Shown here one piece after another: positions 1 to 64,000 of a DNA stretch of 64,000 nt. Position 1 is the stretch's first letter. Each line of letters begins with the position of its first letter. Source of the DNA: Subtercola boreus. Its GTDB lineage: Bacteria; Actinomycetota; Actinomycetes; Actinomycetales; Microbacteriaceae. The DNA lies in assembly GCF_003399625.1 (NCBI RefSeq), contig NZ_NBXA01000007.1:248001-312000 (forward strand). Direction: 5' to 3'. A program made the translations under genes and the position numbers. The notes under the pieces were generated by a model. It was not told the DNA's origin. It did not search any database and saw only the letters and a program-made list of their open reading frames with translations.

Positions 1-386
1 CGGCGGAGGTCATCGCCGAGCTGGTGGCGCTGGCCCGCGAGGTCGCGGCAGAGGCGGCGCGTGGTTCGCGCTTCACCCCGCCGCTGAACAGCGACGAGCT
101 GGCGTTCTACGACGCGGTCGCGGCGAACGAATCAGCCGTCGAAGTGCAGGGTGAAGGCGTGCTCGCGGCCATCGCGCGCCAGCTCGTCGACATCATGCGG
201 CGTGATGTGCGCACCGACTGGACCGTGCGCGACGACGTGCGGGCGAAACTCCGCTCATCGATCAAGCGACTGCTGGTGCTGAACGGCTACCCGCCCGACA
301 GGCAGCCTGAGGCGATCAAACTCGTGATGGAGCAGACGGAGTCGATGGCGCCGCGCTACAGCGCGGAGCGCGAAGTGGTGGGCTGA
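1..386 (+). CDS. hsdR: Type I restriction enzyme R subunit, C-terminal fragment
   Basis: The frame is open from the left edge (first full codon at base 3) to TGA at 384-386, giving about 127 residues of a C-terminus. The run LVDIMRRDVRTDWTVRDDV, followed by RAKLRSSIKRLL and NGYPPDRQPEA, matches the helical C-terminal domain (DUF3387-like) of HsdR subunits. HsdR supplies the ATP-driven DNA translocation and cleavage activity of type I restriction-modification complexes; the motor and nuclease domains lie outside the window. hsdM and hsdS are not visible here, so whether the system is complete is unknown. The next gene starts 66 bp downstream on the same strand. Confidence 0.8.
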   Translation, partial: AEVIAELVALAREVAAEAARGSRFTPPLNSDELAFYDAVAANESAVEVQGEGVLAAIARQLVDIMRRDVRTDWTVRDDVRAKLRSSIKRLLVLNGYPPDRQPEAIKLVMEQTESMAPRYSAEREVVG

Positions 387-452
387 GGAGGGCCTCGCAC
401 CGCGACAGGGGCGTAATTCACGTCGAGTAATGTCGAACTACAGGGGGAAGAT

Positions 453-1058
453 GTGGATTTTGAAGCATTCTTGGCTGACGGCAGGCGCGCGAAGCTGTTC
501 GACGATGGGAGGTGGACTTTTCGAGCTCCGGCCCGCGATGCGGGGTCCGGAGCGAACGGCTTTCGGAAGGTCGCGTGGGGTGTCGACCGATCTGTCGTCA
601 TCGCGGCAGAAGGACGAGAGCCGGACAGTAGTGGTGACGACTATGTGGGGTACGAGCTTCTCCTTGCACAACTGACTGCAACGGCGCTCTACCTTTTCGT
701 CGACGACGTTCTGACCCGAGCAAAGTACCTCATCACTCAAGAGCACAGCCATGACGGTGCGTTTCTGATGGACTTCAGGACGCTCGGAGACTTTTTGGGA
801 CAGAAATATGGTCCGCCCACGAGCGTGGAGGAGTTCTGGAACAACGACCTCTATCAGGACTCACCCAACGAATGGGGCATGGCGGTTTCGGCGGGTCATC
901 TCAGCCGCTATGAAATCTGGAATTTGCCGGAGACGGACATCTATCTGGTTCTGGCTGGCGATAACTATCAGGTCCGACTCGAGATCGAATACACAGCCAA
1001 GGCCTTGGTCGAGTTCGAGACCGCGGTTAAGACCGCCGCGATTCTTGACGACCTCTAA
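453..1058 (+). CDS. Hypothetical protein, 201 aa, in defence-like island
   Basis: A GTG start at 453 is preceded by a good ribosome binding site (GGGGGAAG, about 441-448). The protein is acidic and soluble, with no signal peptide or membrane segment. It starts MDFEAFLADGRRAKLFDDGR and ends in an acidic helix. I do not recognise the family. Base composition is a little less GC-rich than the genes after 5.4 kb, as is usual for accessory genes. It lies between the hsdR end and the alpha-CTD/sigma-4 hybrid gene, 45 bp upstream of the latter, so the two may be co-transcribed. No function is assigned. Confidence 0.6.
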   Translation: MDFEAFLADGRRAKLFDDGRWTFRAPARDAGSGANGFRKVAWGVDRSVVIAAEGREPDSSGDDYVGYELLLAQLTATALYLFVDDVLTRAKYLITQEHSHDGAFLMDFRTLGDFLGQKYGPPTSVEEFWNNDLYQDSPNEWGMAVSAGHLSRYEIWNLPETDIYLVLAGDNYQVRLEIEYTAKALVEFETAVKTAAILDDL

Positions 1059-1103
1059 GAGTCTGCCGTCGGCTACAGAACGGCAAAATTTTGGGAGCAC
1101 AAA

Positions 1104-3308
1104 ATGAGTGACGATATTCAGATTTCAGGCGAGTCAGGCCCAGGGGACCAGAGCGAGGGCGAGCGCAGAATGCCTCTCGGCCTGGTTTTTCCGTGGTTGG
1201 AGGGCGCCGATGATCTCGCTTTCGACATCGACGTTCCGCCGGGCGGGACGCTGGACGAATTCACCAAGGCCCGCGTTGCCAACGTCGCGGTCGAGAGTCG
1301 CAGCTCTTGGGGGCTGGGCGATCTGTTCCCATCGGTTCCGGGAGCGACGTCGCGCCGCGAGTACAGCTCAAGCGTGCGGCTTGTCAATGTGCTCGACCGC
1401 GAGCGACTCGACACGTTCGCCGACCTCGCAGAACGTAGTCTGGTCGAGGTGATGGCGCTCCGCAATATGGGCGCAAAATCGGTGAACGAACTGCTCACAT
1501 CCTTGGTTGAACTGGGGCTGACGCACGCATTGACCGAACCGCGCGCCGATATCGGCGCGGCCGGAGAGTTGGGTTCAGGGATGGCAGCGGCGGGCTCGTC
1601 AACGCGGCGCCGAACGCGCAGGGCATCCGAAGTGCCGGGAGCCCTGTCCGTTACCGACCGCCTCCGGGATGATCTCGAGATTCTGAGTCAGTGGAATGTC
1701 GCGCGAGGTCAGTCCTCGAGTCCCCTCCTCGGCAACCCGTTCGACACGGCTGGCGCGCCGACCTTTGTCTCCGACGCTGCCGATCGGGTGTTCCATTTGA
1801 CGTCGACTGACTGGCTTGGCGCTGACGCCCACTTCGACAGCCTCGGGGATCTGCTCTCGGAGGAGGTGCTGGCTCTCGGCGAGAGGGAACAGGACATCGT
1901 CGTGCTGCGCCTGGCCAGTCTTGACCGCCTCAGTCTGGATGCGCTGGGCGACCGCATGGGCGTCACCAGGGAGCGGGTTCGTCAGATTGAGGCGAAACTT
2001 AAGTTGCGCATTCAGGCTTGGATAGCGCCCGACACGTTGCTCGGTATGCGTGCAGCAGCACTCCGACAACGTGCGGATCCCGTTGCGCACGTCGACGACG
2101 TGCTCACGGACATCCCGAGCGCGGCGGGTTCCGTGATCTCCTCTGATGTGCCGGCGTGGCTTTTCCTCGACCTGCTCGACGACGGGTTCGAGAGCGACGG
2201 TGACTGGCTGGCCGTTCCCTCATGGCAAGCCGTGGTCGAAGAGGTGAAGGTGCGATTCGACCAGTTGGCGGGCCCGCACGGTTCCGCTCCGGACGATTTG
2301 CTCCTCGACTCGTTGACGGAGTGGAGCGGCCTTAGTGAAAAGCGCGTAGGCGAGCTACTCCGCGATCTGGAGTACCTGCCGGTTCGCGGGGGCTGGGTTC
2401 ATTTGGAGAGGCGTTCCCTCCCGAACTTCGTAGCCGCCTACCTCGAGCGGCGCCAGGAAGCATGTTCACTTGACGAACTCGACGCGGCCGTGCCCTACGA
2501 GCATTCGACTGTGTCGCTCCGGAATGCGCTCGCGGTCGATGAGCGACTTATCCGTGTCGGGCGTGAGAACTGGGAGCTGACTTCGTGGGGCGGCGAAGCT
2601 TACGCGGGCATCAAAGACGCCATCGCCCGTGCCCTCGACTCCGCCGACGGTGTTGTGGCGATCCAGACCCTGGTCGATGACCTCGCGCCCCGGTTCAACG
2701 TCGCCGAGACAAGCGTGCGTGCCTATGCCGCGGCCTACCCGTTCACTCTGGCGCAGGGTCTGGTTCGGTACGCGACCGAGCGGAAGGTTCGACCAAAGAG
2801 TCCTGGACAGACGCGCCGCCTCTACCTCGGTGACGGTGACGGTGAGGTGCGGTTTCGCCTGACGGTCACGAAAGATCACCTTCGCGGCAGCGGGAGCCCC
2901 GTGCAGAGCGGGGTAGCAGCTGCGCTCCATGTGCAGCCGGGAACCAAGTCCGGATTCTCGGGGCCGGCCGGATCCATCACGCTCAGTTGGGTCAATCCGC
3001 AACCCCAGCTCAGCAGCATCCGCTCCATCCTGATCGCGATCGATGCGGCCCTCGGCAACGAGATCATGCTTGCGTGGTCAGCCGGAGTCGTTACAGCGTG
3101 GGTAGTGGACGAGAGCCCGCCCGAAGCTCTGCAGCAAGCGTCCGCGCTGATGGGCATCCGTTCAGTGCGTGGCGACATTGCCCGGGACAGGACGGCAATC
3201 GCGCGAGCCATCGACCTGGACGAAACCGCAACGTGGAGCCAGATCCGCGAGCGGCTGGATGCTCGCGGTGAAGCCGACCTGACTGAGTTGCTCGACGCTC
3301 TGACCTGA
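1104..3308 (+). CDS. Alpha-CTD-like plus sigma region 4-like DNA-binding protein, 734 aa
   Basis: ATG at 1104. Residues about 88-139 (SVRLVNVLDRERLDTFADLA ... LRNMGAKSVNELLTSLVELGL) follow the helix-hairpin-helix pattern of the RNA polymerase alpha subunit C-terminal domain. Residues about 256-303 (LGEREQDIVVLRL ... LGDRMGVTRERVRQIEAKL) follow sigma-70 region 4, including the recognition helix. The remaining 430 residues look like several winged-helix or HTH units (e.g. LSEKRVGELLRDLEYLPVRG near 410) and a C-terminal domain that I cannot name. No sigma region 2 is present, so it is not a complete sigma factor. It probably binds DNA or RNA polymerase; its place beside hsdR suggests defence-island regulation, but that is inference. 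Confidence 0.7.
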   Translation: MSDDIQISGESGPGDQSEGERRMPLGLVFPWLEGADDLAFDIDVPPGGTLDEFTKARVANVAVESRSSWGLGDLFPSVPGATSRREYSSSVRLVNVLDRERLDTFADLAERSLVEVMALRNMGAKSVNELLTSLVELGLTHALTEPRADIGAAGELGSGMAAAGSSTRRRTRRASEVPGALSVTDRLRDDLEILSQWNVARGQSSSPLLGNPFDTAGAPTFVSDAADRVFHLTSTDWLGADAHFDSLGDLLSEEVLALGEREQDIVVLRLASLDRLSLDALGDRMGVTRERVRQIEAKLKLRIQAWIAPDTLLGMRAAALRQRADPVAHVDDVLTDIPSAAGSVISSDVPAWLFLDLLDDGFESDGDWLAVPSWQAVVEEVKVRFDQLAGPHGSAPDDLLLDSLTEWSGLSEKRVGELLRDLEYLPVRGGWVHLERRSLPNFVAAYLERRQEACSLDELDAAVPYEHSTVSLRNALAVDERLIRVGRENWELTSWGGEAYAGIKDAIARALDSADGVVAIQTLVDDLAPRFNVAETSVRAYAAAYPFTLAQGLVRYATERKVRPKSPGQTRRLYLGDGDGEVRFRLTVTKDHLRGSGSPVQSGVAAALHVQPGTKSGFSGPAGSITLSWVNPQPQLSSIRSILIAIDAALGNEIMLAWSAGVVTAWVVDESPPEALQQASALMGIRSVRGDIARDRTAIARAIDLDETATWSQIRERLDARGEADLTELLDALT

Positions 3309-3318
3309 GAGCATCGGC

Positions 3319-3341
3319 GGGCCGGAGCCATCCGACGGCCC
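3319..3341 (+). terminator. Possible terminator hairpin after the alpha-CTD/sigma-4 gene
   Basis: GGGCCG at 3319-3324 pairs with CGGCCC at 3336-3341 around an 11-nt loop, starting 10 bp after the stop codon of the upstream gene. No U-run follows, so intrinsic termination is uncertain. A CATAGT box about 25 bp further on could start transcription of the next gene. Confidence 0.35.
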
Positions 3342-3417
3342 TGTCATTCCGATGTCGGAGGCGTGGCATAGTGTCGGAAAAGCAGGGGGGCCGCACGCAT
3401 AGTTTGAGAGGTACCCC

Positions 3418-3963
3418 TTGCCAGTTTTCGACTCTCCTTCCCGGTGCAGCCTTGGGCAGCACGTCCGGTTCCGGTGGTACGGCTACCCTCCTGCGGAGGT
3501 CGGCGATGACATCGAGACAGCCGTCGATGTACTGTTCGAGTCGATCGACGGCGGGAGCCGTGTCTGGAACCTCTACAACGAGCGGATGGTGAGGAGCGAG
3601 TTTCGAGCGCGGATTCTGTCGGCTCAACGAGGTGAACTGTCACCGATAGACGAAATCAAATCGGTCGACGTACGAAACCCGCCGCCGCTCTACGAGATCC
3701 GGTGGCAGGGAATCACGGTGACATCGCTGCTGGAGGCCGGGAAGAAGCGCTTCGACCAGGTTCTGGTTCGCCAATATCATTCGGAACCAGTGGCCGCTCC
3801 TGGCTACTTCATCGGCCATCACGCTCACGAGAAAGTTGTGAGCGGCGGCACTGTGAGCGAGAGGCAAGACGCCGAGATTGCAGTTGCCAAACGCTTTTAC
3901 GACGCTGGAAGCGCTTCAGGCTGGGGAATCGAACCTGGTCAAAGAGTACCCAGCGATATATAG
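3418..3963 (+). CDS. Hypothetical protein, first gene of an XRE cassette
   Basis: A TTG start at 3418 is supported by GAGAGG at 3404-3409, about 8 nt upstream; no ATG or GTG gives a better start. The product has 181 residues, is soluble and of mixed charge, with a central YEIRWQGITVTSLLEAGKKR segment and a GYFIGHHAHEKVV segment. I do not recognise a family. It ends 8 bp before an XRE-type regulator on the same strand. That spacing is typical of toxin-antitoxin pairs, so this could be the effector partner, but no RelE, HigB or other toxin motif is clear. Confidence 0.6.
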   Translation: MPVFDSPSRCSLGQHVRFRWYGYPPAEVGDDIETAVDVLFESIDGGSRVWNLYNERMVRSEFRARILSAQRGELSPIDEIKSVDVRNPPPLYEIRWQGITVTSLLEAGKKRFDQVLVRQYHSEPVAAPGYFIGHHAHEKVVSGGTVSERQDAEIAVAKRFYDAGSASGWGIEPGQRVPSDI

Positions 3964-3971
3964 TTTAATCT

Positions 3972-4292
3972 ATGAATGACGACGTGAGGCGGATCGACAA
4001 TCGTGCGGACTCCCTAGTGGAAAGTCACACTCAGATGATGCGCGACCTGATTGGGCTCCGCAAGAAGCACGACCTCTCGCAGGAGACTGTTGCGGGGCGA
4101 ATGGGAGTCAGCCAACCCACTGTGGCCGCCTTCGAACGCTACGATTCCAACCCGACACTCTCGAGCATCCGGCGGTATGCGCTTGCAGTGGGCGCGCGAA
4201 TCCGACACTCCGTCGATGACGACTGCGCCGAGGATGATCTGCTGGAATTCGACGCCGACCTCGGCTCCTCGCAGCACGAAGAGAGCCGCTAG
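3972..4292 (+). CDS. XRE-family helix-turn-helix protein, antitoxin-like
   Basis: ATG at 3972, 106 aa. A single XRE helix-turn-helix covers about residues 22-75: DLIGLRKKHDLSQETVAGRM, then GVSQPTVAAFERYDSNPTLS, then RRYALAVGARI. The tail is strongly acidic (DDDCAEDDLLEFDADL). This small HTH-plus-acidic-tail layout is common in antitoxins and cassette autoregulators. It follows the TTG-start gene by 8 bp and is followed 2 bp later by a 61-aa ORF, so the three are probably one transcript. DNA binding is confidently inferred from the HTH; the antitoxin role is a guess from context. Confidence 0.75.
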   Translation: MNDDVRRIDNRADSLVESHTQMMRDLIGLRKKHDLSQETVAGRMGVSQPTVAAFERYDSNPTLSSIRRYALAVGARIRHSVDDDCAEDDLLEFDADLGSSQHEESR

Positions 4293-4294
4293 AC

Positions 4295-4480
4295 GTGCCG
4301 GGCTATGTGGTCGTCTACAACAGGAAGTCGTGCGATTGGAGCGTCGAAGAGTTCGCCGGGCCCGAGGGCCACAGGGCGGCATTGCTTCGCCGCTTCGAGC
4401 TGGAGCGGGACCGAACCGATCCTGATGTCAAGAAGACTCACTCGCGGTACGTCGACGGTCGCGAGCTCGCTCGGCTGTAA
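4295..4480 (+). CDS. Small hypothetical protein, third gene of the XRE cassette
   Basis: A GTG start at 4295 lies 2 bp after the stop of the XRE gene, which implies translational coupling. The 61-residue product is basic and charged: MPGYVVVYNRKSCDWSVEEF, then a helical RAALLRRFELERDRTDPD segment, then KKTHSRYVDGRELARL. Actinobacteria often carry similar proteins next to XRE genes; from memory these are longer between the helix and the THSRY segment, so this copy may have an internal deletion. I could not check that. No function is assigned. Confidence 0.55.
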   Translation: MPGYVVVYNRKSCDWSVEEFAGPEGHRAALLRRFELERDRTDPDVKKTHSRYVDGRELARL

Positions 4481-4706
4481 CAGGTTCTGACGTGCTCATT
4501 CGGTAGAGAACACCGCGTGCATGGGTGGGTGCGCGGTACGCTTCGGCGGTGACGGGTTCGCAGGGTCACCTACCTCGCGCTGCTTAACACGACGCACGGG
4601 CTGATCGCGCTGCGGGCTGCACCCACGGTGCTGGCATGGTTCGGACGGCTCGTTGCAGGCGAAGCGATTGCGTCTACCTGCTGACTCACCATGTAGTCGA
4701 TCGGTG

Positions 4707-4715
4707 TGGTATGCT
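4707..4715 (+). promoter_or_regulatory. Extended -10 promoter for the DUF3800-associated RNA
   Basis: TG-G-TATGCT: TG at 4707-4708 and TATGCT at 4710-4715 form an extended -10 element; no good -35 is present at 17 nt. Transcription would start near 4722, just ahead of the paired region at 4743-4830. Confidence 0.45.
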
Positions 4716-4742
4716 CACTTATGCAGCGCGGGTAGCTCGTTC

Positions 4743-4831
4743 GGATCGCCCAGATCCTTGCCGGTGAGGCGTTATGCCCCAGGAGTCCATGGACTGCCTG
4801 GGGCTGCTTTCTTCATGGGGGCTTCACCGGG
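4743..4831 (+). ncRNA. Structured RNA upstream of a DUF3800 gene
   Basis: Three nested or adjacent stems can be drawn by eye. GGATC (4743-4747) pairs with GATCC (4753-4757) around a 5-nt loop. CCGGTGA (4761-4767) pairs with TCACCGG (4824-4830). Inside that, GCCCCAGG (4776-4783) pairs with CCTGGGGC (4797-4804), capped by the palindrome AGTCCATGGACT (4784-4795). The RNA-structure survey by Weinberg and colleagues described many conserved motifs (the DUF3800 RNA motifs) upstream of DUF3800 genes; this element fits that arrangement. Which numbered class it belongs to, and whether it acts in cis or as a separate RNA, cannot be told from sequence alone. Confidence 0.6.
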
Positions 4832-4884
4832 GAACAAACATCAACGAGAAGCTTGCCCGCCTCTATGCCGAGAATCGTCGGCCG

Positions 4885-5460
4885 GTGGCTTTTGTCGACG
4901 AGAGCTATGAAACGCGGGGCCTCGACACCTTCTACGTCATCGGTGTGGCGGTGGTGAACCACGAAGAAACTGCACCTACTCGGGTCAAGCTCGGCAGCTT
5001 CTATGGAGGGCAGGCGCTGCACGCGGCACCGATGTTCGCCAACCGGGAGATAGCTTCGCTTCGCCAGGCAACCGAGCTCGTGGCACAGCAGAACGATGGA
5101 CTCGATGTGGTGGTCTGTGCGCCGATTGAACCGGCAGGGGGTCGGGACTCCGCGCGCCAGCGGTGCCTGGTTGCGGCGGTGACCAAAGTGCAGAGGGACT
5201 TCGGAAGCCTGCTCTTCGTGATCGATTCGCTGGGAACGCCGACCGAGAACCAGGTCGATCAACATTCCTTCCGAGACCTCAGACGACGACCGCTGGCTGG
5301 CATCGACCGGGACACGGTTGCGGTGCACTGCCGACCGTCAGAGGAGATTTTACTCGGTCTGCCCGACGTGTTGGCCTGGGCCTACCGGCAGCTGCACGTG
5401 GGACGTGATGCGGGTTGGTTCGAACCACTGCGCCAATACTGCGACGTCACGATGCTCTGA
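4885..5460 (+). CDS. DUF3800 domain protein
   Basis: The protein opens with VAFVDESYETRGLDTFYVIG, the FVDES plus following beta-strand pattern of DUF3800, a family thought to have an RNase H-like fold. It ends with LLGLPDVLAWAYRQ, matching the D-(L/V)-(I/L/V)-A-W motif near the DUF3800 C-terminus. The start is unresolved: the frame is open up to ATG 4774, but that ATG and the one at 4789 lie inside the hairpins of the upstream RNA, so they are unlikely starts. GTG 4885 is used here. A GGGGA at 4829-4833 suggests initiation near 4840, where only ATC is in frame. The gene probably works with the RNA; no biochemical role is established. Confidence 0.7.
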   Translation: MAFVDESYETRGLDTFYVIGVAVVNHEETAPTRVKLGSFYGGQALHAAPMFANREIASLRQATELVAQQNDGLDVVVCAPIEPAGGRDSARQRCLVAAVTKVQRDFGSLLFVIDSLGTPTENQVDQHSFRDLRRRPLAGIDRDTVAVHCRPSEEILLGLPDVLAWAYRQLHVGRDAGWFEPLRQYCDVTML

Positions 5461-5493
5461 CGGGACGGGGGCGAGGAGCGAGGGGAGCGGGGG

Positions 5494-6774
5494 TCAGAAG
5501 TGGGTGGTGCCGTAGACGGGGGCAACCGGGGCGAGCAGGGCGCCGAGGCGGCGGGCGGCGCCGGGGGTGTGCTCGGCGATGCGTCCGGCCGCGAAGAGCG
5601 TCAGCGGGTCGACCCCGCCGAGGTAGAGCGAGCCGAGTTCGGGAGCGTCCAGCGAGAGGTCAGGTGTGAGGTCGGGGGCTGGGTCCACCCGGGTGACCGT
5701 CGCCCTGGCATCCGCCACGCGCAGGCGGAAGGTGCCCGCCGCGTAGCCGAGCGCATCCGTGACCCGCAGCACGATCTCGCCCGAGGTGCCGGGCAGGTAG
5801 CCGCGCGCTTCGAAGGCGGCGGGAACGTCGAGCACGCGGAGCCAGAGCCAGTCCTCGACAAAGGTCTGCGTGACCGAACGCCAGTCGGCGAGGGCCCAGC
5901 GGAGGGGGTCGGCGGCGGGGGCGGTCTCCCAGTCGACGCGGCCGGTGAGGTCGATGGAGGCGAGGAAGTCCCAGAGGCCGAGGTAGGCGCTGTCGGTGGC
6001 CGCGACGAGGTCGAGAACCTCGAGCGTGCGCGGGCTGCCGTTCTCGCGCGAGCGGTAGGAGACGTAGCCGTCGGGGTCGCCGGAGTCGTCGTAGTGCGCG
6101 GCCGCGTAGACGGAGAGGTCGGGTTGTCCGCTGTCGGTGAGCTCGCCGGAGTTCCGCGGCCAGGTGGCGGCGTGCCGGTCGACCGAGCCGGGGTTCCGGG
6201 CGTGGAAGCGGGCGAAGACCGCGGGGGCGAGGCGGGCGAGCTCGGGCAGGTCGATGTACTCCGAACGGCCGGCGGGGGGAACGAGCATCCGGAACCGCTC
6301 GTCGGTGCTGACGGTCACGTGGGAGACGGTCGAGGCCACCCCGAAACCGAAACGACGGTAGATGGTGGCTTCGGAGACGGTGAGCGCGGCGAGCGGGAAG
6401 CCGGCGTCGGATGCCCGGCGGAGGTTCTCGGTCATCATCGCCCGCAGCAGGCCGCGGCGGCGGTGCGTCGGCCGCACGGTCACGTTCGAGATGAGGTGGG
6501 TGGGCAGCAGGTCGGCCGCGCCGACGTTGAGGGTCGCGGTGTAGGAGGCGAAGGTGGCGACGGGGGAATCATCGGTCAGGTACGCTCCGGTGAGCTGTCG
6601 CCCGTCGGACACGAGTCGGGCTGCGGCGGCGGCGGTGCCCGCCGAATCGAGCCTGTTGTCGTGGAAGCCCCGCCGCTCGGCGTCGAGCCAGACGGCGGTG
6701 TCGGGTTCGGCCGATCCATCGGCGGCGACAGCGGCGGAGAAGGTGCGGAACGTGTACTCGTCGGTGGTGCCCAT
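5494..6774 (-). CDS. Eis-like GNAT family N-acetyltransferase
   Basis: 426 aa, ATG at 6774. An N-terminal GNAT domain has the acetyl-CoA loop (VRPTHRRRGLLRAMM, about residues 100-114) followed by ALTVSEATIYRRFGFGVAS. A second acetyltransferase-like domain and a C-terminal sterol-carrier-like domain follow, the three-part layout of Eis (enhanced intracellular survival) proteins. The chain ends in Phe, matching the Eis use of the C-terminal carboxylate in catalysis. Known Eis enzymes acetylate amines on aminoglycosides and peptides; the substrate here is unknown. It stands alone, with its start about 165 bp from the rightward gene at 6939. Confidence 0.85.
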   Translation of the reverse strand: MGTTDEYTFRTFSAAVAADGSAEPDTAVWLDAERRGFHDNRLDSAGTAAAAARLVSDGRQLTGAYLTDDSPVATFASYTATLNVGAADLLPTHLISNVTVRPTHRRRGLLRAMMTENLRRASDAGFPLAALTVSEATIYRRFGFGVASTVSHVTVSTDERFRMLVPPAGRSEYIDLPELARLAPAVFARFHARNPGSVDRHAATWPRNSGELTDSGQPDLSVYAAAHYDDSGDPDGYVSYRSRENGSPRTLEVLDLVAATDSAYLGLWDFLASIDLTGRVDWETAPAADPLRWALADWRSVTQTFVEDWLWLRVLDVPAAFEARGYLPGTSGEIVLRVTDALGYAAGTFRLRVADARATVTRVDPAPDLTPDLSLDAPELGSLYLGGVDPLTLFAAGRIAEHTPGAARRLGALLAPVAPVYGTTHF

Positions 6775-6925
6775 CCCTTCAGGCTAGCGCGCAGGCTTCG
6801 CCGCGTTCTGCCGGTCGGCGCGTTTCTGCCGGGCCAGCACGCGCCCGGCCGTGCCCGCCACAGCTGGAAGCATCCGCGCCACCCGCCGTGCGGCTGGGCG
6901 CCACCTCCTGTTCGCCTTCGCCGCC

Positions 6926-6931
6926 TAGCGT
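6926..6931 (+). promoter_or_regulatory. -10 box of a leaderless promoter
   Basis: TAGCGT ends 7 nt before the GTG start at 6939, which places the transcription start at or next to the start codon. The same TAGCGT-cGGGGG-start arrangement recurs before ATG 49121. Confidence 0.5.
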
Positions 6932-6938
6932 CGGGGGT

Positions 6939-7211
6939 GTGCTGAACGGGAATCCCACGCTCTCTGACATCGACCTGCCCGCCGACCTCGACGACCGGGT
7001 GGACTTCTGGACCCACCATCGCAAGTACACGCTGCTGCACCACCGGCAGGGCACCTGGTGCCTCTTCGCCGTCGAGAAGTCGAGGCCGCAGATGACGCAC
7101 GTGTTGGATGCCCGCGGCGCGGAGTGGGTGGCGTCACCGATCGATCTCGGCGGCGGCCGCGCCGTGCACGCACCGGACTGGCGGGGCGCCCTCCGCCGCG
7201 TCGTCGTCTAG
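6939..7211 (+). CDS. Small hypothetical protein, 90 aa
   Basis: The GTG at 6939 is chosen because a TAGCGT -10 box lies 7 nt before it, indicating leaderless translation; the frame is open further up to 6888. The product has HHRKYTLLHHRQGTWCLFAV and ends in RGALRRVVV. It is soluble, with no recognised domain. Its TAG stop and the TAG stop of kdpE on the other strand share the palindrome CTAG (7208-7211), so the two convergent genes meet exactly with no spacer. Confidence 0.6.
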   Translation: MLNGNPTLSDIDLPADLDDRVDFWTHHRKYTLLHHRQGTWCLFAVEKSRPQMTHVLDARGAEWVASPIDLGGGRAVHAPDWRGALRRVVV

Positions 7212-7972
7212 ACCGGGTCGACCTCGCCCGCGGTCTGGCCGTCGCCAACTCCAGCCCCAGCCCCGCCGCCGGCGCCGGAGGCCACGCGGTCGGGATTGAA
7301 GCGGTACCCCATCCCCGACTCCGTGAGCAGGTACCGGGGCTGCGAGGGGGAGGGTTCGAGCTTCTTCCGCAGCTGCGCGATGTAGACACGCAGGTAGCCG
7401 GTGTCGTTGGTGTGGAACGGCCCCCACACCTCGGTCAGCAGTGCGTCGCGGGTGACGAGCCGGCCGGGGTTCCGCAGCAGCACTTCGAGGATCGCCCACT
7501 CGGTGGGCGTGAGCCGGATCGTCTGCGGCTCGGCGGCCGTGCCGTGGTACACGTGTTTTCCGACGAGGTCGACGGTGACCGTTCCGAAGCTGATCACCGG
7601 GGCGTCGTCCACGGTGAGCACCCGGCGGGTGAGGGCCCGGATGCGCGCCAGCAGTTCGTCGATGCTGAACGGTTTCGTGACGTAGTCGTCGGCGCCGGCA
7701 TCCAGAGCCTCGACTTTGTCGGCCTCTCCCGTGCGGCCGGAGACCACGAGGATCGGCACTTCGCTCCAGCCGCGGATGCCGTGGATCACGTCGATGCCGT
7801 CGAGGTTCGGCATGCCGAGGTCGAGCATCACGAGATCGGGGTGGTGCTCGATGGCCTGGTTCAGGGCTCCCGCGCCGTCGGCCGCGGTGACGATGTCGTA
7901 ACCCCTGGCGCGGAGGGTGATGGTGAGGGCGCGGATGATCTGGGGATCGTCGTCGGCGACGAGAATCTTCAC
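7208..7972 (-). CDS. kdpE: KdpE, potassium-responsive response regulator
   Basis: 254 aa, OmpR/PhoB class. The receiver domain spans residues 1-115 with acidic pocket DDD (7-9), phospho-acceptor Asp51 (VMLDLGMPN) and Lys100 (YVTKPF). The C-terminal winged helix (about 130-228) includes RLTPTEWAILEVLLRNPGRL and GMGYRF. A Gly/Ala-rich tail of about 20 residues is unusual. KdpE is phosphorylated by KdpD and activates the kdp genes when potassium is limiting. Its start overlaps the end of kdpD by 4 bp, so it is the last gene of the leftward kdp operon. Confidence 0.93.
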   Translation of the reverse strand: MKILVADDDPQIIRALTITLRARGYDIVTAADGAGALNQAIEHHPDLVMLDLGMPNLDGIDVIHGIRGWSEVPILVVSGRTGEADKVEALDAGADDYVTKPFSIDELLARIRALTRRVLTVDDAPVISFGTVTVDLVGKHVYHGTAAEPQTIRLTPTEWAILEVLLRNPGRLVTRDALLTEVWGPFHTNDTGYLRVYIAQLRKKLEPSPSQPRYLLTESGMGYRFNPDRVASGAGGGAGAGVGDGQTAGEVDPV

Positions 7973-10518
7973 GGGGCTGTCTCCGGCATCGGTTCGGGGG
8001 TGGGGGAGGGTTCGGGGATGGATGCGGCGGGCAGCGCGATGACCATGGTCAGGCCGCCGCCGGGGGTGTCGTCGGCCTCGAGCGTGCCGCCCATACCTTC
8101 GACGAACCCCTTCGAGAGGGCGAGGCCGAGCCCGAGACCGGTGAGGTTGTCGGTGTCGCCGAGACGCTGGAAGGGCACGAAGATCTCTTCGCGGCGGCCT
8201 GGCGCGACACCGGGTCCGCGGTCGGCGATGCGGATCTCGACGGTGCCGGCGAACTCGCTCGTGGAGATCAGTACGCGGGCACCGGGAGGTGAGAAGCGCA
8301 CGGCGTTCGAGAGCAGATTGACGATGACCCGTTCGAGCAGGCCGTGGTCTGCCGTGACCGGGCGGGTCGACTCCGGCAGGTCGAGTTCGATGGTGTCGGG
8401 GCCGAGTCCGAGCTCGTCGATGGCCGGCAGCACGATGTCCTCCACGTCGACGGGGCTGAGGAAGACGGCGAGGGCGCCGGCCTGCAATCGGGTGACGTCG
8501 AGCAGGTTCGTGACCAGCAGGGAGAGGGTGTCGAGGCTCTCGCCGGCGGTGGCCAGCAGTTCGTCGCGGTCGGCCGCCGAGAGGGTGACGTCGGTGGCGC
8601 GGAGCCCGCCGACGGCGGCGGTGGCGGCGGTGAGGGGTCGCCGGAGGTCGTGGCCGACCGCGGCGAGCAGGGCGCTCCGTACCCGGTCGGCCTGGGCGAG
8701 AGGCCCGACCTCACCGGCGGTCTCGGCGAGGTCGCTGTACTCGAGGGCGGCGTCGAGCTGGCTGGCGATGACGGTGAGCAGCCGGCGCTCCGAGGCGGCG
8801 AGGTCGCCGCCGTGCAGTTCGAGTTCGGCGTGGTCGCCCACGGGAATGCGCGTGATGCGCTCGCCGGAGGAAGGAGCAGAGCCGGACGCAGAGTCATCCA
8901 CGACCCCGGCGGTGTTCGTCACCGCACCGTCGACGACCAGCCGCACCGCCGACAGGGTGAACGCCTCACGCGTGCGGTCGACGAGCGCCTGCAGGGCATC
9001 CTGGCCGCGCACCACGCTGCCCGCGACCGTGGCGAGCAGCTCCGACTCACCGGTGGCGCGTGCCGCAGCCCGCGAGCGTCTCGCCGCCTGGTCGACGACC
9101 ACGCTGACGAGCACGGCATTCAGAACGTAGAGGCCCAAGGCGACGAGGTGCACCGGCTCCGTCACCGTGATCGTGTAGACGGGGGCCACGAAGAAGAAGT
9201 CGAGCGTGAGCCCGGAGAGGAGCGCTGCGAAGAGTGCGGGCCCGAAGCCGCCGATCAGGGCGACGACCACCACGAGCAGCTGGTAGGTCAGCACGTCGCT
9301 GGTGATCGAGTCGTCGGATCTCAGGGCGACGAGCAGCCAGGTGACGAGCGGGCCTCCGACGAGCGCCACGGCGAGGCCGAGCATCCGGCGCCGGAGCGAG
9401 AGCGCCCCGCCGAGTCTCGGCAGAGCGAACCGGCCGCCGGCCGCGGCGTGGGTGACGATGTGCACGTCGATGTCGCCGGATTCGCGGATGACCGTGGCGC
9501 CGATCCCCGGCCCGGTGAGTGCCGCGCTCAACCGGCTGCGGCGACTGACACCGATCACGAGCTGGGTGGCATTCTCGGCACGGGCGAACTCGACGAGCCC
9601 GTGCGGGATGTCGTCGCTGATGACCTGGTGGTACGAGCCGCCGAGCGAGTCGACGAGTTTCCGCTGGGCGAGGAGTGCCCCGGGGTTGGCGTTCCGCAGT
9701 CCGTCGTTGCTCGAGACGTGCACGGCCAGCAGCTGACCGCCCGAGGATCGGGCTGCGATGCGGGCCCCGCGGCGGATGAGCGTCTCGCCCTCGGAGCCCC
9801 CGGTCAGGGCGACGACGACGCGTTCCCTGGCCTCCCATTTGTTCTGGATGCCGTGTTCGCGCCGGTAGTCCTTCAGCGCGCTGTCCACCTCGTCGGCCAG
9901 CCAGAGCAGCGCGAGTTCCCGGAGCGCGGTGAGGTTCCCGAGGCGGAAGTAGTTCGAGAGGGCCGCGTCGATACGCGTCGCCGGGTAGACGAATCCGCCG
10001 GCGAGACGGTCTCGGAGGGCCTGCGGGGCGAGATCCACGACCTCTATCTGTTCGGCCGAGCGCAGCACGCTGTCGGGCACGGTCTCCCGCTGGGGGGCGC
10101 CGGTGATCTGTTCGACCACGTCGGTGAGGGAGTCGATGTGCTGGATGTTGACGGTCGAGATGACGCTGATGCCGGCATCCAGCAGCGTCTCGACGTCCTG
10201 CCAGCGCTTCTCGTTCTGCGAGCCGGGGGCGTTGGTGTGGGCGAGCTCGTCGACCAGGGCGATCATCGGGCGGCGGGCGAGCACCGCGGCGAGATCCATC
10301 TCGCTGAGTTCGACCCCGCGATGCACGGTGACGGCGCGGGGAATGGTCTCGAGGCCCAGCAGCATGCTCGCGGTGCCGCGCCGGCCGTGGGTCTCGACGA
10401 CCGCGACGACCACGTCTTTGCCCTCACCCTTCAGCCGGCGGCCCTCTTCGAGCATGGTGTAGGTCTTGCCGACCCCGGGCGCTGCACCCAGCAGCACCCG
10501 GAACGTTCCCCGCTTCAT
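7969..10518 (-). CDS. kdpD: KdpD, potassium-sensing histidine kinase
   Basis: 849 aa, full length for KdpD. The N-terminal KdpD domain carries Walker A GAAPGVGKTYTM (11-22) and the Walker B-like ALVDELAHTNAPGS. A universal-stress-protein-like domain covers about 230-360. Four membrane segments lie between about 378 and 478, then a GAF-like region, the H-box VGHDLRRPLTA with His623, and an HATPase_c domain with N, G1 and G2 boxes (NLLSNAVRF, DRGPGVAPG, GLGLGLA). It senses low potassium or turgor and phosphorylates KdpE. It lies 13 bp downstream of kdpC and overlaps kdpE by 4 bp. Confidence 0.95.
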   Translation of the reverse strand: MKRGTFRVLLGAAPGVGKTYTMLEEGRRLKGEGKDVVVAVVETHGRRGTASMLLGLETIPRAVTVHRGVELSEMDLAAVLARRPMIALVDELAHTNAPGSQNEKRWQDVETLLDAGISVISTVNIQHIDSLTDVVEQITGAPQRETVPDSVLRSAEQIEVVDLAPQALRDRLAGGFVYPATRIDAALSNYFRLGNLTALRELALLWLADEVDSALKDYRREHGIQNKWEARERVVVALTGGSEGETLIRRGARIAARSSGGQLLAVHVSSNDGLRNANPGALLAQRKLVDSLGGSYHQVISDDIPHGLVEFARAENATQLVIGVSRRSRLSAALTGPGIGATVIRESGDIDVHIVTHAAAGGRFALPRLGGALSLRRRMLGLAVALVGGPLVTWLLVALRSDDSITSDVLTYQLLVVVVALIGGFGPALFAALLSGLTLDFFFVAPVYTITVTEPVHLVALGLYVLNAVLVSVVVDQAARRSRAAARATGESELLATVAGSVVRGQDALQALVDRTREAFTLSAVRLVVDGAVTNTAGVVDDSASGSAPSSGERITRIPVGDHAELELHGGDLAASERRLLTVIASQLDAALEYSDLAETAGEVGPLAQADRVRSALLAAVGHDLRRPLTAATAAVGGLRATDVTLSAADRDELLATAGESLDTLSLLVTNLLDVTRLQAGALAVFLSPVDVEDIVLPAIDELGLGPDTIELDLPESTRPVTADHGLLERVIVNLLSNAVRFSPPGARVLISTSEFAGTVEIRIADRGPGVAPGRREEIFVPFQRLGDTDNLTGLGLGLALSKGFVEGMGGTLEADDTPGGGLTMVIALPAASIPEPSPTPEPMPETAP

Positions 10519-10531
10519 CCGGTGCCGTCGC

Positions 10532-11143
10532 CTAGCCGGCCAGCTGGGCCAGCGCGATGTTCAGCCGCAGAACGTTCACCGTCGGTTCGCCGAGGTAGCC
10601 GAGGTCACGCGACTGCGTGGCATTGTCGACCAATTTCTGCACCTCTTCTGTGGAGAGCCCGCGGGTCGTGGCGATCCGCTCGACCTGAAGCTGAGCGTAC
10701 TCGGGACTGATGTGCGGATCGAGTCCCGACGCGGAGGCGGTGACGGCATCGGCCGGGATCCGGTCGGGGCTCACGCCGTCGGATTCCGCGATCGCGGCCT
10801 TGCGCTCGTCGATCGCGGCGAGCAGGTCGGCGTTCTCCGGGCCCCAGTTGCTGCCGCTGGAGGCCGCGGCGTCGTACCCGTCGCCCGCCGCGGAGGGCCG
10901 GGACTGGAACCACTCGGGCAACGCGTTGCCGTCGGCGTCGGTGAACGACTGGCCGATGAGGGCCGAACCGACCACGGCATCGCCGGAGCGCACCAGCGAG
11001 CCGTTCGCCTGGGCGGGAAGGGCGAGCTGCCCGATCCCGGTGATGAGGAGGGTGTAGGCGACGCCGAGAACGGCGGTGAAGACGATCATCGCGCGGAGGG
11101 CGACCCAGTACTGGCGCCCTGCGGTGCGTGAGGTGGTACTCAT
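10532..11143 (-). CDS. kdpC: KdpC, potassium-transporting ATPase subunit C
   Basis: 203 aa, ATG at 11143 with an AAAGG ribosome binding site. One N-terminal membrane segment (about residues 15-37) is followed by the KdpC signature WFQSRPSAAGDGYDAAASSG, SNWGPENADLL, and ASGLDPHISPEYAQLQVERI. KdpC is the small subunit that stabilises the KdpFABC complex and couples the channel-like KdpA with the P-type ATPase KdpB. A 37-bp gap separates it from kdpB, and kdpD follows after 13 bp. Confidence 0.95.
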   Translation of the reverse strand: MSTTSRTAGRQYWVALRAMIVFTAVLGVAYTLLITGIGQLALPAQANGSLVRSGDAVVGSALIGQSFTDADGNALPEWFQSRPSAAGDGYDAAASSGSNWGPENADLLAAIDERKAAIAESDGVSPDRIPADAVTASASGLDPHISPEYAQLQVERIATTRGLSTEEVQKLVDNATQSRDLGYLGEPTVNVLRLNIALAQLAG

Positions 11144-11180
11144 GGTGTGAGCCTTTCAAATGCTTCTAGAAACCGGCTCA

Positions 11181-13343
<2,163 letters not shown>

Positions 13344-13348
13344 GAGTG

Positions 13349-15022
13349 TTACTGCAGCCCTTCGGCGAGCGGCCCGAGCGTGATGACCGGGAAGTAGGTG
13401 AGTGCGGTGATGATGACGGTGACGCCGACCAGCAGCCCGATGAACTGCGGGCGGTGGGTAGGCAGCGTGCCGGCGGTGGCGGGGATCTTGTCCTGGGCGG
13501 CGAGAGAGCCGGCAAGGGCCAGTACGAGCACGATCGGCAGGAACCGGCCGAGCAGCATGGCGACGCCGAGCGCGGTGTTCAGCCACGGGGTGTTCGCCGT
13601 GATGCCGGCGAACGCCGATCCGTTGTTGTTCGCTGCCGAGGTGAACGCGTAGAGCACCTCGCTGAGGCCGTGCACGCCCGGGTTCCAGATCGACGTGGTC
13701 GTCACGTCGTCCCGGATACCCGGAATCGCGAAGCTCGCAGCGGTGCCGAGCAGCACGATCGTCGGCGTGACGAGGATGTACAGGCTCGCCAGCTTGATCT
13801 CGCGCGGCCCGAGCTTCTTGCCGAGGTACTCGGGCGTACGGCCCACCAGCAGGCCGGCGATGAAGACGGCGATCACGGCGAGGATCAGCATTCCGTAGAG
13901 ACCCGATCCGACGCCTCCCGGGGCGACCTCGCCGAGCATCATGTTCAGCATCGGCATCATGCCGCCGAGGGCGGTGAACGAGTCGTGCATCGAGTTGACG
14001 GCGCCCGTCGAGGTGAGCGTGGAGGTCGTGGCGAACAGCGTCGACCCGAAGATCCCGAACCTGTCCTCCTTGCCCTCCATCGCCGAGCCGGCGGCCTGGG
14101 CAGCAGAGCCGGCGCCAGAGCTCTCGAAGAGCGTCAGGGCAGTGAGGGACACGACGAAGATGGTCGACATGACCGCGAGGATCGCGAAGCCCTGCCGGGT
14201 GTCGCCGACCATGCGGCCGAAGGTGCGGGGAAGACTGAACGGGATGGCGAGCATCAGCACGATCTCGACCAGGTTCGTCCACGCCGTCGGGTTCTCGAAC
14301 GGGTGCGACGAGTTCGCATTGAAGAAGCCGCCACCGTTCGTGCCGAGCATCTTGATGGCCTCCTGCGAGGCGACCGGCCCGCCCGGGATCGACTGCGTGC
14401 CACCGGTGAGGGTGGTCACGTCGGTGAAGCCGTTGAAGTTCTGGATGACGCCGCCGGCGATGAGGACGATCGCAGTGAGGATCGCGAACGGCAGGAGCAG
14501 GCGGAGGATGCCGCGGGTGAGGTCGACCCAGAAGTTGCCGATCGTGCCCTCGCGACGGCGGGCGAAGCCGCGCACCAAGGCGATGGCGACAGCGATGCCG
14601 ACGGCGGCCGACACGAAGTTCTGCACGGCGAGGCCGGCCAGCTGCACGCTGTAGCCCATCGTCACGTCGGGCGAGTACGACTGCCAGTTCGTGTTCGTGA
14701 CGAACGAGATGGCCGTGTTGAAGCTCAGGCCCTCGGGGATCGCGGGCATGCCGAGCGACTCTGGCAGCACCGCCTGCAGGCGCTGGATGGCGTACAGGAT
14801 GAGCACGCCGACGAGGGAGAACGCGAGCACGCTCCGGAGGTAGGCGCGCCAGGTCTGCTCGCTCTGGGAGTCGACCCCGATGACGCGGTAGAAGCCGCGT
14901 TCGACGCGGAGGTCGCGCTTCCCGGTGTAGATCATGGCCATGTAGTCGCCGAGCGGGCGGTGGATGAGCACGAGCAGGAGCACCAGGGAGGCGACCTGGA
15001 GGATGGCGAAGAAAGTGTCCAT
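13349..15022 (-). CDS. kdpA: KdpA, potassium-binding channel-like subunit
   Basis: 557 aa, ATG at 15022, 5 bp after the kdpF stop. About ten membrane segments. The four selectivity-filter-like repeats are visible, including [33 protein letters not shown], and [14 protein letters not shown]. KdpA is the potassium-translocating subunit of KdpFABC, related to the Trk/Ktr/Hkt superfamily. It ends in PLAEGLQ*. The order F-A-B-C-D-E with tight spacing indicates one transcript. Confidence 0.96.
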
Positions 15023-15027
15023 GGGGG

Positions 15028-15117
15028 TTAGAAACGCTCCGGTTTCACGAGGGCGTACACGAGGTAGCCGAGGGCAGCGACGGCGAGGACAGCCGCGAGG
15101 ATGCTGAAGACGATCAC
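15028..15117 (-). CDS. kdpF: KdpF, 29-residue KdpFABC accessory peptide
   Basis: Translated by hand: GTG at 15117 to TAA at 15028, 29 residues beginning [20 protein letters not shown] and ending in KPERF. It is a single membrane helix with the short basic-acidic tail (KPERF) seen in KdpF peptides. It lies 5 bp upstream of kdpA. The GTG overlaps the stop of the 31-aa ORF upstream by 4 bp (GTGA), and a G-rich ribosome binding site lies about 10 nt before it. KdpF is a lipid-like stabiliser of the complex. Confidence 0.85.
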
Positions 15118-15209
15118 AGTTTCTCGACCCCCCTGGCCACGAGGGCAACGATCGCGAACAGCACGATGATGCCGGCTACGTAAAAGACGTCAAGCACGGG
15201 AGGCTCCAT
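15114..15209 (-). CDS. 31-residue membrane peptide leading the kdp operon
   Basis: Translated by hand: ATG at 15209 (complement) to TGA at 15114. The peptide starts [19 protein letters not shown] and ends LVARGVEKL, one hydrophobic helix with a short basic C-terminus. Its stop overlaps the GTG of kdpF (GTGA), so translation is probably coupled. It is too short for usual gene callers. It could be an extra small subunit or a leader ORF for kdpF. I recall similar short ORFs ahead of actinobacterial kdpF, but no function is established. Confidence 0.65.
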
Positions 15210-15279
15210 CCGGGTGGTGATGTGGTGAGGTGGTGGCAGGACTGCTACAGCACACGATTAGACACCTCGGAAGGCGTCG

Positions 15280-15297
15280 TCTTCACGGTCTTCACGG
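15280..15297. repeat. Tandem 9-bp repeat upstream of the kdp operon
   Basis: TCTTCACGG occurs twice back to back (15280-15288 and 15289-15297), about 70-90 bp upstream of the first kdp ORF. OmpR-class regulators such as KdpE bind direct repeats, so this is a candidate operator. The rest of the 15210-15440 intergenic region shows nothing else clear. Confidence 0.3.
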
Positions 15298-15440
15298 TTC
15301 CCTAACGCTGGGGAGCGGGATCCTTACGCTTCTCCTACGCCCCGACGGAATCGCCCGGTCGACGGCGGGCTGCGGACGGCTCGGCGCGGTTGTTCTACGC
15401 TCTGTAGACTGAGCATCGGCGACGATCTGCGGGAGGCCCC

Positions 15441-16106
15441 ATGAGCGACAGGATGGCGCGCACACTGCGCGGCCTCGTCGCGGCCTGCTTCGCGACCTTC
15501 GTCGCCGCCTTCTCGCACGTCGCTGTGGGTGGAACCGCCCCCGGCATCGTCGGCCTCTCGCTCGGGATCGCGTTCGCGGCGTTGGCCTGTGTCGCCCTGG
15601 CCGGCCGCTCGCTCTCGGTGCTGAGGATCAGCATCGCCGTCGGCCTCAGCCAGCTCGTGTTCCACCTCGTCTTCAGCCTCGGCGGCCCGTCGGCCACGAC
15701 CGCGGTGATGTCGGGCCACCACGGGGGCGCGGTCTCGTTCGTCACCGACCCGACTGCGGCTGCGACGGCTGCTGCGTCTTCCGCTGCGGCTGGCGGCGGC
15801 AGCCTGTCCATGGCCGGCGACGCTCTGATGCAGGGCCACTCGTGGATGTGGGCGGCGCACGCTGCGGCCGCGCTGGTCACCGTGCTGGCGCTCGTGCGCG
15901 GTGAGTCGAGCGTGCGCGGGCTCATCCGGAGCGCGACGCTCCGCCTCCGGATGCTCGTCGCCCTGCCGTTCGTCGAACCCCGTGCGGTAGGCGCATCCGT
16001 TGCAGGGCGCATCGTGCCCGAACCCTCGCACTTCCGCGACCTCGGCGTCTTCCTGGGCGCGATGCGGCACCGGGGGCCGCCGGCCGGGATCCCCGCCCCG
16101 GCCTGA
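15441..16106 (+). CDS. Membrane protein of a copper-type cluster, 221 aa
   Basis: ATG at 15441 with GGGAGG about 8 nt upstream. Three or four membrane segments are predicted by eye: about 12-32, 36-56, 60-80 and 130-148. An Ala/Gly/Ser-rich loop with SGHHGGAV and QGHSWMW contributes His residues. The position directly before ycnI and the CopD-CtaG fusion suggests a part in copper handling, possibly metal binding by the loop; this is inference. It is read rightward, divergent from kdp. I cannot name the family with confidence. Confidence 0.6.
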   Translation: MSDRMARTLRGLVAACFATFVAAFSHVAVGGTAPGIVGLSLGIAFAALACVALAGRSLSVLRISIAVGLSQLVFHLVFSLGGPSATTAVMSGHHGGAVSFVTDPTAAATAAASSAAAGGGSLSMAGDALMQGHSWMWAAHAAAALVTVLALVRGESSVRGLIRSATLRLRMLVALPFVEPRAVGASVAGRIVPEPSHFRDLGVFLGAMRHRGPPAGIPAPA

Positions 16107-16188
16107 CGCTCTGCTTCGTGCGTTCGGTGTCGGTGGCGGTCCTCCTCATACCCACTTACTCACCCACACCGTCAAGGACACCTTCACC

Positions 16189-16914
16189 ATGCAGAAACGC
16201 ACCCTCATCCGTTACACCACCGCTCTCACGGCGGCCGGCCTGCTGGCCCTCGCCGCGCCGCTGTCGGCCAGCGCGCACGTCAGGGTCACCCCCGACCAGG
16301 CTGTCGCCGGCAGCTACTCCACGCTCACCTTCAAGGTTCCGACCGAGTCGGCGACAGCATCCACCACCAAGCTCGAAGTCGACCTGCCGACCGACACCCC
16401 GTTCGGCAGCGTCTCGTACCAGCCCCTCCCGGGCTGGAGCGTGGAGGTCATCACCTCGACGCTGCCGACCCCGGTCGTGACCGACGACGGAACCGTGACG
16501 GAGGCTCCGACGAAGATCGTCTGGACGGCAGACGCCGGTTCCGCCGTGGCGCCGGGCGCCTTCCAGCTGTTCTCGATCTCGGCGGGCCCCGTTCCCGACA
16601 CGGGAAGCATCGCTCTGCCGGCCCACCAGACCTACTCCGACGGGAGTGTCGTCGACTGGACAGAGGCGACACCGGCGTCGGGTGTGGAGCCGGAGTTGCC
16701 GGCCCCGACGCTCTACATCAACGACGCGCCGCCGGCCGAGGCCGGCGCGGCAGGGGCGACGGTGTCGGCGACCTCCGCGCCCACAGCTGACACGGCATCC
16801 GGCAGCACCGTGGCCATCGCGACCGGCGTCGGCATCGGCGGGCTCGCGCTCGGTGCGATCGCCCTCGTCGTGGCCGTCGTGGCACTGACCCGCAAACGCC
16901 CCGCAGGCCGGTAG
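16189..16914 (+). CDS. ycnI: YcnI-family (DUF1775) copper-associated protein
   Basis: 241 aa, ATG at 16189 with AAGGA about 10 nt upstream. The signal peptide ends at LSASA-H, which leaves a mature N-terminus HVRVTPDQAVAGSYSTLTFK. The YcnI family places this His at the mature N-terminus to bind Cu(II). The DUF1775 domain spans about 30-175. An Ala/Thr-rich linker follows, then a C-terminal membrane helix (about 205-230) and RKRPAGR. It is anchored outside the membrane beside a CopD-CtaG protein, so a copper chaperone or delivery role is likely. Confidence 0.85.
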   Translation: MQKRTLIRYTTALTAAGLLALAAPLSASAHVRVTPDQAVAGSYSTLTFKVPTESATASTTKLEVDLPTDTPFGSVSYQPLPGWSVEVITSTLPTPVVTDDGTVTEAPTKIVWTADAGSAVAPGAFQLFSISAGPVPDTGSIALPAHQTYSDGSVVDWTEATPASGVEPELPAPTLYINDAPPAEAGAAGATVSATSAPTADTASGSTVAIATGVGIGGLALGAIALVVAVVALTRKRPAGR

Positions 16915-17026
16915 CAGCCCGACTCCCGACGCACCACGGTGTGCGGGCGTGCATCCATCTCGACGCCCGCGCACCGTGCGTGCCCCTCTTGCGACTCCAC
17001 ACCCCGATCCGGGAAGAAGTACCCGC

Positions 17027-19096
17027 GTGACCCACCCAGCCGACCCCGAATTCCCCGAACCGACGCACCTCCCCTTCACCCTGCCCCGTCTCGGCTGGCC
17101 CGAGGCCGTGCTGCTCGCCAGCATCCCGCTCGCCGTGGCGCTGACGCTCGCCGGATTGACGCTCACCGGTGCGTTCTCGAACTACACCTTCATCGACCCC
17201 GGGCTGCTCGTCACGCGCGGGTTGCCGATCGCCCGCGTCATCCACGACGGGGCCGCTGCCGTGACGGTGGGCCTCCTTCTGCTGGCGACGTTCGTGCTTC
17301 CGGGCCAGAACCGGGTGCCGGGCATCGCGTCGTACTCCCAGTGGTCGGCCGCGCGCTGGGCTGCCCGAGCCGCGGCTGTCTGGGCCGCCGCCGGGATCGC
17401 CGTGCTGGTGTTCACCGCGGCGACCACCATCGGCGTACCCGTCACCGACGAGCGGTTCGCCAAGCAGTTCCTCTTCTTCGCCACCGGGATCGAACTCGGC
17501 CAGTCCCTGCTCGTCTCGGTCATCGGGGTGCTTGTCGTCTTCGTGACGCTGCTCGTCAGCAAGCGGGTGTCGGTGATCGCGTTCGCTGCGGCCGTGGCCC
17601 TGCTCGCCCTCCTGCCGCTCGCGCTCTCCGGGCACGCCGCGGGCTCCGACGAGCACGCCAACGCCGTCGACAGCCTCGCCATCCATCTGCTCGGGGTCTC
17701 GACCTGGGTGGGCGGACTCATCGGGCTGATCCTGCTCCGGAAGCGCCTCGGCCGTGACCTTGCCGTGGTCATCGGCCGATACTCCGTGCTCGCCGCGTGG
17801 GCATTCGTGGCCGTCGCGCTCTCCGGACTCATCAACGCCTCCCTCCGGATCTCGTCGCCCGCCGACCTGCTGCAGAGTTACGGGCTGCTGATCGTGGTGA
17901 AGTCGGTCATCCTGATCCTCCTCGGGCTCGCCGGGTTCTGGCAGCGCCAGCTCATCATCCCGAAGCTCAGGAAGGACCCGGCCGACCACCGGGCCTTCAT
18001 CCGGCTGGCCGTCACCGAGGTCGTCTTCATGGCCGTCGCGATCGGGGTGTCGGTCGCCCTGTCGAAGAGTGCGCCGCCGGTGTCGCAGGGGTCGGTCGCG
18101 GCGACGGATGTGCAGCTCTCCCTGCTCGGATTCCCGTTCCCCGAGCCCGCGACGATCGGCCGGATGCTCACCGCCATCCACCCCGACTGGGCCTTCCTCG
18201 GCGGCGCAGCGGTGCTCGCGGGGTGCTACCTCGCCGGAGTCGTTCGTCTGCGCCGTCGGGGTGACGCGTGGCCCGTCGGCCGCACCGCCTCCTGGTTGGT
18301 CGGCTGTGTGCTGCTGGCGTATGTGACCAGCGGCGGGCCGGGCGTCTACGGGCAGGTCAGCTTCAGTACCCACATGATCCAGCACATGGGCCTGATGATG
18401 TTCGTGCCTCCGCTGCTCGTGCTGGGGGCGCCGATCCTGCTCGCCCTCCGTGCGCTGCCGAAGCGGCACGACCACAGCAGGGGGCTCCGCGAATGGATGC
18501 TCGTGGTCGTGCACTCCCGGTTCCTGAGGGTGATCTCCTTCCCTGCCGTCGCGGGGATCCTCTTCGCCGGCAGCCTCGTGGTGTTCTACTACACCGACTG
18601 GTTCGAGTTCTCGCTCGACACCCACCAGGGCCACGTCTTCATGTGCCTGCACTTCCTGGCCACCGGGTACCTGTTCTTCTGGGTGATCATCGGAGTCGAC
18701 CCCGGACCCCAGCGGCCGAGCTACCCGCTCCGCATCATCCTGCTGCTGGCGACGCTGGCCTTCCACGCCTTCTTCGGGCTCGCCATCATGTCGTCGGACA
18801 CGATCTTCGCCATCGACTGGTGGCACGCCCTCGGCTACACCGACGATGCGGCCCTCCTCGCCGACCAGCACGTGGGCGGTGGCATCGCCTGGGGCGCGGG
18901 GGAGTTGCCGGTGCTCTTCGTGACGCTCGCCGTCGTGCGGCAGTGGATCACCTCGGAGGAACGCGAAGCGAAACGCTACGACCGGAACGCCGCACGCACC
19001 GGCGAGGCCGAGCTGCTCGCCTACAACGAGCGCCTCAGTGCGCTCGCGGTGCGCGACCGGGACCGGGACCGCGACCGGGACCGCGACCTGTCCTGA
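17027..19096 (+). CDS. CopD/CtaG fusion membrane protein
   Basis: About 689 aa from GTG 17027, chosen for GGGAAGAAG at 17011-17019. The N-terminal half has about eight membrane segments of the CopD copper-resistance domain (ASYSQWSAARWAARAA, HLLGVSTWVGGLIGLILLRK). The C-terminal half, from about residue 400, is a CtaG (caa3 assembly factor) domain with FSTHMIQHMGLMMFVPPLLV, TGYLFFWVIIGVDP and DQHVGGGIAWGAGELP. It probably imports copper and helps cytochrome oxidase assembly. No CopC is present; YcnI may take that role. The C-terminus is a repeated Arg-Asp tail that overlaps the convergent gene by 62 bp. Confidence 0.88.
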   Translation: MTHPADPEFPEPTHLPFTLPRLGWPEAVLLASIPLAVALTLAGLTLTGAFSNYTFIDPGLLVTRGLPIARVIHDGAAAVTVGLLLLATFVLPGQNRVPGIASYSQWSAARWAARAAAVWAAAGIAVLVFTAATTIGVPVTDERFAKQFLFFATGIELGQSLLVSVIGVLVVFVTLLVSKRVSVIAFAAAVALLALLPLALSGHAAGSDEHANAVDSLAIHLLGVSTWVGGLIGLILLRKRLGRDLAVVIGRYSVLAAWAFVAVALSGLINASLRISSPADLLQSYGLLIVVKSVILILLGLAGFWQRQLIIPKLRKDPADHRAFIRLAVTEVVFMAVAIGVSVALSKSAPPVSQGSVAATDVQLSLLGFPFPEPATIGRMLTAIHPDWAFLGGAAVLAGCYLAGVVRLRRRGDAWPVGRTASWLVGCVLLAYVTSGGPGVYGQVSFSTHMIQHMGLMMFVPPLLVLGAPILLALRALPKRHDHSRGLREWMLVVVHSRFLRVISFPAVAGILFAGSLVVFYYTDWFEFSLDTHQGHVFMCLHFLATGYLFFWVIIGVDPGPQRPSYPLRIILLLATLAFHAFFGLAIMSSDTIFAIDWWHALGYTDDAALLADQHVGGGIAWGAGELPVLFVTLAVVRQWITSEEREAKRYDRNAARTGEAELLAYNERLSALAVRDRDRDRDRDRDLS

Positions 19097-19700
19097 GCTT
19101 CGCCGGCATCGGCATCGGCATCTGTGCCTGTGCCCGTGCCCGTGCCGCTGCCTGCTCGGGCATGGCGTTGTAGATCTGCGTGCAGCAGAACTCGTACTCG
19201 GCCGGGGTCACGAGTCCGCGGTCGTTCCTGTCGTCGAGGGCCCGCAGGCGGTCGGTGGCCGCCTGGTAGAAGTCGACGTCGCCGATCGTCTCCATGCCGC
19301 CGCCGAGCGGAATGGTGACCACGGTCAGGCACTTCAGCCGTGGTCGGAGGGTTCGGGTCATCCGCAAGCCGGCGAGGAGCCCGAGCGCGTACACCGCTAC
19401 CGCGGCGGCGGTCGCGGCCGGGGCAGCGGTGTACGCGCTGAGTGCGAGGAGCGTGAAGAGAGCCACGACCGCGCCGACGACGGGCCAGGTGCGGGAGAAG
19501 TGCAGGGCGCGGCGTTCGGCGTGGGTGGTGCCCGGAGGGTAGACGGTGAGCCGCGTGCGGTTCCACGATGTACGCCCGGCGGGGCTGACGTCGATGCTGC
19601 CCCAGCGGTGCGGTCCCTCCAGCAGGTGCTCGGCGGTGCGGGAGGCGAAGGCCGTTGCCGGGTGGTGGTGTGCGGCGAAGAGGGAGTGGTACTGGGTCAT
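19035..19700 (-). CDS. DUF6611-like membrane protein, 221 aa
   Basis: ATG at 19700. Two adjacent membrane segments (about 70-110) follow a hydrophilic N-terminus with RWGSIDVSPAGRTSW. A conserved-looking DRLRALDDRNDRGLVTPAEY segment with EFCCTQIYNAM follows. The last 45 residues are low complexity (RARAQAQMPMPMP, then GRGPGRGPGPGR) and are encoded by short repeats opposite the Arg-Asp tail of the CopD-CtaG gene. The two genes overlap tail to tail by 62 bp. The family guess rests on memory of similar actinobacterial proteins; function is unknown. Confidence 0.6.
   Translation of the reverse strand: MTQYHSLFAAHHHPATAFASRTAEHLLEGPHRWGSIDVSPAGRTSWNRTRLTVYPPGTTHAERRALHFSRTWPVVGAVVALFTLLALSAYTAAPAATAAAVAVYALGLLAGLRMTRTLRPRLKCLTVVTIPLGGGMETIGDVDFYQAATDRLRALDDRNDRGLVTPAEYEFCCTQIYNAMPEQAAARARAQAQMPMPMPAKLRTGRGPGRGPGPGRAPRAH
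19050..19155. repeat. Hexanucleotide low-complexity tract in two overlapping gene ends
   Basis: GACCGG/GACCGC units fill 19050-19092, and GGCATC, TGCCTG and TGCCCG units fill about 19105-19155. On the + strand they encode an Arg-Asp tail; on the - strand a Gly-Arg-Pro and Met-Pro/Ala-Arg tail. Tract length probably varies between strains by slippage in multiples of 6, keeping both frames. Confidence 0.6.
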
Positions 19701-19815
19701 GGGCTCAGGCTAGATTCGGATTCCGACCTTCGGCGGAGTCCTGACGGACTTCATACGCTTCCTTGACGGTCTTCTGACGGGCTTGGCGGAAGTGGTGGGA
19801 ATTCTTTCCGGCCCG

Positions 19816-19841
19816 TGTCGATTCCGCCGCATCCCGTTCGA
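19816..19841 (+). promoter_or_regulatory. Predicted ECF42-type promoter of the DGPF gene
   Basis: TGTCGA at 19816-19821, a 17-nt spacer, then CGA at 19839-19841, 50 bp before the DGPF start. Published ECF42 target promoters have TGTCGA at -35 and a CGA-type -10. This predicts that the sigma factor encoded next door drives this operon. Confidence 0.6.
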
Positions 19842-19892
19842 CGTCATAGTAGGAGCACGCATTCCGCGGCCCGCACCGAAACGGAGAACCCC

Positions 19893-20318
19893 ATGAAGTA
19901 CATGCTGATCATGCGAGCGACAGACGAAGCCAAGGCCGCCTACGAACAGGCTGACTTCGCCCAGATCATGCAGCAGATGGGGGTCTACAACGACGCCCTG
20001 GCCAAGGCGGGCGTACTGCTCGCGGGCGAAGGTCTCGCCGACAGCATGACCGACAACTTCGTCGTCGACTTCGCCGGCGAGGCACCCCTCGTGACCGACG
20101 GCCCGTACGGCGAGACCCACGAACTGTTCAGCGGTTTCTGGATCCTGCAGGTCGGCTCGAAGGAGGAGGCAGCCGAGTGGGCCTCCCGCGCGCCGCTCGG
20201 CGCGGGGTCGAAGCTCGAGGTGCGCCGTGTCTCGGAGATGAGCGACTTCGCCGAGTTCAGCGACACCGATGCGATGAAGAACGAGGCGGCCTGGCGCGAC
20301 GCGAACGGCCAGGCGTGA
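19893..20318 (+). CDS. YciI/DGPF-domain protein, ECF42 partner
   Basis: 141 aa, ATG 19893 preceded by GGAGA. MKYMLIMRATDEAKAAYEQA opens a YCII-like alpha/beta fold; VTDGPYGETHELFSGFWILQ carries the DGPF-type motif (here DGPYGE...GFWILQ). Genes of this family are the constant partners and targets of ECF42 sigma factors. The stop lies 3 bp before the sigma factor start, so the pair is translationally close. The biochemical role of DGPF proteins is unknown. Upstream is an ECF42-type promoter at 19816-19841. Confidence 0.88.
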   Translation: MKYMLIMRATDEAKAAYEQADFAQIMQQMGVYNDALAKAGVLLAGEGLADSMTDNFVVDFAGEAPLVTDGPYGETHELFSGFWILQVGSKEEAAEWASRAPLGAGSKLEVRRVSEMSDFAEFSDTDAMKNEAAWRDANGQA

Positions 20319-20321
20319 GCT

Positions 20322-21617
20322 GTGGCTGAGGCCGGAACAGCTGCCGCTGCTGCCGACGCCGCTGCCGCTGCCGCCGTCGCCCGCATGGTCGACGGCGTGT
20401 GGCGCATCGAGAGCGCCCACATCGTGGGAACCCTCGCACGCCTCACCGGCGACATCGGCCATGCCGAAGACCTGGCTCACGAGGCCGTTGTCGACGCGCT
20501 CACGCAGTGGCCGTCGGCCGGTATTCCCTCAAACCCCGCCGCCTGGCTCACCGCGGTCGCGAAGCGCAAGGCGATCGACGGTTGGCGACGACGCGAACGG
20601 TTGGATGCCCGCTACCAGGAGCTGGGTCTCGACCTCGGCTCGGGCACGGCCGCCCTGCCCGCAGACGATGCCGCCTGGCAGCCGATCGACGACGACGTGC
20701 TGCGACTCATCTTCACGGCCTGCCACCCCGTGCTCGGGCGCGAGGCGCAGATCGCTCTGACGCTCCGCATCGTCGGCGGGCTCACCACGGAGGAGATCGC
20801 GCGGCTGTTCCTCGTACCGGTCGCGACGGTTCAGGCGCGCATCACCCGCGCCAAGAAGACGCTCTCCGCCGCGCGTGTGCCGTTCGAGGTGCCCGATCCG
20901 GGCGAGTGGTCCGCGCGCCTCAGCTCCGTGCTCGGCGCGGTCTACCTCATCTTCAGCGAGGGATATGCGGCGACATCCGGAGAGCACTGGATGCGCGTCG
21001 ACCTCGCGAATGAGGCCCTCCGCCTCGGCCGCGTCCTGGCGGCGCTCGTTCCCCGCGAACCGGAGGTGCTCGCCCTCGTCGCGCTGATGGAGCTGCAGGC
21101 GTCCCGCTTCGGGGCACGAGTGCAGACGGACGGCACGCCGATCCTCCTGGTCGACCAGGATCGCAGTCGCTGGGACCGTTCCCAGATCGCGCGGGGGCGC
21201 GCCCTGCTTGCGAGATCGGATGCACTCGGCCGAGGTCGCGGCAGCTATGCCCTGCAGGCGGCAATCGCCGAGCGTCACGCGACCGCGCCGAACGTCGACG
21301 GAACCGACTGGGCCCACATCGTGCTGCTCTACGAGGCGCTCGGCCAGCTCGCCCCGAACCCGGTGGTCGAACTCAACCGGGCGGTCGCGGTGTCGATGGC
21401 GACCGGGCCCGCCTCCGCGCTGCTGATCGTCGACCGGCTCGCCTCGGGCGGGGCGCTCGCCGGGTCGCACCTGCTGCCGAGCGTGCGGGGCGAGCTCCTC
21501 TCCCAGCTCGGACGCACCGACGAGGCCCGCTCAGAACTCACCACGGCGGCGGCGCTCGCCGGGAACTCGCGCGAGCGCGCTGTGCTGCGTGCGAAGGCCG
21601 CGGCCCTCGCTCCCTGA
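20322..21617 (+). CDS. ECF42-group RNA polymerase sigma factor with TPR extension
   Basis: 431 aa, GTG 20322, 3 bp after the DGPF stop. An Ala-rich start is followed by sigma region 2 (about 30-90; GHAEDLAHEAVVDALTQWP, NPAAWLTAVAKRKAIDGWRR) and region 4 (about 128-180; LTLRIVGGLTTEEIARLFLV, then PVATVQARITRAKKTL). A long C-terminal TPR-like domain (about 195-431) ends with LLPSVRGELLSQLGRTDEAR. ECF42 sigmas have this extension in place of an anti-sigma factor, and it is needed for activity. Likely autoregulated with the DGPF gene. Confidence 0.9.
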   Translation: MAEAGTAAAAADAAAAAAVARMVDGVWRIESAHIVGTLARLTGDIGHAEDLAHEAVVDALTQWPSAGIPSNPAAWLTAVAKRKAIDGWRRRERLDARYQELGLDLGSGTAALPADDAAWQPIDDDVLRLIFTACHPVLGREAQIALTLRIVGGLTTEEIARLFLVPVATVQARITRAKKTLSAARVPFEVPDPGEWSARLSSVLGAVYLIFSEGYAATSGEHWMRVDLANEALRLGRVLAALVPREPEVLALVALMELQASRFGARVQTDGTPILLVDQDRSRWDRSQIARGRALLARSDALGRGRGSYALQAAIAERHATAPNVDGTDWAHIVLLYEALGQLAPNPVVELNRAVAVSMATGPASALLIVDRLASGGALAGSHLLPSVRGELLSQLGRTDEARSELTTAAALAGNSRERAVLRAKAAALAP

Positions 21618-21642
21618 CTCTCGTCCCGCCCGCCTCCCCGCC

Positions 21643-21718
21643 CACGGTTCCGCTCACATTTGTTGCTTCCGCTGGTGCGCGCGCAGGCGCGGAAGCGACA
21701 AATGTGAGCGCAACGGTG
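21643..21718. repeat. 30-bp imperfect inverted repeat with 16-bp loop
   Basis: Left arm 21643-21672 and right arm 21689-21718 are near-perfect reverse complements (inner 22 bp with one G-T mismatch, outer 8 bp with two mismatches). The core CTCACATTTGT is AT-rich compared with its surroundings. It starts 26 bp after the sigma factor stop. It could be a strong terminator without a U-run, or a small palindromic repeat element. Confidence 0.65.
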
Positions 21719-21770
21719 GGGGTGGGGGAAGGTGGGGTGGGAAGGTGGGGTGGGAAGGTGGGTGGGAAGC
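21715..21770 (+). repeat. G-rich repeat tract, quadruplex-prone
   Basis: A run of GGTGGGG and GGTGGGAA units on the + strand gives more than eight G-runs of three or longer within 55 bases, directly after the inverted repeat. The pattern satisfies the usual G-quadruplex rule. It lies in the 5' flank of the gene starting at 21860. Confidence 0.6.
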
Positions 21771-21859
21771 GGCTGGCGGGAGCGCCTGCACCTCTTTCCC
21801 ATATTCGGGTGCTTTGCTGAGGGCGACAGCAGACCGCCACACGACCGCCGGGGGAGACC

Positions 21860-22321
21860 GTGACAGCACTGAGCTTCGCCGCGCAGCCTTCGCTCTCGCT
21901 TCGCTCCCGTCGTGTGGCCGTGATTCTGTTCGCGCTGGTGGTGGCGCTCCTGTGCGTTTCGCAGTCCGCTCCCGCAGCCACCGCTTCGGCTTCGGCCACG
22001 CGCATCGCCGCGCCAGCTCCGGCCGCACCCGCACCCGTCACAGCCGCCGACGCGGAAGGCGCAGGAGCGGCGGAAGCTGCCGACGCGCCACTGTCCGCCG
22101 ACGCGCCACTGTTCTCCGCCGCGGCCACCCCCCTGCACCGCGACGCGCGCCACCGCCAGGGCGCAACACCGCTCGCCGCCGCCGGGGTGCTCCAGGCGGG
22201 CCTCGCCTCGCCGACGTCACTTGCCGTCGGGCTAACCCCCCGCGCATCCGGAACCGCAGCCGGCCACGCCGTACCCGCCGGCCGCACCGTCACCCTCCTC
22301 CTCTCGATCAACCGCACCTAG
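21860..22321 (+). CDS. Hypothetical exported Ala-rich protein, 153 aa
   Basis: GTG 21860 with GGGGGAGA about 6 nt upstream. Twin Arg (SRRVAVILFALVVALLCVSQ) begins a hydrophobic signal segment at about 17-40, followed by an Ala/Pro-rich, low-complexity chain rich in ADAPLSADAPLF repeats and a final VTLLLSINRT strand. It has no recognised domain. The gene could be a secreted peptide or a cell-wall-spanning stub; the sequence alone does not decide. Transcription may be affected by the G-rich tract upstream. Confidence 0.5.
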   Translation: MTALSFAAQPSLSLRSRRVAVILFALVVALLCVSQSAPAATASASATRIAAPAPAAPAPVTAADAEGAGAAEAADAPLSADAPLFSAAATPLHRDARHRQGATPLAAAGVLQAGLASPTSLAVGLTPRASGTAAGHAVPAGRTVTLLLSINRT

Positions 22322-22430
22322 CTCGGGCACGGGGCCGCCCAGCGGCCGGAACGGAAGCGGCCACCCAGCGGCCGTCGTCCGTCACACCCCCCCCACAGCC
22401 GAGCACCGATGCATCCGAGAGTCCGAGCAC

Positions 22431-24902
22431 ATGACGCAGCACCCCAGCAACAGCACCACCCGCACCTCAAGCACCCCAAGCACCTCCCGCGGCTCCCGCG
22501 TCGGCCGCGCCGTGGGCGCGAAGATCGGGGCCGCCACCGGCCTTGTCGGCCTCAGTGCGATCGCGGGCCTGCTCGTGACCGCCATGATCACGCCGGTGGT
22601 CGCCGTCGCGGGGGTGGGTGCGACCAGCACGCTGGGGGTGTTCACGAGCCTGCCCGACTACATCCGGCCCGACCAGCTTCCGCAGAAGAGCAACATCTAC
22701 GCCGTCGATGGCACCGGGGCGAATGTGCTGCTCGCCTCGGTCTTCGAGCAGGACAGGGAGGAGGTCGCCTGGGCCCAGATCTCCCCGTTCGCGAAGGACG
22801 CCGTGGTCTCCACCGAGGATCCGCGCTTCTACCAGCACGGCGGCGTCGACGTGGCGGCGACCGTGCGTGCGGCGCTCGGCAACGCGGCATCCGGCGGCGT
22901 CGAGTCGGGGGCGTCGACGATCTCGATGCAGTACGTGAAGAACATCCTGGTGCAGCGTGCGGAGGCGATCACTGACGAGGCCGAGCGCACCCTCGCCTAC
23001 CAGCAGGCCACACAGACCTCCATCGACCGCAAACTCAAGGAGATGAAGCTCGCGATCGGCCTCGAGAAACAGTTCTCGAAGAGCGACATCCTGCTCGGCT
23101 ACCTCAACATCGCAAGCTTCGGCGGGGTGACCTACGGCATCCAGTCCGCCGCGAAACGCTACTACGGTGTGGATGCCGCGAACCTCAGCCTCGCGCAGGC
23201 CGCCAGTCTCATCGCCATCGTGAACGAGCCGAACGGATTGCGGCTCGACGACCCCGACAACATCGCCTCGAACCAGGCGCGCCGCGACCTCGACATCCTC
23301 CCGGCGATGCTGAAGGCCAACACGATCACCCAGGCGCAGTACGAGGAGGCGCTCGCCACGCCGGTCGCGCCGCAGATCACGGAGGTGTCGACCGGATGCT
23401 CGACCGCCAACAGTCTCGGGGCCGGTTTCTTCTGCGACTACGTCGGGCGCCAGATCGTCAACAGAGCGCTGCTCGGAACAGACGAGGCGGGCGTCGCCAA
23501 GAACCTCGACCGCGGCGGGTACGACGTTTACACCACGCTCGATGTGGATCTGCAGACAGCGGCCCACGCACAGCTCGACGAGTACGTTCCGCGCTCGAGC
23601 GGCGCACTCGACCTCGGAGCGTCGCTGGTGACCGTCGAGCCCGGCACCGGCAGGGTGCTCGCAATGGCCCAGAACAAGGAGTACAATACCGACCCCGGCG
23701 CGGCGACTCCCGAGAGCACCGCAGTCAACTACGGCACTCGGTTCCCCGACGGCGGATCCACGGGCTTCCAGGTCGGCTCGACCTACAAGATCTTCACTCT
23801 CGCCGAGTGGCTGAAACAGGGAAACGCGCTGAACGACCGGGTGAACGGCAACCAGCGCACGTTCACCATCTCGGACTTCGAGAACTCCTGCCAGGGCCCG
23901 GGGCCCGGCACCTACTCGTCGAAGAACGACGGCGGCGGCAACCCGGGCACGATCAGCGTGCTGAACGCGACCGCGTCGAGCGTGAACAACGCCTACCTGA
24001 CGATGGCCGAGCGCCTCGACCAGTGCGAGATCCGCAAGACCGCCGAGGCGTTCGGGGTGGCGCGGGCCGACGGCGACGAGCTGACCTCGTACCCCTCGGA
24101 TGTACTCGGCACGAACGAGATCGCCCCGCTCGACATGGCGGCGGCCTTCGCTGCCGTCGCCAACGAGGGTGTCTACTGCGCGCCCGTCTCGATCGCCCGC
24201 ATCGTGGACTCCGCGGGCGCCGAGCTCGCGTTGCCGCCGGCGTCCTGCACCCCCGCCGTCTCGCCGGAGATCGCCGCGACCATGGCCTACGCGCTCACCA
24301 GCGTCGTCACGAGCGGCACGGCCACGGCATCCAACCCCCGGAACGGCATCCCGCACTTCGGCAAGACGGGCACCACCAACTCCGAGAAGGACACCTGGTT
24401 CGTCGGCTCGACGACCAAGCTCACCACGGCGGTCTGGGTGGGCAACGTGGTCGGTGAGGTGTCGCTCCGCAACACGTCGATCGACGGCACGAACGGGGCC
24501 AGCCTCCGGCACCTCGTCTGGCGCGGATACATGCTCGCCGCCGACGGCAAGTACGGCGGCGACGCGTTCCCGGCCCCCGACCGTGCCCTCGTGCAGGGCG
24601 TGCAGGTGTCGATCCCGTCCGTCGTCGGCCAGTCGGTCTCCGCGGCGCGCGCGGCCATCGAGGGTGCGGGCTTCGAGTTCCAGGACGGTGGATCCACGGC
24701 CTCCGACCAGCGCGCCGGCACCGTCGCCCGCACCACCCCCTCGGGCTCCGCGGGCCGCGGTTCGACGGTCACGGTCTACACGAGCGACGGCAGCCAGGTG
24801 CCGGCGCCCGCGCCCGCCGAGGCCCCGGGCCAGACGACCGGCCCGGGCCAGGCGGCAGTGCCCCGCCCGGGCGCCACGGTGGGGCCGGCACCCGCCGACT
24901 GA
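22431..24902 (+). CDS. Class A penicillin-binding protein with PASTA domain
   Basis: 823 aa, ATG 22431. A membrane segment lies at about 38-62. The glycosyltransferase 51 domain includes VVSTEDPRFYQHGGVD with catalytic Glu129. The transpeptidase domain has GSTYK (Ser450 and Lys453), SVN (517-519) and KTGTT (from Lys645). A PASTA domain (about 713-780; IPSVVGQSVSAARAAIEGAG) is followed by a Pro/Ala-rich tail. It polymerises and cross-links peptidoglycan on the outer face of the membrane. The size and order match the actinobacterial PonA type. It is a single gene with no operon partner. Confidence 0.93.
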   Translation: MTQHPSNSTTRTSSTPSTSRGSRVGRAVGAKIGAATGLVGLSAIAGLLVTAMITPVVAVAGVGATSTLGVFTSLPDYIRPDQLPQKSNIYAVDGTGANVLLASVFEQDREEVAWAQISPFAKDAVVSTEDPRFYQHGGVDVAATVRAALGNAASGGVESGASTISMQYVKNILVQRAEAITDEAERTLAYQQATQTSIDRKLKEMKLAIGLEKQFSKSDILLGYLNIASFGGVTYGIQSAAKRYYGVDAANLSLAQAASLIAIVNEPNGLRLDDPDNIASNQARRDLDILPAMLKANTITQAQYEEALATPVAPQITEVSTGCSTANSLGAGFFCDYVGRQIVNRALLGTDEAGVAKNLDRGGYDVYTTLDVDLQTAAHAQLDEYVPRSSGALDLGASLVTVEPGTGRVLAMAQNKEYNTDPGAATPESTAVNYGTRFPDGGSTGFQVGSTYKIFTLAEWLKQGNALNDRVNGNQRTFTISDFENSCQGPGPGTYSSKNDGGGNPGTISVLNATASSVNNAYLTMAERLDQCEIRKTAEAFGVARADGDELTSYPSDVLGTNEIAPLDMAAAFAAVANEGVYCAPVSIARIVDSAGAELALPPASCTPAVSPEIAATMAYALTSVVTSGTATASNPRNGIPHFGKTGTTNSEKDTWFVGSTTKLTTAVWVGNVVGEVSLRNTSIDGTNGASLRHLVWRGYMLAADGKYGGDAFPAPDRALVQGVQVSIPSVVGQSVSAARAAIEGAGFEFQDGGSTASDQRAGTVARTTPSGSAGRGSTVTVYTSDGSQVPAPAPAEAPGQTTGPGQAAVPRPGATVGPAPAD

Positions 24903-24991
24903 CGCCGCCGGAAGCCTCCTGGCGCCCGAACCGACGCGCCAATCGAAAGGCCAGAGCCGGCCGAAGAAATACAATCGAAACGTCCGAGGCG

Positions 24992-24997
24992 TATAAA
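24992..24997 (+). promoter_or_regulatory. Possible -10 of the oligopeptide ABC operon
   Basis: TATAAA at 24992-24997 within an unusually AT-rich stretch (24965-25015), about 100 bp upstream of the substrate-binding protein gene. No convincing -35 was seen. Confidence 0.35.
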
Positions 24998-25036
24998 GGG
25001 TAATACAGCACGCATCACTGCACGCATCACACCGCT

Positions 25037-25081
25037 ACATCACCTGCACTCACATCACCTGCACTCACATCACCTGCACTC
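25037..25081 (+). repeat. Three tandem 15-bp repeats in the operon leader
   Basis: The unit ACATCACCTGCACTC occurs three times in a row (25037-25051, 25052-25066, 25067-25081, the last with a final base change). It ends about 20 bp before the start codon of the substrate-binding protein gene, between promoter and ribosome binding site. Confidence 0.75.
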
Positions 25082-25100
25082 TGCTCGAGAGGTTCTTCCC

Positions 25101-26687
25101 GTGAAACTACCCACCAGACCCGCCAGGGTCACCGCCCTCGTGGCCATCGGCCTCGCCTCGGTGCTCGCCGTCTCGGCCTGCACCGACAACTCGGTGTCGA
25201 CCTCGTCGACGGGCGCCGCCGACAAGACGCTCGTCATCGACAAGTCGTTCGACCTCAAGACGAGTGACCCGGCCCGGGCGTTCGAACTCACCGGCAGCAT
25301 CGTCGACAAGGCGATCTACGAGACGGTCCTCGACTTCAACGGCAGCGACGTCACGAAGGTCGTCCCCGGCATCGCCACGTTCGAGGAGAACGCCGACAAC
25401 ACGGTGCTCACCCTCACGATGGATGGCACCCACACCTTCTCCGACGGCACCCCGGTCACGGCCGACGACATCGTCTTCTCGCTGCAGCGCGTGCAGGGCA
25501 TCGCGGGCAACCCGTCGTTCCTGCTCGACGGCGTGACCGTAGCGAAGGTCGACGACAAGACCATCACGCTCACCAGTGCCACCTCGAATCCGGCCCTGCC
25601 GTTCATCCTGCCGAACCCCTCGCTCGGAATCGTGAACTCGAAGGTTCTGAAGGCCAACGGCGGCACGACCGGTGCGGATGACGCGGCCGAAGCCTTCCTC
25701 AACACGACGTCGGCCGGGTCGGGCCCGTACCAGCTCGAGTCGTACGACGTGACCACGAAGGTCGCGTTCGCGCTGAACCCGAACTACGCGGGCACCAAGC
25801 CGGCCTACAGCCGCGTCGTGCTCGAGAACGTCGAGGGCCCCACGCAGAAGATCAACGTGCAGGCCGGTTCGGCCCAGGTCGCCCTCGACCTGAACGCCGA
25901 CCAGGTGCAGGGCGTGGACAGCTCCGTGAAGGTGCTGAAGAACGCCTCGCCGTACCTGATCTACAGCTGGTACAACCAGGACCCGGCCGTCGGTGCCGGC
26001 GTCACCAACAACGCCGACTTCGTGAAGGCTGTGCGCCAGGGCATCGACTACAGCAAGCTGCTGTCGATCGCCGGTGAAGGTTCGACGCAGCCCGGCGGCA
26101 TGGTTCCGTCAATGTTCCTCGGCGCGATCACGAGCGACCCGGCCAACGTCTTCGACATCGACAAGGCGAAGGCGTCGCTTGCGGCATCCGGATACTCGGG
26201 CCAGCCGGTCACGTTCTCGTACCCGAACGACATCACGGTCAACGGCCTGCAGATGCAGACCCTTGCCGAGGCCATCCAGTCGCAGCTGAAGGATGTCGGC
26301 GTCACGCTGACGCTCGCTCCGTCACCGATCTCGACCTTCCTCGACGCGTTCCGTGCGGGCAAGCTCCAGTCGGGCATCATGTACTGGGGCCCGGACTACC
26401 CGGACCCGGCCGACTACCTCGTCTTCAACCCGGGTGAGTCACTCGGCCTCCGCGCCGGCTGGGCTGCGGGAAGCGACGCCACTGTCACGTCTGCCGCCGA
26501 TGCCGCTTCGGCTGCGAGCGGGGACGACGCCCGCAAGACCGCCTACGAGGCCTGGCAGAACGCCGCGAACGCGACGGGACCGTTCATCCCGGTCATCCAG
26601 CCCGGCCAGTACGCCGTCACGACCTCGGAGATCACCACCCTCGATCTCAACCCGGTCTGGACCGTCGACATCGCCGACATCAAGTAA
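25101..26687 (+). CDS. ABC transporter substrate-binding lipoprotein (peptide type, SBP_bac_5)
   Basis: 528 aa, GTG 25101 with GAGAGG about 11 nt before. A lipoprotein signal (VLAVSACTDNSV, Cys at about 31) anchors it outside the membrane. The SBP_bac_5 fold shows in PGIATFEENADNTVLTLTMD, TFSDGTPVTADDIVFSLQRV and YWGPDYPDPADYLVF. Proteins of this family deliver oligopeptides, nickel or sugars to DppBCDF-type transporters; the ligand is not predictable here. It heads an operon with two permeases and two ATPases. Confidence 0.9.
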   Translation: MKLPTRPARVTALVAIGLASVLAVSACTDNSVSTSSTGAADKTLVIDKSFDLKTSDPARAFELTGSIVDKAIYETVLDFNGSDVTKVVPGIATFEENADNTVLTLTMDGTHTFSDGTPVTADDIVFSLQRVQGIAGNPSFLLDGVTVAKVDDKTITLTSATSNPALPFILPNPSLGIVNSKVLKANGGTTGADDAAEAFLNTTSAGSGPYQLESYDVTTKVAFALNPNYAGTKPAYSRVVLENVEGPTQKINVQAGSAQVALDLNADQVQGVDSSVKVLKNASPYLIYSWYNQDPAVGAGVTNNADFVKAVRQGIDYSKLLSIAGEGSTQPGGMVPSMFLGAITSDPANVFDIDKAKASLAASGYSGQPVTFSYPNDITVNGLQMQTLAEAIQSQLKDVGVTLTLAPSPISTFLDAFRAGKLQSGIMYWGPDYPDPADYLVFNPGESLGLRAGWAAGSDATVTSAADAASAASGDDARKTAYEAWQNAANATGPFIPVIQPGQYAVTTSEITTLDLNPVWTVDIADIK

Positions 26688-26773
26688 CCGCCGACTCAGT
26701 CATTCGCTCACACAGTCAATCTCCGACACAAAGTAGAGAACAGCTCATCAGCACCACAACATCCAGCGCCCAG

Positions 26774-27826
26774 GTGCCGGTCACGCTCCGTCGTGGCCCG
26801 CACCTGGGGCCGTTGGCCCGGTACATCCTGATCCGCTTCGGTATCAGCGTTCTGCTCATCTTCGGCGTCACGCTGGTGACGTTCACCCTCGCGAACCTCG
26901 TGCCCGCCGACCCGGCGCAGGCCGCGCTCGGTGAGCGTGCGGCATCCGATCCGGCGATCGTGGCCGCGTTCCGCGAGGCGCAGGGGCTCGACAAGCCGGT
27001 CGTCACGCAGTACCTCCTCTACATTGCGCACCTCTTCCAGGGCAACCTCGGCACGTCGACGCAGTCGCACAACCCGGTCACCCAGGATCTCTCGGTCGCC
27101 TTCCCGGCGACCGCGGAGCTCGCGCTGTTCGTCATCGTCTTCTCGATCATCATCGGTGTGGGGCTCGGAACGTGGGCCGCCCTTCGGCAGAACCGTTTCG
27201 TCGACCAGCTCTTCCGGGTGGTCAGCCTGATCGGCATCTCGATCCCGACGTTCTGGCTCGCACTCGCGGCGTTCTACGTCTTCTTCTACCAACTGCACTG
27301 GGCGCCGGGAACCGGCCGTCTGAGCGCCTCGCTCCAGGCGCCGCCGAAGGTCACCGGCCTGTACACGGTCGACGCGCTGGTCGCAGGCCAGTACACGACC
27401 TTCTGGAATGCGCTCTCGCACCTGATCCTGCCGGGTCTCGTGCTCGTGCTCTTCACGGTCGGTCTCCTGGTGCGCTTCTCCCGCTCGGCGGTGCTCGACG
27501 TTCTGAACCAGGAGTACGTGCTGGCCGCGCGGGCCAAGGGCCTCAGCTCGGCGGCCGTCATCTTCCGCTACGTGCTCCGCGGGGCATCCCTGCCGATCCT
27601 CACGATCGTCGGCCTCGCCTTCGGCTCGCTGCTTTCGGGCACAGTGCTCACCGAGCAGGTGTTCGGCTGGGGAGGTATCGGCCAGTACGCCTACAAGTCG
27701 GCGACGACGCTGGATCTGCCCGCCGTCATGGGCGTCGGGCTCGTGGTCGGTGTGGTGTACATCCTGACCAACTTCATCATCGACGTCGTCTACGGCGTCA
27801 TCGACCCCCGGGTGCGTGTGCAGTGA
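26774..27826 (+). CDS. ABC transporter permease, DppB/OppB type
   Basis: 350 aa from GTG 26774; no ATG is available in frame further up. Six membrane segments are spread over about 17-345. The EAA-loop LNQEYVLAARAKGLSSAAVI (about 238-258) contacts the ATPase, and TEQVFGWGGIGQYAYKSATT is characteristic of DppB/OppB. It forms half of the membrane channel together with the next gene. Its stop overlaps the GTG of the next permease (GTGA), so the two are co-translated. Confidence 0.9.
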   Translation: MPVTLRRGPHLGPLARYILIRFGISVLLIFGVTLVTFTLANLVPADPAQAALGERAASDPAIVAAFREAQGLDKPVVTQYLLYIAHLFQGNLGTSTQSHNPVTQDLSVAFPATAELALFVIVFSIIIGVGLGTWAALRQNRFVDQLFRVVSLIGISIPTFWLALAAFYVFFYQLHWAPGTGRLSASLQAPPKVTGLYTVDALVAGQYTTFWNALSHLILPGLVLVLFTVGLLVRFSRSAVLDVLNQEYVLAARAKGLSSAAVIFRYVLRGASLPILTIVGLAFGSLLSGTVLTEQVFGWGGIGQYAYKSATTLDLPAVMGVGLVVGVVYILTNFIIDVVYGVIDPRVRVQ

Positions 27827-28767
27827 GTCGGCCTGACCTTCAAAATCCTGTCCCCCTGGATCCCGCTCTGGATGCTCCCACCGCCGGTGCCGCCACGCGC
27901 CTCCGTTTCGCGGCCGTGCGCTCGCGCCTCCGCCTCCCCTCGGCCTATCGACGCCCGATGGCCGTCATCGGTTTCACGATCATCGCGCTCTGGTTCATCG
28001 TCGCGATCTTCGTGCCGTGGATCGCGCCCTTCGATCCGCTCGCCCAGCAGTTCGACAGGCTGCAGCCGCCGGGGCCGGTCAACTGGTTCGGCACGGACTC
28101 GCTCGGCCGCGATGTGCTCAGCCGCACCCTCTACGGAGCCCGGATCTCGCTGCCGCTGGCACTCATCCTCGTCGTCGCGTCGGCCATCATCGGGTCGGTG
28201 CTCGGCGCCATCGCGGGGTACTTCGGCCGCGCTGTCGACGAGGTCATCATGCGGGTCGCCGACCTGGTGTTCGCGTTCCCCACGATCATCCTGGCCATGA
28301 TCGTGACGGCCGCCCTCGGGCCGAGTCTCACGAATGCGGTCATCGCGCTGCTGTTCGTCTCGTGGCCGAGTTACGCCCGCGTGATGCGGTCGATGGTGCT
28401 CGGGGCGCGCTCGCGCGAATACGTGGTCGCCGGCCGGCTGCTCGGGTTCAGCCCGTTCCGGTCGTTGCAGCGCGACATCCTGCCGAACGTAGCCGCGCCC
28501 GTGCTGGTGCTCGCCACGCTCGACTTCGGCAACGCCATCCTGCTGCTGTCGGGGCTGTCGTTCCTCGGTCTTGGGGCCACGCCGCCGACGCCGGAGTGGG
28601 GCGCGATGGTCGCCGACGGCGTGCAGAACTTCAGCGACTGGTGGCTTGCGGCCTTCCCCGGGCTCGCGATCTTCACCGTCGTCGTGGCGTTCAACCTCGT
28701 GGGCGACGCGCTCCGCGATTCGCTCGACCCGCGCACCGCGGGCGCTGTGCAGGGGGTGAAGATATGA
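27823..28767 (+). CDS. ABC transporter permease, DppC/OppC type
   Basis: 314 aa, GTG 27823 overlapping the preceding stop by 4 bp. An N-terminal OppC-N region is followed by the first membrane segment and the motif WFGTDSLGRDVLSRTLYGAR (about 87-106), typical of DppC/OppC. The EAA-loop is SREYVVAGRLLGFSPFRSLQ. It ends at the ATGA overlap with the first ATPase. It pairs with the upstream permease to make the channel. Confidence 0.92.
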   Translation: MSRPDLQNPVPLDPALDAPTAGAATRLRFAAVRSRLRLPSAYRRPMAVIGFTIIALWFIVAIFVPWIAPFDPLAQQFDRLQPPGPVNWFGTDSLGRDVLSRTLYGARISLPLALILVVASAIIGSVLGAIAGYFGRAVDEVIMRVADLVFAFPTIILAMIVTAALGPSLTNAVIALLFVSWPSYARVMRSMVLGARSREYVVAGRLLGFSPFRSLQRDILPNVAAPVLVLATLDFGNAILLLSGLSFLGLGATPPTPEWGAMVADGVQNFSDWWLAAFPGLAIFTVVVAFNLVGDALRDSLDPRTAGAVQGVKI

Positions 28768-29603
28768 GTGACACCACGCCGCACGGGCTCAGCCTCCGTG
28801 GCCTGACCCTAGAACTCGGCTCGAAGGGGTCTGCCAAGCAGATCCTCCGCGGTATCGACCTCGACATCCCGGCAGGCTCGATCACCGGGCTCGCGGGCGA
28901 GTCGGGTTCGGGCAAGACGATGACGGGCCTCGCGATCTGCGGACTGCAGCCGGCCGGATCCCGTCTCGGCGGCACCATCTCCTACACAGGACCCCGCGGT
29001 GCGGCGCCGAACCTGCTCGCGCTCCGGCCGCGGGCGATGAACGCGCTCCGGGGCCGCGAGATCGCGATGATCTTCCAGGACCCGACAGCGAGCCTGCACC
29101 CGATGATCACCATCGAGGCGCAACTCACGGACGGGATGCGGCACCACCTCCACATTTCGCGGTCGGAGGCGCGCACGCGGGCTCTTGCGCTGCTCTCGCG
29201 CGTTCGTGTTCCCGATCCTGAGACGGCGTTGAAGAAGTACCCGCACCAGTTCTCGGGCGGGCAGCTGCAGCGCATCGCGATCGCCATCGCGCTGGCCTCG
29301 GAGCCCAGCGTGCTCATCGCCGACGAACCCACGACCGCGCTGGACGTGACCGTTCAGGCGGGCATCCTGCACCTGCTGCGGGAGCTCTGCGACACCCTCG
29401 ACCTGGCGATCCTGCTCGTGACGCACGACCTAGGCGTGATGTCGGCGCTCGCCGACACGGTGACCGTCATGCGCTACGGCGAGGTGGTGGAGCACGGCTC
29501 GCGCTACCAGGTGATCCGCGAGCCGCAGAGCGCGTACACGAAGGCGCTCATCGATGCGCTGCCGCACCCGCCGGCAGAGAACACAACCGAAGGACAACTC
29601 TGA
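28764..29603 (+). CDS. ABC transporter ATP-binding protein, DppD/OppD type
   Basis: 279 aa, ATG 28764 overlapping the preceding stop (ATGA). Walker A is GESGSGKT (about 40-47), the Q-loop lies in IFQDPTASLHPM, the signature is FSGGQLQRIAIA, Walker B is LIADEPTTALDV and the H-loop is LVTHDLGV. It lacks a long oligopeptide C-terminal extension. It powers import with the second ATPase; their stop and start overlap (TGATG). Confidence 0.93.
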   Translation: MSDTTPHGLSLRGLTLELGSKGSAKQILRGIDLDIPAGSITGLAGESGSGKTMTGLAICGLQPAGSRLGGTISYTGPRGAAPNLLALRPRAMNALRGREIAMIFQDPTASLHPMITIEAQLTDGMRHHLHISRSEARTRALALLSRVRVPDPETALKKYPHQFSGGQLQRIAIAIALASEPSVLIADEPTTALDVTVQAGILHLLRELCDTLDLAILLVTHDLGVMSALADTVTVMRYGEVVEHGSRYQVIREPQSAYTKALIDALPHPPAENTTEGQL

Positions 29604-30385
29604 TGGCCGGCCAGCTCGCCGTGCGCGACGCCCACGTTACCTACAAGCTCCCCGGGCGGCGCCTCCTCGCGGCCGTCGACGGCGTGAGCTTCGACCTCGC
29701 ACCCGGCGAAGTGCTCGGGTTGGTGGGGGAGTCGGGCTGCGGAAAGTCGACCCTCGCCCGCGCCATCTGCGGTCTCGAGCCGCTCTCGTCCGGAACGGTC
29801 ACCTTCGACGGGCAGTCGATCCCGACTCTCGGGCTCCGGCGGCGCCCGGCGCACCTGCTCCGCATCCAGATGGTGTTCCAGAACCCGTACAGCTCGCTGA
29901 ACCCGCGCCGCCGGGTCGGGGACCAGATCGCGGATGGCCTCGCCATCGCTCCCGCTTCGGAACGGTCATCCGTGGCCCAGTTGCTCGACGACGTCGAACT
30001 CGACCGGAACGCGGCGGGGATGTTCCCGCACCAGTTCTCTGGCGGACAACGGCAGCGCATCGCGATCGCCCGCGCAATGGGGGCGCGGCCGGACATCCTC
30101 GTCGGCGACGAACCCATCGCCTCGCTCGACGCGTCGCTCCAGGCCAAGGTCGCCACGCTGATGCGTGACGTCGCGCTGAAGAACGGCGCCTCGCTGCTGT
30201 TCATCAGCCACGACCTGTCGGTCGTGCGCGTCGTGGCCGACCGGGTGGCCGTCATGCAGGCCGGACGCATCGTCGAGACCGGCCCCGTCGCCTCGGTCTG
30301 GTCGGCCCCCGCCGACCCGTACACGCAGCGCCTGCTCGCCGCCATCCCCGTGGCCGACGGCCTCGGCCGCCTCCCCGCCGCCTGA
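29603..30385 (+). CDS. ABC transporter ATP-binding protein, DppF/OppF type
   Basis: 260 aa, ATG 29603 overlapping the preceding stop. Walker A is GESGCGKS (about 44-51), Q-loop MVFQNPYSSLNPRR, signature FSGGQRQRIAIA, Walker B LVGDEPIASLD and H-loop FISHDLSV. It is the second ATPase of the heterodimer and the last gene of the five-gene oligopeptide-type operon. Downstream is the 57-bp palindromic repeat at 30479. Confidence 0.93.
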   Translation: MAGQLAVRDAHVTYKLPGRRLLAAVDGVSFDLAPGEVLGLVGESGCGKSTLARAICGLEPLSSGTVTFDGQSIPTLGLRRRPAHLLRIQMVFQNPYSSLNPRRRVGDQIADGLAIAPASERSSVAQLLDDVELDRNAAGMFPHQFSGGQRQRIAIARAMGARPDILVGDEPIASLDASLQAKVATLMRDVALKNGASLLFISHDLSVVRVVADRVAVMQAGRIVETGPVASVWSAPADPYTQRLLAAIPVADGLGRLPAA

Positions 30386-30478
30386 CCCCCGCCCCTCCGC
30401 CTGCCCCCGCCCCACCGCATCCTCCGCCCCCGTCCCGCCGCCTGCCCCCCGCCTCGCGGCTCCACCCCGCTCTCGTCC

Positions 30479-30535
30479 GGGAGGAGCGCCGCCGATCCTC
30501 GCTGTATACAGGGTCGGATCGGCTGTGCTCCTCCC
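30479..30535 (+). repeat. 57-bp palindromic repeat, copy A
   Basis: Outer arms GGGAGGAGC (30479-30487) and GCTCCTCCC (30527-30535), inner arms CCGATCC and GGATCGG. Copies B (31572) and C (54830) have the same outer arms and the same total length of 57 bp, in the same orientation. This copy lies 38 bp from the stop codon of the DUF559-type gene. Confidence 0.75.
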
Positions 30536-30573
30536 GAACGGGAACAGCGGAGGGCGTGCGGGGTCGCCGGGCT

Positions 30574-31548
30574 TCACTCCAGCGGCAGCCCGAGCCCAGC
30601 GCGGAGCTGGCGGGCGCTCCAGCGATGCTCCTTCCGGGCGACGATCGCCCGGATCAGAGCCTCCACACGCGGCCATTCGAAGATCACCTGCGCGTAGGTG
30701 AACCGCAGAACCGAGCATCCGTACTCGTGGAGGAGGAAGTCACGACGTCGGTCCTCGGCGAAAGCGGCTTCCGTCGAGTGCCACTCCCTGCCGTCGAGCT
30801 CGATCACGAGTCTGTCACCCACGACGAGGTCGACGGCGCCCACGCCACGCACCTGCACCTGGGTGCGGTAGGTGATCCCGAGCGCGCGGAGCCGGAGACG
30901 CGCGGTGGTCTCCAGCCCCGAGTGGGAAGATGCACTCGACAGGGCGAGCACCTCCCGATGCTCGTGTGTGAGTCGTGAGGCGTGGATGCCCAGCCGGTAC
31001 CGATTGGTCAGTCTCTTCTTCAGCGCTGAATCGAAAGCGGCTACAGCGTGATTGCGCTCCTGGCAGTCGACCATCTGCATGAGGGCCTCTTCAAGGGAGT
31101 CCCTGGCGACGACAGGGGCACATGAACCCGTTCGGCTCCGATGGAGGCAGACGCCGTGGGCCGATGGTTCGCCGAGCGGTTCAGCCCTGTCGTCGGGGGA
31201 GGAGAGGTGGCCTGCATGCCGTCCGACCCGAACGTGTAGGAGGCCATCCGTCGCGCACCAGACGCCCAGGGGTTCGAGTGCGGAGAGCGAGGTGAGGGTG
31301 CCGCCGACCCGGACTGCCCGGATGACGTCGCGGGGCGCATCCAGCGTGTGCACCCATCCGCGACGGAGACGGATGAGGGTGCCGGCGCGAACGGCGTGGC
31401 GCACACCTGCGGGAGTGACGCCCAACGTCTCGAGCTGGCTGGTGTGGGCGACCCCGCCGAGCCGGGTCATGCGTTCTTCGAGTTCCATGCCGAGCAGTGT
31501 GGCCGCGCGTCGCGCCGTCCGGGGCGCTGTCGGCAAATCTGTGGACAA
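30574..31548 (-). CDS. AbiEi-like N-terminus plus DUF559 (Vsr-like) nuclease-type protein
   Basis: 324 aa from TTG 31548; ATG 31488 (MELEERMTRLGG) is an equally good start. The N-terminal part (TRLGGVAHTSQLETLGVTPAGVRHAVRAG) is the winged helix of AbiEi-type antitoxin proteins. The C-terminal 90 residues (GAVDLVVGDRLVIELDGREW, HEYGCSVLRFTYAQV) match DUF559, a very-short-patch-repair-like endonuclease fold, with the D, E-x-D and H pattern present. No AbiEii partner is next to it. Palindromic repeats of 57 bp flank it on both sides. Nuclease activity is inferred only. Confidence 0.75.
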   Translation of the reverse strand: MSTDLPTAPRTARRAATLLGMELEERMTRLGGVAHTSQLETLGVTPAGVRHAVRAGTLIRLRRGWVHTLDAPRDVIRAVRVGGTLTSLSALEPLGVWCATDGLLHVRVGRHAGHLSSPDDRAEPLGEPSAHGVCLHRSRTGSCAPVVARDSLEEALMQMVDCQERNHAVAAFDSALKKRLTNRYRLGIHASRLTHEHREVLALSSASSHSGLETTARLRLRALGITYRTQVQVRGVGAVDLVVGDRLVIELDGREWHSTEAAFAEDRRRDFLLHEYGCSVLRFTYAQVIFEWPRVEALIRAIVARKEHRWSARQLRAGLGLPLE

Positions 31549-31571
31549 CTTTTTCGCGCGACATCCGCTCA

Positions 31572-31628
31572 GGGAGGAGCACGGCCCAACCGAGGCGAAT
31601 AGAGCGTCGGATCGGCTGAGTTCCTCCC
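31572..31628 (+). repeat. 57-bp palindromic repeat, copy B
   Basis: Arms GGGAGGAGC (31572-31580) and GTTCCTCCC (31620-31628). It shares GTCGGATCGGCTG with copy A in the same orientation and starts 24 bp before the TTG start of the DUF559-type gene. With copy A it brackets that gene as direct repeats. Confidence 0.7.
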
Positions 31629-31680
31629 GGGCGGACGGGCGGACGGGCGAGCGGGCGGGAGGGCGCGTGCGGGCGCGGGC

Positions 31681-31728
31681 GGGCGCCTACAGCTCGAGGG
31701 CGGGCGCCTACAGCTCGAGGGCGGGCGC
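31681..31728. repeat. 21-bp tandem duplication across the dipeptidase stop codon
   Basis: The unit GGGCGCCTACAGCTCGAGG plus GC occurs at 31681-31701 and 31702-31722, with a 6-bp partial third copy. It contains the complement of CTC GAG CTG TAG, so the stop codon is duplicated: the gene ends at 31708 and a second in-frame TAG lies at 31687. Confidence 0.75.
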
Positions 31729-32853
31729 GCCCGCGCCGCCGCTGAGGTACGCGGCGTCGGTCTCCCGCAGCACGCGCAGGATGTTGCCGCCGGCCAGCGC
31801 CGCGAGGGAGGCCGCGCTCCAACCCCGGCGCGCGAGCTCCTCGAGCAGCACGGGGTAGCCGTCGACGCCCTCGAGTCCCGTCGGGAACTCGTCGGTGCCG
31901 TCGAAGTCGCCGCCGAGGCCGATGTGCGCCGCGCCTGCCACCGACCGGGCGTGCTCGACGTGGTCCGCGACATCCGAGACCGTCACCCGAGGGGCCGGCC
32001 CCGTGCGCGGCCCGTCGAACCAGTCCGAGTAGGCGGCGCTCAAGAACTGCGGCACGAACGTCACCATCAGCACGCCGCCGTTCGCCGCGAGGCGGGCGAG
32101 CACGTCGTCGGGCACGTTCCGCGGGTGCGGCGAGAGCGCCTGGCACGAGCTGTGGCTGAAGATCACGGGGGCGGATGTCGCGTCGAGCGCCTGGTGCATC
32201 GTGGCCGGTGAGACGTGCGAGAGGTCGACGAGCATCCCGAGCCGGTTCATCTCGCGGATGTAGTCGACACCCCGCGGTGACAGTCCATCGTGCTCCGGGA
32301 TGTCCGTTCCCGAGTCGGCCCAGCTCGTGTTGTGCACGTGCGTGAGCGTCAGGTAGCGCACCCCCAGCCGCGCGAGCATCCGGAGCACTGCGGGCGAGTC
32401 GTTCAGGCTGTGGGCGCCCTCGGCTCCGAGGAGCGACGCGATGCGGCCGGAGGCCACGGCGGCCTCGACCTCGTCGGCGGTGCGGACGATCCGGAAGTCG
32501 TCGGGGTAGCGCGCGGCGAGCCGGTACACCCAGTCGATCTGCTCGAGCGTGGCCTGCACAGCGGCGGCGCTGCCCGCGACGGAACCGGCGCCGCCCGCGC
32601 CGCCTGCACCCCCTTCGGGGAGACCCGTCGAGTCCTCGACGTACACCGACCAGAACTGGCCGCCCACGCCGCCCGCGCGGAGCCGGGCTATGTCGGTGTC
32701 GGTGGCGAGCCCCGCCTCGAGACCCTCGACCGAGTACCCGCGGTGCAGCCGGCACTCATAGGCCCAGTCGTTGTGCCCGTCGATCACCGGGCTGAGAGCG
32801 AGAGCCTCCCGCACGGTCGCGCGGGCAGTGGCCAGGGTGTCCGTCTCGGTCAT
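31708..32853 (-). CDS. Membrane dipeptidase (renal dipeptidase, M19 family)
   Basis: 381 aa, ATG 32853. Metal ligands of the family are visible: HxD in VIDGHNDWAYE (about 24-29), Glu in LLGAEGAHSL, HVHNTSWADS, DLSHVS and FSHSSC, and Asp in IGLGGDFDGTDE. M19 enzymes are binuclear zinc dipeptidases that hydrolyse dipeptides and, in some members, D-amino acid dipeptides or beta-lactams. There is no signal peptide, so it is cytoplasmic. A Gly/Ala-rich insert (GGAGGAGGAG) sits near 82. The 3' end carries a tandem duplication. Confidence 0.9.
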   Translation of the reverse strand: MTETDTLATARATVREALALSPVIDGHNDWAYECRLHRGYSVEGLEAGLATDTDIARLRAGGVGGQFWSVYVEDSTGLPEGGAGGAGGAGSVAGSAAAVQATLEQIDWVYRLAARYPDDFRIVRTADEVEAAVASGRIASLLGAEGAHSLNDSPAVLRMLARLGVRYLTLTHVHNTSWADSGTDIPEHDGLSPRGVDYIREMNRLGMLVDLSHVSPATMHQALDATSAPVIFSHSSCQALSPHPRNVPDDVLARLAANGGVLMVTFVPQFLSAAYSDWFDGPRTGPAPRVTVSDVADHVEHARSVAGAAHIGLGGDFDGTDEFPTGLEGVDGYPVLLEELARRGWSAASLAALAGGNILRVLRETDAAYLSGGAGAPALEL

Positions 32854-32862
32854 GTTCCAACG

Positions 32863-33600
32863 CTACGGCATCCGCCCGGCGCGGTCGGGCCGGGTGCGAA
32901 TCAGGCGCCGCACGCGCCGCACCACAAGCCACACGACAACCCCGGCCAGCGCGGCATAGACGGCGTAGTTGAGCACCTCCGAGTACCGGTCGATGAGTTC
33001 GTACTGCGTTCCGAGCAGGGCGCCGAGCCCGATCAGCAGCCCGTTCCAGAGCAGGCTGCCGGCCAGCGTGAAGACGCTGAACGTGAGGAGCGGCATCCGT
33101 TCGGCGCCCGCCGGCAGCGAGATCAGGCTCCGGATGCCCGGCACGAGCCGCCCGAAGAACACCGCCGTGCGGCCGTGCCGTGCGAACCAGTCGGCCGCCT
33201 TCGTGAAGTCCTCGCGATCGACGAGAGGCAGCCTCGACAGCCACCGGATCGAGCGCTCGAGACCGAGCGCCGCCCCGAGCGCGTACAGCAGCAGCGCACC
33301 GAGGTAGGCGCCGAGCGTGCTGAGCACCACCACGAGCACCATGTTGAGGCGCCCGAGCTGGGCGAGGTACCCGGCGAGCGGCAGCACGATCTCGCTCGGG
33401 ATGGGCGGGAACACCGTCTCGAGCAGAGTGAACAGGCCGACGCCCCACTCGCCGAGGCTGTTCATGAGGGTGAGGGCGAATCCGATGAGGCCGCCCGGTT
33501 CGCCCACGGCGGGCTCCGAGGCAGAGGGCGCCAGGGCGGCGGGTCCGGAATCCGTCAGGGGTCGAGGGCCAGCAGATGCGACGCGAAGAATCGTGGGCAT
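32863..33600 (-). CDS. DedA-family membrane protein
   Basis: 245 aa from ATG 33600, preceded by a TACTGT -10 box 7 nt upstream. The frame stays open upstream but the leader looks non-coding. DedA features: FALTLMNSLGEWGVGLFTLL, ETVFPPIPSEIVLPLAGYLA, FGRLVPGIRSLISLPAGAER, and a final membrane helix with VWLVVRRVRR. The family transports or scrambles undecaprenyl phosphate and other lipids. It ends 9 bp before the dipeptidase start on the same strand, so the two may be co-transcribed. Confidence 0.9.
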   Translation of the reverse strand: MPTILRVASAGPRPLTDSGPAALAPSASEPAVGEPGGLIGFALTLMNSLGEWGVGLFTLLETVFPPIPSEIVLPLAGYLAQLGRLNMVLVVVLSTLGAYLGALLLYALGAALGLERSIRWLSRLPLVDREDFTKAADWFARHGRTAVFFGRLVPGIRSLISLPAGAERMPLLTFSVFTLAGSLLWNGLLIGLGALLGTQYELIDRYSEVLNYAVYAALAGVVVWLVVRRVRRLIRTRPDRAGRMP

Positions 33601-33607
33601 GCCACGA

Positions 33608-33613
33608 ACAGTA
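33608..33613 (-). promoter_or_regulatory. -10 box of a leaderless promoter for the DedA gene
   Basis: On the minus strand TACTGT lies 7 nt before ATG 33600, the same spacing as other leaderless genes in the window. Confidence 0.4.
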
Positions 33614-33728
33614 CCGATCCGATCCGGGAGAACGCCGCCAGCCCCCGCCCCGCCAGCCCCAGCGCCCCCAGCCCCGCCAGCCGATAGTGTTGGCCGGGAA
33701 CGCCCCCGACAGCAGATCAAGGATGACA

Positions 33729-34598
33729 ATGCCCGTCAACAAACTCGGAGTCCACGCCCTCGTCTTCTCGGGCGGCACCTCGCCCGCCGAGGTCGACTAC
33801 GCCATCGAGCAGACGAAGGCGGCGGGTTACGACGTGCTCGAACTGTCGCTCCAGGATGCCCAGGCCCTCGACACCGGCCACGCCCGCGCCGCGCTCGAAG
33901 CGGCCGGTCTCGGGGTCGTCTGCTCCCGCGGGCTCGCTTTCGACGCCGACGTCTCGAGCGAGGACACCGCCGTCGTCGCCCGCGGTGCGGAGCTGCTCCG
34001 CACGAGCATCCAGGCCGTGCACGAACTCGGTGGCACGCTCCTCACCGGAGCCCTCTACAGCGCCTTCGGCAACTACGGTCGCGCGCTCACCGCCGCAGGC
34101 CGCGCGAATGCGGTCGCCGTGCTGAAGGATGCCGCGAAGGACGCCCAGGGCAAGGGGATGACCCTCGGGCTCGAGGTCTGCAACCGCTACGAGACGAACG
34201 TGGTCAACACCGCCGAGCAGGCGCTGATGCTGGCCGACGACATCGGCGAGGACAACGTCACCGTGCACCTCGACAGCTACCACATGAACATCGAGGAGGA
34301 CGACTTCGTCCGCCCCTTCGCCCTCGTGGGAGACCGTCTCGGCTACGTGCACATCGGGGAGAACCACCGGGGCTACCTCGGCAGCGGGCACCTCGACTTC
34401 ACGACGTTCTTCCACTCGCTGGCCGACATCGGCTACACCGGCGGCATCACGTTCGAGTCGTTCTCGAGTGCTGTCGTCTCGGAGACGCTCTCAACCGACC
34501 TCTCGATCTGGCGGAACCTCTGGAACGACGGGCCCGCGCTCGCGAAGCACGCGCACACCTTCATCACGAATGCGCTCGAATCGAACGAAGTCCACTGA
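33729..34598 (+). CDS. Sugar phosphate isomerase/epimerase family protein
   Basis: 289 aa from ATG 33729, chosen for AAGGA 5 nt upstream; ATG 33723 is an alternative. TIM-barrel AP-endonuclease-2 fold: LGVHALVFSGGTSPAEVDYA, then GLEVCNRYETNVVNTAEQAL, VTVHLDSYHMNIEEDDFVRP and YVHIGENHRGYLGSGHLDFT supply the Glu, Asp, His and Glu metal ligands of tagatose/psicose 3-epimerase-like enzymes. The substrate is not predictable. It is divergent from the DedA gene. Confidence 0.85.
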   Translation: MPVNKLGVHALVFSGGTSPAEVDYAIEQTKAAGYDVLELSLQDAQALDTGHARAALEAAGLGVVCSRGLAFDADVSSEDTAVVARGAELLRTSIQAVHELGGTLLTGALYSAFGNYGRALTAAGRANAVAVLKDAAKDAQGKGMTLGLEVCNRYETNVVNTAEQALMLADDIGEDNVTVHLDSYHMNIEEDDFVRPFALVGDRLGYVHIGENHRGYLGSGHLDFTTFFHSLADIGYTGGITFESFSSAVVSETLSTDLSIWRNLWNDGPALAKHAHTFITNALESNEVH

Positions 34599-34722
34599 GA
34601 ATCGACCGCTCGTAAGCACGTTTTCGGGAACATTGCCAGTCCCCGCACAGAAAACACCGAACTTCTAGGCTGGGGGCGCGTTCCACGACTGGCGCGCGCA
34701 TTCACAGCAAAGCAAGCACACA

Positions 34723-34992
34723 ATGCTCGGTCTCATCATCAGCCTCATCGTCATCGGCCTCATCGCCGGTGCCCTCGCCCGCCTGATCATCCCCGGCAAG
34801 CAGGACATGTCGATCCTCATGACGATCATCCTGGGCATCGTCGGTTCGTTCGTGGGCGGGTTCCTCGCCTACGTCATCTTCCGCAGCGACAACATGGACG
34901 GCTTCTTCCAGCCGTCGGGCATCATCGGCTCCATCATCGGCGCGATCATCGTGCTGTTCATCTACACCCGCGTGAAGGCCCGTCGCGCGTAG
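34723..34992 (+). CDS. GlsB/YeaQ/YmgE-family stress membrane protein
   Basis: 89 aa, ATG 34723. Three closely spaced hydrophobic helices with Gly-rich faces: ISLIVIGLIAGALARLIIPG, ILGIVGSFVGGFLAYVIF, and GIIGSIIGAIIVLFIYTRVK. This is the layout of the transglycosylase-associated (GlsB) family, small envelope-stress proteins of unclear biochemistry. A TAGGCT box at about 34667 may be its -10, giving a leader of about 45 nt; GTTTTC and GAAAAC arms upstream may be an operator. Confidence 0.88.
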   Translation: MLGLIISLIVIGLIAGALARLIIPGKQDMSILMTIILGIVGSFVGGFLAYVIFRSDNMDGFFQPSGIIGSIIGAIIVLFIYTRVKARRA

Positions 34993-35030
34993 TCCCTCCC
35001 CGACGGCCCGCGATACCTTCGGGTTCTCGC

Positions 35031-35036
35031 TATTCT
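35031..35036 (+). promoter_or_regulatory. -10 box of a leaderless promoter for the deaminase gene
   Basis: TATTCT ends 6 nt before ATG 35043, so transcription probably starts at or next to the start codon. Confidence 0.5.
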
Positions 35037-35042
35037 GGCGGG

Positions 35043-35609
35043 ATGACCTCGCCTCCCGAGCCGTCCCAGCCCGACCCGTCCGTCACCGGTGTCGATCTCG
35101 ATCTGCTGCACCGCACGATCGCGATCGCCGCCGAGGCCGCGGCCCACGGCAACCATCCGTTCGGCGCTCTGCTGACCGATGCGGATGGTGCCGTGGTGCT
35201 GACCGCCGAGAACTCGGTGACCACGGATTCGGATGTCACGGCCCACGCCGAGACGAATCTCGTGCGCCTGGCGAGCGCCGCCTTCTCCGCAGCCGAGCTC
35301 TCCGCTTACACCCTCTACACGAGCTGCGAGCCGTGCGCCATGTGCTCGGGCGCGATCTTCTGGTCGGGCATCGGCCGCGTCGTGTTCGCCCTCGACGAGA
35401 TCGGCCTGCTCGCTGTCGTCGGCCCCGATTCGGATGCCCCCACACTTCTTCTCCCCTGCCGCGAGGTCTTCGCGCGCGGCAATCGCGCAGTGGATGTCGC
35501 GGGCCCGGCCCTCCTCGACGAGGCCCGCCAGCCGCACCTCGGCTTCTGGGCCCCGCACCCCGCCTCGCCTCCCGTCCCGCACCCCGCCCCGCCGGTCGTC
35601 GAAGGCTGA
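35043..35609 (+). CDS. Nucleoside/nucleobase deaminase (CDA superfamily)
   Basis: 188 aa, ATG 35043. Zinc-site motifs are complete: HAE in VTAHAETNLVRLA (about 60-72) and PCxxC in SCEPCAMCSGAIFW (about 95-108). HPFGALLTDADG is the substrate-loop region typical of guanine and tRNA-adenosine-type deaminases. The C-terminus is Pro-rich. It is likely a guanine or cytosine deaminase rather than TadA, but the specificity is not decided. Its stop overlaps the next start (TGATG). Confidence 0.87.
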   Translation: MTSPPEPSQPDPSVTGVDLDLLHRTIAIAAEAAAHGNHPFGALLTDADGAVVLTAENSVTTDSDVTAHAETNLVRLASAAFSAAELSAYTLYTSCEPCAMCSGAIFWSGIGRVVFALDEIGLLAVVGPDSDAPTLLLPCREVFARGNRAVDVAGPALLDEARQPHLGFWAPHPASPPVPHPAPPVVEG

Positions 35610-37672
35610 TGTCGACCGTGCTCGCAGACGTCGTCATCGTCCTCGTCGGGATCGTCTCCGCGGTGCTCGTCGGGCTCGTCTCGAGGCGGGTGCTCGGGGG
35701 GCCGGTCGGCTGGCCGCGGAGCATCGTCGTGGGCATCCTCGTCTTCGTCTCGGGGCTCCCGTTCGCCTTCTGGGTGGGAGAGCGCACCGGCACGGTGTCG
35801 GGAGACAATCACACGTTCCAGACGTCGAACACCGTCGGCATCATCGTGCTCGTGCTGAGCGTCGCGTGGATCTTCGCGCTCGGCGTCGCTGTGCTGGTCG
35901 GCCTCGAAGCCCTGGTGCCCACCCGGCCGAAGGCCAACCCGATCGACGTCGTGCGCGGTGCCCTCGCGCAGCGGCGCCGCACCCGTCGCTACCTCCAGAT
36001 CCTCGAGATCGCATCGCGGCACGGAGCCGGCTTCATCTTCTCGGGCCGGGCTCGCCGGTCATCCGATCTCAGCACGGCGCAGCAGCGCGCGAACGCCGTG
36101 ATCTCGACGATCAACGCCTCGGGCGTCACCTTCGTGAAGATCGGGCAGGTGCTCTCCACCCGTCGCGACCTCATTCCCGAGCCCTATCTCAGCGCCCTCG
36201 CCTCCCTGCAGTCGAGCGCGACGACCCTGCCGTGGCCGGAGATCCGTACGGCCATCGAGAGCGAACTCGGCCGCCCGATCGATGCCGTCTTCGAGCACAT
36301 CGACCCCACCCCGCTCGCCGCCGCCTCCGTCGCCCAGGTGCACCGGGCGACCCTGCTCGACGGCACGAAGGTGGTCGTCAAGGTGCAGCGCCCGACCGCC
36401 CGCGCGCAGGTCGAGGCTGATGTCGACATCATCCTGCGCCTCGCCCGCCGCGCCGAACAGCAGACCCAGCAGGGCCGGGACCTGCGGGCCGAGTCGGTGG
36501 CAAGAGGCTTCACAACCACGCTGCTCGACGAGCTCGACTACACGATCGAGTACAACAACACCGAGATGATCCGTTCGACCCTGCGGCGGATCGCGGAGGC
36601 CGGTTCGCGTCCACAGCCCGGCTCCCAGACGGCTCCCCTCAGTGTTCCCGTGGTCTACCCTGACGCGAGCAGCCGGCGCATGATCACGATGGACCTCGTC
36701 GACGGCACGCCGCTCAGCCGGTCATCCGATCGCCTCGCCCTGCTGAACGCCGACGAACGGAACACACTCGCGACCGGGCTGATGAACACGGTGCTCGAGC
36801 AGATCCTCGTCTACGGGGTGTTCCACGCAGACCTCCACCCCGGCAACGTCATCCTGAGGGAGGACGGATCGCTCGGACTGATCGACTTCGGTGCCATCGG
36901 CATCATCGAGCGGAGCCAGCGCGAGCGTCTCGCCACCCTGCTGCTCGCCGCATCGAACGAGGACGACATCGCGGCGACGGATGCCCTGCTGCTCATCGTC
37001 GATGTGCCGCCGGAGACCGACATCGACTCGTTCCGGCACGACATCGGCATCATGCTGACGACTGTGCGGCACCGGAACGGCGGGGCGGGCGGATCCATCT
37101 TCACGCTGATGCTCGACGTGATCCGACAGCACCACATCGCCCTGCCGTCGACCCTCGCGTCGGCGTTCCGCAGTTTCGCCACCCTCGAGGGGTGCCTGCA
37201 CGTGCTGGTGCCCGACTTCGACATGATGGGGGCGGCGCTCGACCGGGTGCCGCAGCTCCTTCTGCGCATGCTCAGCCTGAAGCGTCTCGCCGCCTCGGCC
37301 CAGGCGGAGGCCTCCAATTCGGCCGCCATCCTCCGCACGCTGCCGAGGCGCGCCGATGCGCTGCTCACACAACTCGAGAAGGGCACGCTCGGCGTGAGGG
37401 TGCGGCAGTTCGCGGCATCGGATGACCGGGGTTTCATCAACGGGATCGTCGGTGAGATCGTGGGGGCCTTCGTGTCGATCGCCGCCGTCGTCGTGGCGAT
37501 CGTTCTCATCGTGTCGGGCACGGGGCCTCTGCTCGCTCCGAACCTCGACCTGTTCGACCTGCTCGGTGCCGTCATCGGGTTCTTCGGATTCCTCGGGGTG
37601 ATGCGCGTCGTGCGGAACGCGCTCGTTCGCCGCGGGCGTGGCGGTGGACCGACCAGCCGCAGTGGCACCTAG
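35609..37672 (+). CDS. ABC1 (AarF/UbiB) family atypical kinase
   Basis: 687 aa, ATG 35609 overlapping the preceding stop. Three N-terminal membrane segments (about 4-100) lie before the ABC1 domain: FVKIGQVLSTRRDLIPEPYL, AAASVAQVHRATLLDGTKVV with the A-rich loop, VKVQRP, HADLHPGNVILREDGSLGLI and DFGAIG. Two C-terminal membrane helices end the chain. UbiB-type proteins bind ATP and take part in isoprenoid quinone metabolism or lipid trafficking. Its TAG stop shares CTAG (37669-37672) with the convergent regulator gene. Confidence 0.9.
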   Translation: MSTVLADVVIVLVGIVSAVLVGLVSRRVLGGPVGWPRSIVVGILVFVSGLPFAFWVGERTGTVSGDNHTFQTSNTVGIIVLVLSVAWIFALGVAVLVGLEALVPTRPKANPIDVVRGALAQRRRTRRYLQILEIASRHGAGFIFSGRARRSSDLSTAQQRANAVISTINASGVTFVKIGQVLSTRRDLIPEPYLSALASLQSSATTLPWPEIRTAIESELGRPIDAVFEHIDPTPLAAASVAQVHRATLLDGTKVVVKVQRPTARAQVEADVDIILRLARRAEQQTQQGRDLRAESVARGFTTTLLDELDYTIEYNNTEMIRSTLRRIAEAGSRPQPGSQTAPLSVPVVYPDASSRRMITMDLVDGTPLSRSSDRLALLNADERNTLATGLMNTVLEQILVYGVFHADLHPGNVILREDGSLGLIDFGAIGIIERSQRERLATLLLAASNEDDIAATDALLLIVDVPPETDIDSFRHDIGIMLTTVRHRNGGAGGSIFTLMLDVIRQHHIALPSTLASAFRSFATLEGCLHVLVPDFDMMGAALDRVPQLLLRMLSLKRLAASAQAEASNSAAILRTLPRRADALLTQLEKGTLGVRVRQFAASDDRGFINGIVGEIVGAFVSIAAVVVAIVLIVSGTGPLLAPNLDLFDLLGAVIGFFGFLGVMRVVRNALVRRGRGGGPTSRSGT

Positions 37673-38538
37673 CGCGTCGCGGCCCCGACCGCCGACACCC
37701 GCAGGAAGTCGAGCTTCGCTGCGGCGTCGGATCCCGTGGCCGCCGTGTAGGCGACGATGCGCACGTCACTGCCGGCCACGCTGAACACATCGCAGTCGAG
37801 CTCGACGTCACCCACGACAGCATTGCGCATGACCTTCCGCTCGGACTGGTGCTCGCCCACCGCTCCGCTCTCCCAGAGTCGGCGGAACTCGGGGCTCGCG
37901 TGAAGCAGTTCCGTGACGAGCGCGCCGACCCCCCGATCATCCGGATACCGGCCCTGCACCCTGCGGAGGTCGCCGACGAGAGAGACGCCGAAACGCTCGA
38001 GGCTGCCCGACCGGCTGACGATGCCGTTCTCTCCCTCGTGGAGGGGCTCGCCGGTGAAGAGCGAGCGGATGAGGTTCGGCCGGGAGCCCGGGCGCGCACC
38101 CGTCACCGGCTCGCCGAGGAGCGCCGCCCAGAGCGGGCTCCACGAGATGAGGTCCCACGACGCGGTGAAGACCGCCAGCGGCACCTCGCCGAGGCGGGCG
38201 ACGAGGCGCTGCACCCCCGGCGGGATGTGGGCGGGCACCTCGCGGGGCGACGGAGGAAGGAGCCCCGCGACGATGAACAGGCGGTCGCGCTCCGCCTCGC
38301 TCAGCTGGAGGGCCCGGGCGAGGGCCGCGGCGACCTGTGCCGAGGGCCGGCGGGCCCGGCCCTGTTCGAGTCGCACCACGTAGTCGACGCTCAACCCCGC
38401 GAGGGCGGCGAGCTCTTCGCGCCGGAGTCCCGCAGCCCGGCGGGAGTCACCCGCCGCGAGTCCGACGTCGACGGGGGAGAGACGGTCGCGCCAGGAACGG
38501 AGGAGTGCCCCGAGGTCGCCGTGCGGATCATCCTGCAT
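37669..38538 (-). CDS. MmyB-type XRE transcriptional regulator
   Basis: 289 aa, ATG 38538. An N-terminal XRE domain (about 5-80) has DSRRAAGLRREELAALAGLS and YVVRLEQGRARRPSAQV. The C-terminal MmyB-like ligand-binding domain (about 105-275) has AVFTASWDLISWSPLWAALL and RYPDDRGVGALVTELL. Such regulators usually control a divergent SDR gene, and one starts at 38661. Both starts have the same AGACTGGG block just upstream. Autoregulation is likely. The ligand is unknown, perhaps a fatty acid or similar small molecule. Confidence 0.9.
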   Translation of the reverse strand: MQDDPHGDLGALLRSWRDRLSPVDVGLAAGDSRRAAGLRREELAALAGLSVDYVVRLEQGRARRPSAQVAAALARALQLSEAERDRLFIVAGLLPPSPREVPAHIPPGVQRLVARLGEVPLAVFTASWDLISWSPLWAALLGEPVTGARPGSRPNLIRSLFTGEPLHEGENGIVSRSGSLERFGVSLVGDLRRVQGRYPDDRGVGALVTELLHASPEFRRLWESGAVGEHQSERKVMRNAVVGDVELDCDVFSVAGSDVRIVAYTAATGSDAAAKLDFLRVSAVGAATR

Positions 38539-38541
38539 CAC

Positions 38542-38657
38542 CCCAGTCTGCGCCCTCCGGCGCCGCTCCGCCCGTCGATCGAAGGGTGCAGGGTGGTACC
38601 GCCAGTCCATATGCTCCGCCGGGCCACGACACCCCCGCATCCACGGTCAAGACTGGG
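38542..38657. promoter_or_regulatory. Divergent promoter region with mirrored AGACTGGG blocks
   Basis: CCCAGTCT (38542-38549) and AGACTGGG (38650-38657) are inverted copies, each a few bases from one of the divergent starts. Read toward each gene, the AAGACT or CAGACT part falls about 7 nt before ATG, like a leaderless -10. A near-palindrome GGTGGTACCGCC lies between them and may be the operator. Confidence 0.5.
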
Positions 38658-38660
38658 CAC

Positions 38661-39353
38661 ATGACAACAACACTGATCTCCGGGGCCAACAAGGGCCTCG
38701 GCTACGAAACCGCCCGCCGCCTCATCGGCGAAGGACACACCGTCTGGATCGGCGCCCGCGACGAGACCAGGGGCCGGGCCGCAGCCGATGCCCTCGGGGC
38801 CCGCTTCGTGCAGCTCGACGTGACCGACGACACCTCGGTGGATGCCGCCGTCACCACCCTCACGGAAGCCGGCGGACTCGACGTGCTCATCAACAACGCC
38901 GGCATCGCCGGGCCGTACGTCGACGCTCTCGACCAGACCGCCGCCGACGCGGAACGGGTCTTCGGCACCAACGTGATCGGGATCGTGCGGCTCACCCGGG
39001 CCTTCGCCCCGCTCCTCAGCGCCTCGGATGCGCCGACCATCGTCAACGTCACGAGCGGCCTCGGCTCCTTCGGGGCGGTGCACGACAGCTCACGCATCGA
39101 GTCGACGATCATCGCGCCCCTCTACACCGCCTCGAAGTCGGCCGTCACCATGCTCACCGTGCAGTACGCGAAGGCGCTCCCGGAGTTCCGTATCAACGCA
39201 GCCGACCCCGGCTACACCGCGACCGACCTGAACGGACACAGCGGCCCCCAGAGCGTGACGGAGGGCACGGATGCCGTCGTCGAACTCGCCACCCGCAACG
39301 GTTCGGGCCCGACCGGCACCTTCATCGACCGCTCAGGCGTCGCGCCGTTCTAG
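38661..39353 (+). CDS. SDR-family NAD(P)-dependent oxidoreductase
   Basis: 230 aa, ATG 38661, preceded by the leaderless-type AGACT box. Rossmann motif TLISGANKGLGYETARRL (residues 4-21), NNAG in VLINNAGIAGPYVD, active-site Ser in VTSGLGSFG and catalytic YTASKSA. The carbonyl-reductase-like SDR is divergent from the MmyB regulator, which probably controls it. Target substrate unknown. Confidence 0.92.
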   Translation: MTTTLISGANKGLGYETARRLIGEGHTVWIGARDETRGRAAADALGARFVQLDVTDDTSVDAAVTTLTEAGGLDVLINNAGIAGPYVDALDQTAADAERVFGTNVIGIVRLTRAFAPLLSASDAPTIVNVTSGLGSFGAVHDSSRIESTIIAPLYTASKSAVTMLTVQYAKALPEFRINAADPGYTATDLNGHSGPQSVTEGTDAVVELATRNGSGPTGTFIDRSGVAPF

Positions 39354-39393
39354 CCGGTGCGCTCGGCCTGGGCAGCTGACAGCCATTCCACTG

Positions 39394-39789
39394 TCAGTCG
39401 TCGTCGCCCGGGCCGAAGTCGGGGCGGACGTCCCAGCCGGTCTGTTGACGCAGCGTCGCCACGAGCGTCAACGCCTGGAGCCTCGCCTGGTCGGTGCTCA
39501 CGCTGCTGTAGACATCGATCGCGAGTGGCGGCGGTTCGCCGAGCTTCGGAAGCTCGACCTCCACCCACGCCCCCTCGGCCAGCGGGATCATCGGACGCCC
39601 CAGCTTCGCGTTCTCGACAGGCCGATCGACGGCCAGGGAGATCACCGCAAGCGTGTCGAGCTTCGAGATCGCCTGGTAGAGGATGACCGTGGCGCAGTAC
39701 TCGGGTGCCGGTTCTGGCTGGCGGCTCCGCCGTGACATGCCCCGCCCGAACATGCCTCGCCCGAACATGCCTCGCCCGAACCGACCCAT
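39394..39789 (-). CDS. Hypothetical protein with N-terminal RGMFG repeats
   Basis: 131 aa from ATG 39789. The first 20 residues repeat RGMFG, RGMFG, RGMSRRS, encoded by three 15-bp tandem repeats that each contain an in-frame ATG. The rest is an acidic alpha/beta domain (SKLDTLAVISLAVDRPVENA, YSSVSTDQARLQALTLVATL, DVRPDFGPGDDD). I do not recognise the family. The true start may be ATG 39738 after the repeats. Confidence 0.55.
   Translation of the reverse strand: MGRFGRGMFGRGMFGRGMSRRSRQPEPAPEYCATVILYQAISKLDTLAVISLAVDRPVENAKLGRPMIPLAEGAWVEVELPKLGEPPPLAIDVYSSVSTDQARLQALTLVATLRQQTGWDVRPDFGPGDDD
39736..39780. repeat. Three tandem 15-bp repeats with a start codon in each
   Basis: CATGCCTCGCCCGAA (first copy with CCCC) occurs at 39736-39750, 39751-39765 and 39766-39780. 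On the minus strand each reads TTCGGGCGAGGCATG, coding FGRGM with an in-frame ATG. Confidence 0.75.
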
Positions 39790-39810
39790 GGCTTCAGGCT
39801 ACCGTCGGGG

Positions 39811-41090
39811 TCAGAAAGGTGGGCGCATGGCTGCTCCGTCCTCGAAACGCGGCACGTGCTGCGGCAGGGGTGTCGGTTCGACGATGTACTCGAAGCCTGC
39901 CGGCGACGTCCAGGTGATTGTTCCGTCGGGGGCCTGTTCGACGGACCATTCCGTGTGGTGTTTCACCGTGTGGTGCCGTGAGCAGAGCGGGCTGATGTTG
40001 CGGAGTTCGGTGTGACCGCCGTCGCTCCAGGCGACGGTGTGGTCTAGGTCTGAGGTCGCCGAGGACTCGCAACTCAGTGGAAAGGTGCACTCGGCATAGG
40101 TCAGGCGGATGAGTTCGTCGAGATCGGCGGGTGGCCGGTACCTCTCGCGCCCGTAGGCCAGTGCGCACCCGGTGACGGGGTCGGTGAGCACGCGCGTTAT
40201 GCTCGGCGCGTCGCGGGTGAGGCGGAGAGCGGTGAGCCGGTCGGTCGGCCCGTACCCTTCGAGCTGCGCGGACCCAGAGACGGGAGCGCGCCCGCCCTGC
40301 GGAGAAGCCGCACCCGGCGCTGGGGGAGAGGTGAGGAGGGTGAGGGCAGGCACAGTCACGTGGATGCGGGCACGGATTCCTCTCGCGACGCCGTCGATGC
40401 TCGTCTCGCCGTTGAGGAGCAGGTCGCTGAGGGTGTCGACGCGGAGCTGGGCGATGGTTCGGGGGTCGCCGTTGTTCTTCGCCGAGCGCGCCAGCTCGTG
40501 GGCGCGGTTGTAGACGGCGACGGCTTCGACGGCAGGCAGGTAGAGCGTCAGGTAGGCCATGCCGTCGGAGGCGGGATCGATGTCGAGGCGTCTCCTCGCG
40601 GCTGCGTCGAGGTGCCGCTGAACTGGGGCAGGAGGGCGCGCTCGTAGTCCGCGACGGACGACCGCGCCAGGGTGGCGCTGTGCTGCACGATCTTCTCGGC
40701 GTGCCGGTAGGAGATCGCACCAGACTCGAGGGCAGCCCGGGTGGCGGCGAACGCCCCGGTCAGGCCTTCGCTCGTGTACAGCAGCCGGCGGGCGTCGTTC
40801 TCGCTCTGGTGGAGTGCGACGGCGAGTTCGGTGATGAGCTGGCGCTCGACGACCATGTCACTCGACCACTGCGGGCCACCCGTGAACGAGTCCGTCGTGT
40901 GCAGGGCGGTGCCGGCGAGGCGGGCCTCCTCCACGAGGTCTGTCAGAACCGCATACGCGGCCGCGATGGCCCTGTGCTGTGAGACGACAGCGCTGACGGC
41001 CGCCGCGAACCGCTGCCGTTTAGAGGGCACGACGGAGACCGGGGCGGGTGCTCCGACCGGCCTGTCGATGGTGAGTGATCCTCGTGTCAT
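39811..41090 (-). pseudogene. DUF222/HNH endonuclease gene, broken by deletion and frameshift
   Basis: Two frames together make one DUF222-HNH protein. 40548-41090 codes the N-terminal DUF222 part (AAAYAVLTDLVEEARLAGTA, SYRHAEKIVQHSATLARSSV) and ends out of frame. 39811-40560 codes the second part (QRHLDAAARRRLDIDPASDG just upstream, then MAYLTLYLPAVEAVAVYNRA) and the HNH motif DLDHTVAWSDGGHTELRNISPLCSRHH, split here as DLDHTVAWSDGGHTELRN and ISPLCSRHH. About 25 expected residues between YERALLPQ and QRHLD are missing. These repeat-prone genes are common in Microbacteriaceae and often decay. Confidence 0.7.
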
Positions 41091-41204
41091 GGGTCAAGCC
41101 AACCACGTCGCGCCGACATCCGAGGCCGAAAGCAGATACTGGTGGAGAACTCGCGATACGACCCACCTGTGGACGAGAAGAGGGCCACCCCCGCGCCGAG
41201 TTCT

Positions 41205-41762
41205 TTAGAAGAGCGTTGCAGTCCCGGAGGATCGGGTGATCGGCGCCGAAACGGGAGCCGATGAGGGTTCGGCCGCGGCCGCCGCGCTCAGCTGCACAGC
41301 CCCCGGGTACCCCGGCCCCGCATCGGGCGCACGACCGCGCGAGTGCGCCTCTGCGGCGCCGCGGGCCCGGGCATCCGCTGCTTCGTTCAGCGTGTGTCCG
41401 ACGTGACCCTTGACCCACTCGAAGCGGTACCGCCGCCCGGCGATCGCGTCGTCGATCTCCTTGATCAGGTCGAGGTTCATGACAGGTTTGCCGTCGCCCT
41501 TCCGCCATCCCTTGCGCTTCCAGCCCGCCATCCACTTGGTGATTGTGTTGATGACGTACTGGCTGTCGCAGAGGATGTGCAGGTCGTCGTCGACGTGAGC
41601 CGTCGCGCGGAAGAGCTCGAGCACCGCCTTCAGCTCACCCATGTTGTTGGTGCCATGCGGCCATCCGCCGGCCCCCCAGGTGTTGTCGTCGATGTACCAG
41701 GCCCAGCCCGCCGGGCCGGGGTTACCGAGTGCTGAGCCGTCGGCGGATGCGGTGATAGTCAT
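41205..41762 (-). CDS. rnhA: Ribonuclease HI with C-terminal tail
   Basis: 185 aa, ATG 41762 with a TACCCT box 7 nt upstream (leaderless). The catalytic acidic residues are visible: Asp in TASADGSALGNPGPAGWAWY, Glu in NNMGELKAVLELF, Asp in HILCDSQYVINTITKWMAGW, and Asp in HTLNEAADARARGAA; the basic-protrusion region GWKRKGWRKGDGKPVMNLDL is present. A tail of about 45 residues rich in Ala, Pro and Ser follows. It degrades the RNA strand of RNA-DNA hybrids. Confidence 0.92.
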   Translation of the reverse strand: MTITASADGSALGNPGPAGWAWYIDDNTWGAGGWPHGTNNMGELKAVLELFRATAHVDDDLHILCDSQYVINTITKWMAGWKRKGWRKGDGKPVMNLDLIKEIDDAIAGRRYRFEWVKGHVGHTLNEAADARARGAAEAHSRGRAPDAGPGYPGAVQLSAAAAAEPSSAPVSAPITRSSGTATLF

Positions 41763-41769
41763 TGCACCA

Positions 41770-41775
41770 AGGGTA
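41770..41775 (-). promoter_or_regulatory. -10 box of a leaderless promoter for rnhA
   Basis: Minus-strand TACCCT ends 7 nt before ATG 41762, which puts the transcription start at or next to the start codon. Confidence 0.45.
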
Positions 41776-41859
41776 GCGTCCGGGCGACCGGACCGGCGCA
41801 GGGTGACCGGACCAACGCAGGGCGACGGGGCCGGCGTCTGGCGGCGGGAGGTCATCCAT

Positions 41860-42606
41860 TCACGAACGGTCGAGCAGCGCCTCGATCTCGGCCACCACGA
41901 GCTCGGGACGCGTGATGAACGGGTGATGGCCGGTGGGCACCTCGACTGAGCGGGTCGCCCGGGCGGCATGGAAGCGCTGCAGCCCGACAGAGGTGCTCCG
42001 GTCGTCGGCGCACACGAGATACGTCGAGTCGACACCCTGCCAACCCGCGGCGGTGGTCGGCGTGACGAAGGATCCGAGGGCCTGCGCGGTCACCCGCGAC
42101 CAGGCCGCGCGTTGCGTGCTCGCGTCGGTGTCCTGCAGGAAACGCGCGCCGAACGAGGCAGCGTCGTACCCCGCGACGCTGAGCGTGCCGTCACCGTTGT
42201 CGCCGATCGTGACGGGGTCGCTCTCGCCGCTCATGATCGTGCCCTGCGCCTGCCCGATGTCGGGGAGGTACGACGACACGTAGAGGAGGTTCCGCACGGC
42301 AGGATGCGCGCCGGCTTCGGCGATGACCGTGCCTCCATAGGAGTGCCCGACGACGATCGCCGAACCCGGGTCGTCGAGGCTGTCGAGTTCGGCGCGGAGC
42401 GCCCTGGCGTCGGCCTCGAGGCCCGAGGCGACCGGATGCGCCGCCCCGTCCCGCGCCGTGCCCTCACCGCACGACGGCAGCTCCAGCGCTCGGCTCCGGA
42501 TGCCCGTACGGGCGAGGAGCAGGTCGGCTGTGCGCTGCCACCACCACGAGCCGTCGCGAACCAGGGCGCCGTGCACGAAGATCAGGTCCATCCGAGTTAC
42601 TCCCAT
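41860..42606 (-). CDS. Alpha/beta hydrolase
   Basis: 248 aa from ATG 42606 (MGVTRMDLIF); ATG 42591 is an alternative. The fold begins LIFVHGALVRDGSWWWQRTA with the oxyanion HG, the nucleophile elbow is VVGHSYGGTVI, and the C-terminal His is in VEVPTGHHPFITRPE. A likely acid lies in YLVCADDRSTSVGLQRF. Esterase-like activity on an unknown substrate. It is single and divergent from the dehydrogenase at 42771. Confidence 0.85.
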   Translation of the reverse strand: MGVTRMDLIFVHGALVRDGSWWWQRTADLLLARTGIRSRALELPSCGEGTARDGAAHPVASGLEADARALRAELDSLDDPGSAIVVGHSYGGTVIAEAGAHPAVRNLLYVSSYLPDIGQAQGTIMSGESDPVTIGDNGDGTLSVAGYDAASFGARFLQDTDASTQRAAWSRVTAQALGSFVTPTTAAGWQGVDSTYLVCADDRSTSVGLQRFHAARATRSVEVPTGHHPFITRPELVVAEIEALLDRS

Positions 42607-42770
42607 CACCCGGCGCAGGTGCGCTGCCGGTGGATCCGATGCTACGGATGCCCGGGGCGCCGAGCGTGCGGGTTCGCTCACAGCATCGGGGCATCCGGTC
42701 AACCCCTGGGTCAGCGGGGCAGGTGCGGGTTTGATGGGAGAAGACCAGGCGGATGAGAGAAGGAACAACC

Positions 42771-43625
42771 ATGCACATCGCACTACTCGGAATAGGGACC
42801 ATGGGTGCCGGGATGGCCCGCTCGATGCTCCGCGCCGGCCTCGAGGTCACCGTCTGGAACCGGCACGGCGAGAAGGCGGAGGCGCTGGCCGAGGATGGCG
42901 CGACCGTCGCATCCTCGTCTGCGGCAGCCGTCGCCGGGGCCGATGTGGTGCTGACGATGCTGTTCGACGAGGAGGCCGTGACCGACACGGCCGCGGAGTT
43001 CCTCCCGCACCTGGCCGACGGAGCGATCTGGATGCAGAGCGCCACGGTCGGGGTCGCCGGCACAGAGCGTCTCGCGAAGCTGGCGGCCGAGCACGGTGTG
43101 TCGTTCATCGATGCGCCCATGGTCGGCACGAAGAAGCCGGCGGAGGAGGGCGCGCTCGTCGTGCTGGTGTCGGGGGAGAGGGCGAGCATCCAGAGCCTCG
43201 GGCCGGTGCTCGACGCGATCGGTTCGAAGACGGTCGAGGCGGGCGACGAACCCGGCCGGGCGAGTGCGCTGAAACTGGCCTGCAATGCGTGGGTGGCGTC
43301 GCTCACTGCGGCGACCGCGCAGTCTGTCCAGATGTGCCGGGCCCTCGGAGTGGATCCGGCCTTGTTCCTGCACGCCATCGACGGCGGGCCCTCGAACACG
43401 CCCTACGCGCAGCTGAAGGGCGGCATGATGATCGACGGCGACTTCACGGCATCGTTCGCGGTCGACGGGCTCACGAAGGACCTCGGGCTGATGCAGGAGG
43501 CTGTGACCGGCACCGCCGCATCGGCAGCCCTGCTGGGGCCGCTCTACGACGTGTTCGCGCAGGCAGGGCGGGCGGGGTACGGATCCGAGGACATCGCTGC
43601 GGTGGTCGAGGCCTTCCGGGTGTGA
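42771..43625 (+). CDS. NAD(P)-dependent 3-hydroxyisobutyrate dehydrogenase-like oxidoreductase
   Basis: 284 aa, ATG 42771 with AGAAGGA just upstream. Rossmann motif GIGTMGAGMARSMLRAG (8-24), substrate-binding loop DAPMVGTKKPAEEGALVVLV (about 115-134; normally DAPVSG), and catalytic Lys in LKLACNAWVASL (about 173). The second half is the helical NAD_binding_11 domain. Beta-hydroxyacid dehydrogenase family; exact substrate unknown. It stands alone. Confidence 0.9.
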   Translation: MHIALLGIGTMGAGMARSMLRAGLEVTVWNRHGEKAEALAEDGATVASSSAAAVAGADVVLTMLFDEEAVTDTAAEFLPHLADGAIWMQSATVGVAGTERLAKLAAEHGVSFIDAPMVGTKKPAEEGALVVLVSGERASIQSLGPVLDAIGSKTVEAGDEPGRASALKLACNAWVASLTAATAQSVQMCRALGVDPALFLHAIDGGPSNTPYAQLKGGMMIDGDFTASFAVDGLTKDLGLMQEAVTGTAASAALLGPLYDVFAQAGRAGYGSEDIAAVVEAFRV

Positions 43626-43791
43626 GAACTCCCGTCAGTCGTCTTCGCGGGACGCGTCGCCGATGCGGGCGCCGCCTGACTGGTCTGGCCGCGTGCGTTA
43701 TTCAGGATGCGTGGGTTGTTCAGGATATGCGGGGGGCCAGCGAGCACACGGGCTCGGCGCCGCCCGCGTCCTGAGGTGGTGCGACCAGGCG

Positions 43792-44124
43792 TCACGCCAG
43801 CCGGTGGCGGAGTGCTGCACCCGCGACGTCGGGCCAGGCATCGGCGGCGCTGGCCGGGAGCGACGCCCAGTCGCGCCAGACCCGGTGCCCACCGCCGTTC
43901 TTCGAAGCGCCCGGGCTGAACAGGGTAGCGCCCGGCACGGCGAGGGCATCGGCGAGCTCAGGGGTACCGGCACCGAGCCGCACACCGAGGCGGTCGTTGC
44001 TGAGGCACGCGAACATCCTGCCGTTCACGGCGAACATCGGTCGCCCCATCATCTGGCTGCGTTCCGCGCCCTGCGCCAGCAACTCTGCCGCAAGCGCTTC
44101 GAACAACTCCTCCGTCGTCGGCAT
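43792..44124 (-). CDS. TfoX/Sxy N-terminal domain protein
   Basis: 110 aa, ATG 44124. TEELFEALAAELLAQGAERS, then MMGRPMFAVNGRMFACLSND and LGVRLGAGTPELADALAVPG match the TfoX N-terminal domain (GMFG-like, followed by PMFAVNGRMFA). In Proteobacteria TfoX regulates competence; stand-alone copies in Actinobacteria have unknown roles. It lies 26 bp downstream of another small gene on the same strand, so they may be co-transcribed. Confidence 0.8.
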   Translation of the reverse strand: MPTTEELFEALAAELLAQGAERSQMMGRPMFAVNGRMFACLSNDRLGVRLGAGTPELADALAVPGATLFSPGASKNGGGHRVWRDWASLPASAADAWPDVAGAALRHRLA

Positions 44125-44150
44125 GCCTCGATTCTCTCGCGCTGCGCTCC

Positions 44151-44438
44151 TCAGAACCAGAGCTGCAGCGTGATCGTGTAGAGGTGCCCCACCTGCTTCT
44201 CGAGTTCGTCCCGCAGCCGGAACCCCTCGAGGTCGAACCACTTGCGGCGCTCCTCCGAGCCGAAGAGGCCGGTCTCGTCGTTTCCCCACTTCACGAAGAA
44301 ATGCGCCCAGGCTCGGAGGTCTGCGTCGAGTTGCGGGGTGATGAGGGCCGGCCAATCGGGCTTGTCCTCTGGCCACCAGGTGATGTCCGACAGTGGCCAG
44401 CCCTGGGCGTAGTCGACGGAGAGCGTGAGTTCGCGCAT
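44151..44438 (-). CDS. Small hypothetical protein, 95 aa
   Basis: ATG 44438 (MRELTLSVDYAQGWPLSDIT); ATG 44447 is possible. It is rich in Trp (WWPEDKPDWPALI, LRAWAHFFVKWGN) and ends YTITLQLWF. No membrane segment or known domain was recognised. It lies just upstream of the TfoX-like gene on the same strand. Confidence 0.6.
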   Translation of the reverse strand: MRELTLSVDYAQGWPLSDITWWPEDKPDWPALITPQLDADLRAWAHFFVKWGNDETGLFGSEERRKWFDLEGFRLRDELEKQVGHLYTITLQLWF

Positions 44439-44455
44439 GGCACTCATCCTCGGTC

Positions 44456-44867
44456 TCAGTCGGCCGAGTAGCAACTGGACGAGACTTTCTCGCTCGTCGG
44501 GATCGCTGTGATGACCTTCTTGTTGTTTCCCGAGACGATGATCGTCGGATTGATGGTCTTGATGTAATGGCCGTCGCTCGCGTCGTGGAGCTCGATCGGG
44601 GCGGAGTAACAGTACTTCCCTCCGCCGACGTCGATGGGGTACCCATCGCCCGGAGTCGTCACGGATTCGGCAAGTGCGTATTCCATGAAGTCATCCCAGA
44701 TGCCGCCGCCCACGCTGTCGACCGGCGTTGCAGAGGGCGATAGTGCCCGGGTCGAGATCTGTGTCACCGGTCGCCGTCTCGGGTGCGGCACCGCCGCCGC
44801 CGCCGCCACCGCCGCCGACCAGGGTGGCGGCAAGCACGCCGGACGCGACCTTCATCGTGATGGACAT
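44456..44867 (-). pseudogene. Secreted Gly-rich protein with a frameshift
   Basis: The start at ATG 44867 is well supported: AGGAAGGA about 8 nt upstream and a promoter TTGATC-N18-TAGGGT. It begins MSITMKVASGVLAATLVGG, a signal peptide with a run of nine Gly, and continues TGDTDLDPGTIALCNAG. That frame ends at 44691, while the +1 frame continues as VDSVGGGIWDDFMEYALAES and KVSSSCYSAD to 44456, with two Cys. One +1 shift near 44720 would join them. It is either a broken gene or a sequencing error; the original length would be about 136 aa. Confidence 0.6.
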
Positions 44868-44899
44868 GGTTCGTTCCTTCCTCGCGATCACCTGTGAAA

Positions 44900-44929
44900 A
44901 CCCTACGCCTGAATCTGAGTAAAGATCAA
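44900..44929 (-). promoter_or_regulatory. Promoter of the secreted Gly-rich gene
   Basis: Minus-strand TTGATC (44924-44929) and TAGGGT (44900-44905) with an 18-nt spacer, about 33 bp upstream of ATG 44867, in an AT-rich patch. Confidence 0.45.
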
Positions 44930-44983
44930 TTATTCTAAAAATCAGGGATGCAGACCTGGCCGCGAGGGTCGAGACTGGGGGGC

Positions 44984-45424
44984 ATGAGCGACACGACGGC
45001 ACGATCATCCGTACCCCGCCTGCGACAGGTGGTGCTCGACACCGAGGATGCGCGGGGCCTCGCCGAGTTCTACCGGGAGCTGCTGGGGCTCGAGTACCTG
45101 CCAGGCGACGAGCCTGAGGCGCGTGCGGAGGGCGACGATCCGGCCGACTGGCTCGTGCTCACCGACGGCGACGGCGCGCGCGTGCTCGCCGTCCAGCAGG
45201 TGGCGTCGATGCCCGCGCCGACCTGGCCTGAGGGCCCGCGGCCGCAGATGATGCACCTCGACTTCTGGGTGGCGACGGTCGACGCGCTGCGCGCGCAGTG
45301 CGCGCGAGCAGTGGCGCTCGGGGCGAGGGTGCTCGAAGACGGCACGGATGATCCCGAAGAGTCGATCGTGATCCTCGCCGACCCGGCCGGGCATCCGTTC
45401 TGTATCTTCGTGCCGGACGAGTAG
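44984..45424 (+). CDS. VOC (glyoxalase/bleomycin resistance-like) protein
   Basis: 146 aa, ATG 44984 with a GGGGG site just upstream. LRQVVLDTEDARGLAEFYRE, LLGLEYLPG, then MHLDFWVATVDALRAQCARA and ILADPAGHPFCIFV show two beta-alpha-beta-beta-beta units of the vicinal oxygen chelate fold. The metal and substrate are unknown. Similar actinobacterial proteins act in resistance or small-molecule metabolism. It is a single gene. Confidence 0.85.
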   Translation: MSDTTARSSVPRLRQVVLDTEDARGLAEFYRELLGLEYLPGDEPEARAEGDDPADWLVLTDGDGARVLAVQQVASMPAPTWPEGPRPQMMHLDFWVATVDALRAQCARAVALGARVLEDGTDDPEESIVILADPAGHPFCIFVPDE

Positions 45425-45473
45425 GGCGAGAGCGTCCGGTTCGGGTCCGCTCCCTCGGGTCTTCGTTCGGGCC

Positions 45474-45482
45474 TGTGGATAA
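45474..45482 (-). promoter_or_regulatory. Single perfect DnaA-box-like 9-mer
   Basis: TTATCCACA on the minus strand, in the gap between the VOC gene and the RecB-like helicase gene. A lone box with no AT-rich unwinding region does not make an origin; it may be chance or a DnaA-controlled promoter. Confidence 0.3.
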
Positions 45483-45580
45483 CTCAGAACGGATGTCGGC
45501 GGCGAGCGCTACTCTTGCCGCATCCCGGCACAGTGCCGGGTGGGTCGCCCCGCGGCGATCCGGCATCCAGGGAGTCGACA

Positions 45581-48500
45581 GTGCAACTCGCAGGCGACGC
45601 GGTCATCTATTCGGCGACAGACCTGGCGGCAGCATCGACGTGCGAGTGGGCCCTGATGCGCAAGCTCGACTGGATGCTCGGGCGTATCGAGAAACCGCCG
45701 TTCGTCGAAGACGACATGCTGAAGCGCGCCGGCCGACTGGGTGACCTGCACGAGAAGAGGGTGCTCGACGGGCTCGCCGAGACGAGGGTGGTCGTGGAGA
45801 TCGAGCGGCCGGAGGATTCGGGCATCCGCGACGGGTCGTTCACGGGCATCCGTTCGGCGACGGAGGCGACGCTCGCTGCCCTCGAGGGCCGGGCCGAAGT
45901 GGTGTTCCAGGGGGCGTTCTTCGACGGCAGGTTCCTCGGCTACTCCGACTTCGTCATCCTGGGGCCCGACGGGCGGTACGAGGTCTACGACACGAAGCTC
46001 GCCCGCAAGGCCAAGATCACCGCACTGCTGCAGCTCGCGGCCTACAGCGACCAGCTGCAGCACCTCGGCTTCGAGATCGGCGAGAACGTGCACCTCTGGC
46101 TCGGCACGGGCGAGATCAGCACGCACCGTCTCACCGACATCCTGCCGGTGTACCGCAAGCGGCGCGCACGGCTGCAGCAGATTCTGGATGATCGCAGGCT
46201 CGATCCCGAACCGACGCCGTGGGGCGATCCCCGCTACACGGCCTGCGGGCGCTGCGATGCCTGTGTCGAACAGGTCGAACGCACGCACGACGTGCTGCAG
46301 GTCGCCGGCATGCGTCTGACCCAGCGGGCGAAGCTCCGGGCGGCGGGCGTCACGACCGTCGAAGAGCTCGCTGTGCGCGAGACCCCTGTGGAGGAGATGA
46401 GCGAGGCGACGCTGGTCGCCCTCCGCGAACAGGCTGGGATGCAGGTCCAACGGGCGCTCGCGCCCGAGGGCTCGCCGCCGCCCTGGCGCGTCGCCAGCCC
46501 GGTCGCCCTGACCGCTCTGCCTGAGCCGTCTCCGGGCGACATCTTCTTCGACTTCGAGGGCGATCCACTGCATGAGGAACGCCAGCAGTGGGGGCTCGAC
46601 TATCTCTTCGGGCTGGTCGACGTGGATGCCCGTTTCACAGGTTTCTGGGCCGACGACCTTGTGGAGGAGAAGACGGCGCTGGTCGACTTCCTGGCCTTCG
46701 TGCGGGAGCGCCGGGCCGAGCATCCGGGCATGCACATCTACCACTACGCCTCCTACGAACGAACCCATCTGCTGACGCTTGCGGCCCGGCACGGGGTGGG
46801 GGAGGAGGAGATCGACGACCTGCTGAGACACAACGTGCTCGTCGACCTGTACCCGATCGTGCGGCGGGGCCTCCGGATCGGCAGCCACAGCTACTCGCTC
46901 AAGAAGCTCGAGCCGCTCTACATGGACGTCGGCCGCGACGGCACGGCCAACGCGGCCGACTCGATCAGTGAGTACGTGCGCTACTCCGAGTTCCGTGCGG
47001 CCGGTGAGACGGATGCCGCGGCTGCCGTTCGCGCTGACATCGTGCAGTACAACGAGTACGACTGCGTCTCGACACTGCGGCTCCGTGACTGGCTGCTCGC
47101 CCGCGCGGCGGAGGTCGGGGTGACACCGGCGGTCGACGATGACCTCACGATCGAGATGCTCGCCGCGATGCCGATCCGTGAGCCCGATCCGGTCTACTCG
47201 GAGCTGGTCTCCTACCTCGGGAGGCTCGAGGCCGCCAGGCGGGCCGAGCATCCGGAATCCCCGGAAGCCCCGGAGCGTTCCGCCGACGAGACGGCCATCG
47301 CGCTCGCCTCGGCAGCCATCGACTACCACCGTAGAGAGGCGAAGTCGTTCTGGTGGGAGCACTTCGACCGTCTCCGCAGCCCGGTGGACGAATGGGCCGA
47401 CACCCGCGGCGTCTTCATCGTCGACACCGTGGAGGTCGAGCGGGACTGGTCGCTGGCCGGCCCGCGCGCCCGGAACCTCTCTCGCGATCTCGTCGTGACC
47501 GGCACCGCCGCACCCGGCAGTCGGTTCTCGGGCACCGACGACCCGTTCGTGCTCTACGACTCCCCGTTCCCGCCGCTGATCGGCAGATCCGAGCCCGGAG
47601 CGCGGGTCGCGCACAGCCGCGTGAGCTTCACCGACCGGGGCGACGGCAGCTACCTCCTCACAGAGAAGGTCGGTACCGGCGGAGACCCGTACCCCGAATT
47701 CCCGATGGCCGTCACTCCCTCCTCGCCGCCGAACGCGACGAAGCTCGCCGAGGCCATCGCCGACTGGGGGCGCGTGCTGCTGGGGGCACTGCCGACGATG
47801 GCTCCGGATGCCGCACTCGACATCCTCCGCCGCGAACCGCCGCGCCTCAGCACCCTGCCCGAACTCGTGCGGGGCGAGAACGTGATCGCGGGCATCCGCA
47901 GCTCGCTGCTCGACCTCGACCGCTCCTACATCGCGGTGCAGGGCCCGCCCGGAACAGGCAAGACATACACCGGGTCGCGGGTCATCGCCGACCTCGTGCA
48001 GAACCACGGCTGGAAGGTCGGGGTCGTCGCGCAGTCCCACGCGGCCGTCGAGAACATGCTCGAGGCGATCGTGGGGGCAGGGCTTGATCCGAGGCTCGTC
48101 GGCAAGAAGCCGAAGGATGCGGCGGGCGGCGGCGCTGGCGGCGGAAGTGCAGGCGGCGCCGGTGCTTCGTGGACAGCCCTCGACGCCAAGGCCGTGCCCG
48201 GGTTCGTGCAGCAGGACGGCGGGTACGTGTTCGGCGGCACCCAGTGGACGTTCGCGAACGCCAACACGGTTCCGCGCGGTTCCCTCGACCTGCTCGTCAT
48301 CGACGAGGCGGGGCAGTTCTCCCTCGCGAGCACCGTCGCCTCCTCGGTCGCAGCGACGCGGATGCTGCTGCTCGGTGATCCCCAACAGCTCCCGCAGGTG
48401 AGCCAGGGCACGCACCCGGAGCCCGTCGACGTGTCGGCGCTCGGCTGGCTGGCCGAGGGGCACGGAGTGCTCCCCGCGGAGTTCGGCTACTTCCTCGAGA

Positions 48501-49108
48501 CGAGCTGGCGCATGCACCCGGCGCTCTGCGAGCCCGTCTCGAAGCTCTCCTACGAGGGCAGGCTGCACGCTCATGCGTCAGACCGGATGCTCGTCGGAGT
48601 CGTACCGGGGCTTCATCCGGTGCCCGTGCGGCACTCCGGCAACTCCACGTCGTCGATCGAGGAGGCAGCCGCGGTCGTCGGTATCGTCGCCGAGCTCATC
48701 GGCTCACCGTGGACGTCGGAGGGCCAGACGCGCCCCCTCGCCCAGGGCGACTTCATCGTGGTCGCGCCCTACAACGCCCAGGTCGAGACGGTGCACCTCG
48801 CGCTCGCGGCGTCCGGGTTCGCCGATGTGCCGGTCGGCACCGTCGACACGTTCCAGGGCCAGGAGGCGGCCGTCGCGATCGTCACGCTCGCGGCATCCGG
48901 ATCCGGCGATGTGCCACGCGGGCTGGAGTTCCTCCTGCTCGCGAACCGCCTCAACGTGGCGATCTCCCGCGCGCAGTGGGCGGCCTACCTCGTGCACTCG
49001 CCCGCCCTCACGGAGTACCTTCCCGGCTCGGTCGCGGGCCTCGCGCAGCTGAGCGCCTTCATCGGTCTCGTGGAACAGCCCGCCTCGCCACGCCCCGGTC
49101 AGGCCTGA
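45581..49108 (+). CDS. TM0106-type RecB-like nuclease fused to superfamily 1 helicase
   Basis: 1175 aa from GTG 45581, with CAGGGAG about 7 nt upstream. The N-terminal RecB-like nuclease has FLGYSDFVILGPDGRYEVYD and TKLARKAK (the D...ExK core) and a CGRCDAC Cys cluster. A middle 3'-5'-exonuclease-like part has DIFFDFEGDPL. The helicase has Walker A GPPGTGKT (788-795), DEAGQFSLAS, GDPQQLPQVSQGTHPE, DTFQGQEAAVAIVTLA and NRLNVAISRAQWAAYL (SF1, Upf1/Dna2-like). Probable DNA or RNA repair or processing enzyme; no partner genes next to it. Confidence 0.88.
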   Translation: MQLAGDAVIYSATDLAAASTCEWALMRKLDWMLGRIEKPPFVEDDMLKRAGRLGDLHEKRVLDGLAETRVVVEIERPEDSGIRDGSFTGIRSATEATLAALEGRAEVVFQGAFFDGRFLGYSDFVILGPDGRYEVYDTKLARKAKITALLQLAAYSDQLQHLGFEIGENVHLWLGTGEISTHRLTDILPVYRKRRARLQQILDDRRLDPEPTPWGDPRYTACGRCDACVEQVERTHDVLQVAGMRLTQRAKLRAAGVTTVEELAVRETPVEEMSEATLVALREQAGMQVQRALAPEGSPPPWRVASPVALTALPEPSPGDIFFDFEGDPLHEERQQWGLDYLFGLVDVDARFTGFWADDLVEEKTALVDFLAFVRERRAEHPGMHIYHYASYERTHLLTLAARHGVGEEEIDDLLRHNVLVDLYPIVRRGLRIGSHSYSLKKLEPLYMDVGRDGTANAADSISEYVRYSEFRAAGETDAAAAVRADIVQYNEYDCVSTLRLRDWLLARAAEVGVTPAVDDDLTIEMLAAMPIREPDPVYSELVSYLGRLEAARRAEHPESPEAPERSADETAIALASAAIDYHRREAKSFWWEHFDRLRSPVDEWADTRGVFIVDTVEVERDWSLAGPRARNLSRDLVVTGTAAPGSRFSGTDDPFVLYDSPFPPLIGRSEPGARVAHSRVSFTDRGDGSYLLTEKVGTGGDPYPEFPMAVTPSSPPNATKLAEAIADWGRVLLGALPTMAPDAALDILRREPPRLSTLPELVRGENVIAGIRSSLLDLDRSYIAVQGPPGTGKTYTGSRVIADLVQNHGWKVGVVAQSHAAVENMLEAIVGAGLDPRLVGKKPKDAAGGGAGGGSAGGAGASWTALDAKAVPGFVQQDGGYVFGGTQWTFANANTVPRGSLDLLVIDEAGQFSLASTVASSVAATRMLLLGDPQQLPQVSQGTHPEPVDVSALGWLAEGHGVLPAEFGYFLETSWRMHPALCEPVSKLSYEGRLHAHASDRMLVGVVPGLHPVPVRHSGNSTSSIEEAAAVVGIVAELIGSPWTSEGQTRPLAQGDFIVVAPYNAQVETVHLALAASGFADVPVGTVDTFQGQEAAVAIVTLAASGSGDVPRGLEFLLLANRLNVAISRAQWAAYLVHSPALTEYLPGSVAGLAQLSAFIGLVEQPASPRPGQA

Positions 49109-49114
49109 TAGCGT
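49109..49114 (+). promoter_or_regulatory. -10 box of a leaderless promoter
   Basis: TAGCGT ends 6 nt before ATG 49121 and overlaps the end of the helicase gene region. The following CGGGGG is identical to that before GTG 6939. Confidence 0.5.
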
Positions 49115-49120
49115 CGGGGG

Positions 49121-49429
49121 ATGGTCGCCCTTGTGCTCGCCGCGCTTCAGTCGGTCGGCGCGCTCGCGAGCGGCGATCTGTTCTCTCCGGCGCTGCTCCT
49201 GGCCGGGCTCCTCGGCCTGGCGGGCGTGCTGCTCGTCGTAGCCGCTGTGCTGGTCGCGCGGTCGATGCGCACCGCACCGGATGCCCGGGCGCGCCCGGCC
49301 CCGCAGCAGAACGCCGACCTGCCCACCCTCCTCGCAGAGAGCAACCCCGACGCGCCCGGACACGTGCGCTCCCGAGCTCCGGCTGCGCCCGGACTGGTCG
49401 CCAGCCTGCTCGCTGGCCTTCCTCGCTAG
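49121..49429 (+). CDS. Small membrane protein, DUF6412-like, next to yidC paralogue
   Basis: 102 aa, ATG 49121, leaderless box upstream. Two hydrophobic stretches (about 3-20 and 24-46) and a polar Pro/Arg-rich tail. I recall DUF6412 proteins beside YidC paralogues in Microbacteriaceae, and the next gene is such a paralogue. The 170-bp gap between them is C-rich, with CTTCACC repeats. Its function is unknown. Confidence 0.55.
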   Translation: MVALVLAALQSVGALASGDLFSPALLLAGLLGLAGVLLVVAAVLVARSMRTAPDARARPAPQQNADLPTLLAESNPDAPGHVRSRAPAAPGLVASLLAGLPR

Positions 49430-49599
49430 CCTCTTTCTCCGCCTCCCCGCCCGACGCTGCCCCTCTGCCCTGCGGGCCCTCCGCCCTGCGGCCCCTCCCC
49501 CCCTGCGCGCCCCTCGGCGGGGCTGCGCTGCGTCGTACCCCGTGCCCCGCGCCCCTCGCACTTCACCCTTCACCCTTCACCCCGAAAGGACCCCAGACC

Positions 49600-50376
49600 A
49601 TGGACATCTCCACTCTTCCCCCGATCGCCATCGTGCTCGACGCCCTGTACAACCTCGTCCTTGGCATCGGAGCGGTCGCGCAGCCGTTCGCGGGCGGCGC
49701 CGCACCGATGCTCGCGATCATGCTCCTGACCGTGCTGGTGCGCCTGGCGCTTGTGCCCGTGTCTGTCTCGCAGGTGCGGGCGGAGGTCACGCGGCGGCGG
49801 CTCGCTCCGGCGCTCGCGGCGCTCCGGGCGAAGTATGCCAAGAAGCCCGAGGCGCTGCAGAAAGCGCTGACCCGGCTGTACACGAGCGAGAAGGTCTCGC
49901 CTCTGGCGGGCATCCTGCCGACGCTCGCGCAGGCACCGGTGCTGTCGGCCATCTACGCGTTGTTCGTGCATCCGCAGCTCGCGGGGCACGCGAATGTGCT
50001 GCTGCTGCAGACGTTCCTCGGGATCCCGTTCGGCTCGAACCTGTTCGCGGCCCTCGGCGTCGCCTTCCCGCAGGTGCTGGTCGTCGTGGGGCTCCTCGCA
50101 GTGCTGGCCGTGGCTGTCGAGCTGACACGCCGCGCGAATCTCCGCTGGGCAGGTTCTGCTACCAGCGCTGCTGCCACTTCGGCAATCGCTGCCGGTGCTC
50201 CGTCAGATTCCCTCCCAGGTGCGGCTGCGATCGCTTCGATCGCCCGGTTCCTGCCGTTCATCACCGTGCTGTTCGCCGCCATCGCCCCGTTCGCCGCAGC
50301 AATCTACCTCGTCACCAGCGCCGTCTGGACGCTCGGCGAACGCGCCGTGCTCCGCCGCGTCATCCGTGCTGGTTGA
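49600..50376 (+). CDS. YidC/Oxa1-family membrane insertase paralogue
   Basis: 258 aa, ATG 49600 with GAAAGGA about 9 nt upstream. Five membrane segments; the conserved Arg/Lys groove is LLTVLVRLALVPVSVSQVRA followed by LRAKYAKKPEALQKALTRLY, and PTLAQAPVLSAIYALFVHPQ is typical. It lacks the long periplasmic domain of Gram-negative YidC and the basic C-tail of the main insertase, so it is a second, shorter copy. Genes downstream are not related. Confidence 0.8.
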   Translation: MDISTLPPIAIVLDALYNLVLGIGAVAQPFAGGAAPMLAIMLLTVLVRLALVPVSVSQVRAEVTRRRLAPALAALRAKYAKKPEALQKALTRLYTSEKVSPLAGILPTLAQAPVLSAIYALFVHPQLAGHANVLLLQTFLGIPFGSNLFAALGVAFPQVLVVVGLLAVLAVAVELTRRANLRWAGSATSAAATSAIAAGAPSDSLPGAAAIASIARFLPFITVLFAAIAPFAAAIYLVTSAVWTLGERAVLRRVIRAG

Positions 50377-50431
50377 CTGTTGTGCTGCCTGAGGAGCATC
50401 CCGACAGAGCAGCTTCTAGGCTGGGAGCACC

Positions 50432-50914
50432 ATGAGCGATACGCAGCGTCCAGCACCCGACCCGAATCCCGACCAGAACCCCTTCGCGACGGGAACCGAC
50501 GAGCACGCGATCTGGGCGGGAGCCCTCGCGATCTACGCGGGGTTCACTGCGGCCGACCGCGCGGCGATCGACGCGAACATCTCGCCCGAGGCGACCATGT
50601 TCGACAGCGACACGATGCCGCTCATCCACGGCAAGGCGGAGCTCGACGCGATCCGGGATGCCCGACCGGCAGCCGCGCCAGCCGCCCCGCCCGAAACTCT
50701 GCCACCCACCCCGGTGCTCCGCGGCATCGCCCCCGAGGTGCGCATCTGGGGCGACACCGCCGTGCTGCTGCACTACCTCGCCGTCGACCTGGCCGACGGA
50801 TCGCCCGAGCAGGCGGTCCGCAACACGAGCGTGTGGAGGCGGGCATCCGGCAACTGGCTGATGGTGCACAACCACGAAGACGTGATGGCGACGCCCTGGC
50901 TGCCCGTGCTGTGA
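50432..50914 (+). CDS. SnoaL-like / DUF4440-type protein
   Basis: 160 aa, ATG 50432; TAGGCT lies 9 nt before it, giving a near-leaderless start. A cone-shaped NTF2-like fold is suggested by WAGALAIYAGFTAADRAAID, then FDSDTMPLIHGKAELDAIRD, EVRIWGDTAVLLHYLAVDLA and WLMVHNHEDVM. Such proteins are small-ligand binders or isomerases; the substrate is unknown. It is a stand-alone gene. Confidence 0.75.
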   Translation: MSDTQRPAPDPNPDQNPFATGTDEHAIWAGALAIYAGFTAADRAAIDANISPEATMFDSDTMPLIHGKAELDAIRDARPAAAPAAPPETLPPTPVLRGIAPEVRIWGDTAVLLHYLAVDLADGSPEQAVRNTSVWRRASGNWLMVHNHEDVMATPWLPVL

Positions 50915-50947
50915 GTGCCCGAGAGGTGCCGGGCCTTCAGGGCTTGG

Positions 50948-50953
50948 TAAAGT
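50948..50953 (+). promoter_or_regulatory. -10 box of a leaderless promoter for the PfkB-like gene
   Basis: TAAAGT ends 7 nt before GTG 50961, which supports leaderless transcription and the choice of start. Confidence 0.45.
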
Positions 50954-50960
50954 CGAACGG

Positions 50961-51863
50961 GTGACCCCTGGACCCCCCACCACAGACGCATGCTCCGTCG
51001 TCATCATCGGTCACGTCTGCATCGACGAGAACACCGGAACCGACTCGGGTGACAACGCCCCGCAGCGCCTGCGTCGAACTGTCGGCTCGCCGGCCTTCTT
51101 CATCAACCGGCAGCTGCAGGCCGTGGCAGGGGTCACCGTCTCGGTGATCGCCCCGTACGGCGGCGACTTCCTCCCCGTGATGTCGGCCGCGCCGCCAGCC
51201 ATTCCCCTGCTGAACCCCGCCACGCCCGGGGGTACCCTGCTCTACCGCAACCACATCGATGGCGATGTGCGCCGCCAACAGTGCTTCCATGCCGAGAACG
51301 CCGATCCTGTGCCCGTCACAGCGACCTACGCCCGCGCGCTCGCGGCCGCCGACATCGTGATCGTCGCCCCGCTTCTCGCGAACTTCACCCCGGAGTATCT
51401 CGCAACCGCTCTGGCCGAGACCCGGCCGGATGCCCTCAAGATGCTGCTCGTGCAGGGTCTCCTCCGCCGGGTCGACGACGATGGAACGGTCGGCCAGCGC
51501 GACTTCGCGGAGTACGCCGACGTGATCCCCCTGTTCGATGTCGTCGTGTTCTCCGATGAGGACCTGCAGAAGGCCCTCACCGTGGCTGATGAGTGGTCGA
51601 GGGACTTCTTCCGGACGACGGTCGTGGTGACCCAGAACAGGAACGGTGCGACCTCCTTCGACGGCGGCGTCTCGGTGCACGTTCCGGCGGAACCGCTCGA
51701 ACGACAGGGCGTCGGCAGCGTGATCGGTGCGGGTGATGTCTTCAGCGCGGCTCTCGCCGTGAGCTACCGCGGCAGTGGCGACATCCGGGATGCCATCGGC
51801 CGGGCGCACGAGATCACCGCCCGCTTCATCGACGGTGAACTGGTGGCTGCCCTGGCGGCATGA
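50961..51863 (+). CDS. PfkB-family carbohydrate kinase-like protein
   Basis: 300 aa, GTG 50961, leaderless box upstream. The fold begins SVVIIGHVCIDENTGTDSGD, a PfkB-type strand with a G-D/E after it. The C-terminal signature is GVGSVIGAGDVFSAALAVSY, with the catalytic Asp in GAGD. The usual substrate-contact G-G motifs of the N-terminal half are weaker than normal. Ribokinase-like enzymes phosphorylate sugars, nucleosides or vitamins; the substrate is not predictable. It is a single gene with the haem region directly after it. Confidence 0.75.
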   Translation: MTPGPPTTDACSVVIIGHVCIDENTGTDSGDNAPQRLRRTVGSPAFFINRQLQAVAGVTVSVIAPYGGDFLPVMSAAPPAIPLLNPATPGGTLLYRNHIDGDVRRQQCFHAENADPVPVTATYARALAAADIVIVAPLLANFTPEYLATALAETRPDALKMLLVQGLLRRVDDDGTVGQRDFAEYADVIPLFDVVVFSDEDLQKALTVADEWSRDFFRTTVVVTQNRNGATSFDGGVSVHVPAEPLERQGVGSVIGAGDVFSAALAVSYRGSGDIRDAIGRAHEITARFIDGELVAALAA

Positions 51864-51913
51864 TTGCACGGCAGGACTGCGCGGCATGATTGGGCGTCGA
51901 GGACGCTGCTTGT

Positions 51914-51932
51914 TTAGGTAAGGCTTAACTAA
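51914..51932 (+). promoter_or_regulatory. DtxR/IdeR-type iron box 1, htaA-like gene
   Basis: TTAGGTAAGGCTTAACTAA matches the DtxR consensus TTAGGTTAGGCTAACCTAA at 16 of 19 positions. It covers the -35 to -10 region (TTGTTT at 51910, TATGGT at 51934), so bound repressor would block transcription when iron is plentiful. Confidence 0.7.
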
Positions 51933-51933
51933 G

Positions 51934-51952
51934 TATGGTTAGCCTTACCTAA
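51934..51952 (-). promoter_or_regulatory. DtxR/IdeR-type iron box 2, htaA-like gene
   Basis: Minus-strand TTAGGTAAGGCTAACCATA matches the DtxR consensus at 16 of 19 positions. It is centred 20 bp from box 1; the pair forms one large inverted repeat, 18 bp before the GTG start of the htaA-like gene. Confidence 0.7.
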
Positions 51953-51969
51953 TCTGAAAGGGGTTCTTC

Positions 51970-53418
51970 GTGGAATCTCATAGTCGGCGAGGGATGACTC
52001 CGTTCATCCGTCGAACCGTTGCGGTTGCAGCCGTGGCAGCGCTCACACTCGGCGCGGCTCTCACCGCGACCACCTCTGCCTCGGCCGCCCCCTCGCAGGG
52101 CAGCATCGACAACGCCTCCTTCACCTGGGGCCTGAGCGGTGAAGCCGGAGGCGGGGCCTTCTTCGGCGGCTGCAACTTCCTCTCGGCCGGAACCGCCGGC
52201 AACACCGGCAGCTCACGCCTCTGGACCGAAGCCGACGGGTTCTACGCCCAGTCCGCTGGAAACGTCAGCATCGCGAAGCCCACCGCGGCAGGCAGCCTGG
52301 CGCCCACCAGCTGGGCGACGAAGTGCCAGACCCCCGCGGGAACGGCCGTCAGCCCGTCGTCAGCCACCTCGCTGACCGGCAACGTCGTTCAATTCGGAGG
52401 CGGCACCGGAACGGTCGCGGCCGACGGATCGTCGTCGATCTCCTGGACCGGTTCGTTCACCGTCGCGTTCTACGGCGGGCTCACCTACTGGACGGCCACC
52501 AACCCGACCCTGAGCCTCGACGCTGCCGGCAACGGCCAGCTCACGGCGACGGCCAGCGGCTACGGAACCAGCATGGAGGACACGAGCCAGTGGGTGCCGA
52601 TCACCGGCCGGCAGATCGTGCTCGCTGACATCGCGGGCGCCCAGGCGACCGACACCGGTGTCACCACGACCCCGAAATACCTTGGCGTCGCCGTGACCAC
52701 CCCGGGCACCCCGCAGAGCACGACGCCCGCCTCGTGGGGCTCGTTCCCGCAGAGCTACATCGACTTCCAGAACCTCACCGGGCAGTCGAGCTACTGGTAC
52801 AGCTCGGGTGGATCGCGCGACGCTGCGAAGCCGGCCACGCCGCTGGCCGTGAGCTACGCAGTGACGCCCGTCGTCGCGCCGCCCACCGACCCGACTGACC
52901 CGACCGGCCCCACCGACCCGACCACCCCTCCCGCGGAGGCGTCCCGCGACATCTCCGTGATCGTGCCGACCGTGGTGGTACCCGAAGAGGGAACGTTCGG
53001 CTGGGCCTTCGAGTCAGACGCCGCCATCGCGCTCGGAACAGCGACCCAGTCGGGGAGCAGCTTCGTGGCGAACGGTGCCCTGACGTCGATCGCCGTCACC
53101 GACACCCGCACCGGACCCTCGGCCTACAGCTGGAGCATCTCCGGCCAGGTCGGAGCGTTCGCCTCGGGCGCGAACACCTTCGGTTCCGAGTACCTCGGCT
53201 GGACCCCCGCTGTCTCGAACGCGGGAACGGGCGCGACCGCCGGCTCCGCAGTGACGTCGGCCCTCACGGGCGGCACGGGTCTCGCGACCTCCGCCACGCT
53301 GGCCTCGAGCTCGGCCGCCGCGGGTGCCGACATCGACGCTGACGTGAGCCTGGTCATCCCGAGCTCGACGCCCGCGGGCAGCTACACCTCGACCCTGACG
53401 ATCACGGCGCTCAGCTAG
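51970..53418 (+). CDS. htaA: HtaA-like haem-binding exported protein
   Basis: 482 aa, GTG 51970 with GAAAGGGG upstream; ATG 51994 is an alternative. The signal peptide is RTVAVAAVAALTLGAALTAT with cleavage near ASAAPS. One HtaA domain (about 46-290) has FTWGLSGEAGGGAFFGGCNF, SSISWTGSFTVAFYGGLTYW and TPKYLGVAV. A Pro/Thr-rich linker (DPTDPTGPTDPTTPP) and a second beta-rich domain follow. Corynebacterial HtaA proteins bind haem at the surface and pass it to HmuT. DtxR-type boxes upstream predict expression under iron limitation. Confidence 0.85.
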   Translation: MESHSRRGMTPFIRRTVAVAAVAALTLGAALTATTSASAAPSQGSIDNASFTWGLSGEAGGGAFFGGCNFLSAGTAGNTGSSRLWTEADGFYAQSAGNVSIAKPTAAGSLAPTSWATKCQTPAGTAVSPSSATSLTGNVVQFGGGTGTVAADGSSSISWTGSFTVAFYGGLTYWTATNPTLSLDAAGNGQLTATASGYGTSMEDTSQWVPITGRQIVLADIAGAQATDTGVTTTPKYLGVAVTTPGTPQSTTPASWGSFPQSYIDFQNLTGQSSYWYSSGGSRDAAKPATPLAVSYAVTPVVAPPTDPTDPTGPTDPTTPPAEASRDISVIVPTVVVPEEGTFGWAFESDAAIALGTATQSGSSFVANGALTSIAVTDTRTGPSAYSWSISGQVGAFASGANTFGSEYLGWTPAVSNAGTGATAGSAVTSALTGGTGLATSATLASSSAAAGADIDADVSLVIPSSTPAGSYTSTLTITALS

Positions 53419-53533
53419 AAGCCGGGCCAGGCAGCCCCACCGCAGCACGCCCTCGGGCGGCGCCACCCCTCGCGGGCGGTGCCGCCCGTTGGTGCGTGTT
53501 CCCCACTTGCTCCCACAACCTCCAGGACTCTCT

Positions 53534-54664
53534 ATGACTCGCACGCTCGCCGCAGCCGCAGCCGCAGCCCCATCGGCCACCGCACGCCCGCCCCGCGCTG
53601 TTCTTCGCGCGGGGGCCACCAGCACAGCCTTCGCTGCGCTGCTGCTGCTCGGGATGCTCGTTCCGGCGACCGCGGCCGAAGCGGTCGAGGGCCCGAGCTG
53701 GGGCGTCGCGCCCGCCGACACCGCGCTCGGCGCGAACCGTGCGAACTTCGAGTACGCACTCGCCCCCGGTGCCGTGGTCGACGACGCCTTCGAGGTGACC
53801 AACAACGGCATCACCCCCCTCCTGCTGAAGGTCTACGCGGCCGACGCGTTCACCACCCGGGAGGGCACCATCGACCTGCTCGCAGGAGGCGAACCCTCCG
53901 TCGACTCGGGTACCTGGGTGACGCTCGGCGCGAGCGACATCACCCTCACGCCCGGCCAGGTCATGGTCATTCCATTCACCATCACTGTGCCTCAGGATGC
54001 CCGGCCGGGCGATCATCCGACAGGCATCGTCTCCTCTATCCTGTCGACCGACGCCGGTGCCGAAGTGCAGGTGGACCGGCGCCTCGGCAGCCGGATGTAC
54101 ATCCGGGTGGACGGCGACCTCGCCCCGGCAGCCACCGTCTCCGGCCTCACCGTCGACTACTCGGGGTCGTGGAACCCGCTCGCCGTGGGCGCCCTCGACG
54201 TGAGCTACACCCTCTCCAACACGGGCAACACGCGGGTCACAGCCCTCACGAACCTCACCGTCGAGGGCCCCTTCGGCATCGCCCCCGCCCGCACGGGCGA
54301 CGAGCAGCTGCCCGAAGTGCTGCCGGGCTCCACCATCGACGTGCACCAGCGGATCTCGGGCGTCGCGGCGCTCCTCTGGCTGAGCGGCGCTGTCACCGTT
54401 CTGCCCACCGCCGTCGGCCTCGGCGCCGTGCCCCTCGACTCGGTCAGCACGCCGTACGGGATGCTCGCCCTGCCGTTCTGGCTGCTCATCCTCGTGCTCG
54501 TGCTGGCGCTCGTCGTCGTCGGGGTGCTGCTCGCCCTGCGCCGCCGTCGCCGCGCCCGCGCTGCCCGCCCCGCCCGCGCCGTCGCCTTTGCCTCTGCCTC
54601 TGCCTCGGACCCCGACCCCGCCACCGCCCCCACCTCGGACCCCGACCCCGCCCCCGCTCCCTGA
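53534..54664 (+). CDS. DUF916-type (WxL-interacting-like) exported membrane protein
   Basis: 376 aa from ATG 53534, about 115 bp after the htaA-like stop on the same strand. Signal segment at about 30-48. Mature part GPSWGVAPADTALGANRANF, then VVDDAFEVTNNGITPLLLKV and VPQDARPGDHPTGIVSSILS match the DUF916/WxL-interacting-protein fold, which binds peptidoglycan. One membrane helix (about 307-330) precedes an Arg-rich stop and a Ser/Asp/Pro tail. Probably it anchors the HtaA-type protein in the wall; this is inference from context. Confidence 0.75.
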   Translation: MTRTLAAAAAAAPSATARPPRAVLRAGATSTAFAALLLLGMLVPATAAEAVEGPSWGVAPADTALGANRANFEYALAPGAVVDDAFEVTNNGITPLLLKVYAADAFTTREGTIDLLAGGEPSVDSGTWVTLGASDITLTPGQVMVIPFTITVPQDARPGDHPTGIVSSILSTDAGAEVQVDRRLGSRMYIRVDGDLAPAATVSGLTVDYSGSWNPLAVGALDVSYTLSNTGNTRVTALTNLTVEGPFGIAPARTGDEQLPEVLPGSTIDVHQRISGVAALLWLSGAVTVLPTAVGLGAVPLDSVSTPYGMLALPFWLLILVLVLALVVVGVLLALRRRRRARAARPARAVAFASASASDPDPATAPTSDPDPAPAP

Positions 54665-54689
54665 TTCCGCAGCCCGACGGACGAACCTC

Positions 54690-54742
54690 AGCGAAGACAA
54701 CCTCGCAGAGCGGGTCGCGCACAGTCGGGCTCGCTCGTTCGC
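54690..54742 (+). repeat. 53-bp dispersed repeat, copy 1
   Basis: Shares AGCGAAGAC and CGCAGAGCGGGTCGCGC with a second copy at 55097-55149, same length and orientation, about 77% identical by eye. It includes a small hairpin (CTCGCAGAGCGGG). It lies in the 513-bp gap between convergent haem loci. Confidence 0.55.
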
Positions 54743-54829
54743 ACCCCGCCGTGCCCGTAGCCGCCCGCGGTGCGGGGTGGCCTTGGAGGCCGCGCGGTCG
54801 CCGCTCGGCCCACGCCGAACCACCCACCC

Positions 54830-54886
54830 GGGAGGAGCGGAGCGCATCCGAGGCGCGGAGAGCCCCGGATCGCGTGAGCTCCTCCC
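54830..54886 (+). repeat. 57-bp palindromic repeat, copy C
   Basis: Arms GGGAGGAGC (54830-54838) and GCTCCTCCC (54878-54886), inner GCATCCG and CGGATCGC. Same length and orientation as copies A and B near 30-31 kb, but no DUF559 gene is beside it. Confidence 0.7.
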
Positions 54887-55096
54887 GGACGGGCCCATCG
54901 GCCGCCCGCCGGCTCAGAACGGGCGCAGGTTCGCGCATTCTCGCCGAACACTGCGGAAGTTCCCCGAAATCGTGTCCGTACGCGCCGCCGCCCGCGGTGC
55001 GGCGGCTGGGTGCGGGGCAGCGCGCCGGGCGTGGTCGTCGGTGCGTCGGCGCAGGTCGCGTTGCCGCCGTGCAGGCAGCTCAGTTTGGCGAGCTTG

Positions 55097-55149
55097 AGCG
55101 AAGACGGTCCCGCAGAGCGGGTCGCGCTCGCCGAGGCTCGCCCATTCGC
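55097..55149 (+). repeat. 53-bp dispersed repeat, copy 2
   Basis: Second copy of the element at 54690-54742. CCCGC-AGA-GCGGG makes a perfect 5-bp hairpin. It ends 28 bp before the stop of htaA2 on the opposite strand, so it may act as a bidirectional terminator. Confidence 0.5.
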
Positions 55150-55177
55150 CGGCCACTCCGTGCGGGAGGGTGACGCG

Positions 55178-56440
55178 TCAGCGGGCGGCGCGCCGCCGGG
55201 GGAGCGGCAGCCGGCCGGACAGGTGCAGCGCCGCGAGCACCGACACGAGGAGTGCCAGCGCCGTGCCGAGCAGGGGGAGGAGCAGGGGCGATGCTCCCTC
55301 GGCGGTGACCTCGGGCACGAGCCCGCCGCTGTCGCGCATGGCGATGATCGGCAGGACTGCCGCCCCGGCGGCCGCGGCGCCCGACGCGCCCGCGGCGGTG
55401 CCCGCAGCCGGGGCAGCGGCAGCGGGCGGCCGGGTGTTCAGCGTGTTCGTGGGCGCGGCGCCGCCGGGTGCGGCGCCGTCCACCGTCGGAACGAGGGCCG
55501 GCGCATCCGCGTCGTAGTTCACCAGCAGCAGCGTCGCCGGCTTCGCCGCGTCTCGCGCCCCGCCGGTCGTCTGCCAGTAGCCGGACTGGCCGGTCAGCTC
55601 CTGGAACGACAGGAACTCGGGGGGGAACGCCCCCCAGAAGGCGGCGTTCTCCGCCGACTGGGGGGCCTGGCCGCCGGATGGGTTCGCCACCCCGAGGTAT
55701 TCGGGAATCGAGCCGAAACCGCCCGCGTTCGCCAGGCTGACGTTCCGGAACTCTGCGAGAACGACGGTCTGGGCGCCGACTGGCAGCCACGTGCCGGGGT
55801 CGTCCCGGCTCGCCCCGTAGCCGCTCAGGGTCGCGGTCAGCCGGCCCGTGCCGGAGGCGTCGAGGGCGAGCGTGGGATCCGTCGCGCTCCAGTACGTCAT
55901 GCCGCCGTAGAACGCGACCGTGAACGATCCCCGCCAGGCCAGCTGCAGCCCGCCCGCGGCGGACACGCTGCCGGTTCCGCCGTCGATGACGACCTGGCTC
56001 TGCGTCGACGATGTGAGCGACGAGACCGTGACGGCGGACCCGTCGGGTGAAACGCACTTGTTCGAGAAGTCTGCCGTCTGCCAGCCTCCGGATGCCGTGG
56101 CCTTCTCGATCGTGACCTCACCGCTCTGGGCGGAGTACAGCCCGTCGGCCTCGGTCCAGACCCGGGAGCTGCCGGCGTCGCCCGCGATCCCCGCGGACAG
56201 AAAGTTGCATCCCCCGGCATACGCGCCGCTCGAGGCCTCCCGGCTGAGTCCCCAGCGCAGCTCGGCATTCGTGATGCTGCCGTCACCCTGCTCCGGCGCG
56301 CCCGTCGGCACGGTCACGGTGATCGGAACGTCGTCGTCGGCCCGGGCGGCTCCCGCAGGCCCGAGGATGCCCAGCAGCACGATGCCGCCGAGCACCGCCG
56401 CGACGGCAGCGGATGCCCGCCCCACGCGCGCCGCCCTCAT
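55178..56440 (-). CDS. htaA: Membrane-anchored HtaA-like haem protein
   Basis: 420 aa, ATG 56440 overlapping the preceding stop by 4 bp. Signal peptide about 8-33. HtaA domain about 50-280: ELRWGLSREASSGAYAGGCN, LQLAWRGSFTVAFYGGMTYW and PEYLGVANP, clearly paralogous to the protein at 51970. An Ala/Pro-rich linker and a C-terminal membrane helix (about 385-408) with a basic tail anchor it. It is the last gene of the hmuTUV operon, so it probably collects haem for HmuT. Confidence 0.85.
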   Translation of the reverse strand: MRAARVGRASAAVAAVLGGIVLLGILGPAGAARADDDVPITVTVPTGAPEQGDGSITNAELRWGLSREASSGAYAGGCNFLSAGIAGDAGSSRVWTEADGLYSAQSGEVTIEKATASGGWQTADFSNKCVSPDGSAVTVSSLTSSTQSQVVIDGGTGSVSAAGGLQLAWRGSFTVAFYGGMTYWSATDPTLALDASGTGRLTATLSGYGASRDDPGTWLPVGAQTVVLAEFRNVSLANAGGFGSIPEYLGVANPSGGQAPQSAENAAFWGAFPPEFLSFQELTGQSGYWQTTGGARDAAKPATLLLVNYDADAPALVPTVDGAAPGGAAPTNTLNTRPPAAAAPAAGTAAGASGAAAAGAAVLPIIAMRDSGGLVPEVTAEGASPLLLPLLGTALALLVSVLAALHLSGRLPLPRRRAAR

Positions 56441-57723
56441 CGGCCGACCCGGTCGGCGGTGTGGCCACCCGCAGACGGGCTCGAAGACATTCCCGCGTCA
56501 CTCGTGCCGCCGACGGCAACCGCCTCGCGCGCGGCACGGCGCACCCGACGGTGGCGCCCGGCGCGCACGAGGGCGGTGACGAGACTCACCACGAGCAGCA
56601 CCAGCGCGGCCAGGATCGCCACCGCGAGCAGCAGATACGGCCACGCGGGCGGTGCCTCGGCAGTAATCGCGGACGTGGCCGGGAAGGCGCGGGCATCCGG
56701 GGCTGCGGCCACCGTCACCTCCGACTCGGCCAGCGCCCCGGAGGCGGCACCGGAGAGGCTGAGCACGTGGGTTCCGGCCCGAACGTCGGCCGGGATCGTC
56801 AGCACTGCGGCAACCTCGCCCGCCGCACCCGCCGTGAGCGGCCCGACCGCTGCAGCGCCGTTGTCGAACGTGGCGACCACCTGCTCACCCGGGGTGAAGC
56901 CCTGCCCGGTGAAGCTCAGCGCGTTGCCCGCGACGGCCGTGCCCGAGGTGTAGCCCACCCGGGCGGCGGATGCGCCGGTCCCGGCCGCGACTGCTGCGGG
57001 ACCCGCCACAGCAGCACCAGCACCCGCCGCCGTACCGGCCGCCGCCGCACCGCCGGCCGCCGAACCCCCCGCACCCGCACCGCCCGCCACCGGCGCCGCG
57101 AACGAGATCGGCGTGAACGTCTCGTTGTTCGCATTCTTCACCCCGTGGGCACCGATCGTCAGGATGCCGCACTGCACCGTCAGGCAGTCGACAACCGAGA
57201 TCGCGCCCGTGCGGTCGACCGAGTTGAAGCTCGCGCCAGGAACCGTGAAGTCCGTCGACCAGCCGCCCGAGGCATCCATCACCGCGTTCGCGGCTTCGGC
57301 CGTGTCGCTGCCCGGGAACGCGACGAAGCGCTGGAAGCCGGCGTTGTCCTTGGCCTCCGAGTCCGGAACGTAGCGGTAGTCCCGCCCGACCTCCCCGCCG
57401 GTGCTCGGCTGCCAGCCCGAGTCCACCCAGCCGAAGAGCACGTAGATGCCGCCGAATCCGCCCTGGATCGACTGGAATCCGCTGCCGGAGACCGTCATCG
57501 ACGTCGCGTAGTCGGGGTCGGCCGTGCTGCCGCCCGCGCTGTTCGTGATGCTGACAGACCCGGCGGCGAAGGCTCCCGGCAGCGAGACCGGCGCGGCGAC
57601 GACCGAGCCGACGGTGGCGAGGATGGTGAGCGCGAGCGCGAGTGCGGGAGCAGAGTGCAGCAGGGCGCGCCCGCGTCGGCGGCTACCCGCACGGTGGCTG
57701 TCGGCAGATCCGGTGTCATGCAC
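56437..57723 (-). CDS. Surface protein of the haem operon, 428 aa
   Basis: GTG 57723, chosen for AGGAG about 10 nt upstream; it overlaps the hmuV stop by 8 bp. Signal/membrane segment about 25-48. Domain 1 (about 55-200; GFGGIYVLFGWVDSGWQPST, DCLTVQCGILTIGAHGVKNA) is a beta-rich domain seen in actinobacterial haem clusters. A Gly/Ala linker leads to an IPT-like repeat (SFTGQGFTPGEQVVATFDNG). A C-terminal membrane helix and basic tail end the chain. Probably part of surface haem relay together with HtaA2. Confidence 0.75.
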   Translation of the reverse strand: MHDTGSADSHRAGSRRRGRALLHSAPALALALTILATVGSVVAAPVSLPGAFAAGSVSITNSAGGSTADPDYATSMTVSGSGFQSIQGGFGGIYVLFGWVDSGWQPSTGGEVGRDYRYVPDSEAKDNAGFQRFVAFPGSDTAEAANAVMDASGGWSTDFTVPGASFNSVDRTGAISVVDCLTVQCGILTIGAHGVKNANNETFTPISFAAPVAGGAGAGGSAAGGAAAAGTAAGAGAAVAGPAAVAAGTGASAARVGYTSGTAVAGNALSFTGQGFTPGEQVVATFDNGAAAVGPLTAGAAGEVAAVLTIPADVRAGTHVLSLSGAASGALAESEVTVAAAPDARAFPATSAITAEAPPAWPYLLLAVAILAALVLLVVSLVTALVRAGRHRRVRRAAREAVAVGGTSDAGMSSSPSAGGHTADRVGR

Positions 57724-58573
57724 GAGCGGCACTCTCCTGGTGGGGTACGGGTGGCGAGGGAGGGGGAGCGGGGGCAGCTCTCCGCACCGGATGCACGAGC
57801 AGCGCCCCCGACGCGGGATGCCGCTCGACCCCGATTGGGTGCCGGTAGACGTCGCTGAGAAGTGCGGCATCCAGAGCGGTCGCCGGGGGGCCGTCTGCGC
57901 GGATCCGCCCGCCGTCGAGCACCACGATGCGGTGCGCATAGGCCGCGGCGAGGTTGAGGTCGTGCAGCACTATCACCGCGCATCCGCCCGCGTCGGCGTG
58001 CGAGCGCAGCTGGCCGAGCAGCCGCTCCTGGTGCCGGATGTCGAGGCTCGCCGTCGGCTCGTCGAGCAGCACGATCTCGCAGCCCTGTGCCCGCACCCGG
58101 GAGTAGGCCACGCGGGCGCGTTCCCCGCCGGAGAGCTCGGGCAGCCGTCGCGCGGCGAGGTGGCTGAGTTCCGCGTCGCCGAGTGCTGCCGAGATGCGCG
58201 CCTCCTCCTCGTGCTCGCTGAGGCCGATCCACGGCGCGAGCCCCATCGCGACCACCTCGGCGACGGAGAACGAGAACGACACCTCATTCGCCTGGGTGAG
58301 CACGGCGCGCACCTGTGCGAGCTCCGCCGGTCGCCACGAGCGCATCACCCGCCCATCGACCTCGACGTGGCCGGTGTCGGGGGTGAGATCCCCGGCGAGC
58401 ACGTGCAGCAGAGTCGACTTGCCGGCACCGTTCGGCCCGACCAGCGCCACGAGCTCACCCGGCGACACGGTGAGACGGATGCCCGAGAGCACCGGCACCG
58501 CGTCGAAGTTGAGGGAGGCATCCAGAACCTCGAGGCGCGGCGCCTGTGCAGTGCCCTCAGAACGCGCCCCCAT
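57716..58573 (-). CDS. hmuV: HmuV, haemin ABC transporter ATP-binding protein
   Basis: 285 aa, ATG 58573, overlapping the permease stop by 1 bp (TGATG). Walker A GPNGAGKS (about 45-52), Q-loop LTQANEVSF, signature LSGGERARVAYSR, Walker B IVLLDEPTASLD and H-loop IVLHDLNLAAAYAHRIVVLD. It ends in a Pro-rich tail. It powers haem import with HmuU. Its order with the neighbours is hmuT-hmuU-hmuV. Confidence 0.92.
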   Translation of the reverse strand: MGARSEGTAQAPRLEVLDASLNFDAVPVLSGIRLTVSPGELVALVGPNGAGKSTLLHVLAGDLTPDTGHVEVDGRVMRSWRPAELAQVRAVLTQANEVSFSFSVAEVVAMGLAPWIGLSEHEEEARISAALGDAELSHLAARRLPELSGGERARVAYSRVRAQGCEIVLLDEPTASLDIRHQERLLGQLRSHADAGGCAVIVLHDLNLAAAYAHRIVVLDGGRIRADGPPATALDAALLSDVYRHPIGVERHPASGALLVHPVRRAAPAPPPSPPVPHQESAARA

Positions 58574-59736
58574 CAGGCCCACCCGCCCGAACGGCGCCGC
58601 GTGCGCCGGATCAGCCAGAAGAAGAAGGGCCCGCCGACGAGGGCTGTGAGCATTCCGAGTGGCAGGTCGGCGTACGGCACGGCGGTGCGCGCCACGAGAT
58701 CGGCCGCGAGCAGCAGCAGCCCGCCGCCCAGGGCGCTGAGCGGGATGAGCGCCCGGTGCCCCGGCCCGACGGCCATGCGCATCAGGTGGGGCACGACGAG
58801 GCCGACGAACGCGACGATCCCGCAGAGCGCCACGGCCCCGGCGGTGAGCACGGCGATGAGCACGATCGCCGCGATGCGTGTCGCCTCCACCGGCACCCCG
58901 AGGTGCTGCGCCTGGCGTTCCCCGAGTGCGAGCAGGTCGAGGTTCCGGGCGAGCAGCATCGACCCCGCGATGCCGGCGAGCGTGATCGGGATGACGATCC
59001 AGACATCCTGCCAGCGGCTGCCGTTCAGCGAGCCGAGCTGCCAGAAGACGATCTGCTCGCGCTGTTGAGTGGTCGCGGCGAAGGTCATGAAGGCGATGCC
59101 GGCGCCCGCGACCGCATTCACCGCGATGCCGGTCAGCATCAGCGTGACGACCTCGGTGCGTCGGCCGGAGCGGGCCGTGAAGTACACGAGGAAGGTGGCG
59201 GCGAGACCGCCCACGAACGCGAAGACCGGTGCGGTGAGGGTGCCGAGAAAGGTGAAACCGAGCACGATGACCGCACTTGCCCCGAGGGCAGCGCCGGCCG
59301 AGACGCCCACCACGCCGGGTTCGGCGAGCGGGTTCCGGAAGATGCCCTGCATCACCACGCCGCCCACCGCGAGAGCCGCGCCGACCACGATCGCCATGAC
59401 AATGCGCGGGAACCGGATCGCCCAGAGTGTGGCATCGGCATTCGGATGCTGCGGGGTGGCCAGCACCGGAACCCGAAGCCAGTCGATCCCCACACCGGCC
59501 AGCACCTCGTTCAGGTGGATCGCGAGCGACCCCGCGATCTCGGGCACGGGAACCGGCAGCTGGCCGAGCCCCGCCGAGACGATCGCCAACACCACGAGCG
59601 CAACGAGCAGCCCGCCCGCGACGAGGTGCCGCCGGGCCGCAGGATGCCGGTGCCGGGCGTTCGGTCGGCGGGTGGGGTGGGGCGCGGCCGCCTCTAAAGC
59701 CTGCAAAGCCGGTGGCTTCGTCTCGAGCGCGGTCAT
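58573..59736 (-). CDS. hmuU: HmuU, haemin ABC transporter permease (FecCD type)
   Basis: 387 aa, ATG 59736, overlapping hmuT by 4 bp. About nine or ten membrane segments. FecCD/BtuC motifs: WAIRFPRIVMAIVVGAALAV, GGVVMQGIFRNPLAEPGVVG, GVSAGAALGA, FVGLVVPHLMRMAVGPGHRA and ADLPLGMLTALVGGPFFFWL. An unusually long basic cytoplasmic N-terminus (about 45 residues) is present. It forms the transmembrane pathway for haem. Confidence 0.93.
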   Translation of the reverse strand: MTALETKPPALQALEAAAPHPTRRPNARHRHPAARRHLVAGGLLVALVVLAIVSAGLGQLPVPVPEIAGSLAIHLNEVLAGVGIDWLRVPVLATPQHPNADATLWAIRFPRIVMAIVVGAALAVGGVVMQGIFRNPLAEPGVVGVSAGAALGASAVIVLGFTFLGTLTAPVFAFVGGLAATFLVYFTARSGRRTEVVTLMLTGIAVNAVAGAGIAFMTFAATTQQREQIVFWQLGSLNGSRWQDVWIVIPITLAGIAGSMLLARNLDLLALGERQAQHLGVPVEATRIAAIVLIAVLTAGAVALCGIVAFVGLVVPHLMRMAVGPGHRALIPLSALGGGLLLLAADLVARTAVPYADLPLGMLTALVGGPFFFWLIRRTRRRSGGWA

Positions 59737-60848
59737 CCCGCGACATCCTGCGGCGCATAGATCGCCACGGCGAGCGCCTCGAGCACGCTCGCGGTGTCGG
59801 GCCCGAAGCTCAGAATCTGGGAGTCGGCCATGTCGACGACCCGTTTGTGCTGGCCCGCGGGGGTCTGCTGCAGAGCGGGAACGGCCTCGAGCAGACCATC
59901 GACCCCGTTCACGGATTCCAGCCCGCCGGTCATCATCAGAACGAGGTCGGGCGCGGCGGCCACGAGCCCCTCGTCGGTGAGGGGACGCATTCCCGACCAG
60001 CCGATCTCGCTCGAGACGTCGATGCCGCCCACCGCACCCACGAGGTCGTCGGCCCCCGAGCCTTCGCCGAACAGGTAGTACACGCCGGCCTGGCCGCGCA
60101 CGTAGAGGAACACGATGCGGAGCTTCTCGGCCGGGTCTGCGGGCGCGATGGCGGCGATCGCCCGGACGGCGGCGTCGATCGACTGGGAGGTGCGTGCCGC
60201 GAGGACGGCGCCGCGTGCGGGCACGCCCAGGGCATCCGAGACCTGTGTGGTCAGTGAACCGACCGTCGCCAGCGACCGTTTCGAGTCGACGATGACGACG
60301 GTCACGCCGGCGTCCCGCATCTGCAGCACGGTGTCCCACGGGCCGAGGCTCGTGTCGGTGATGATGAGCGTCGGTGCGAGCGCGAGGATCGCTTCGGCGT
60401 TCAGGTCGTGCCCGTTCTGGGTGACGAGGGGCCGGTCGGCGATCTCGGGGAATCCGCTCGACACGTCCCGACCGATGACGGTGTCGCCGAACCCGAGATC
60501 GAAGACGATGCGGGAGAGGGAACCGTAGATGTCGAGCGCGAGGATGCGTGACGTGTCGGTCACGGTCAACGGGGTGCCCTGCGCGTCGACGAGGGATGCC
60601 GGCAGCTGCTGTTGCCCGTCGGTCACCGGCTCGACGGGCACGGGGGAGATGCGGGCGGTGCTCGCGCCGTCCCACGCCTTCGGATCGGTGACGGCCGCCA
60701 CATCGGCGAGACGCGGTGTGGCGGCGCCACCGGCCCCCGTCGAGGCGCCGGACCCCGAGCATCCGGCCAGCACGGCCACGGTGAGGAGCGCGCCCAGAAC
60801 AGCGGAGACGAGTGGGCGGATGCGGGATGTGCGAGGCGCTGAGTGCAT
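59733..60848 (-). CDS. hmuT: HmuT, haemin-binding lipoprotein
   Basis: 371 aa, ATG 60848. Lipoprotein signal VAVLAGCSGSG with Cys at about 29. Two Rossmann-like lobes of a class III substrate-binding protein: ILALDIYGSLSRIVFDLGFG, IGRDVSSGF, GHDLNAEAILALAPTLIITD, and LVLMMTGGLESVNGVDGLLE. It is the first gene of the leftward haem operon. A DtxR-type box (60851-60869) begins 2 bp before the start and overlaps the -10 (TAGCAT), so iron repression is strongly predicted. Confidence 0.92.
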   Translation of the reverse strand: MHSAPRTSRIRPLVSAVLGALLTVAVLAGCSGSGASTGAGGAATPRLADVAAVTDPKAWDGASTARISPVPVEPVTDGQQQLPASLVDAQGTPLTVTDTSRILALDIYGSLSRIVFDLGFGDTVIGRDVSSGFPEIADRPLVTQNGHDLNAEAILALAPTLIITDTSLGPWDTVLQMRDAGVTVVIVDSKRSLATVGSLTTQVSDALGVPARGAVLAARTSQSIDAAVRAIAAIAPADPAEKLRIVFLYVRGQAGVYYLFGEGSGADDLVGAVGGIDVSSEIGWSGMRPLTDEGLVAAAPDLVLMMTGGLESVNGVDGLLEAVPALQQTPAGQHKRVVDMADSQILSFGPDTASVLEALAVAIYAPQDVAG

Positions 60849-60850
60849 GG

Positions 60851-60869
60851 TTAGGTAATGCTAACCTAA
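60851..60869 (+). promoter_or_regulatory. DtxR/IdeR-type iron box, hmu operon
   Basis: TTAGGTAATGCTAACCTAA differs from the DtxR consensus only at two central positions. It lies 2 bp upstream of the hmuT start (minus strand). A weaker box (60861-60879, minus-strand TTAGGCGAGGTTAGG) overlaps it. Confidence 0.8.
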
Positions 60870-60963
60870 CCTCGCCTAAGCGCGAGGATCGCGAGGAGCG
60901 GGAGGACCGCGGTGCTGGACCCTGGGCGCTGTCAGACCGGCATGCGCTCAGCCGTGCGGGCGC

Positions 60964-61167
60964 TCAGCCGTCGTTGACCTCCGTGTCCTCCTCGTCGGTC
61001 GGCACCTCGCCGTCGAGCGTCTCCTCGCTCTCCGGCTCGTCGGCCAGGCTGGCGTCGACCCCTGAGGGCGGTGCGTCGGTCGTCGGACCGTTGCCGACAA
61101 TTCCCTCGCCGTCGGGGTAGCCGGCGCTGTCGGGATATTCCACGGGAGAATCGCTGTGATCTGTCAT
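60964..61167 (-). CDS. Small acidic protein, 67 aa
   Basis: ATG 61167. Very acidic (SDSPVEYPDSAGYPDGEGIV; ESEETLDGEVPTDEEDTEV) and almost free of hydrophobic residues; likely disordered. Similar short acidic proteins are common in Microbacteriaceae with no known function. It is divergent from the gene at 61286. Confidence 0.6.
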   Translation of the reverse strand: MTDHSDSPVEYPDSAGYPDGEGIVGNGPTTDAPPSGVDASLADEPESEETLDGEVPTDEEDTEVNDG

Positions 61168-61273
61168 GGCAGCACCATACTCGGATAGTCGAGTTGTCGA
61201 CAGGGCGTTCCGCGGCACCTTGACAGCCCTCCGGGGCGGAGGGCAAGCCCTCGCGGCTGCCTGTTGTCGCACG

Positions 61274-61279
61274 TAGCGT
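61274..61279 (+). promoter_or_regulatory. -10 box of a leaderless promoter
   Basis: TAGCGT ends 6 nt before ATG 61286; same box and spacing as before 49121. Confidence 0.5.
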
Positions 61280-61285
61280 GCAGGT

Positions 61286-61891
61286 ATGAAGCTGCTGTAC
61301 TCGGCCCAGCCCCGTCGGCGTGCCCTGCAACTGGTCGCCGACGCCTCAGCGGTGGTCTCGATCATCTCCTTCGTCGTGCTCGGCGTGCTGGCCGGCGTCC
61401 TGCTGAACTCGTTGGCGTCACTCGGGCGCGGGATCGAGGATGCGGGCACGTGGCTCAGCGGAACAATGACCGATGCGGCCGATTCGCTGGGCGGGATCCC
61501 TCTGATCGGCCCCGGCGCGAGCTCTCCGTTCCGTTCGGCCGGTGACGCGGGAACGATGCTCGCCGATGCCGGGCAGCGCCAGCAGCAGCTCATCGGCCAG
61601 GCCTCGCTCGTCGTCGGAATCGTCGTCGCGGTGGTGCCGATCGTCGCCATCCTGCTGCTCTGGCTCCGCCCGCGAATCCGATTCGTGCGGCGGGCCGCCC
61701 ACTCGCGGCTGCTCAGCCAGACGGCCGCCGGGCGGGAACTTCTGGCTCTCCGGGCCCTTGTGGGTTCACGGCCCGAGGCGCTGCTCGCACTGGCTCCGGA
61801 TCCTGTTGCCGCCTGGCGCGCGGGCCACCCTCCCACGATAGGTGCACTGTCTGCCCTCGAACTGAGGCAGGCTGGAGTGCTGAGCGATTAG
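61286..61891 (+). CDS. Hypothetical two-helix membrane protein, 201 aa
   Basis: ATG 61286 with the leaderless box upstream. Membrane segments at about 22-46 and 107-130 flank an extracellular loop (SLASLGRGIEDAGTWLSGTM, GIPLIGPGASSPFRSAGDAG). The C-terminus (HSRLLSQTAAGRELLALRAL) is cytoplasmic and helical. No known family was recognised. It is followed by two small genes on the same strand, 51 bp away. Confidence 0.65.
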   Translation: MKLLYSAQPRRRALQLVADASAVVSIISFVVLGVLAGVLLNSLASLGRGIEDAGTWLSGTMTDAADSLGGIPLIGPGASSPFRSAGDAGTMLADAGQRQQQLIGQASLVVGIVVAVVPIVAILLLWLRPRIRFVRRAAHSRLLSQTAAGRELLALRALVGSRPEALLALAPDPVAAWRAGHPPTIGALSALELRQAGVLSD

Positions 61892-61942
61892 GATCGGGGT
61901 ACGAGTCGCCGAGACCCCGCGCGCTCCAGTCAGGACTGAATC

Positions 61943-62257
61943 ATGGGAAGCCTCATCTACGGTGCGCCGGGAGTCGAGATCCCCTTCGATGACCGCGCTC
62001 TCCTGCACCTCCGCGTCGTCGTGCTGGCGAAGCTCCGCCGCGACGAGAAGTTCGCCCTGTCGTGGGACGACGAGGCGACGGGCCGGAGCCACACCATCTG
62101 GCTGCATCCCGCCATCCCCCTGCAGTTCGTGCTCGACGCCTCGACGAACACCGGGCTCAACCGCCACTGGATCGAACAGCTCACGGCCGTCGCGAACAGC
62201 GGGTCGGGGCTCCGTCTGCTTCCGGAGCCGCTCGCGGAGCCGGCCGCCATCGCCTGA
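61943..62257 (+). CDS. DUF7882-like small protein
   Basis: 104 aa, ATG 61943. MGSLIYGAPGVEIPFDDRAL, LHLRVVVLAKLRRDEKFALS, then SHTIWLHPAIPLQFVLDA and NRHWIEQLTAVANSGSGLRL fit a small conserved protein typical of Microbacteriaceae, often annotated DUF7882. Its function is unknown. It precedes the 62298 gene by 40 bp. Confidence 0.7.
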   Translation: MGSLIYGAPGVEIPFDDRALLHLRVVVLAKLRRDEKFALSWDDEATGRSHTIWLHPAIPLQFVLDASTNTGLNRHWIEQLTAVANSGSGLRLLPEPLAEPAAIA

Positions 62258-62297
62258 AGCGCCTCCCGGCACCCGCGCCCTGCAGTCCTGGTGAACG

Positions 62298-62993
62298 ATG
62301 GCAGAGCCGAGGAGGAAGAGGCGACGCCGCAGTGAACCTGCCGGGCCGCGTCGGCGCGCCCTGAGATTCCCGGTCGATGCGGCCCTGGTCGAGCGTGCCG
62401 TCGAGGAGGGCGTCTCCCTGTCGCGCACAGCCCTGACGATGGCCACGATGAACCACATCGTCGTCGGGGCGCTGAGGTCGGGCGATCCGTACGACCCGGA
62501 ACAGATCGCCCGGTTCGTCGACGCAGAGCTCCGTGCCCTGGTGCTCGAACAGGCTTCCCTCGCAGCCCACATGCGGAGGCTGATGGCCGAGTTCCCGCCG
62601 AGCTTCCGCAGGTCGACCACGATCAGCGACCACCACCTGCTGGTGCAGCGCCGGGTGGTCTACTCGGCCCTTTCCACAAAGCTCGACCGTCTGCGTCTCG
62701 ACGGCGAGTTCGTGCCCGCCGCGGTCGACTCGTCGAGGCAGTGGGCGTGGTCGGAGCTCAGCCACGCGATCGAGGTGCGGTTGGATGCTGCGGGCGGGCT
62801 CCCCGCGTCCGACCCCGGCTACGCGGCCCACCGCGAGGCGCGCATGCGTGCCGTGCGCGACGTGGACCTTGCCGAACTGGATGCCCGGCTGCCGAGGGCG
62901 CTGTCGTCAAGGGGTACCGAGACCCCGGGCATCCGGAGCAGAGTGGGTCCACCACAGGGTGGAACATCCACCAGCGAAGGAGCAGGCACATGA
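62298..62993 (+). CDS. Hypothetical protein, 231 aa
   Basis: ATG 62298. A very basic N-terminus (MAEPRRKRRRRSEPAGPRRR) leads into a helical domain: VDAALVERAVEEGVSLSRTA, PEQIARFVDAELRALVLEQA, HHLLVQRRVVYSALSTKLDR. The last 30 residues are low complexity. The Lys/Arg-rich start could bind nucleic acid or serve as a membrane-proximal anchor; I do not recognise the family. Its TGA overlaps the next ATG (ATGA). Confidence 0.6.
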   Translation: MAEPRRKRRRRSEPAGPRRRALRFPVDAALVERAVEEGVSLSRTALTMATMNHIVVGALRSGDPYDPEQIARFVDAELRALVLEQASLAAHMRRLMAEFPPSFRRSTTISDHHLLVQRRVVYSALSTKLDRLRLDGEFVPAAVDSSRQWAWSELSHAIEVRLDAAGGLPASDPGYAAHREARMRAVRDVDLAELDARLPRALSSRGTETPGIRSRVGPPQGGTSTSEGAGT

Positions 62994-63517
62994 CTGACAC
63001 CACCACCTCTTCAGACACCTCCGATTCAGGCACCTCCGACGCGGGATCCGGCGTCGAGAAGGTCGCGAAGCTCATCGCGGGTTTCCGATTCGCCATGATG
63101 ACGACCCGGTCCGCCGATGGGAAGCTCGTCGCCCGGCCGCTGACCGTGCAGGACGTCGAATTCGACGGCGACCTCTGGTTCATCGTCGCCCGCGACTCTC
63201 ACGAGATCGCGGAGATCACCGCCGATTCCGTCGTGAATGTCTCGTTCAGCTCGAGTGACACCTGGGTGTCCCTCTCGGGCGTCGCCGAGCAGGTCGACGA
63301 CGATGCGAAGCTGAAGGAACTGTGGAACCCCGCTGTCGATGCGTGGTTCCCGAACGGTCCCGAAGACCCCAATGCGACGCTGGTCAAGGTCGTCAGCGAC
63401 AGCGCCGAGTACTGGGACACCCCGGGCGGCCGGGTCGCGACGGTCTTCAGTCTCCTGAAGTCGAGGATCACAGGCACGCCGTACGACGGCGGCGAGAACG
63501 AGAAGGTCGAGCTGTAA
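62990..63517 (+). CDS. Pyridoxamine 5'-phosphate oxidase-like (general stress 26) protein
   Basis: 175 aa, ATG 62990, overlapping the preceding stop. After a Ser/Thr/Asp-rich N-terminus (TTTSSDTSDSGTSDAGSG) the split-barrel FMN-binding fold follows: IAGFRFAMMTTRSADGKLVA, RPLTVQDVEFDGDLWFIVAR, and VSFSSSDTWVSLSGVAEQVD. The C-terminus (VKVVSDSAEYWDTPGGRVAT) matches the general stress protein 26 group. Flavin or F420 cofactor is likely; substrate unknown. Confidence 0.85.
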   Translation: MTDTTTSSDTSDSGTSDAGSGVEKVAKLIAGFRFAMMTTRSADGKLVARPLTVQDVEFDGDLWFIVARDSHEIAEITADSVVNVSFSSSDTWVSLSGVAEQVDDDAKLKELWNPAVDAWFPNGPEDPNATLVKVVSDSAEYWDTPGGRVATVFSLLKSRITGTPYDGGENEKVEL

Positions 63518-63619
63518 GGCCGGAGCGCCGCGTCGCTCGGGGTCTCGTGCGGCTCCGTGAGACACTGGACGGATGCCGCGTAGAGCCCCGACCGATCGGT
63601 CACTGTCGGCGGCCGGGGC

Positions 63620-63625
63620 TAACGT
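63620..63625 (+). promoter_or_regulatory. -10 box of a leaderless promoter for sbcD
   Basis: TAACGT ends 7 nt before ATG 63633, with the same spacing as the other leaderless genes here. Confidence 0.5.
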
Positions 63626-63632
63626 GCGGCCT

Positions 63633-64000
63633 ATGAAGATCCTGCACACCTCCGACTGGCACATCGGGCGTACCTTCCACACGCATCCGACGCTCGAACA
63701 CTTCGAGATCGTGGCGGCCGCCATGGCCGGTGCCGTGCGGGAGCAGGGTGTCGATGTCGTTGTCGTCGCGGGTGATGTGTTCGACTCGGCGGTACCGTCA
63801 GCCGAGGCCTACGACGTTCTCAGCCGAACCCTCCGGGCCCTCCGGCAGACCGGTGCGACGGTGATCCTCAGCAGCGGCAACCACGACTCCGCCACGCGAC
63901 TCGGTTTCCAGGCCGAGTGGGCGGCGGAGGCAGGCGTGCACGTGCTCACCCGGCACGATCGCCTCGACGTTCCGGTGACGCTCGACGACGAAGCGGGGCC
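63633..64000 (+). CDS. sbcD: Exonuclease SbcD, N-terminal part
   Basis: ATG 63633, open to the right edge (about 122 residues visible). Mre11-type phosphoesterase motifs are clear: HTSDWHIGRTFH (5-16; D and H), VVAGDVFDSAVPSAEAY (about 44-60), and LSSGNHDSATRL (about 78-90). SbcD with SbcC cleaves DNA hairpins and double-strand ends. sbcC lies outside the window. Promoted by a leaderless-type TAACGT box. Confidence 0.9.
   Translation, partial: MKILHTSDWHIGRTFHTHPTLEHFEIVAAAMAGAVREQGVDVVVVAGDVFDSAVPSAEAYDVLSRTLRALRQTGATVILSSGNHDSATRLGFQAEWAAEAGVHVLTRHDRLDVPVTLDDEAG

Follow-up and report, generated by a model that had tools for sequence, protein, structure and literature searches.

In a 64,000-nucleotide stretch of Subtercola boreus DNA, referred to here as the window, a gene for a DUF3800-type protein with an N-terminal FVDES motif lies behind a segment that folds stably as RNA, raising the question of whether this segment is an RNA element of its own and how it might act together with the gene. 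Weinberg and colleagues are said to have described, in 2017, DUF3800 RNA motifs next to DUF3800 genes. A preliminary description of the locus had placed three stems at 4743-4830. The segment ahead of the gene does fold stably as a single sequence (minimum free energy, MFE, -55.9 kcal/mol; z -2.28; 6 of 200 shuffles equally stable); the bounds of the conserved element, family A, are those given in Table 1, corresponding to approximately 89 nt. The RNA was judged to be real because of the comparison with relatives, the single-sequence stability alone being modest, and we regard it as very likely that it represents a structured RNA family tied to a divergent DUF3800 gene. The single-sequence fold is dominated by an outer stem pairing approximately 4761-4770 with 4820-4829 and touching the ribosome-binding site. 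This stem lies outside the conserved structure and is not conserved among the copies (in genome G373, a 6-bp version at most can be drawn by eye), and neither is the proposed coupling of RNA folding to the ribosome-binding site through it.

A first covariance model was built from five copies, and a DNA pattern scan of genome and viral collections added further ones. The set used for covariation comprised 12 distinct copies aligned by MAFFT, not fitted to the covariance model; together with L078 and L080, 14 copies were available. The window RNA scored 100 bits with model R1 and 92.1 bits with model R3, both models having been trained on sets that include it. RNAalifold and pair counts on the 12 aligned copies yielded a three-way junction, in which P1 joins the 5' end to the 3' end, the long P2 arm ends in a variable tip, and the GC-rich P3 arm contains an inner GUC/GAC stem. 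Paired cells accounted for 95.2% of 331 (28 pairs in 12 copies), a figure favored by the choice of the consensus structure on the same alignment, compared to at most 45.1% after sliding of the partners, and none of 500 shuffled controls matched the real alignment on any of five measures. The preliminary description had made the RNA depend on covariation in aligned homologous loci; such covariation is present, with 12 of the 28 pairs varying on both sides. It is distributed unevenly. The base of P2 (4726-4729/4769-4772) is paired in every copy and almost invariant, and both-side changes occur at all nine pairs of the upper P2 helices (alignment columns 15-27/38-50), which in the window correspond to 4735-4737/4763-4765, 4740/4760, and 4743-4747/4753-4757 at the variable tip. 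One of the seven P3 pairs switches from A-U to G-C in three copies, the other six being invariant or broken only by unpaired cells. The P2 base and six of the seven P3 pairs are therefore untouched by the covariation test, since none of them varies on both sides. One of the five P1 pairs is U-U in the window, and MFE folding of the single sequences from G373 and UBA6152 did not recover the consensus.

Table 1. Features of the RNA and DUF3800 locus (window coordinates).
Feature	Position	Strand	Details	Basis
Extended -10 element	4707-4715	+	TGG + TATGCT	TANNNT box count across copies
Structured RNA, family A (very likely)	4721-4809	+	P1 closing stem, P2 arm, P3 arm	Covariance model and covariation
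P1	4721-4725 / 4805-4809	+		2 of 5 pairs vary on both sides across copies
P2 arm	4726-4772	+	Several helices	Pair counts over aligned copies
P3 arm	4776-4804	+	GCCCCAG/CUGGGGC, inner GUC-NNNN-GAC	
P1 3' strand and start of weak U-rich stretch	4805-4812	+	Terminator-like	T counts 3' of the RNA
DUF3800-type gene	4840-5460	+	206 aa from likely AUC start at 4840; stop 5458-5460	

None of the Rfam DUF3800 models matched the window segment at E <= 10; the sole match was to an unrelated snoRNA, in the opposite orientation (E 4.4). Rfam likewise gave no match in the window at the gathering cut-off and none at E <= 1 at the loci of eight other copies, and at the phage locus described below its two matches were unrelated and both outside the RNA. 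The family is unmatched in Rfam; an RNA beside a DUF3800 gene as such is of a known kind. Two papers on such RNAs give names of Rfam motifs of the DUF3800 type, e.g. DUF3800-I (RF02969) and DUF3800-IX (RF02968), in an Rfam update (PMC11701678), and describe a pair in the DUF3800-IX RNA (PMC7657543). No functional study of RNAs beside DUF3800 genes was found among open-licence papers.

Within the searched samples the range of family A is narrow, comprising, as far as searched, Microbacteriaceae and one phage. At the family level 6 of 398 genomes had a copy, at the genus level 3 of 12, and in Cryobacterium 4 of 57; among 396 order genomes and 394 class genomes there was one each, in both cases the window's own genome. 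These samples overlap. The window genome has a single real copy (100 bits, the next match scoring 21.2). In the pattern scan of genome contigs, the RNA was found in 7 of 10 stretches, while L041, L044, and L047 are without it. Plasmid DNA gave only short and partial matches to the RNA.

In 8 of the 14 copies the RNA directly precedes a DUF3800-type gene, which is broken in two of them. The gene-linked copies are those of the window, G373, G314 (Cryobacterium cheniae), G1145, Cryobacterium frigoriphilum (L039), UBA6152, G007, and G146a; a further locus, L079 of G1134, is identical to L039 over the compared part. The four closest homologues found by the protein search alone (G373, G314, G007, and G146) all have the RNA ahead of the gene. 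In G007 the RNA fold is kept and the protein is without its N-terminal FVDES part; in G146a the fold is kept while the gene is split into three parts and carries a stop. The other six copies are not accompanied by a DUF3800 gene: Alpinimonas psychrophila (G083) and a Microbacteriaceae metagenome-assembled genome (G146) have two each, and Cryobacterium (G1140) and a viral contig one each. Among these, G146b is separated by approximately 250 bp from G146a with its broken gene, and at the corresponding place G083 has just the RNA. Between the two species, this RNA (G083a and G146b) is 96.7% identical, compared to 45.5% and 54.0% for the 200-nt flanks, and farther upstream the neighborhood aligns again at 81%. 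At the other shared place (G083b and G146c) there is no such contrast between RNA and flanks, the RNA being 69.3%, the downstream flank 73.3%, and the upstream flank 43.1% identical. Over ten pairs of loci, identity was 72-93% for the RNA versus 53-63% for coding DNA. A protein search for remnants of a DUF3800 gene at the G083, G146c, and phage loci gave no credible match (best E 0.12). The copy of G1140 (L080 1501-1590) is a decayed RNA of 42.8 bits, with a downstream region like the leader of C. frigoriphilum and without a DUF3800 gene.

The possible extended -10 element noted earlier ahead of the RNA was confirmed by comparison among copies. A TANNNT box 5-7 nt 5' of the RNA occurs in 11 of the 14 copies versus 57 of 2352 control positions (2.4%) taken from the upstream DNA of these copies. 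It is absent from G083b, G1140, and the phage copy, and three of the six gene-free copies retain it. As read by eye, TGN precedes six of the nine boxes marked at 5-7 nt. We read the element as a putative RNA gene of its own. In the 10 nt 3' of the RNA there are 4 T in the window, 3-7 in 13 of the 14 copies, and 1 in the phage copy, and TTTAA occurs within 12 nt past the RNA in nine of 14 copies, the window not being among them. A strong terminator tract is visible in some copies only, and the terminator-like end is weak in several, including the window.

Matches to the window protein were obtained in 14 of 398 family genomes, its own included (E <= 0.001). The protein itself did not match PF12686 (cut-off 21 bits) at E <= 1; a 44% identical homologue in UBA6152 (L046) reached 33.2 bits, and by this relation the window protein is probably a divergent DUF3800 member. 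Of other homologues, the distant L014 scored 21.6 bits and L003 12.6 bits, and L002 and L039 gave no match. FxDE, D140, and D176 are kept in the protein alignment. AlphaFold models were weak (mean pLDDT 55.1 and 52.2); with the first of them, the top-ranking Foldseek matches included EndoV, RNase H1, RuvC, and Argonaute at a TM score of about 0.3, with none at E <= 0.001. A protein-based scan of genome contigs returned 41 pattern stretches and no relative. As stated in two papers, DUF3800 is a domain of RNase H fold associated with non-coding RNAs or CRISPR loci, some of class 2 (PMC10910872, PMC12669027), and the window protein is a predicted nuclease.

That there is no good start codon outside the structure was borne out. 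Between the RNA and FVDES, the only in-frame candidate in the window is a GTG two codons before FVDES, and the in-frame ATG codons at 4774 and 4789 both lie inside the RNA. In G373 and G314 no in-frame ATG, GTG, or TTG precedes FxDES, and in C. frigoriphilum such codons occur only inside or ahead of the RNA. Of the five distinct intact genes, those of the window, G373, G314, and C. frigoriphilum have AUC or AUU at the proposed start position, and that of UBA6152 has GUG; G1145, nearly identical to G314, has AUU. A G-rich, Shine-Dalgarno-like run was seen by eye 4-6 nt ahead of this codon. Because ATG, GTG, and TTG are mostly absent and AUC/AUU aligns with the GUG of UBA6152, we propose that the DUF3800 gene is likely translated from AUC or AUU.

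RNA and gene were found inserted together at an otherwise empty site. In G373, 882 bp comprising both follow a MarR gene, compared to 96 bp in the relative G770, with flanks of 91% and 88% identity. G203 gave no RNA match and is outside the genomes with a protein match; its similarity to the window starts at 5463, just past the DUF3800 stop. The ORF lists for the window and G373 show no transposase ORF from the RNA to the end of the gene. RNA and downstream gene form a compact two-part cassette, which we propose to be mobile. On the contig of the C. cheniae cassette, a TrwC relaxase gene (L036 3300-7118) points to a mobile setting.

Restriction genes lie near three copies, those of the window, UBA6152, and G083a. 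The hsdR "remnant" reported earlier at the start of the window (1-386) is the C-terminal end of a full-length HsdR gene of 1062 aa, truncated only by the window edge and with a Methylase_S gene ahead of it; HsdS/HsdR are situated 4.3 kb ahead of the RNA. In UBA6152 a ResIII gene (L046 5138-7564) is 57 bp from the RNA, and a GmrSD restriction gene (L040 4824-6977) is 41 bp from the gene-free G083a RNA. The only neighbors identified in G373 are the MarR gene and, at a distance of 1.4 kb, a PIN/antitoxin-type pair, and two neighbors in C. frigoriphilum had no Pfam match. Defence neighbors are thus not universal among the copies. Elsewhere in the window, positions 1104-3308 encode a 734-aa protein with matches to sigma-70 region 4 and the RNA polymerase alpha C-terminal domain, to our knowledge an unusual pairing, and 3418-4292 contains a 181-aa ORF without Pfam match followed by an HTH_3 protein, which could be a type II toxin-antitoxin pair.

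The phage copy, on IMGVR_UViG_3300048858_000134 (L049), scored 74.4 bits with a covariance model built without the phage sequence. Its P1 is GCGCAA/UUGCGC, with two pairs changed on both sides, and its P3 has one mismatch. The RNA follows genes for tRNA-Trp, -Leu, and -Phe on the same strand and is followed by an exonuclease gene; this tRNA cluster, directly ahead of the RNA, occupies L049 2712-3195. No DUF3800 gene was present in the 6.4 kb examined of the 41.5-kb contig, and no DUF3800 relatives were found in the phage collection or the viral contigs searched. DNA comparison with the phage collection and the viral scans yielded no further phage copies; in phages Jace and Catfish, the surroundings of the exonuclease gene did not contain the RNA (best 9.5 bits). 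Seven other stretches from the viral scan (L050, L051, and L087-L091) look like coding sequence and were rejected.

We also examined 15 distant DUF3800 loci, nine from the family protein search and six of 21 plasmid records. The final covariance model gave three matches at E <= 5. Two of them, in a Cellulosimicrobium plasmid (L081; 25.8 bits, E 0.0032) and in a Rhodococcus plasmid (L084; 19.5 bits, E 0.055), lie on the opposite strand just past the DUF3800 domain, and each shows a -10-like box and a T-rich end in addition to P1 and P3; the 11-bit match of L085 is a chance match elsewhere. A script that looked for P1 together with a P3 arm bearing GCUNCGGC at its apex was written after the motif had been seen in L006, L013, and L081, and these three are not independent; the flanks of L006 and L013 hold the convergent RNA. 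In its relaxed form the script located an RNA antisense to the DUF3800 gene in 12 of 15 loci (missing in L010, L011, and L014) and a same-strand candidate in L009 and L010, compared to a score of at least 12 on 70 of 600 shuffled strands; the covariance model caught two of the 12. With box and T-rich end required, it matched 8 of 15 loci, antisense in all, versus none in 314,528 strand-bases of other DNA including six close-group genomes (302,176 without two loci counted twice). P1 strands paired better with their own partner than across loci (mean 6.75 versus 5.13; at least 7 in 5 of 12 versus 19 of 132), a modest margin. The MAFFT alignment of the convergent RNAs was too loose for covariation, and Rfam gave no match on them, only two tRNAs and weak matches outside. 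These patterns suggest that, in this branch, a small RNA is kept with the DUF3800 gene in either of two layouts; they do not prove common descent.

How, then, might RNA and protein act together? The chances are about even that the RNA, as a gene of its own type within a mobile DUF3800 cassette, would be a trans-acting, antitoxin-like partner of a nuclease. The RNA would be made in excess over DUF3800 mRNA, and read-through past its 3' end would yield a little of this mRNA, weakly translated from AUC or AUU. The RNA might then bind the RNase H-like protein in trans and restrain or direct it, infection would upset the balance and free the nuclease, and the gene-free chromosomal copies and the phage copy could serve as antitoxin-like decoys. 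That the RNA would be a trans-acting inhibitor is suggested by analogy with AbiF/RCd22 and with the phage mimic of the ToxIN antitoxin, and by this analogy inhibition appears more likely than guidance of the nuclease. We counted in favor of the whole the covariation, the box, the stronger conservation of RNA than of coding DNA, the gene-free and broken-gene copies, the conservation between G083a and G146b, the phage copy, the empty site, the nearby restriction genes, and both precedents. Against it we counted the uneven covariation, the choice of the structure on the alignment used for counting, single-sequence folds off the consensus, weak terminators, the single RNA unit, the lack of a box, the single T, and the P3 mismatch in the phage copy, the decay in G1140, the loss of the box in G083b and its RNA being no better conserved than the downstream flank, the closeness of G146b to the broken cassette, and the patchy defence neighbors. 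A structured RNA does stand beside a DUF3800-type gene, and the RNA-protein unit suggested in the preliminary description gained support from the gene-free and phage copies, the cassette, and the restriction genes near some copies; its role in defence or as a toxin-antitoxin pair is putative. An extended version, in which an antiviral module has the three-way-junction RNA hold the DUF3800 nuclease in either layout, with AUC/AUU starts, and is countered by the phage RNA copy, is possible but on the whole rather doubtful.

The position of the RNA directly ahead of the gene in 8 of 14 copies, its terminator-like end in several of them, and a ribosome-binding site just downstream would also suit a cis-acting leader, in which the P3/P1 hairpin and U-rich end halt transcription unless a signal melts the hairpin and no independent RNA is formed. 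This attenuator is unlikely, since six copies stand without a DUF3800 gene, three of them with a promoter box, since two species share a strongly conserved gene-free copy at one and the same place, and since the convergent placement at distant homologues, if that RNA is related, cannot be a leader. It is likewise improbable that the RNA, instead of inhibiting the nuclease, is a scaffold needed for its activity, perhaps with a targeting part. The conserved core with its variable P2 tip and the description of DUF3800 as an RNase H fold present in some class 2 CRISPR loci (PMC10910872, PMC12669027) are in line with such a cofactor; however, the variable tip is self-paired, leaving no free guide visible, and the RNA outlasts the protein in several genomes. 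The copy conserved without a gene at the same place in two species would be expected of an independent Microbacteriaceae sRNA family beside which DUF3800 genes land by chance, but the joint insertion at the empty site, the RNA at all four closest protein-search homologues, and similar RNAs adjoining distant DUF3800 genes make this very unlikely. Finally, a coding N-terminal extension or leader peptide from ATG 4774, which is in frame with the protein in the window and would encode a MPQxSxDxLGLL-like peptide that looks conserved in gene-linked copies, was rejected as practically untenable on the frame offsets, because the frame 4774-4885 is not conserved as protein (offsets 0/1/2/2/1/1 in the six copies where FxDES could be placed), there is no common frame end, two gene-free copies have a stop after five codons and two others no ATG, and the changes follow base pairing.

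With its well-marked RNA ends, broken genes, and gene-free and phage copies, the cassette offers a direct test of RNA-controlled DUF3800 nucleases in defence. It shares with the Rfam motifs of the DUF3800 type a structured RNA beside a DUF3800 gene, and differs in that the window RNA is unmatched by their models. In classical type III toxin-antitoxin systems, tandem repeats make up the antitoxin RNA, which precedes the toxin gene. The antitoxin-like reading preferred here resembles such systems, e.g. ToxIN, in an RNA ahead of a putative nuclease gene and in a phage that carries a copy or mimic of the RNA; phage-encoded mimics of the RNA antitoxin suppress ToxIN (PMC3475682). In contrast, there is one RNA unit here without tandem repeats, the protein family is another, and toxicity is presumed. 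Closest in layout is AbiF/Abi_2 with RCd22 (abiF motif RF03085, type III-like), with a promoter, an RNA of approximately 100 nt, a terminator, and then the toxin gene, read-through giving a longer transcript, and neutralization of the AbiF protein by RCd22 RNA in cis and trans (PMC12373285). The same order of promoter, RNA of about 100 nt, terminator, and toxin gene would apply to the present cassette; its protein, however, is of the DUF3800 type without a Pfam Abi_2 match, its RNA has no RF03085 match, and its activity is a predicted one.
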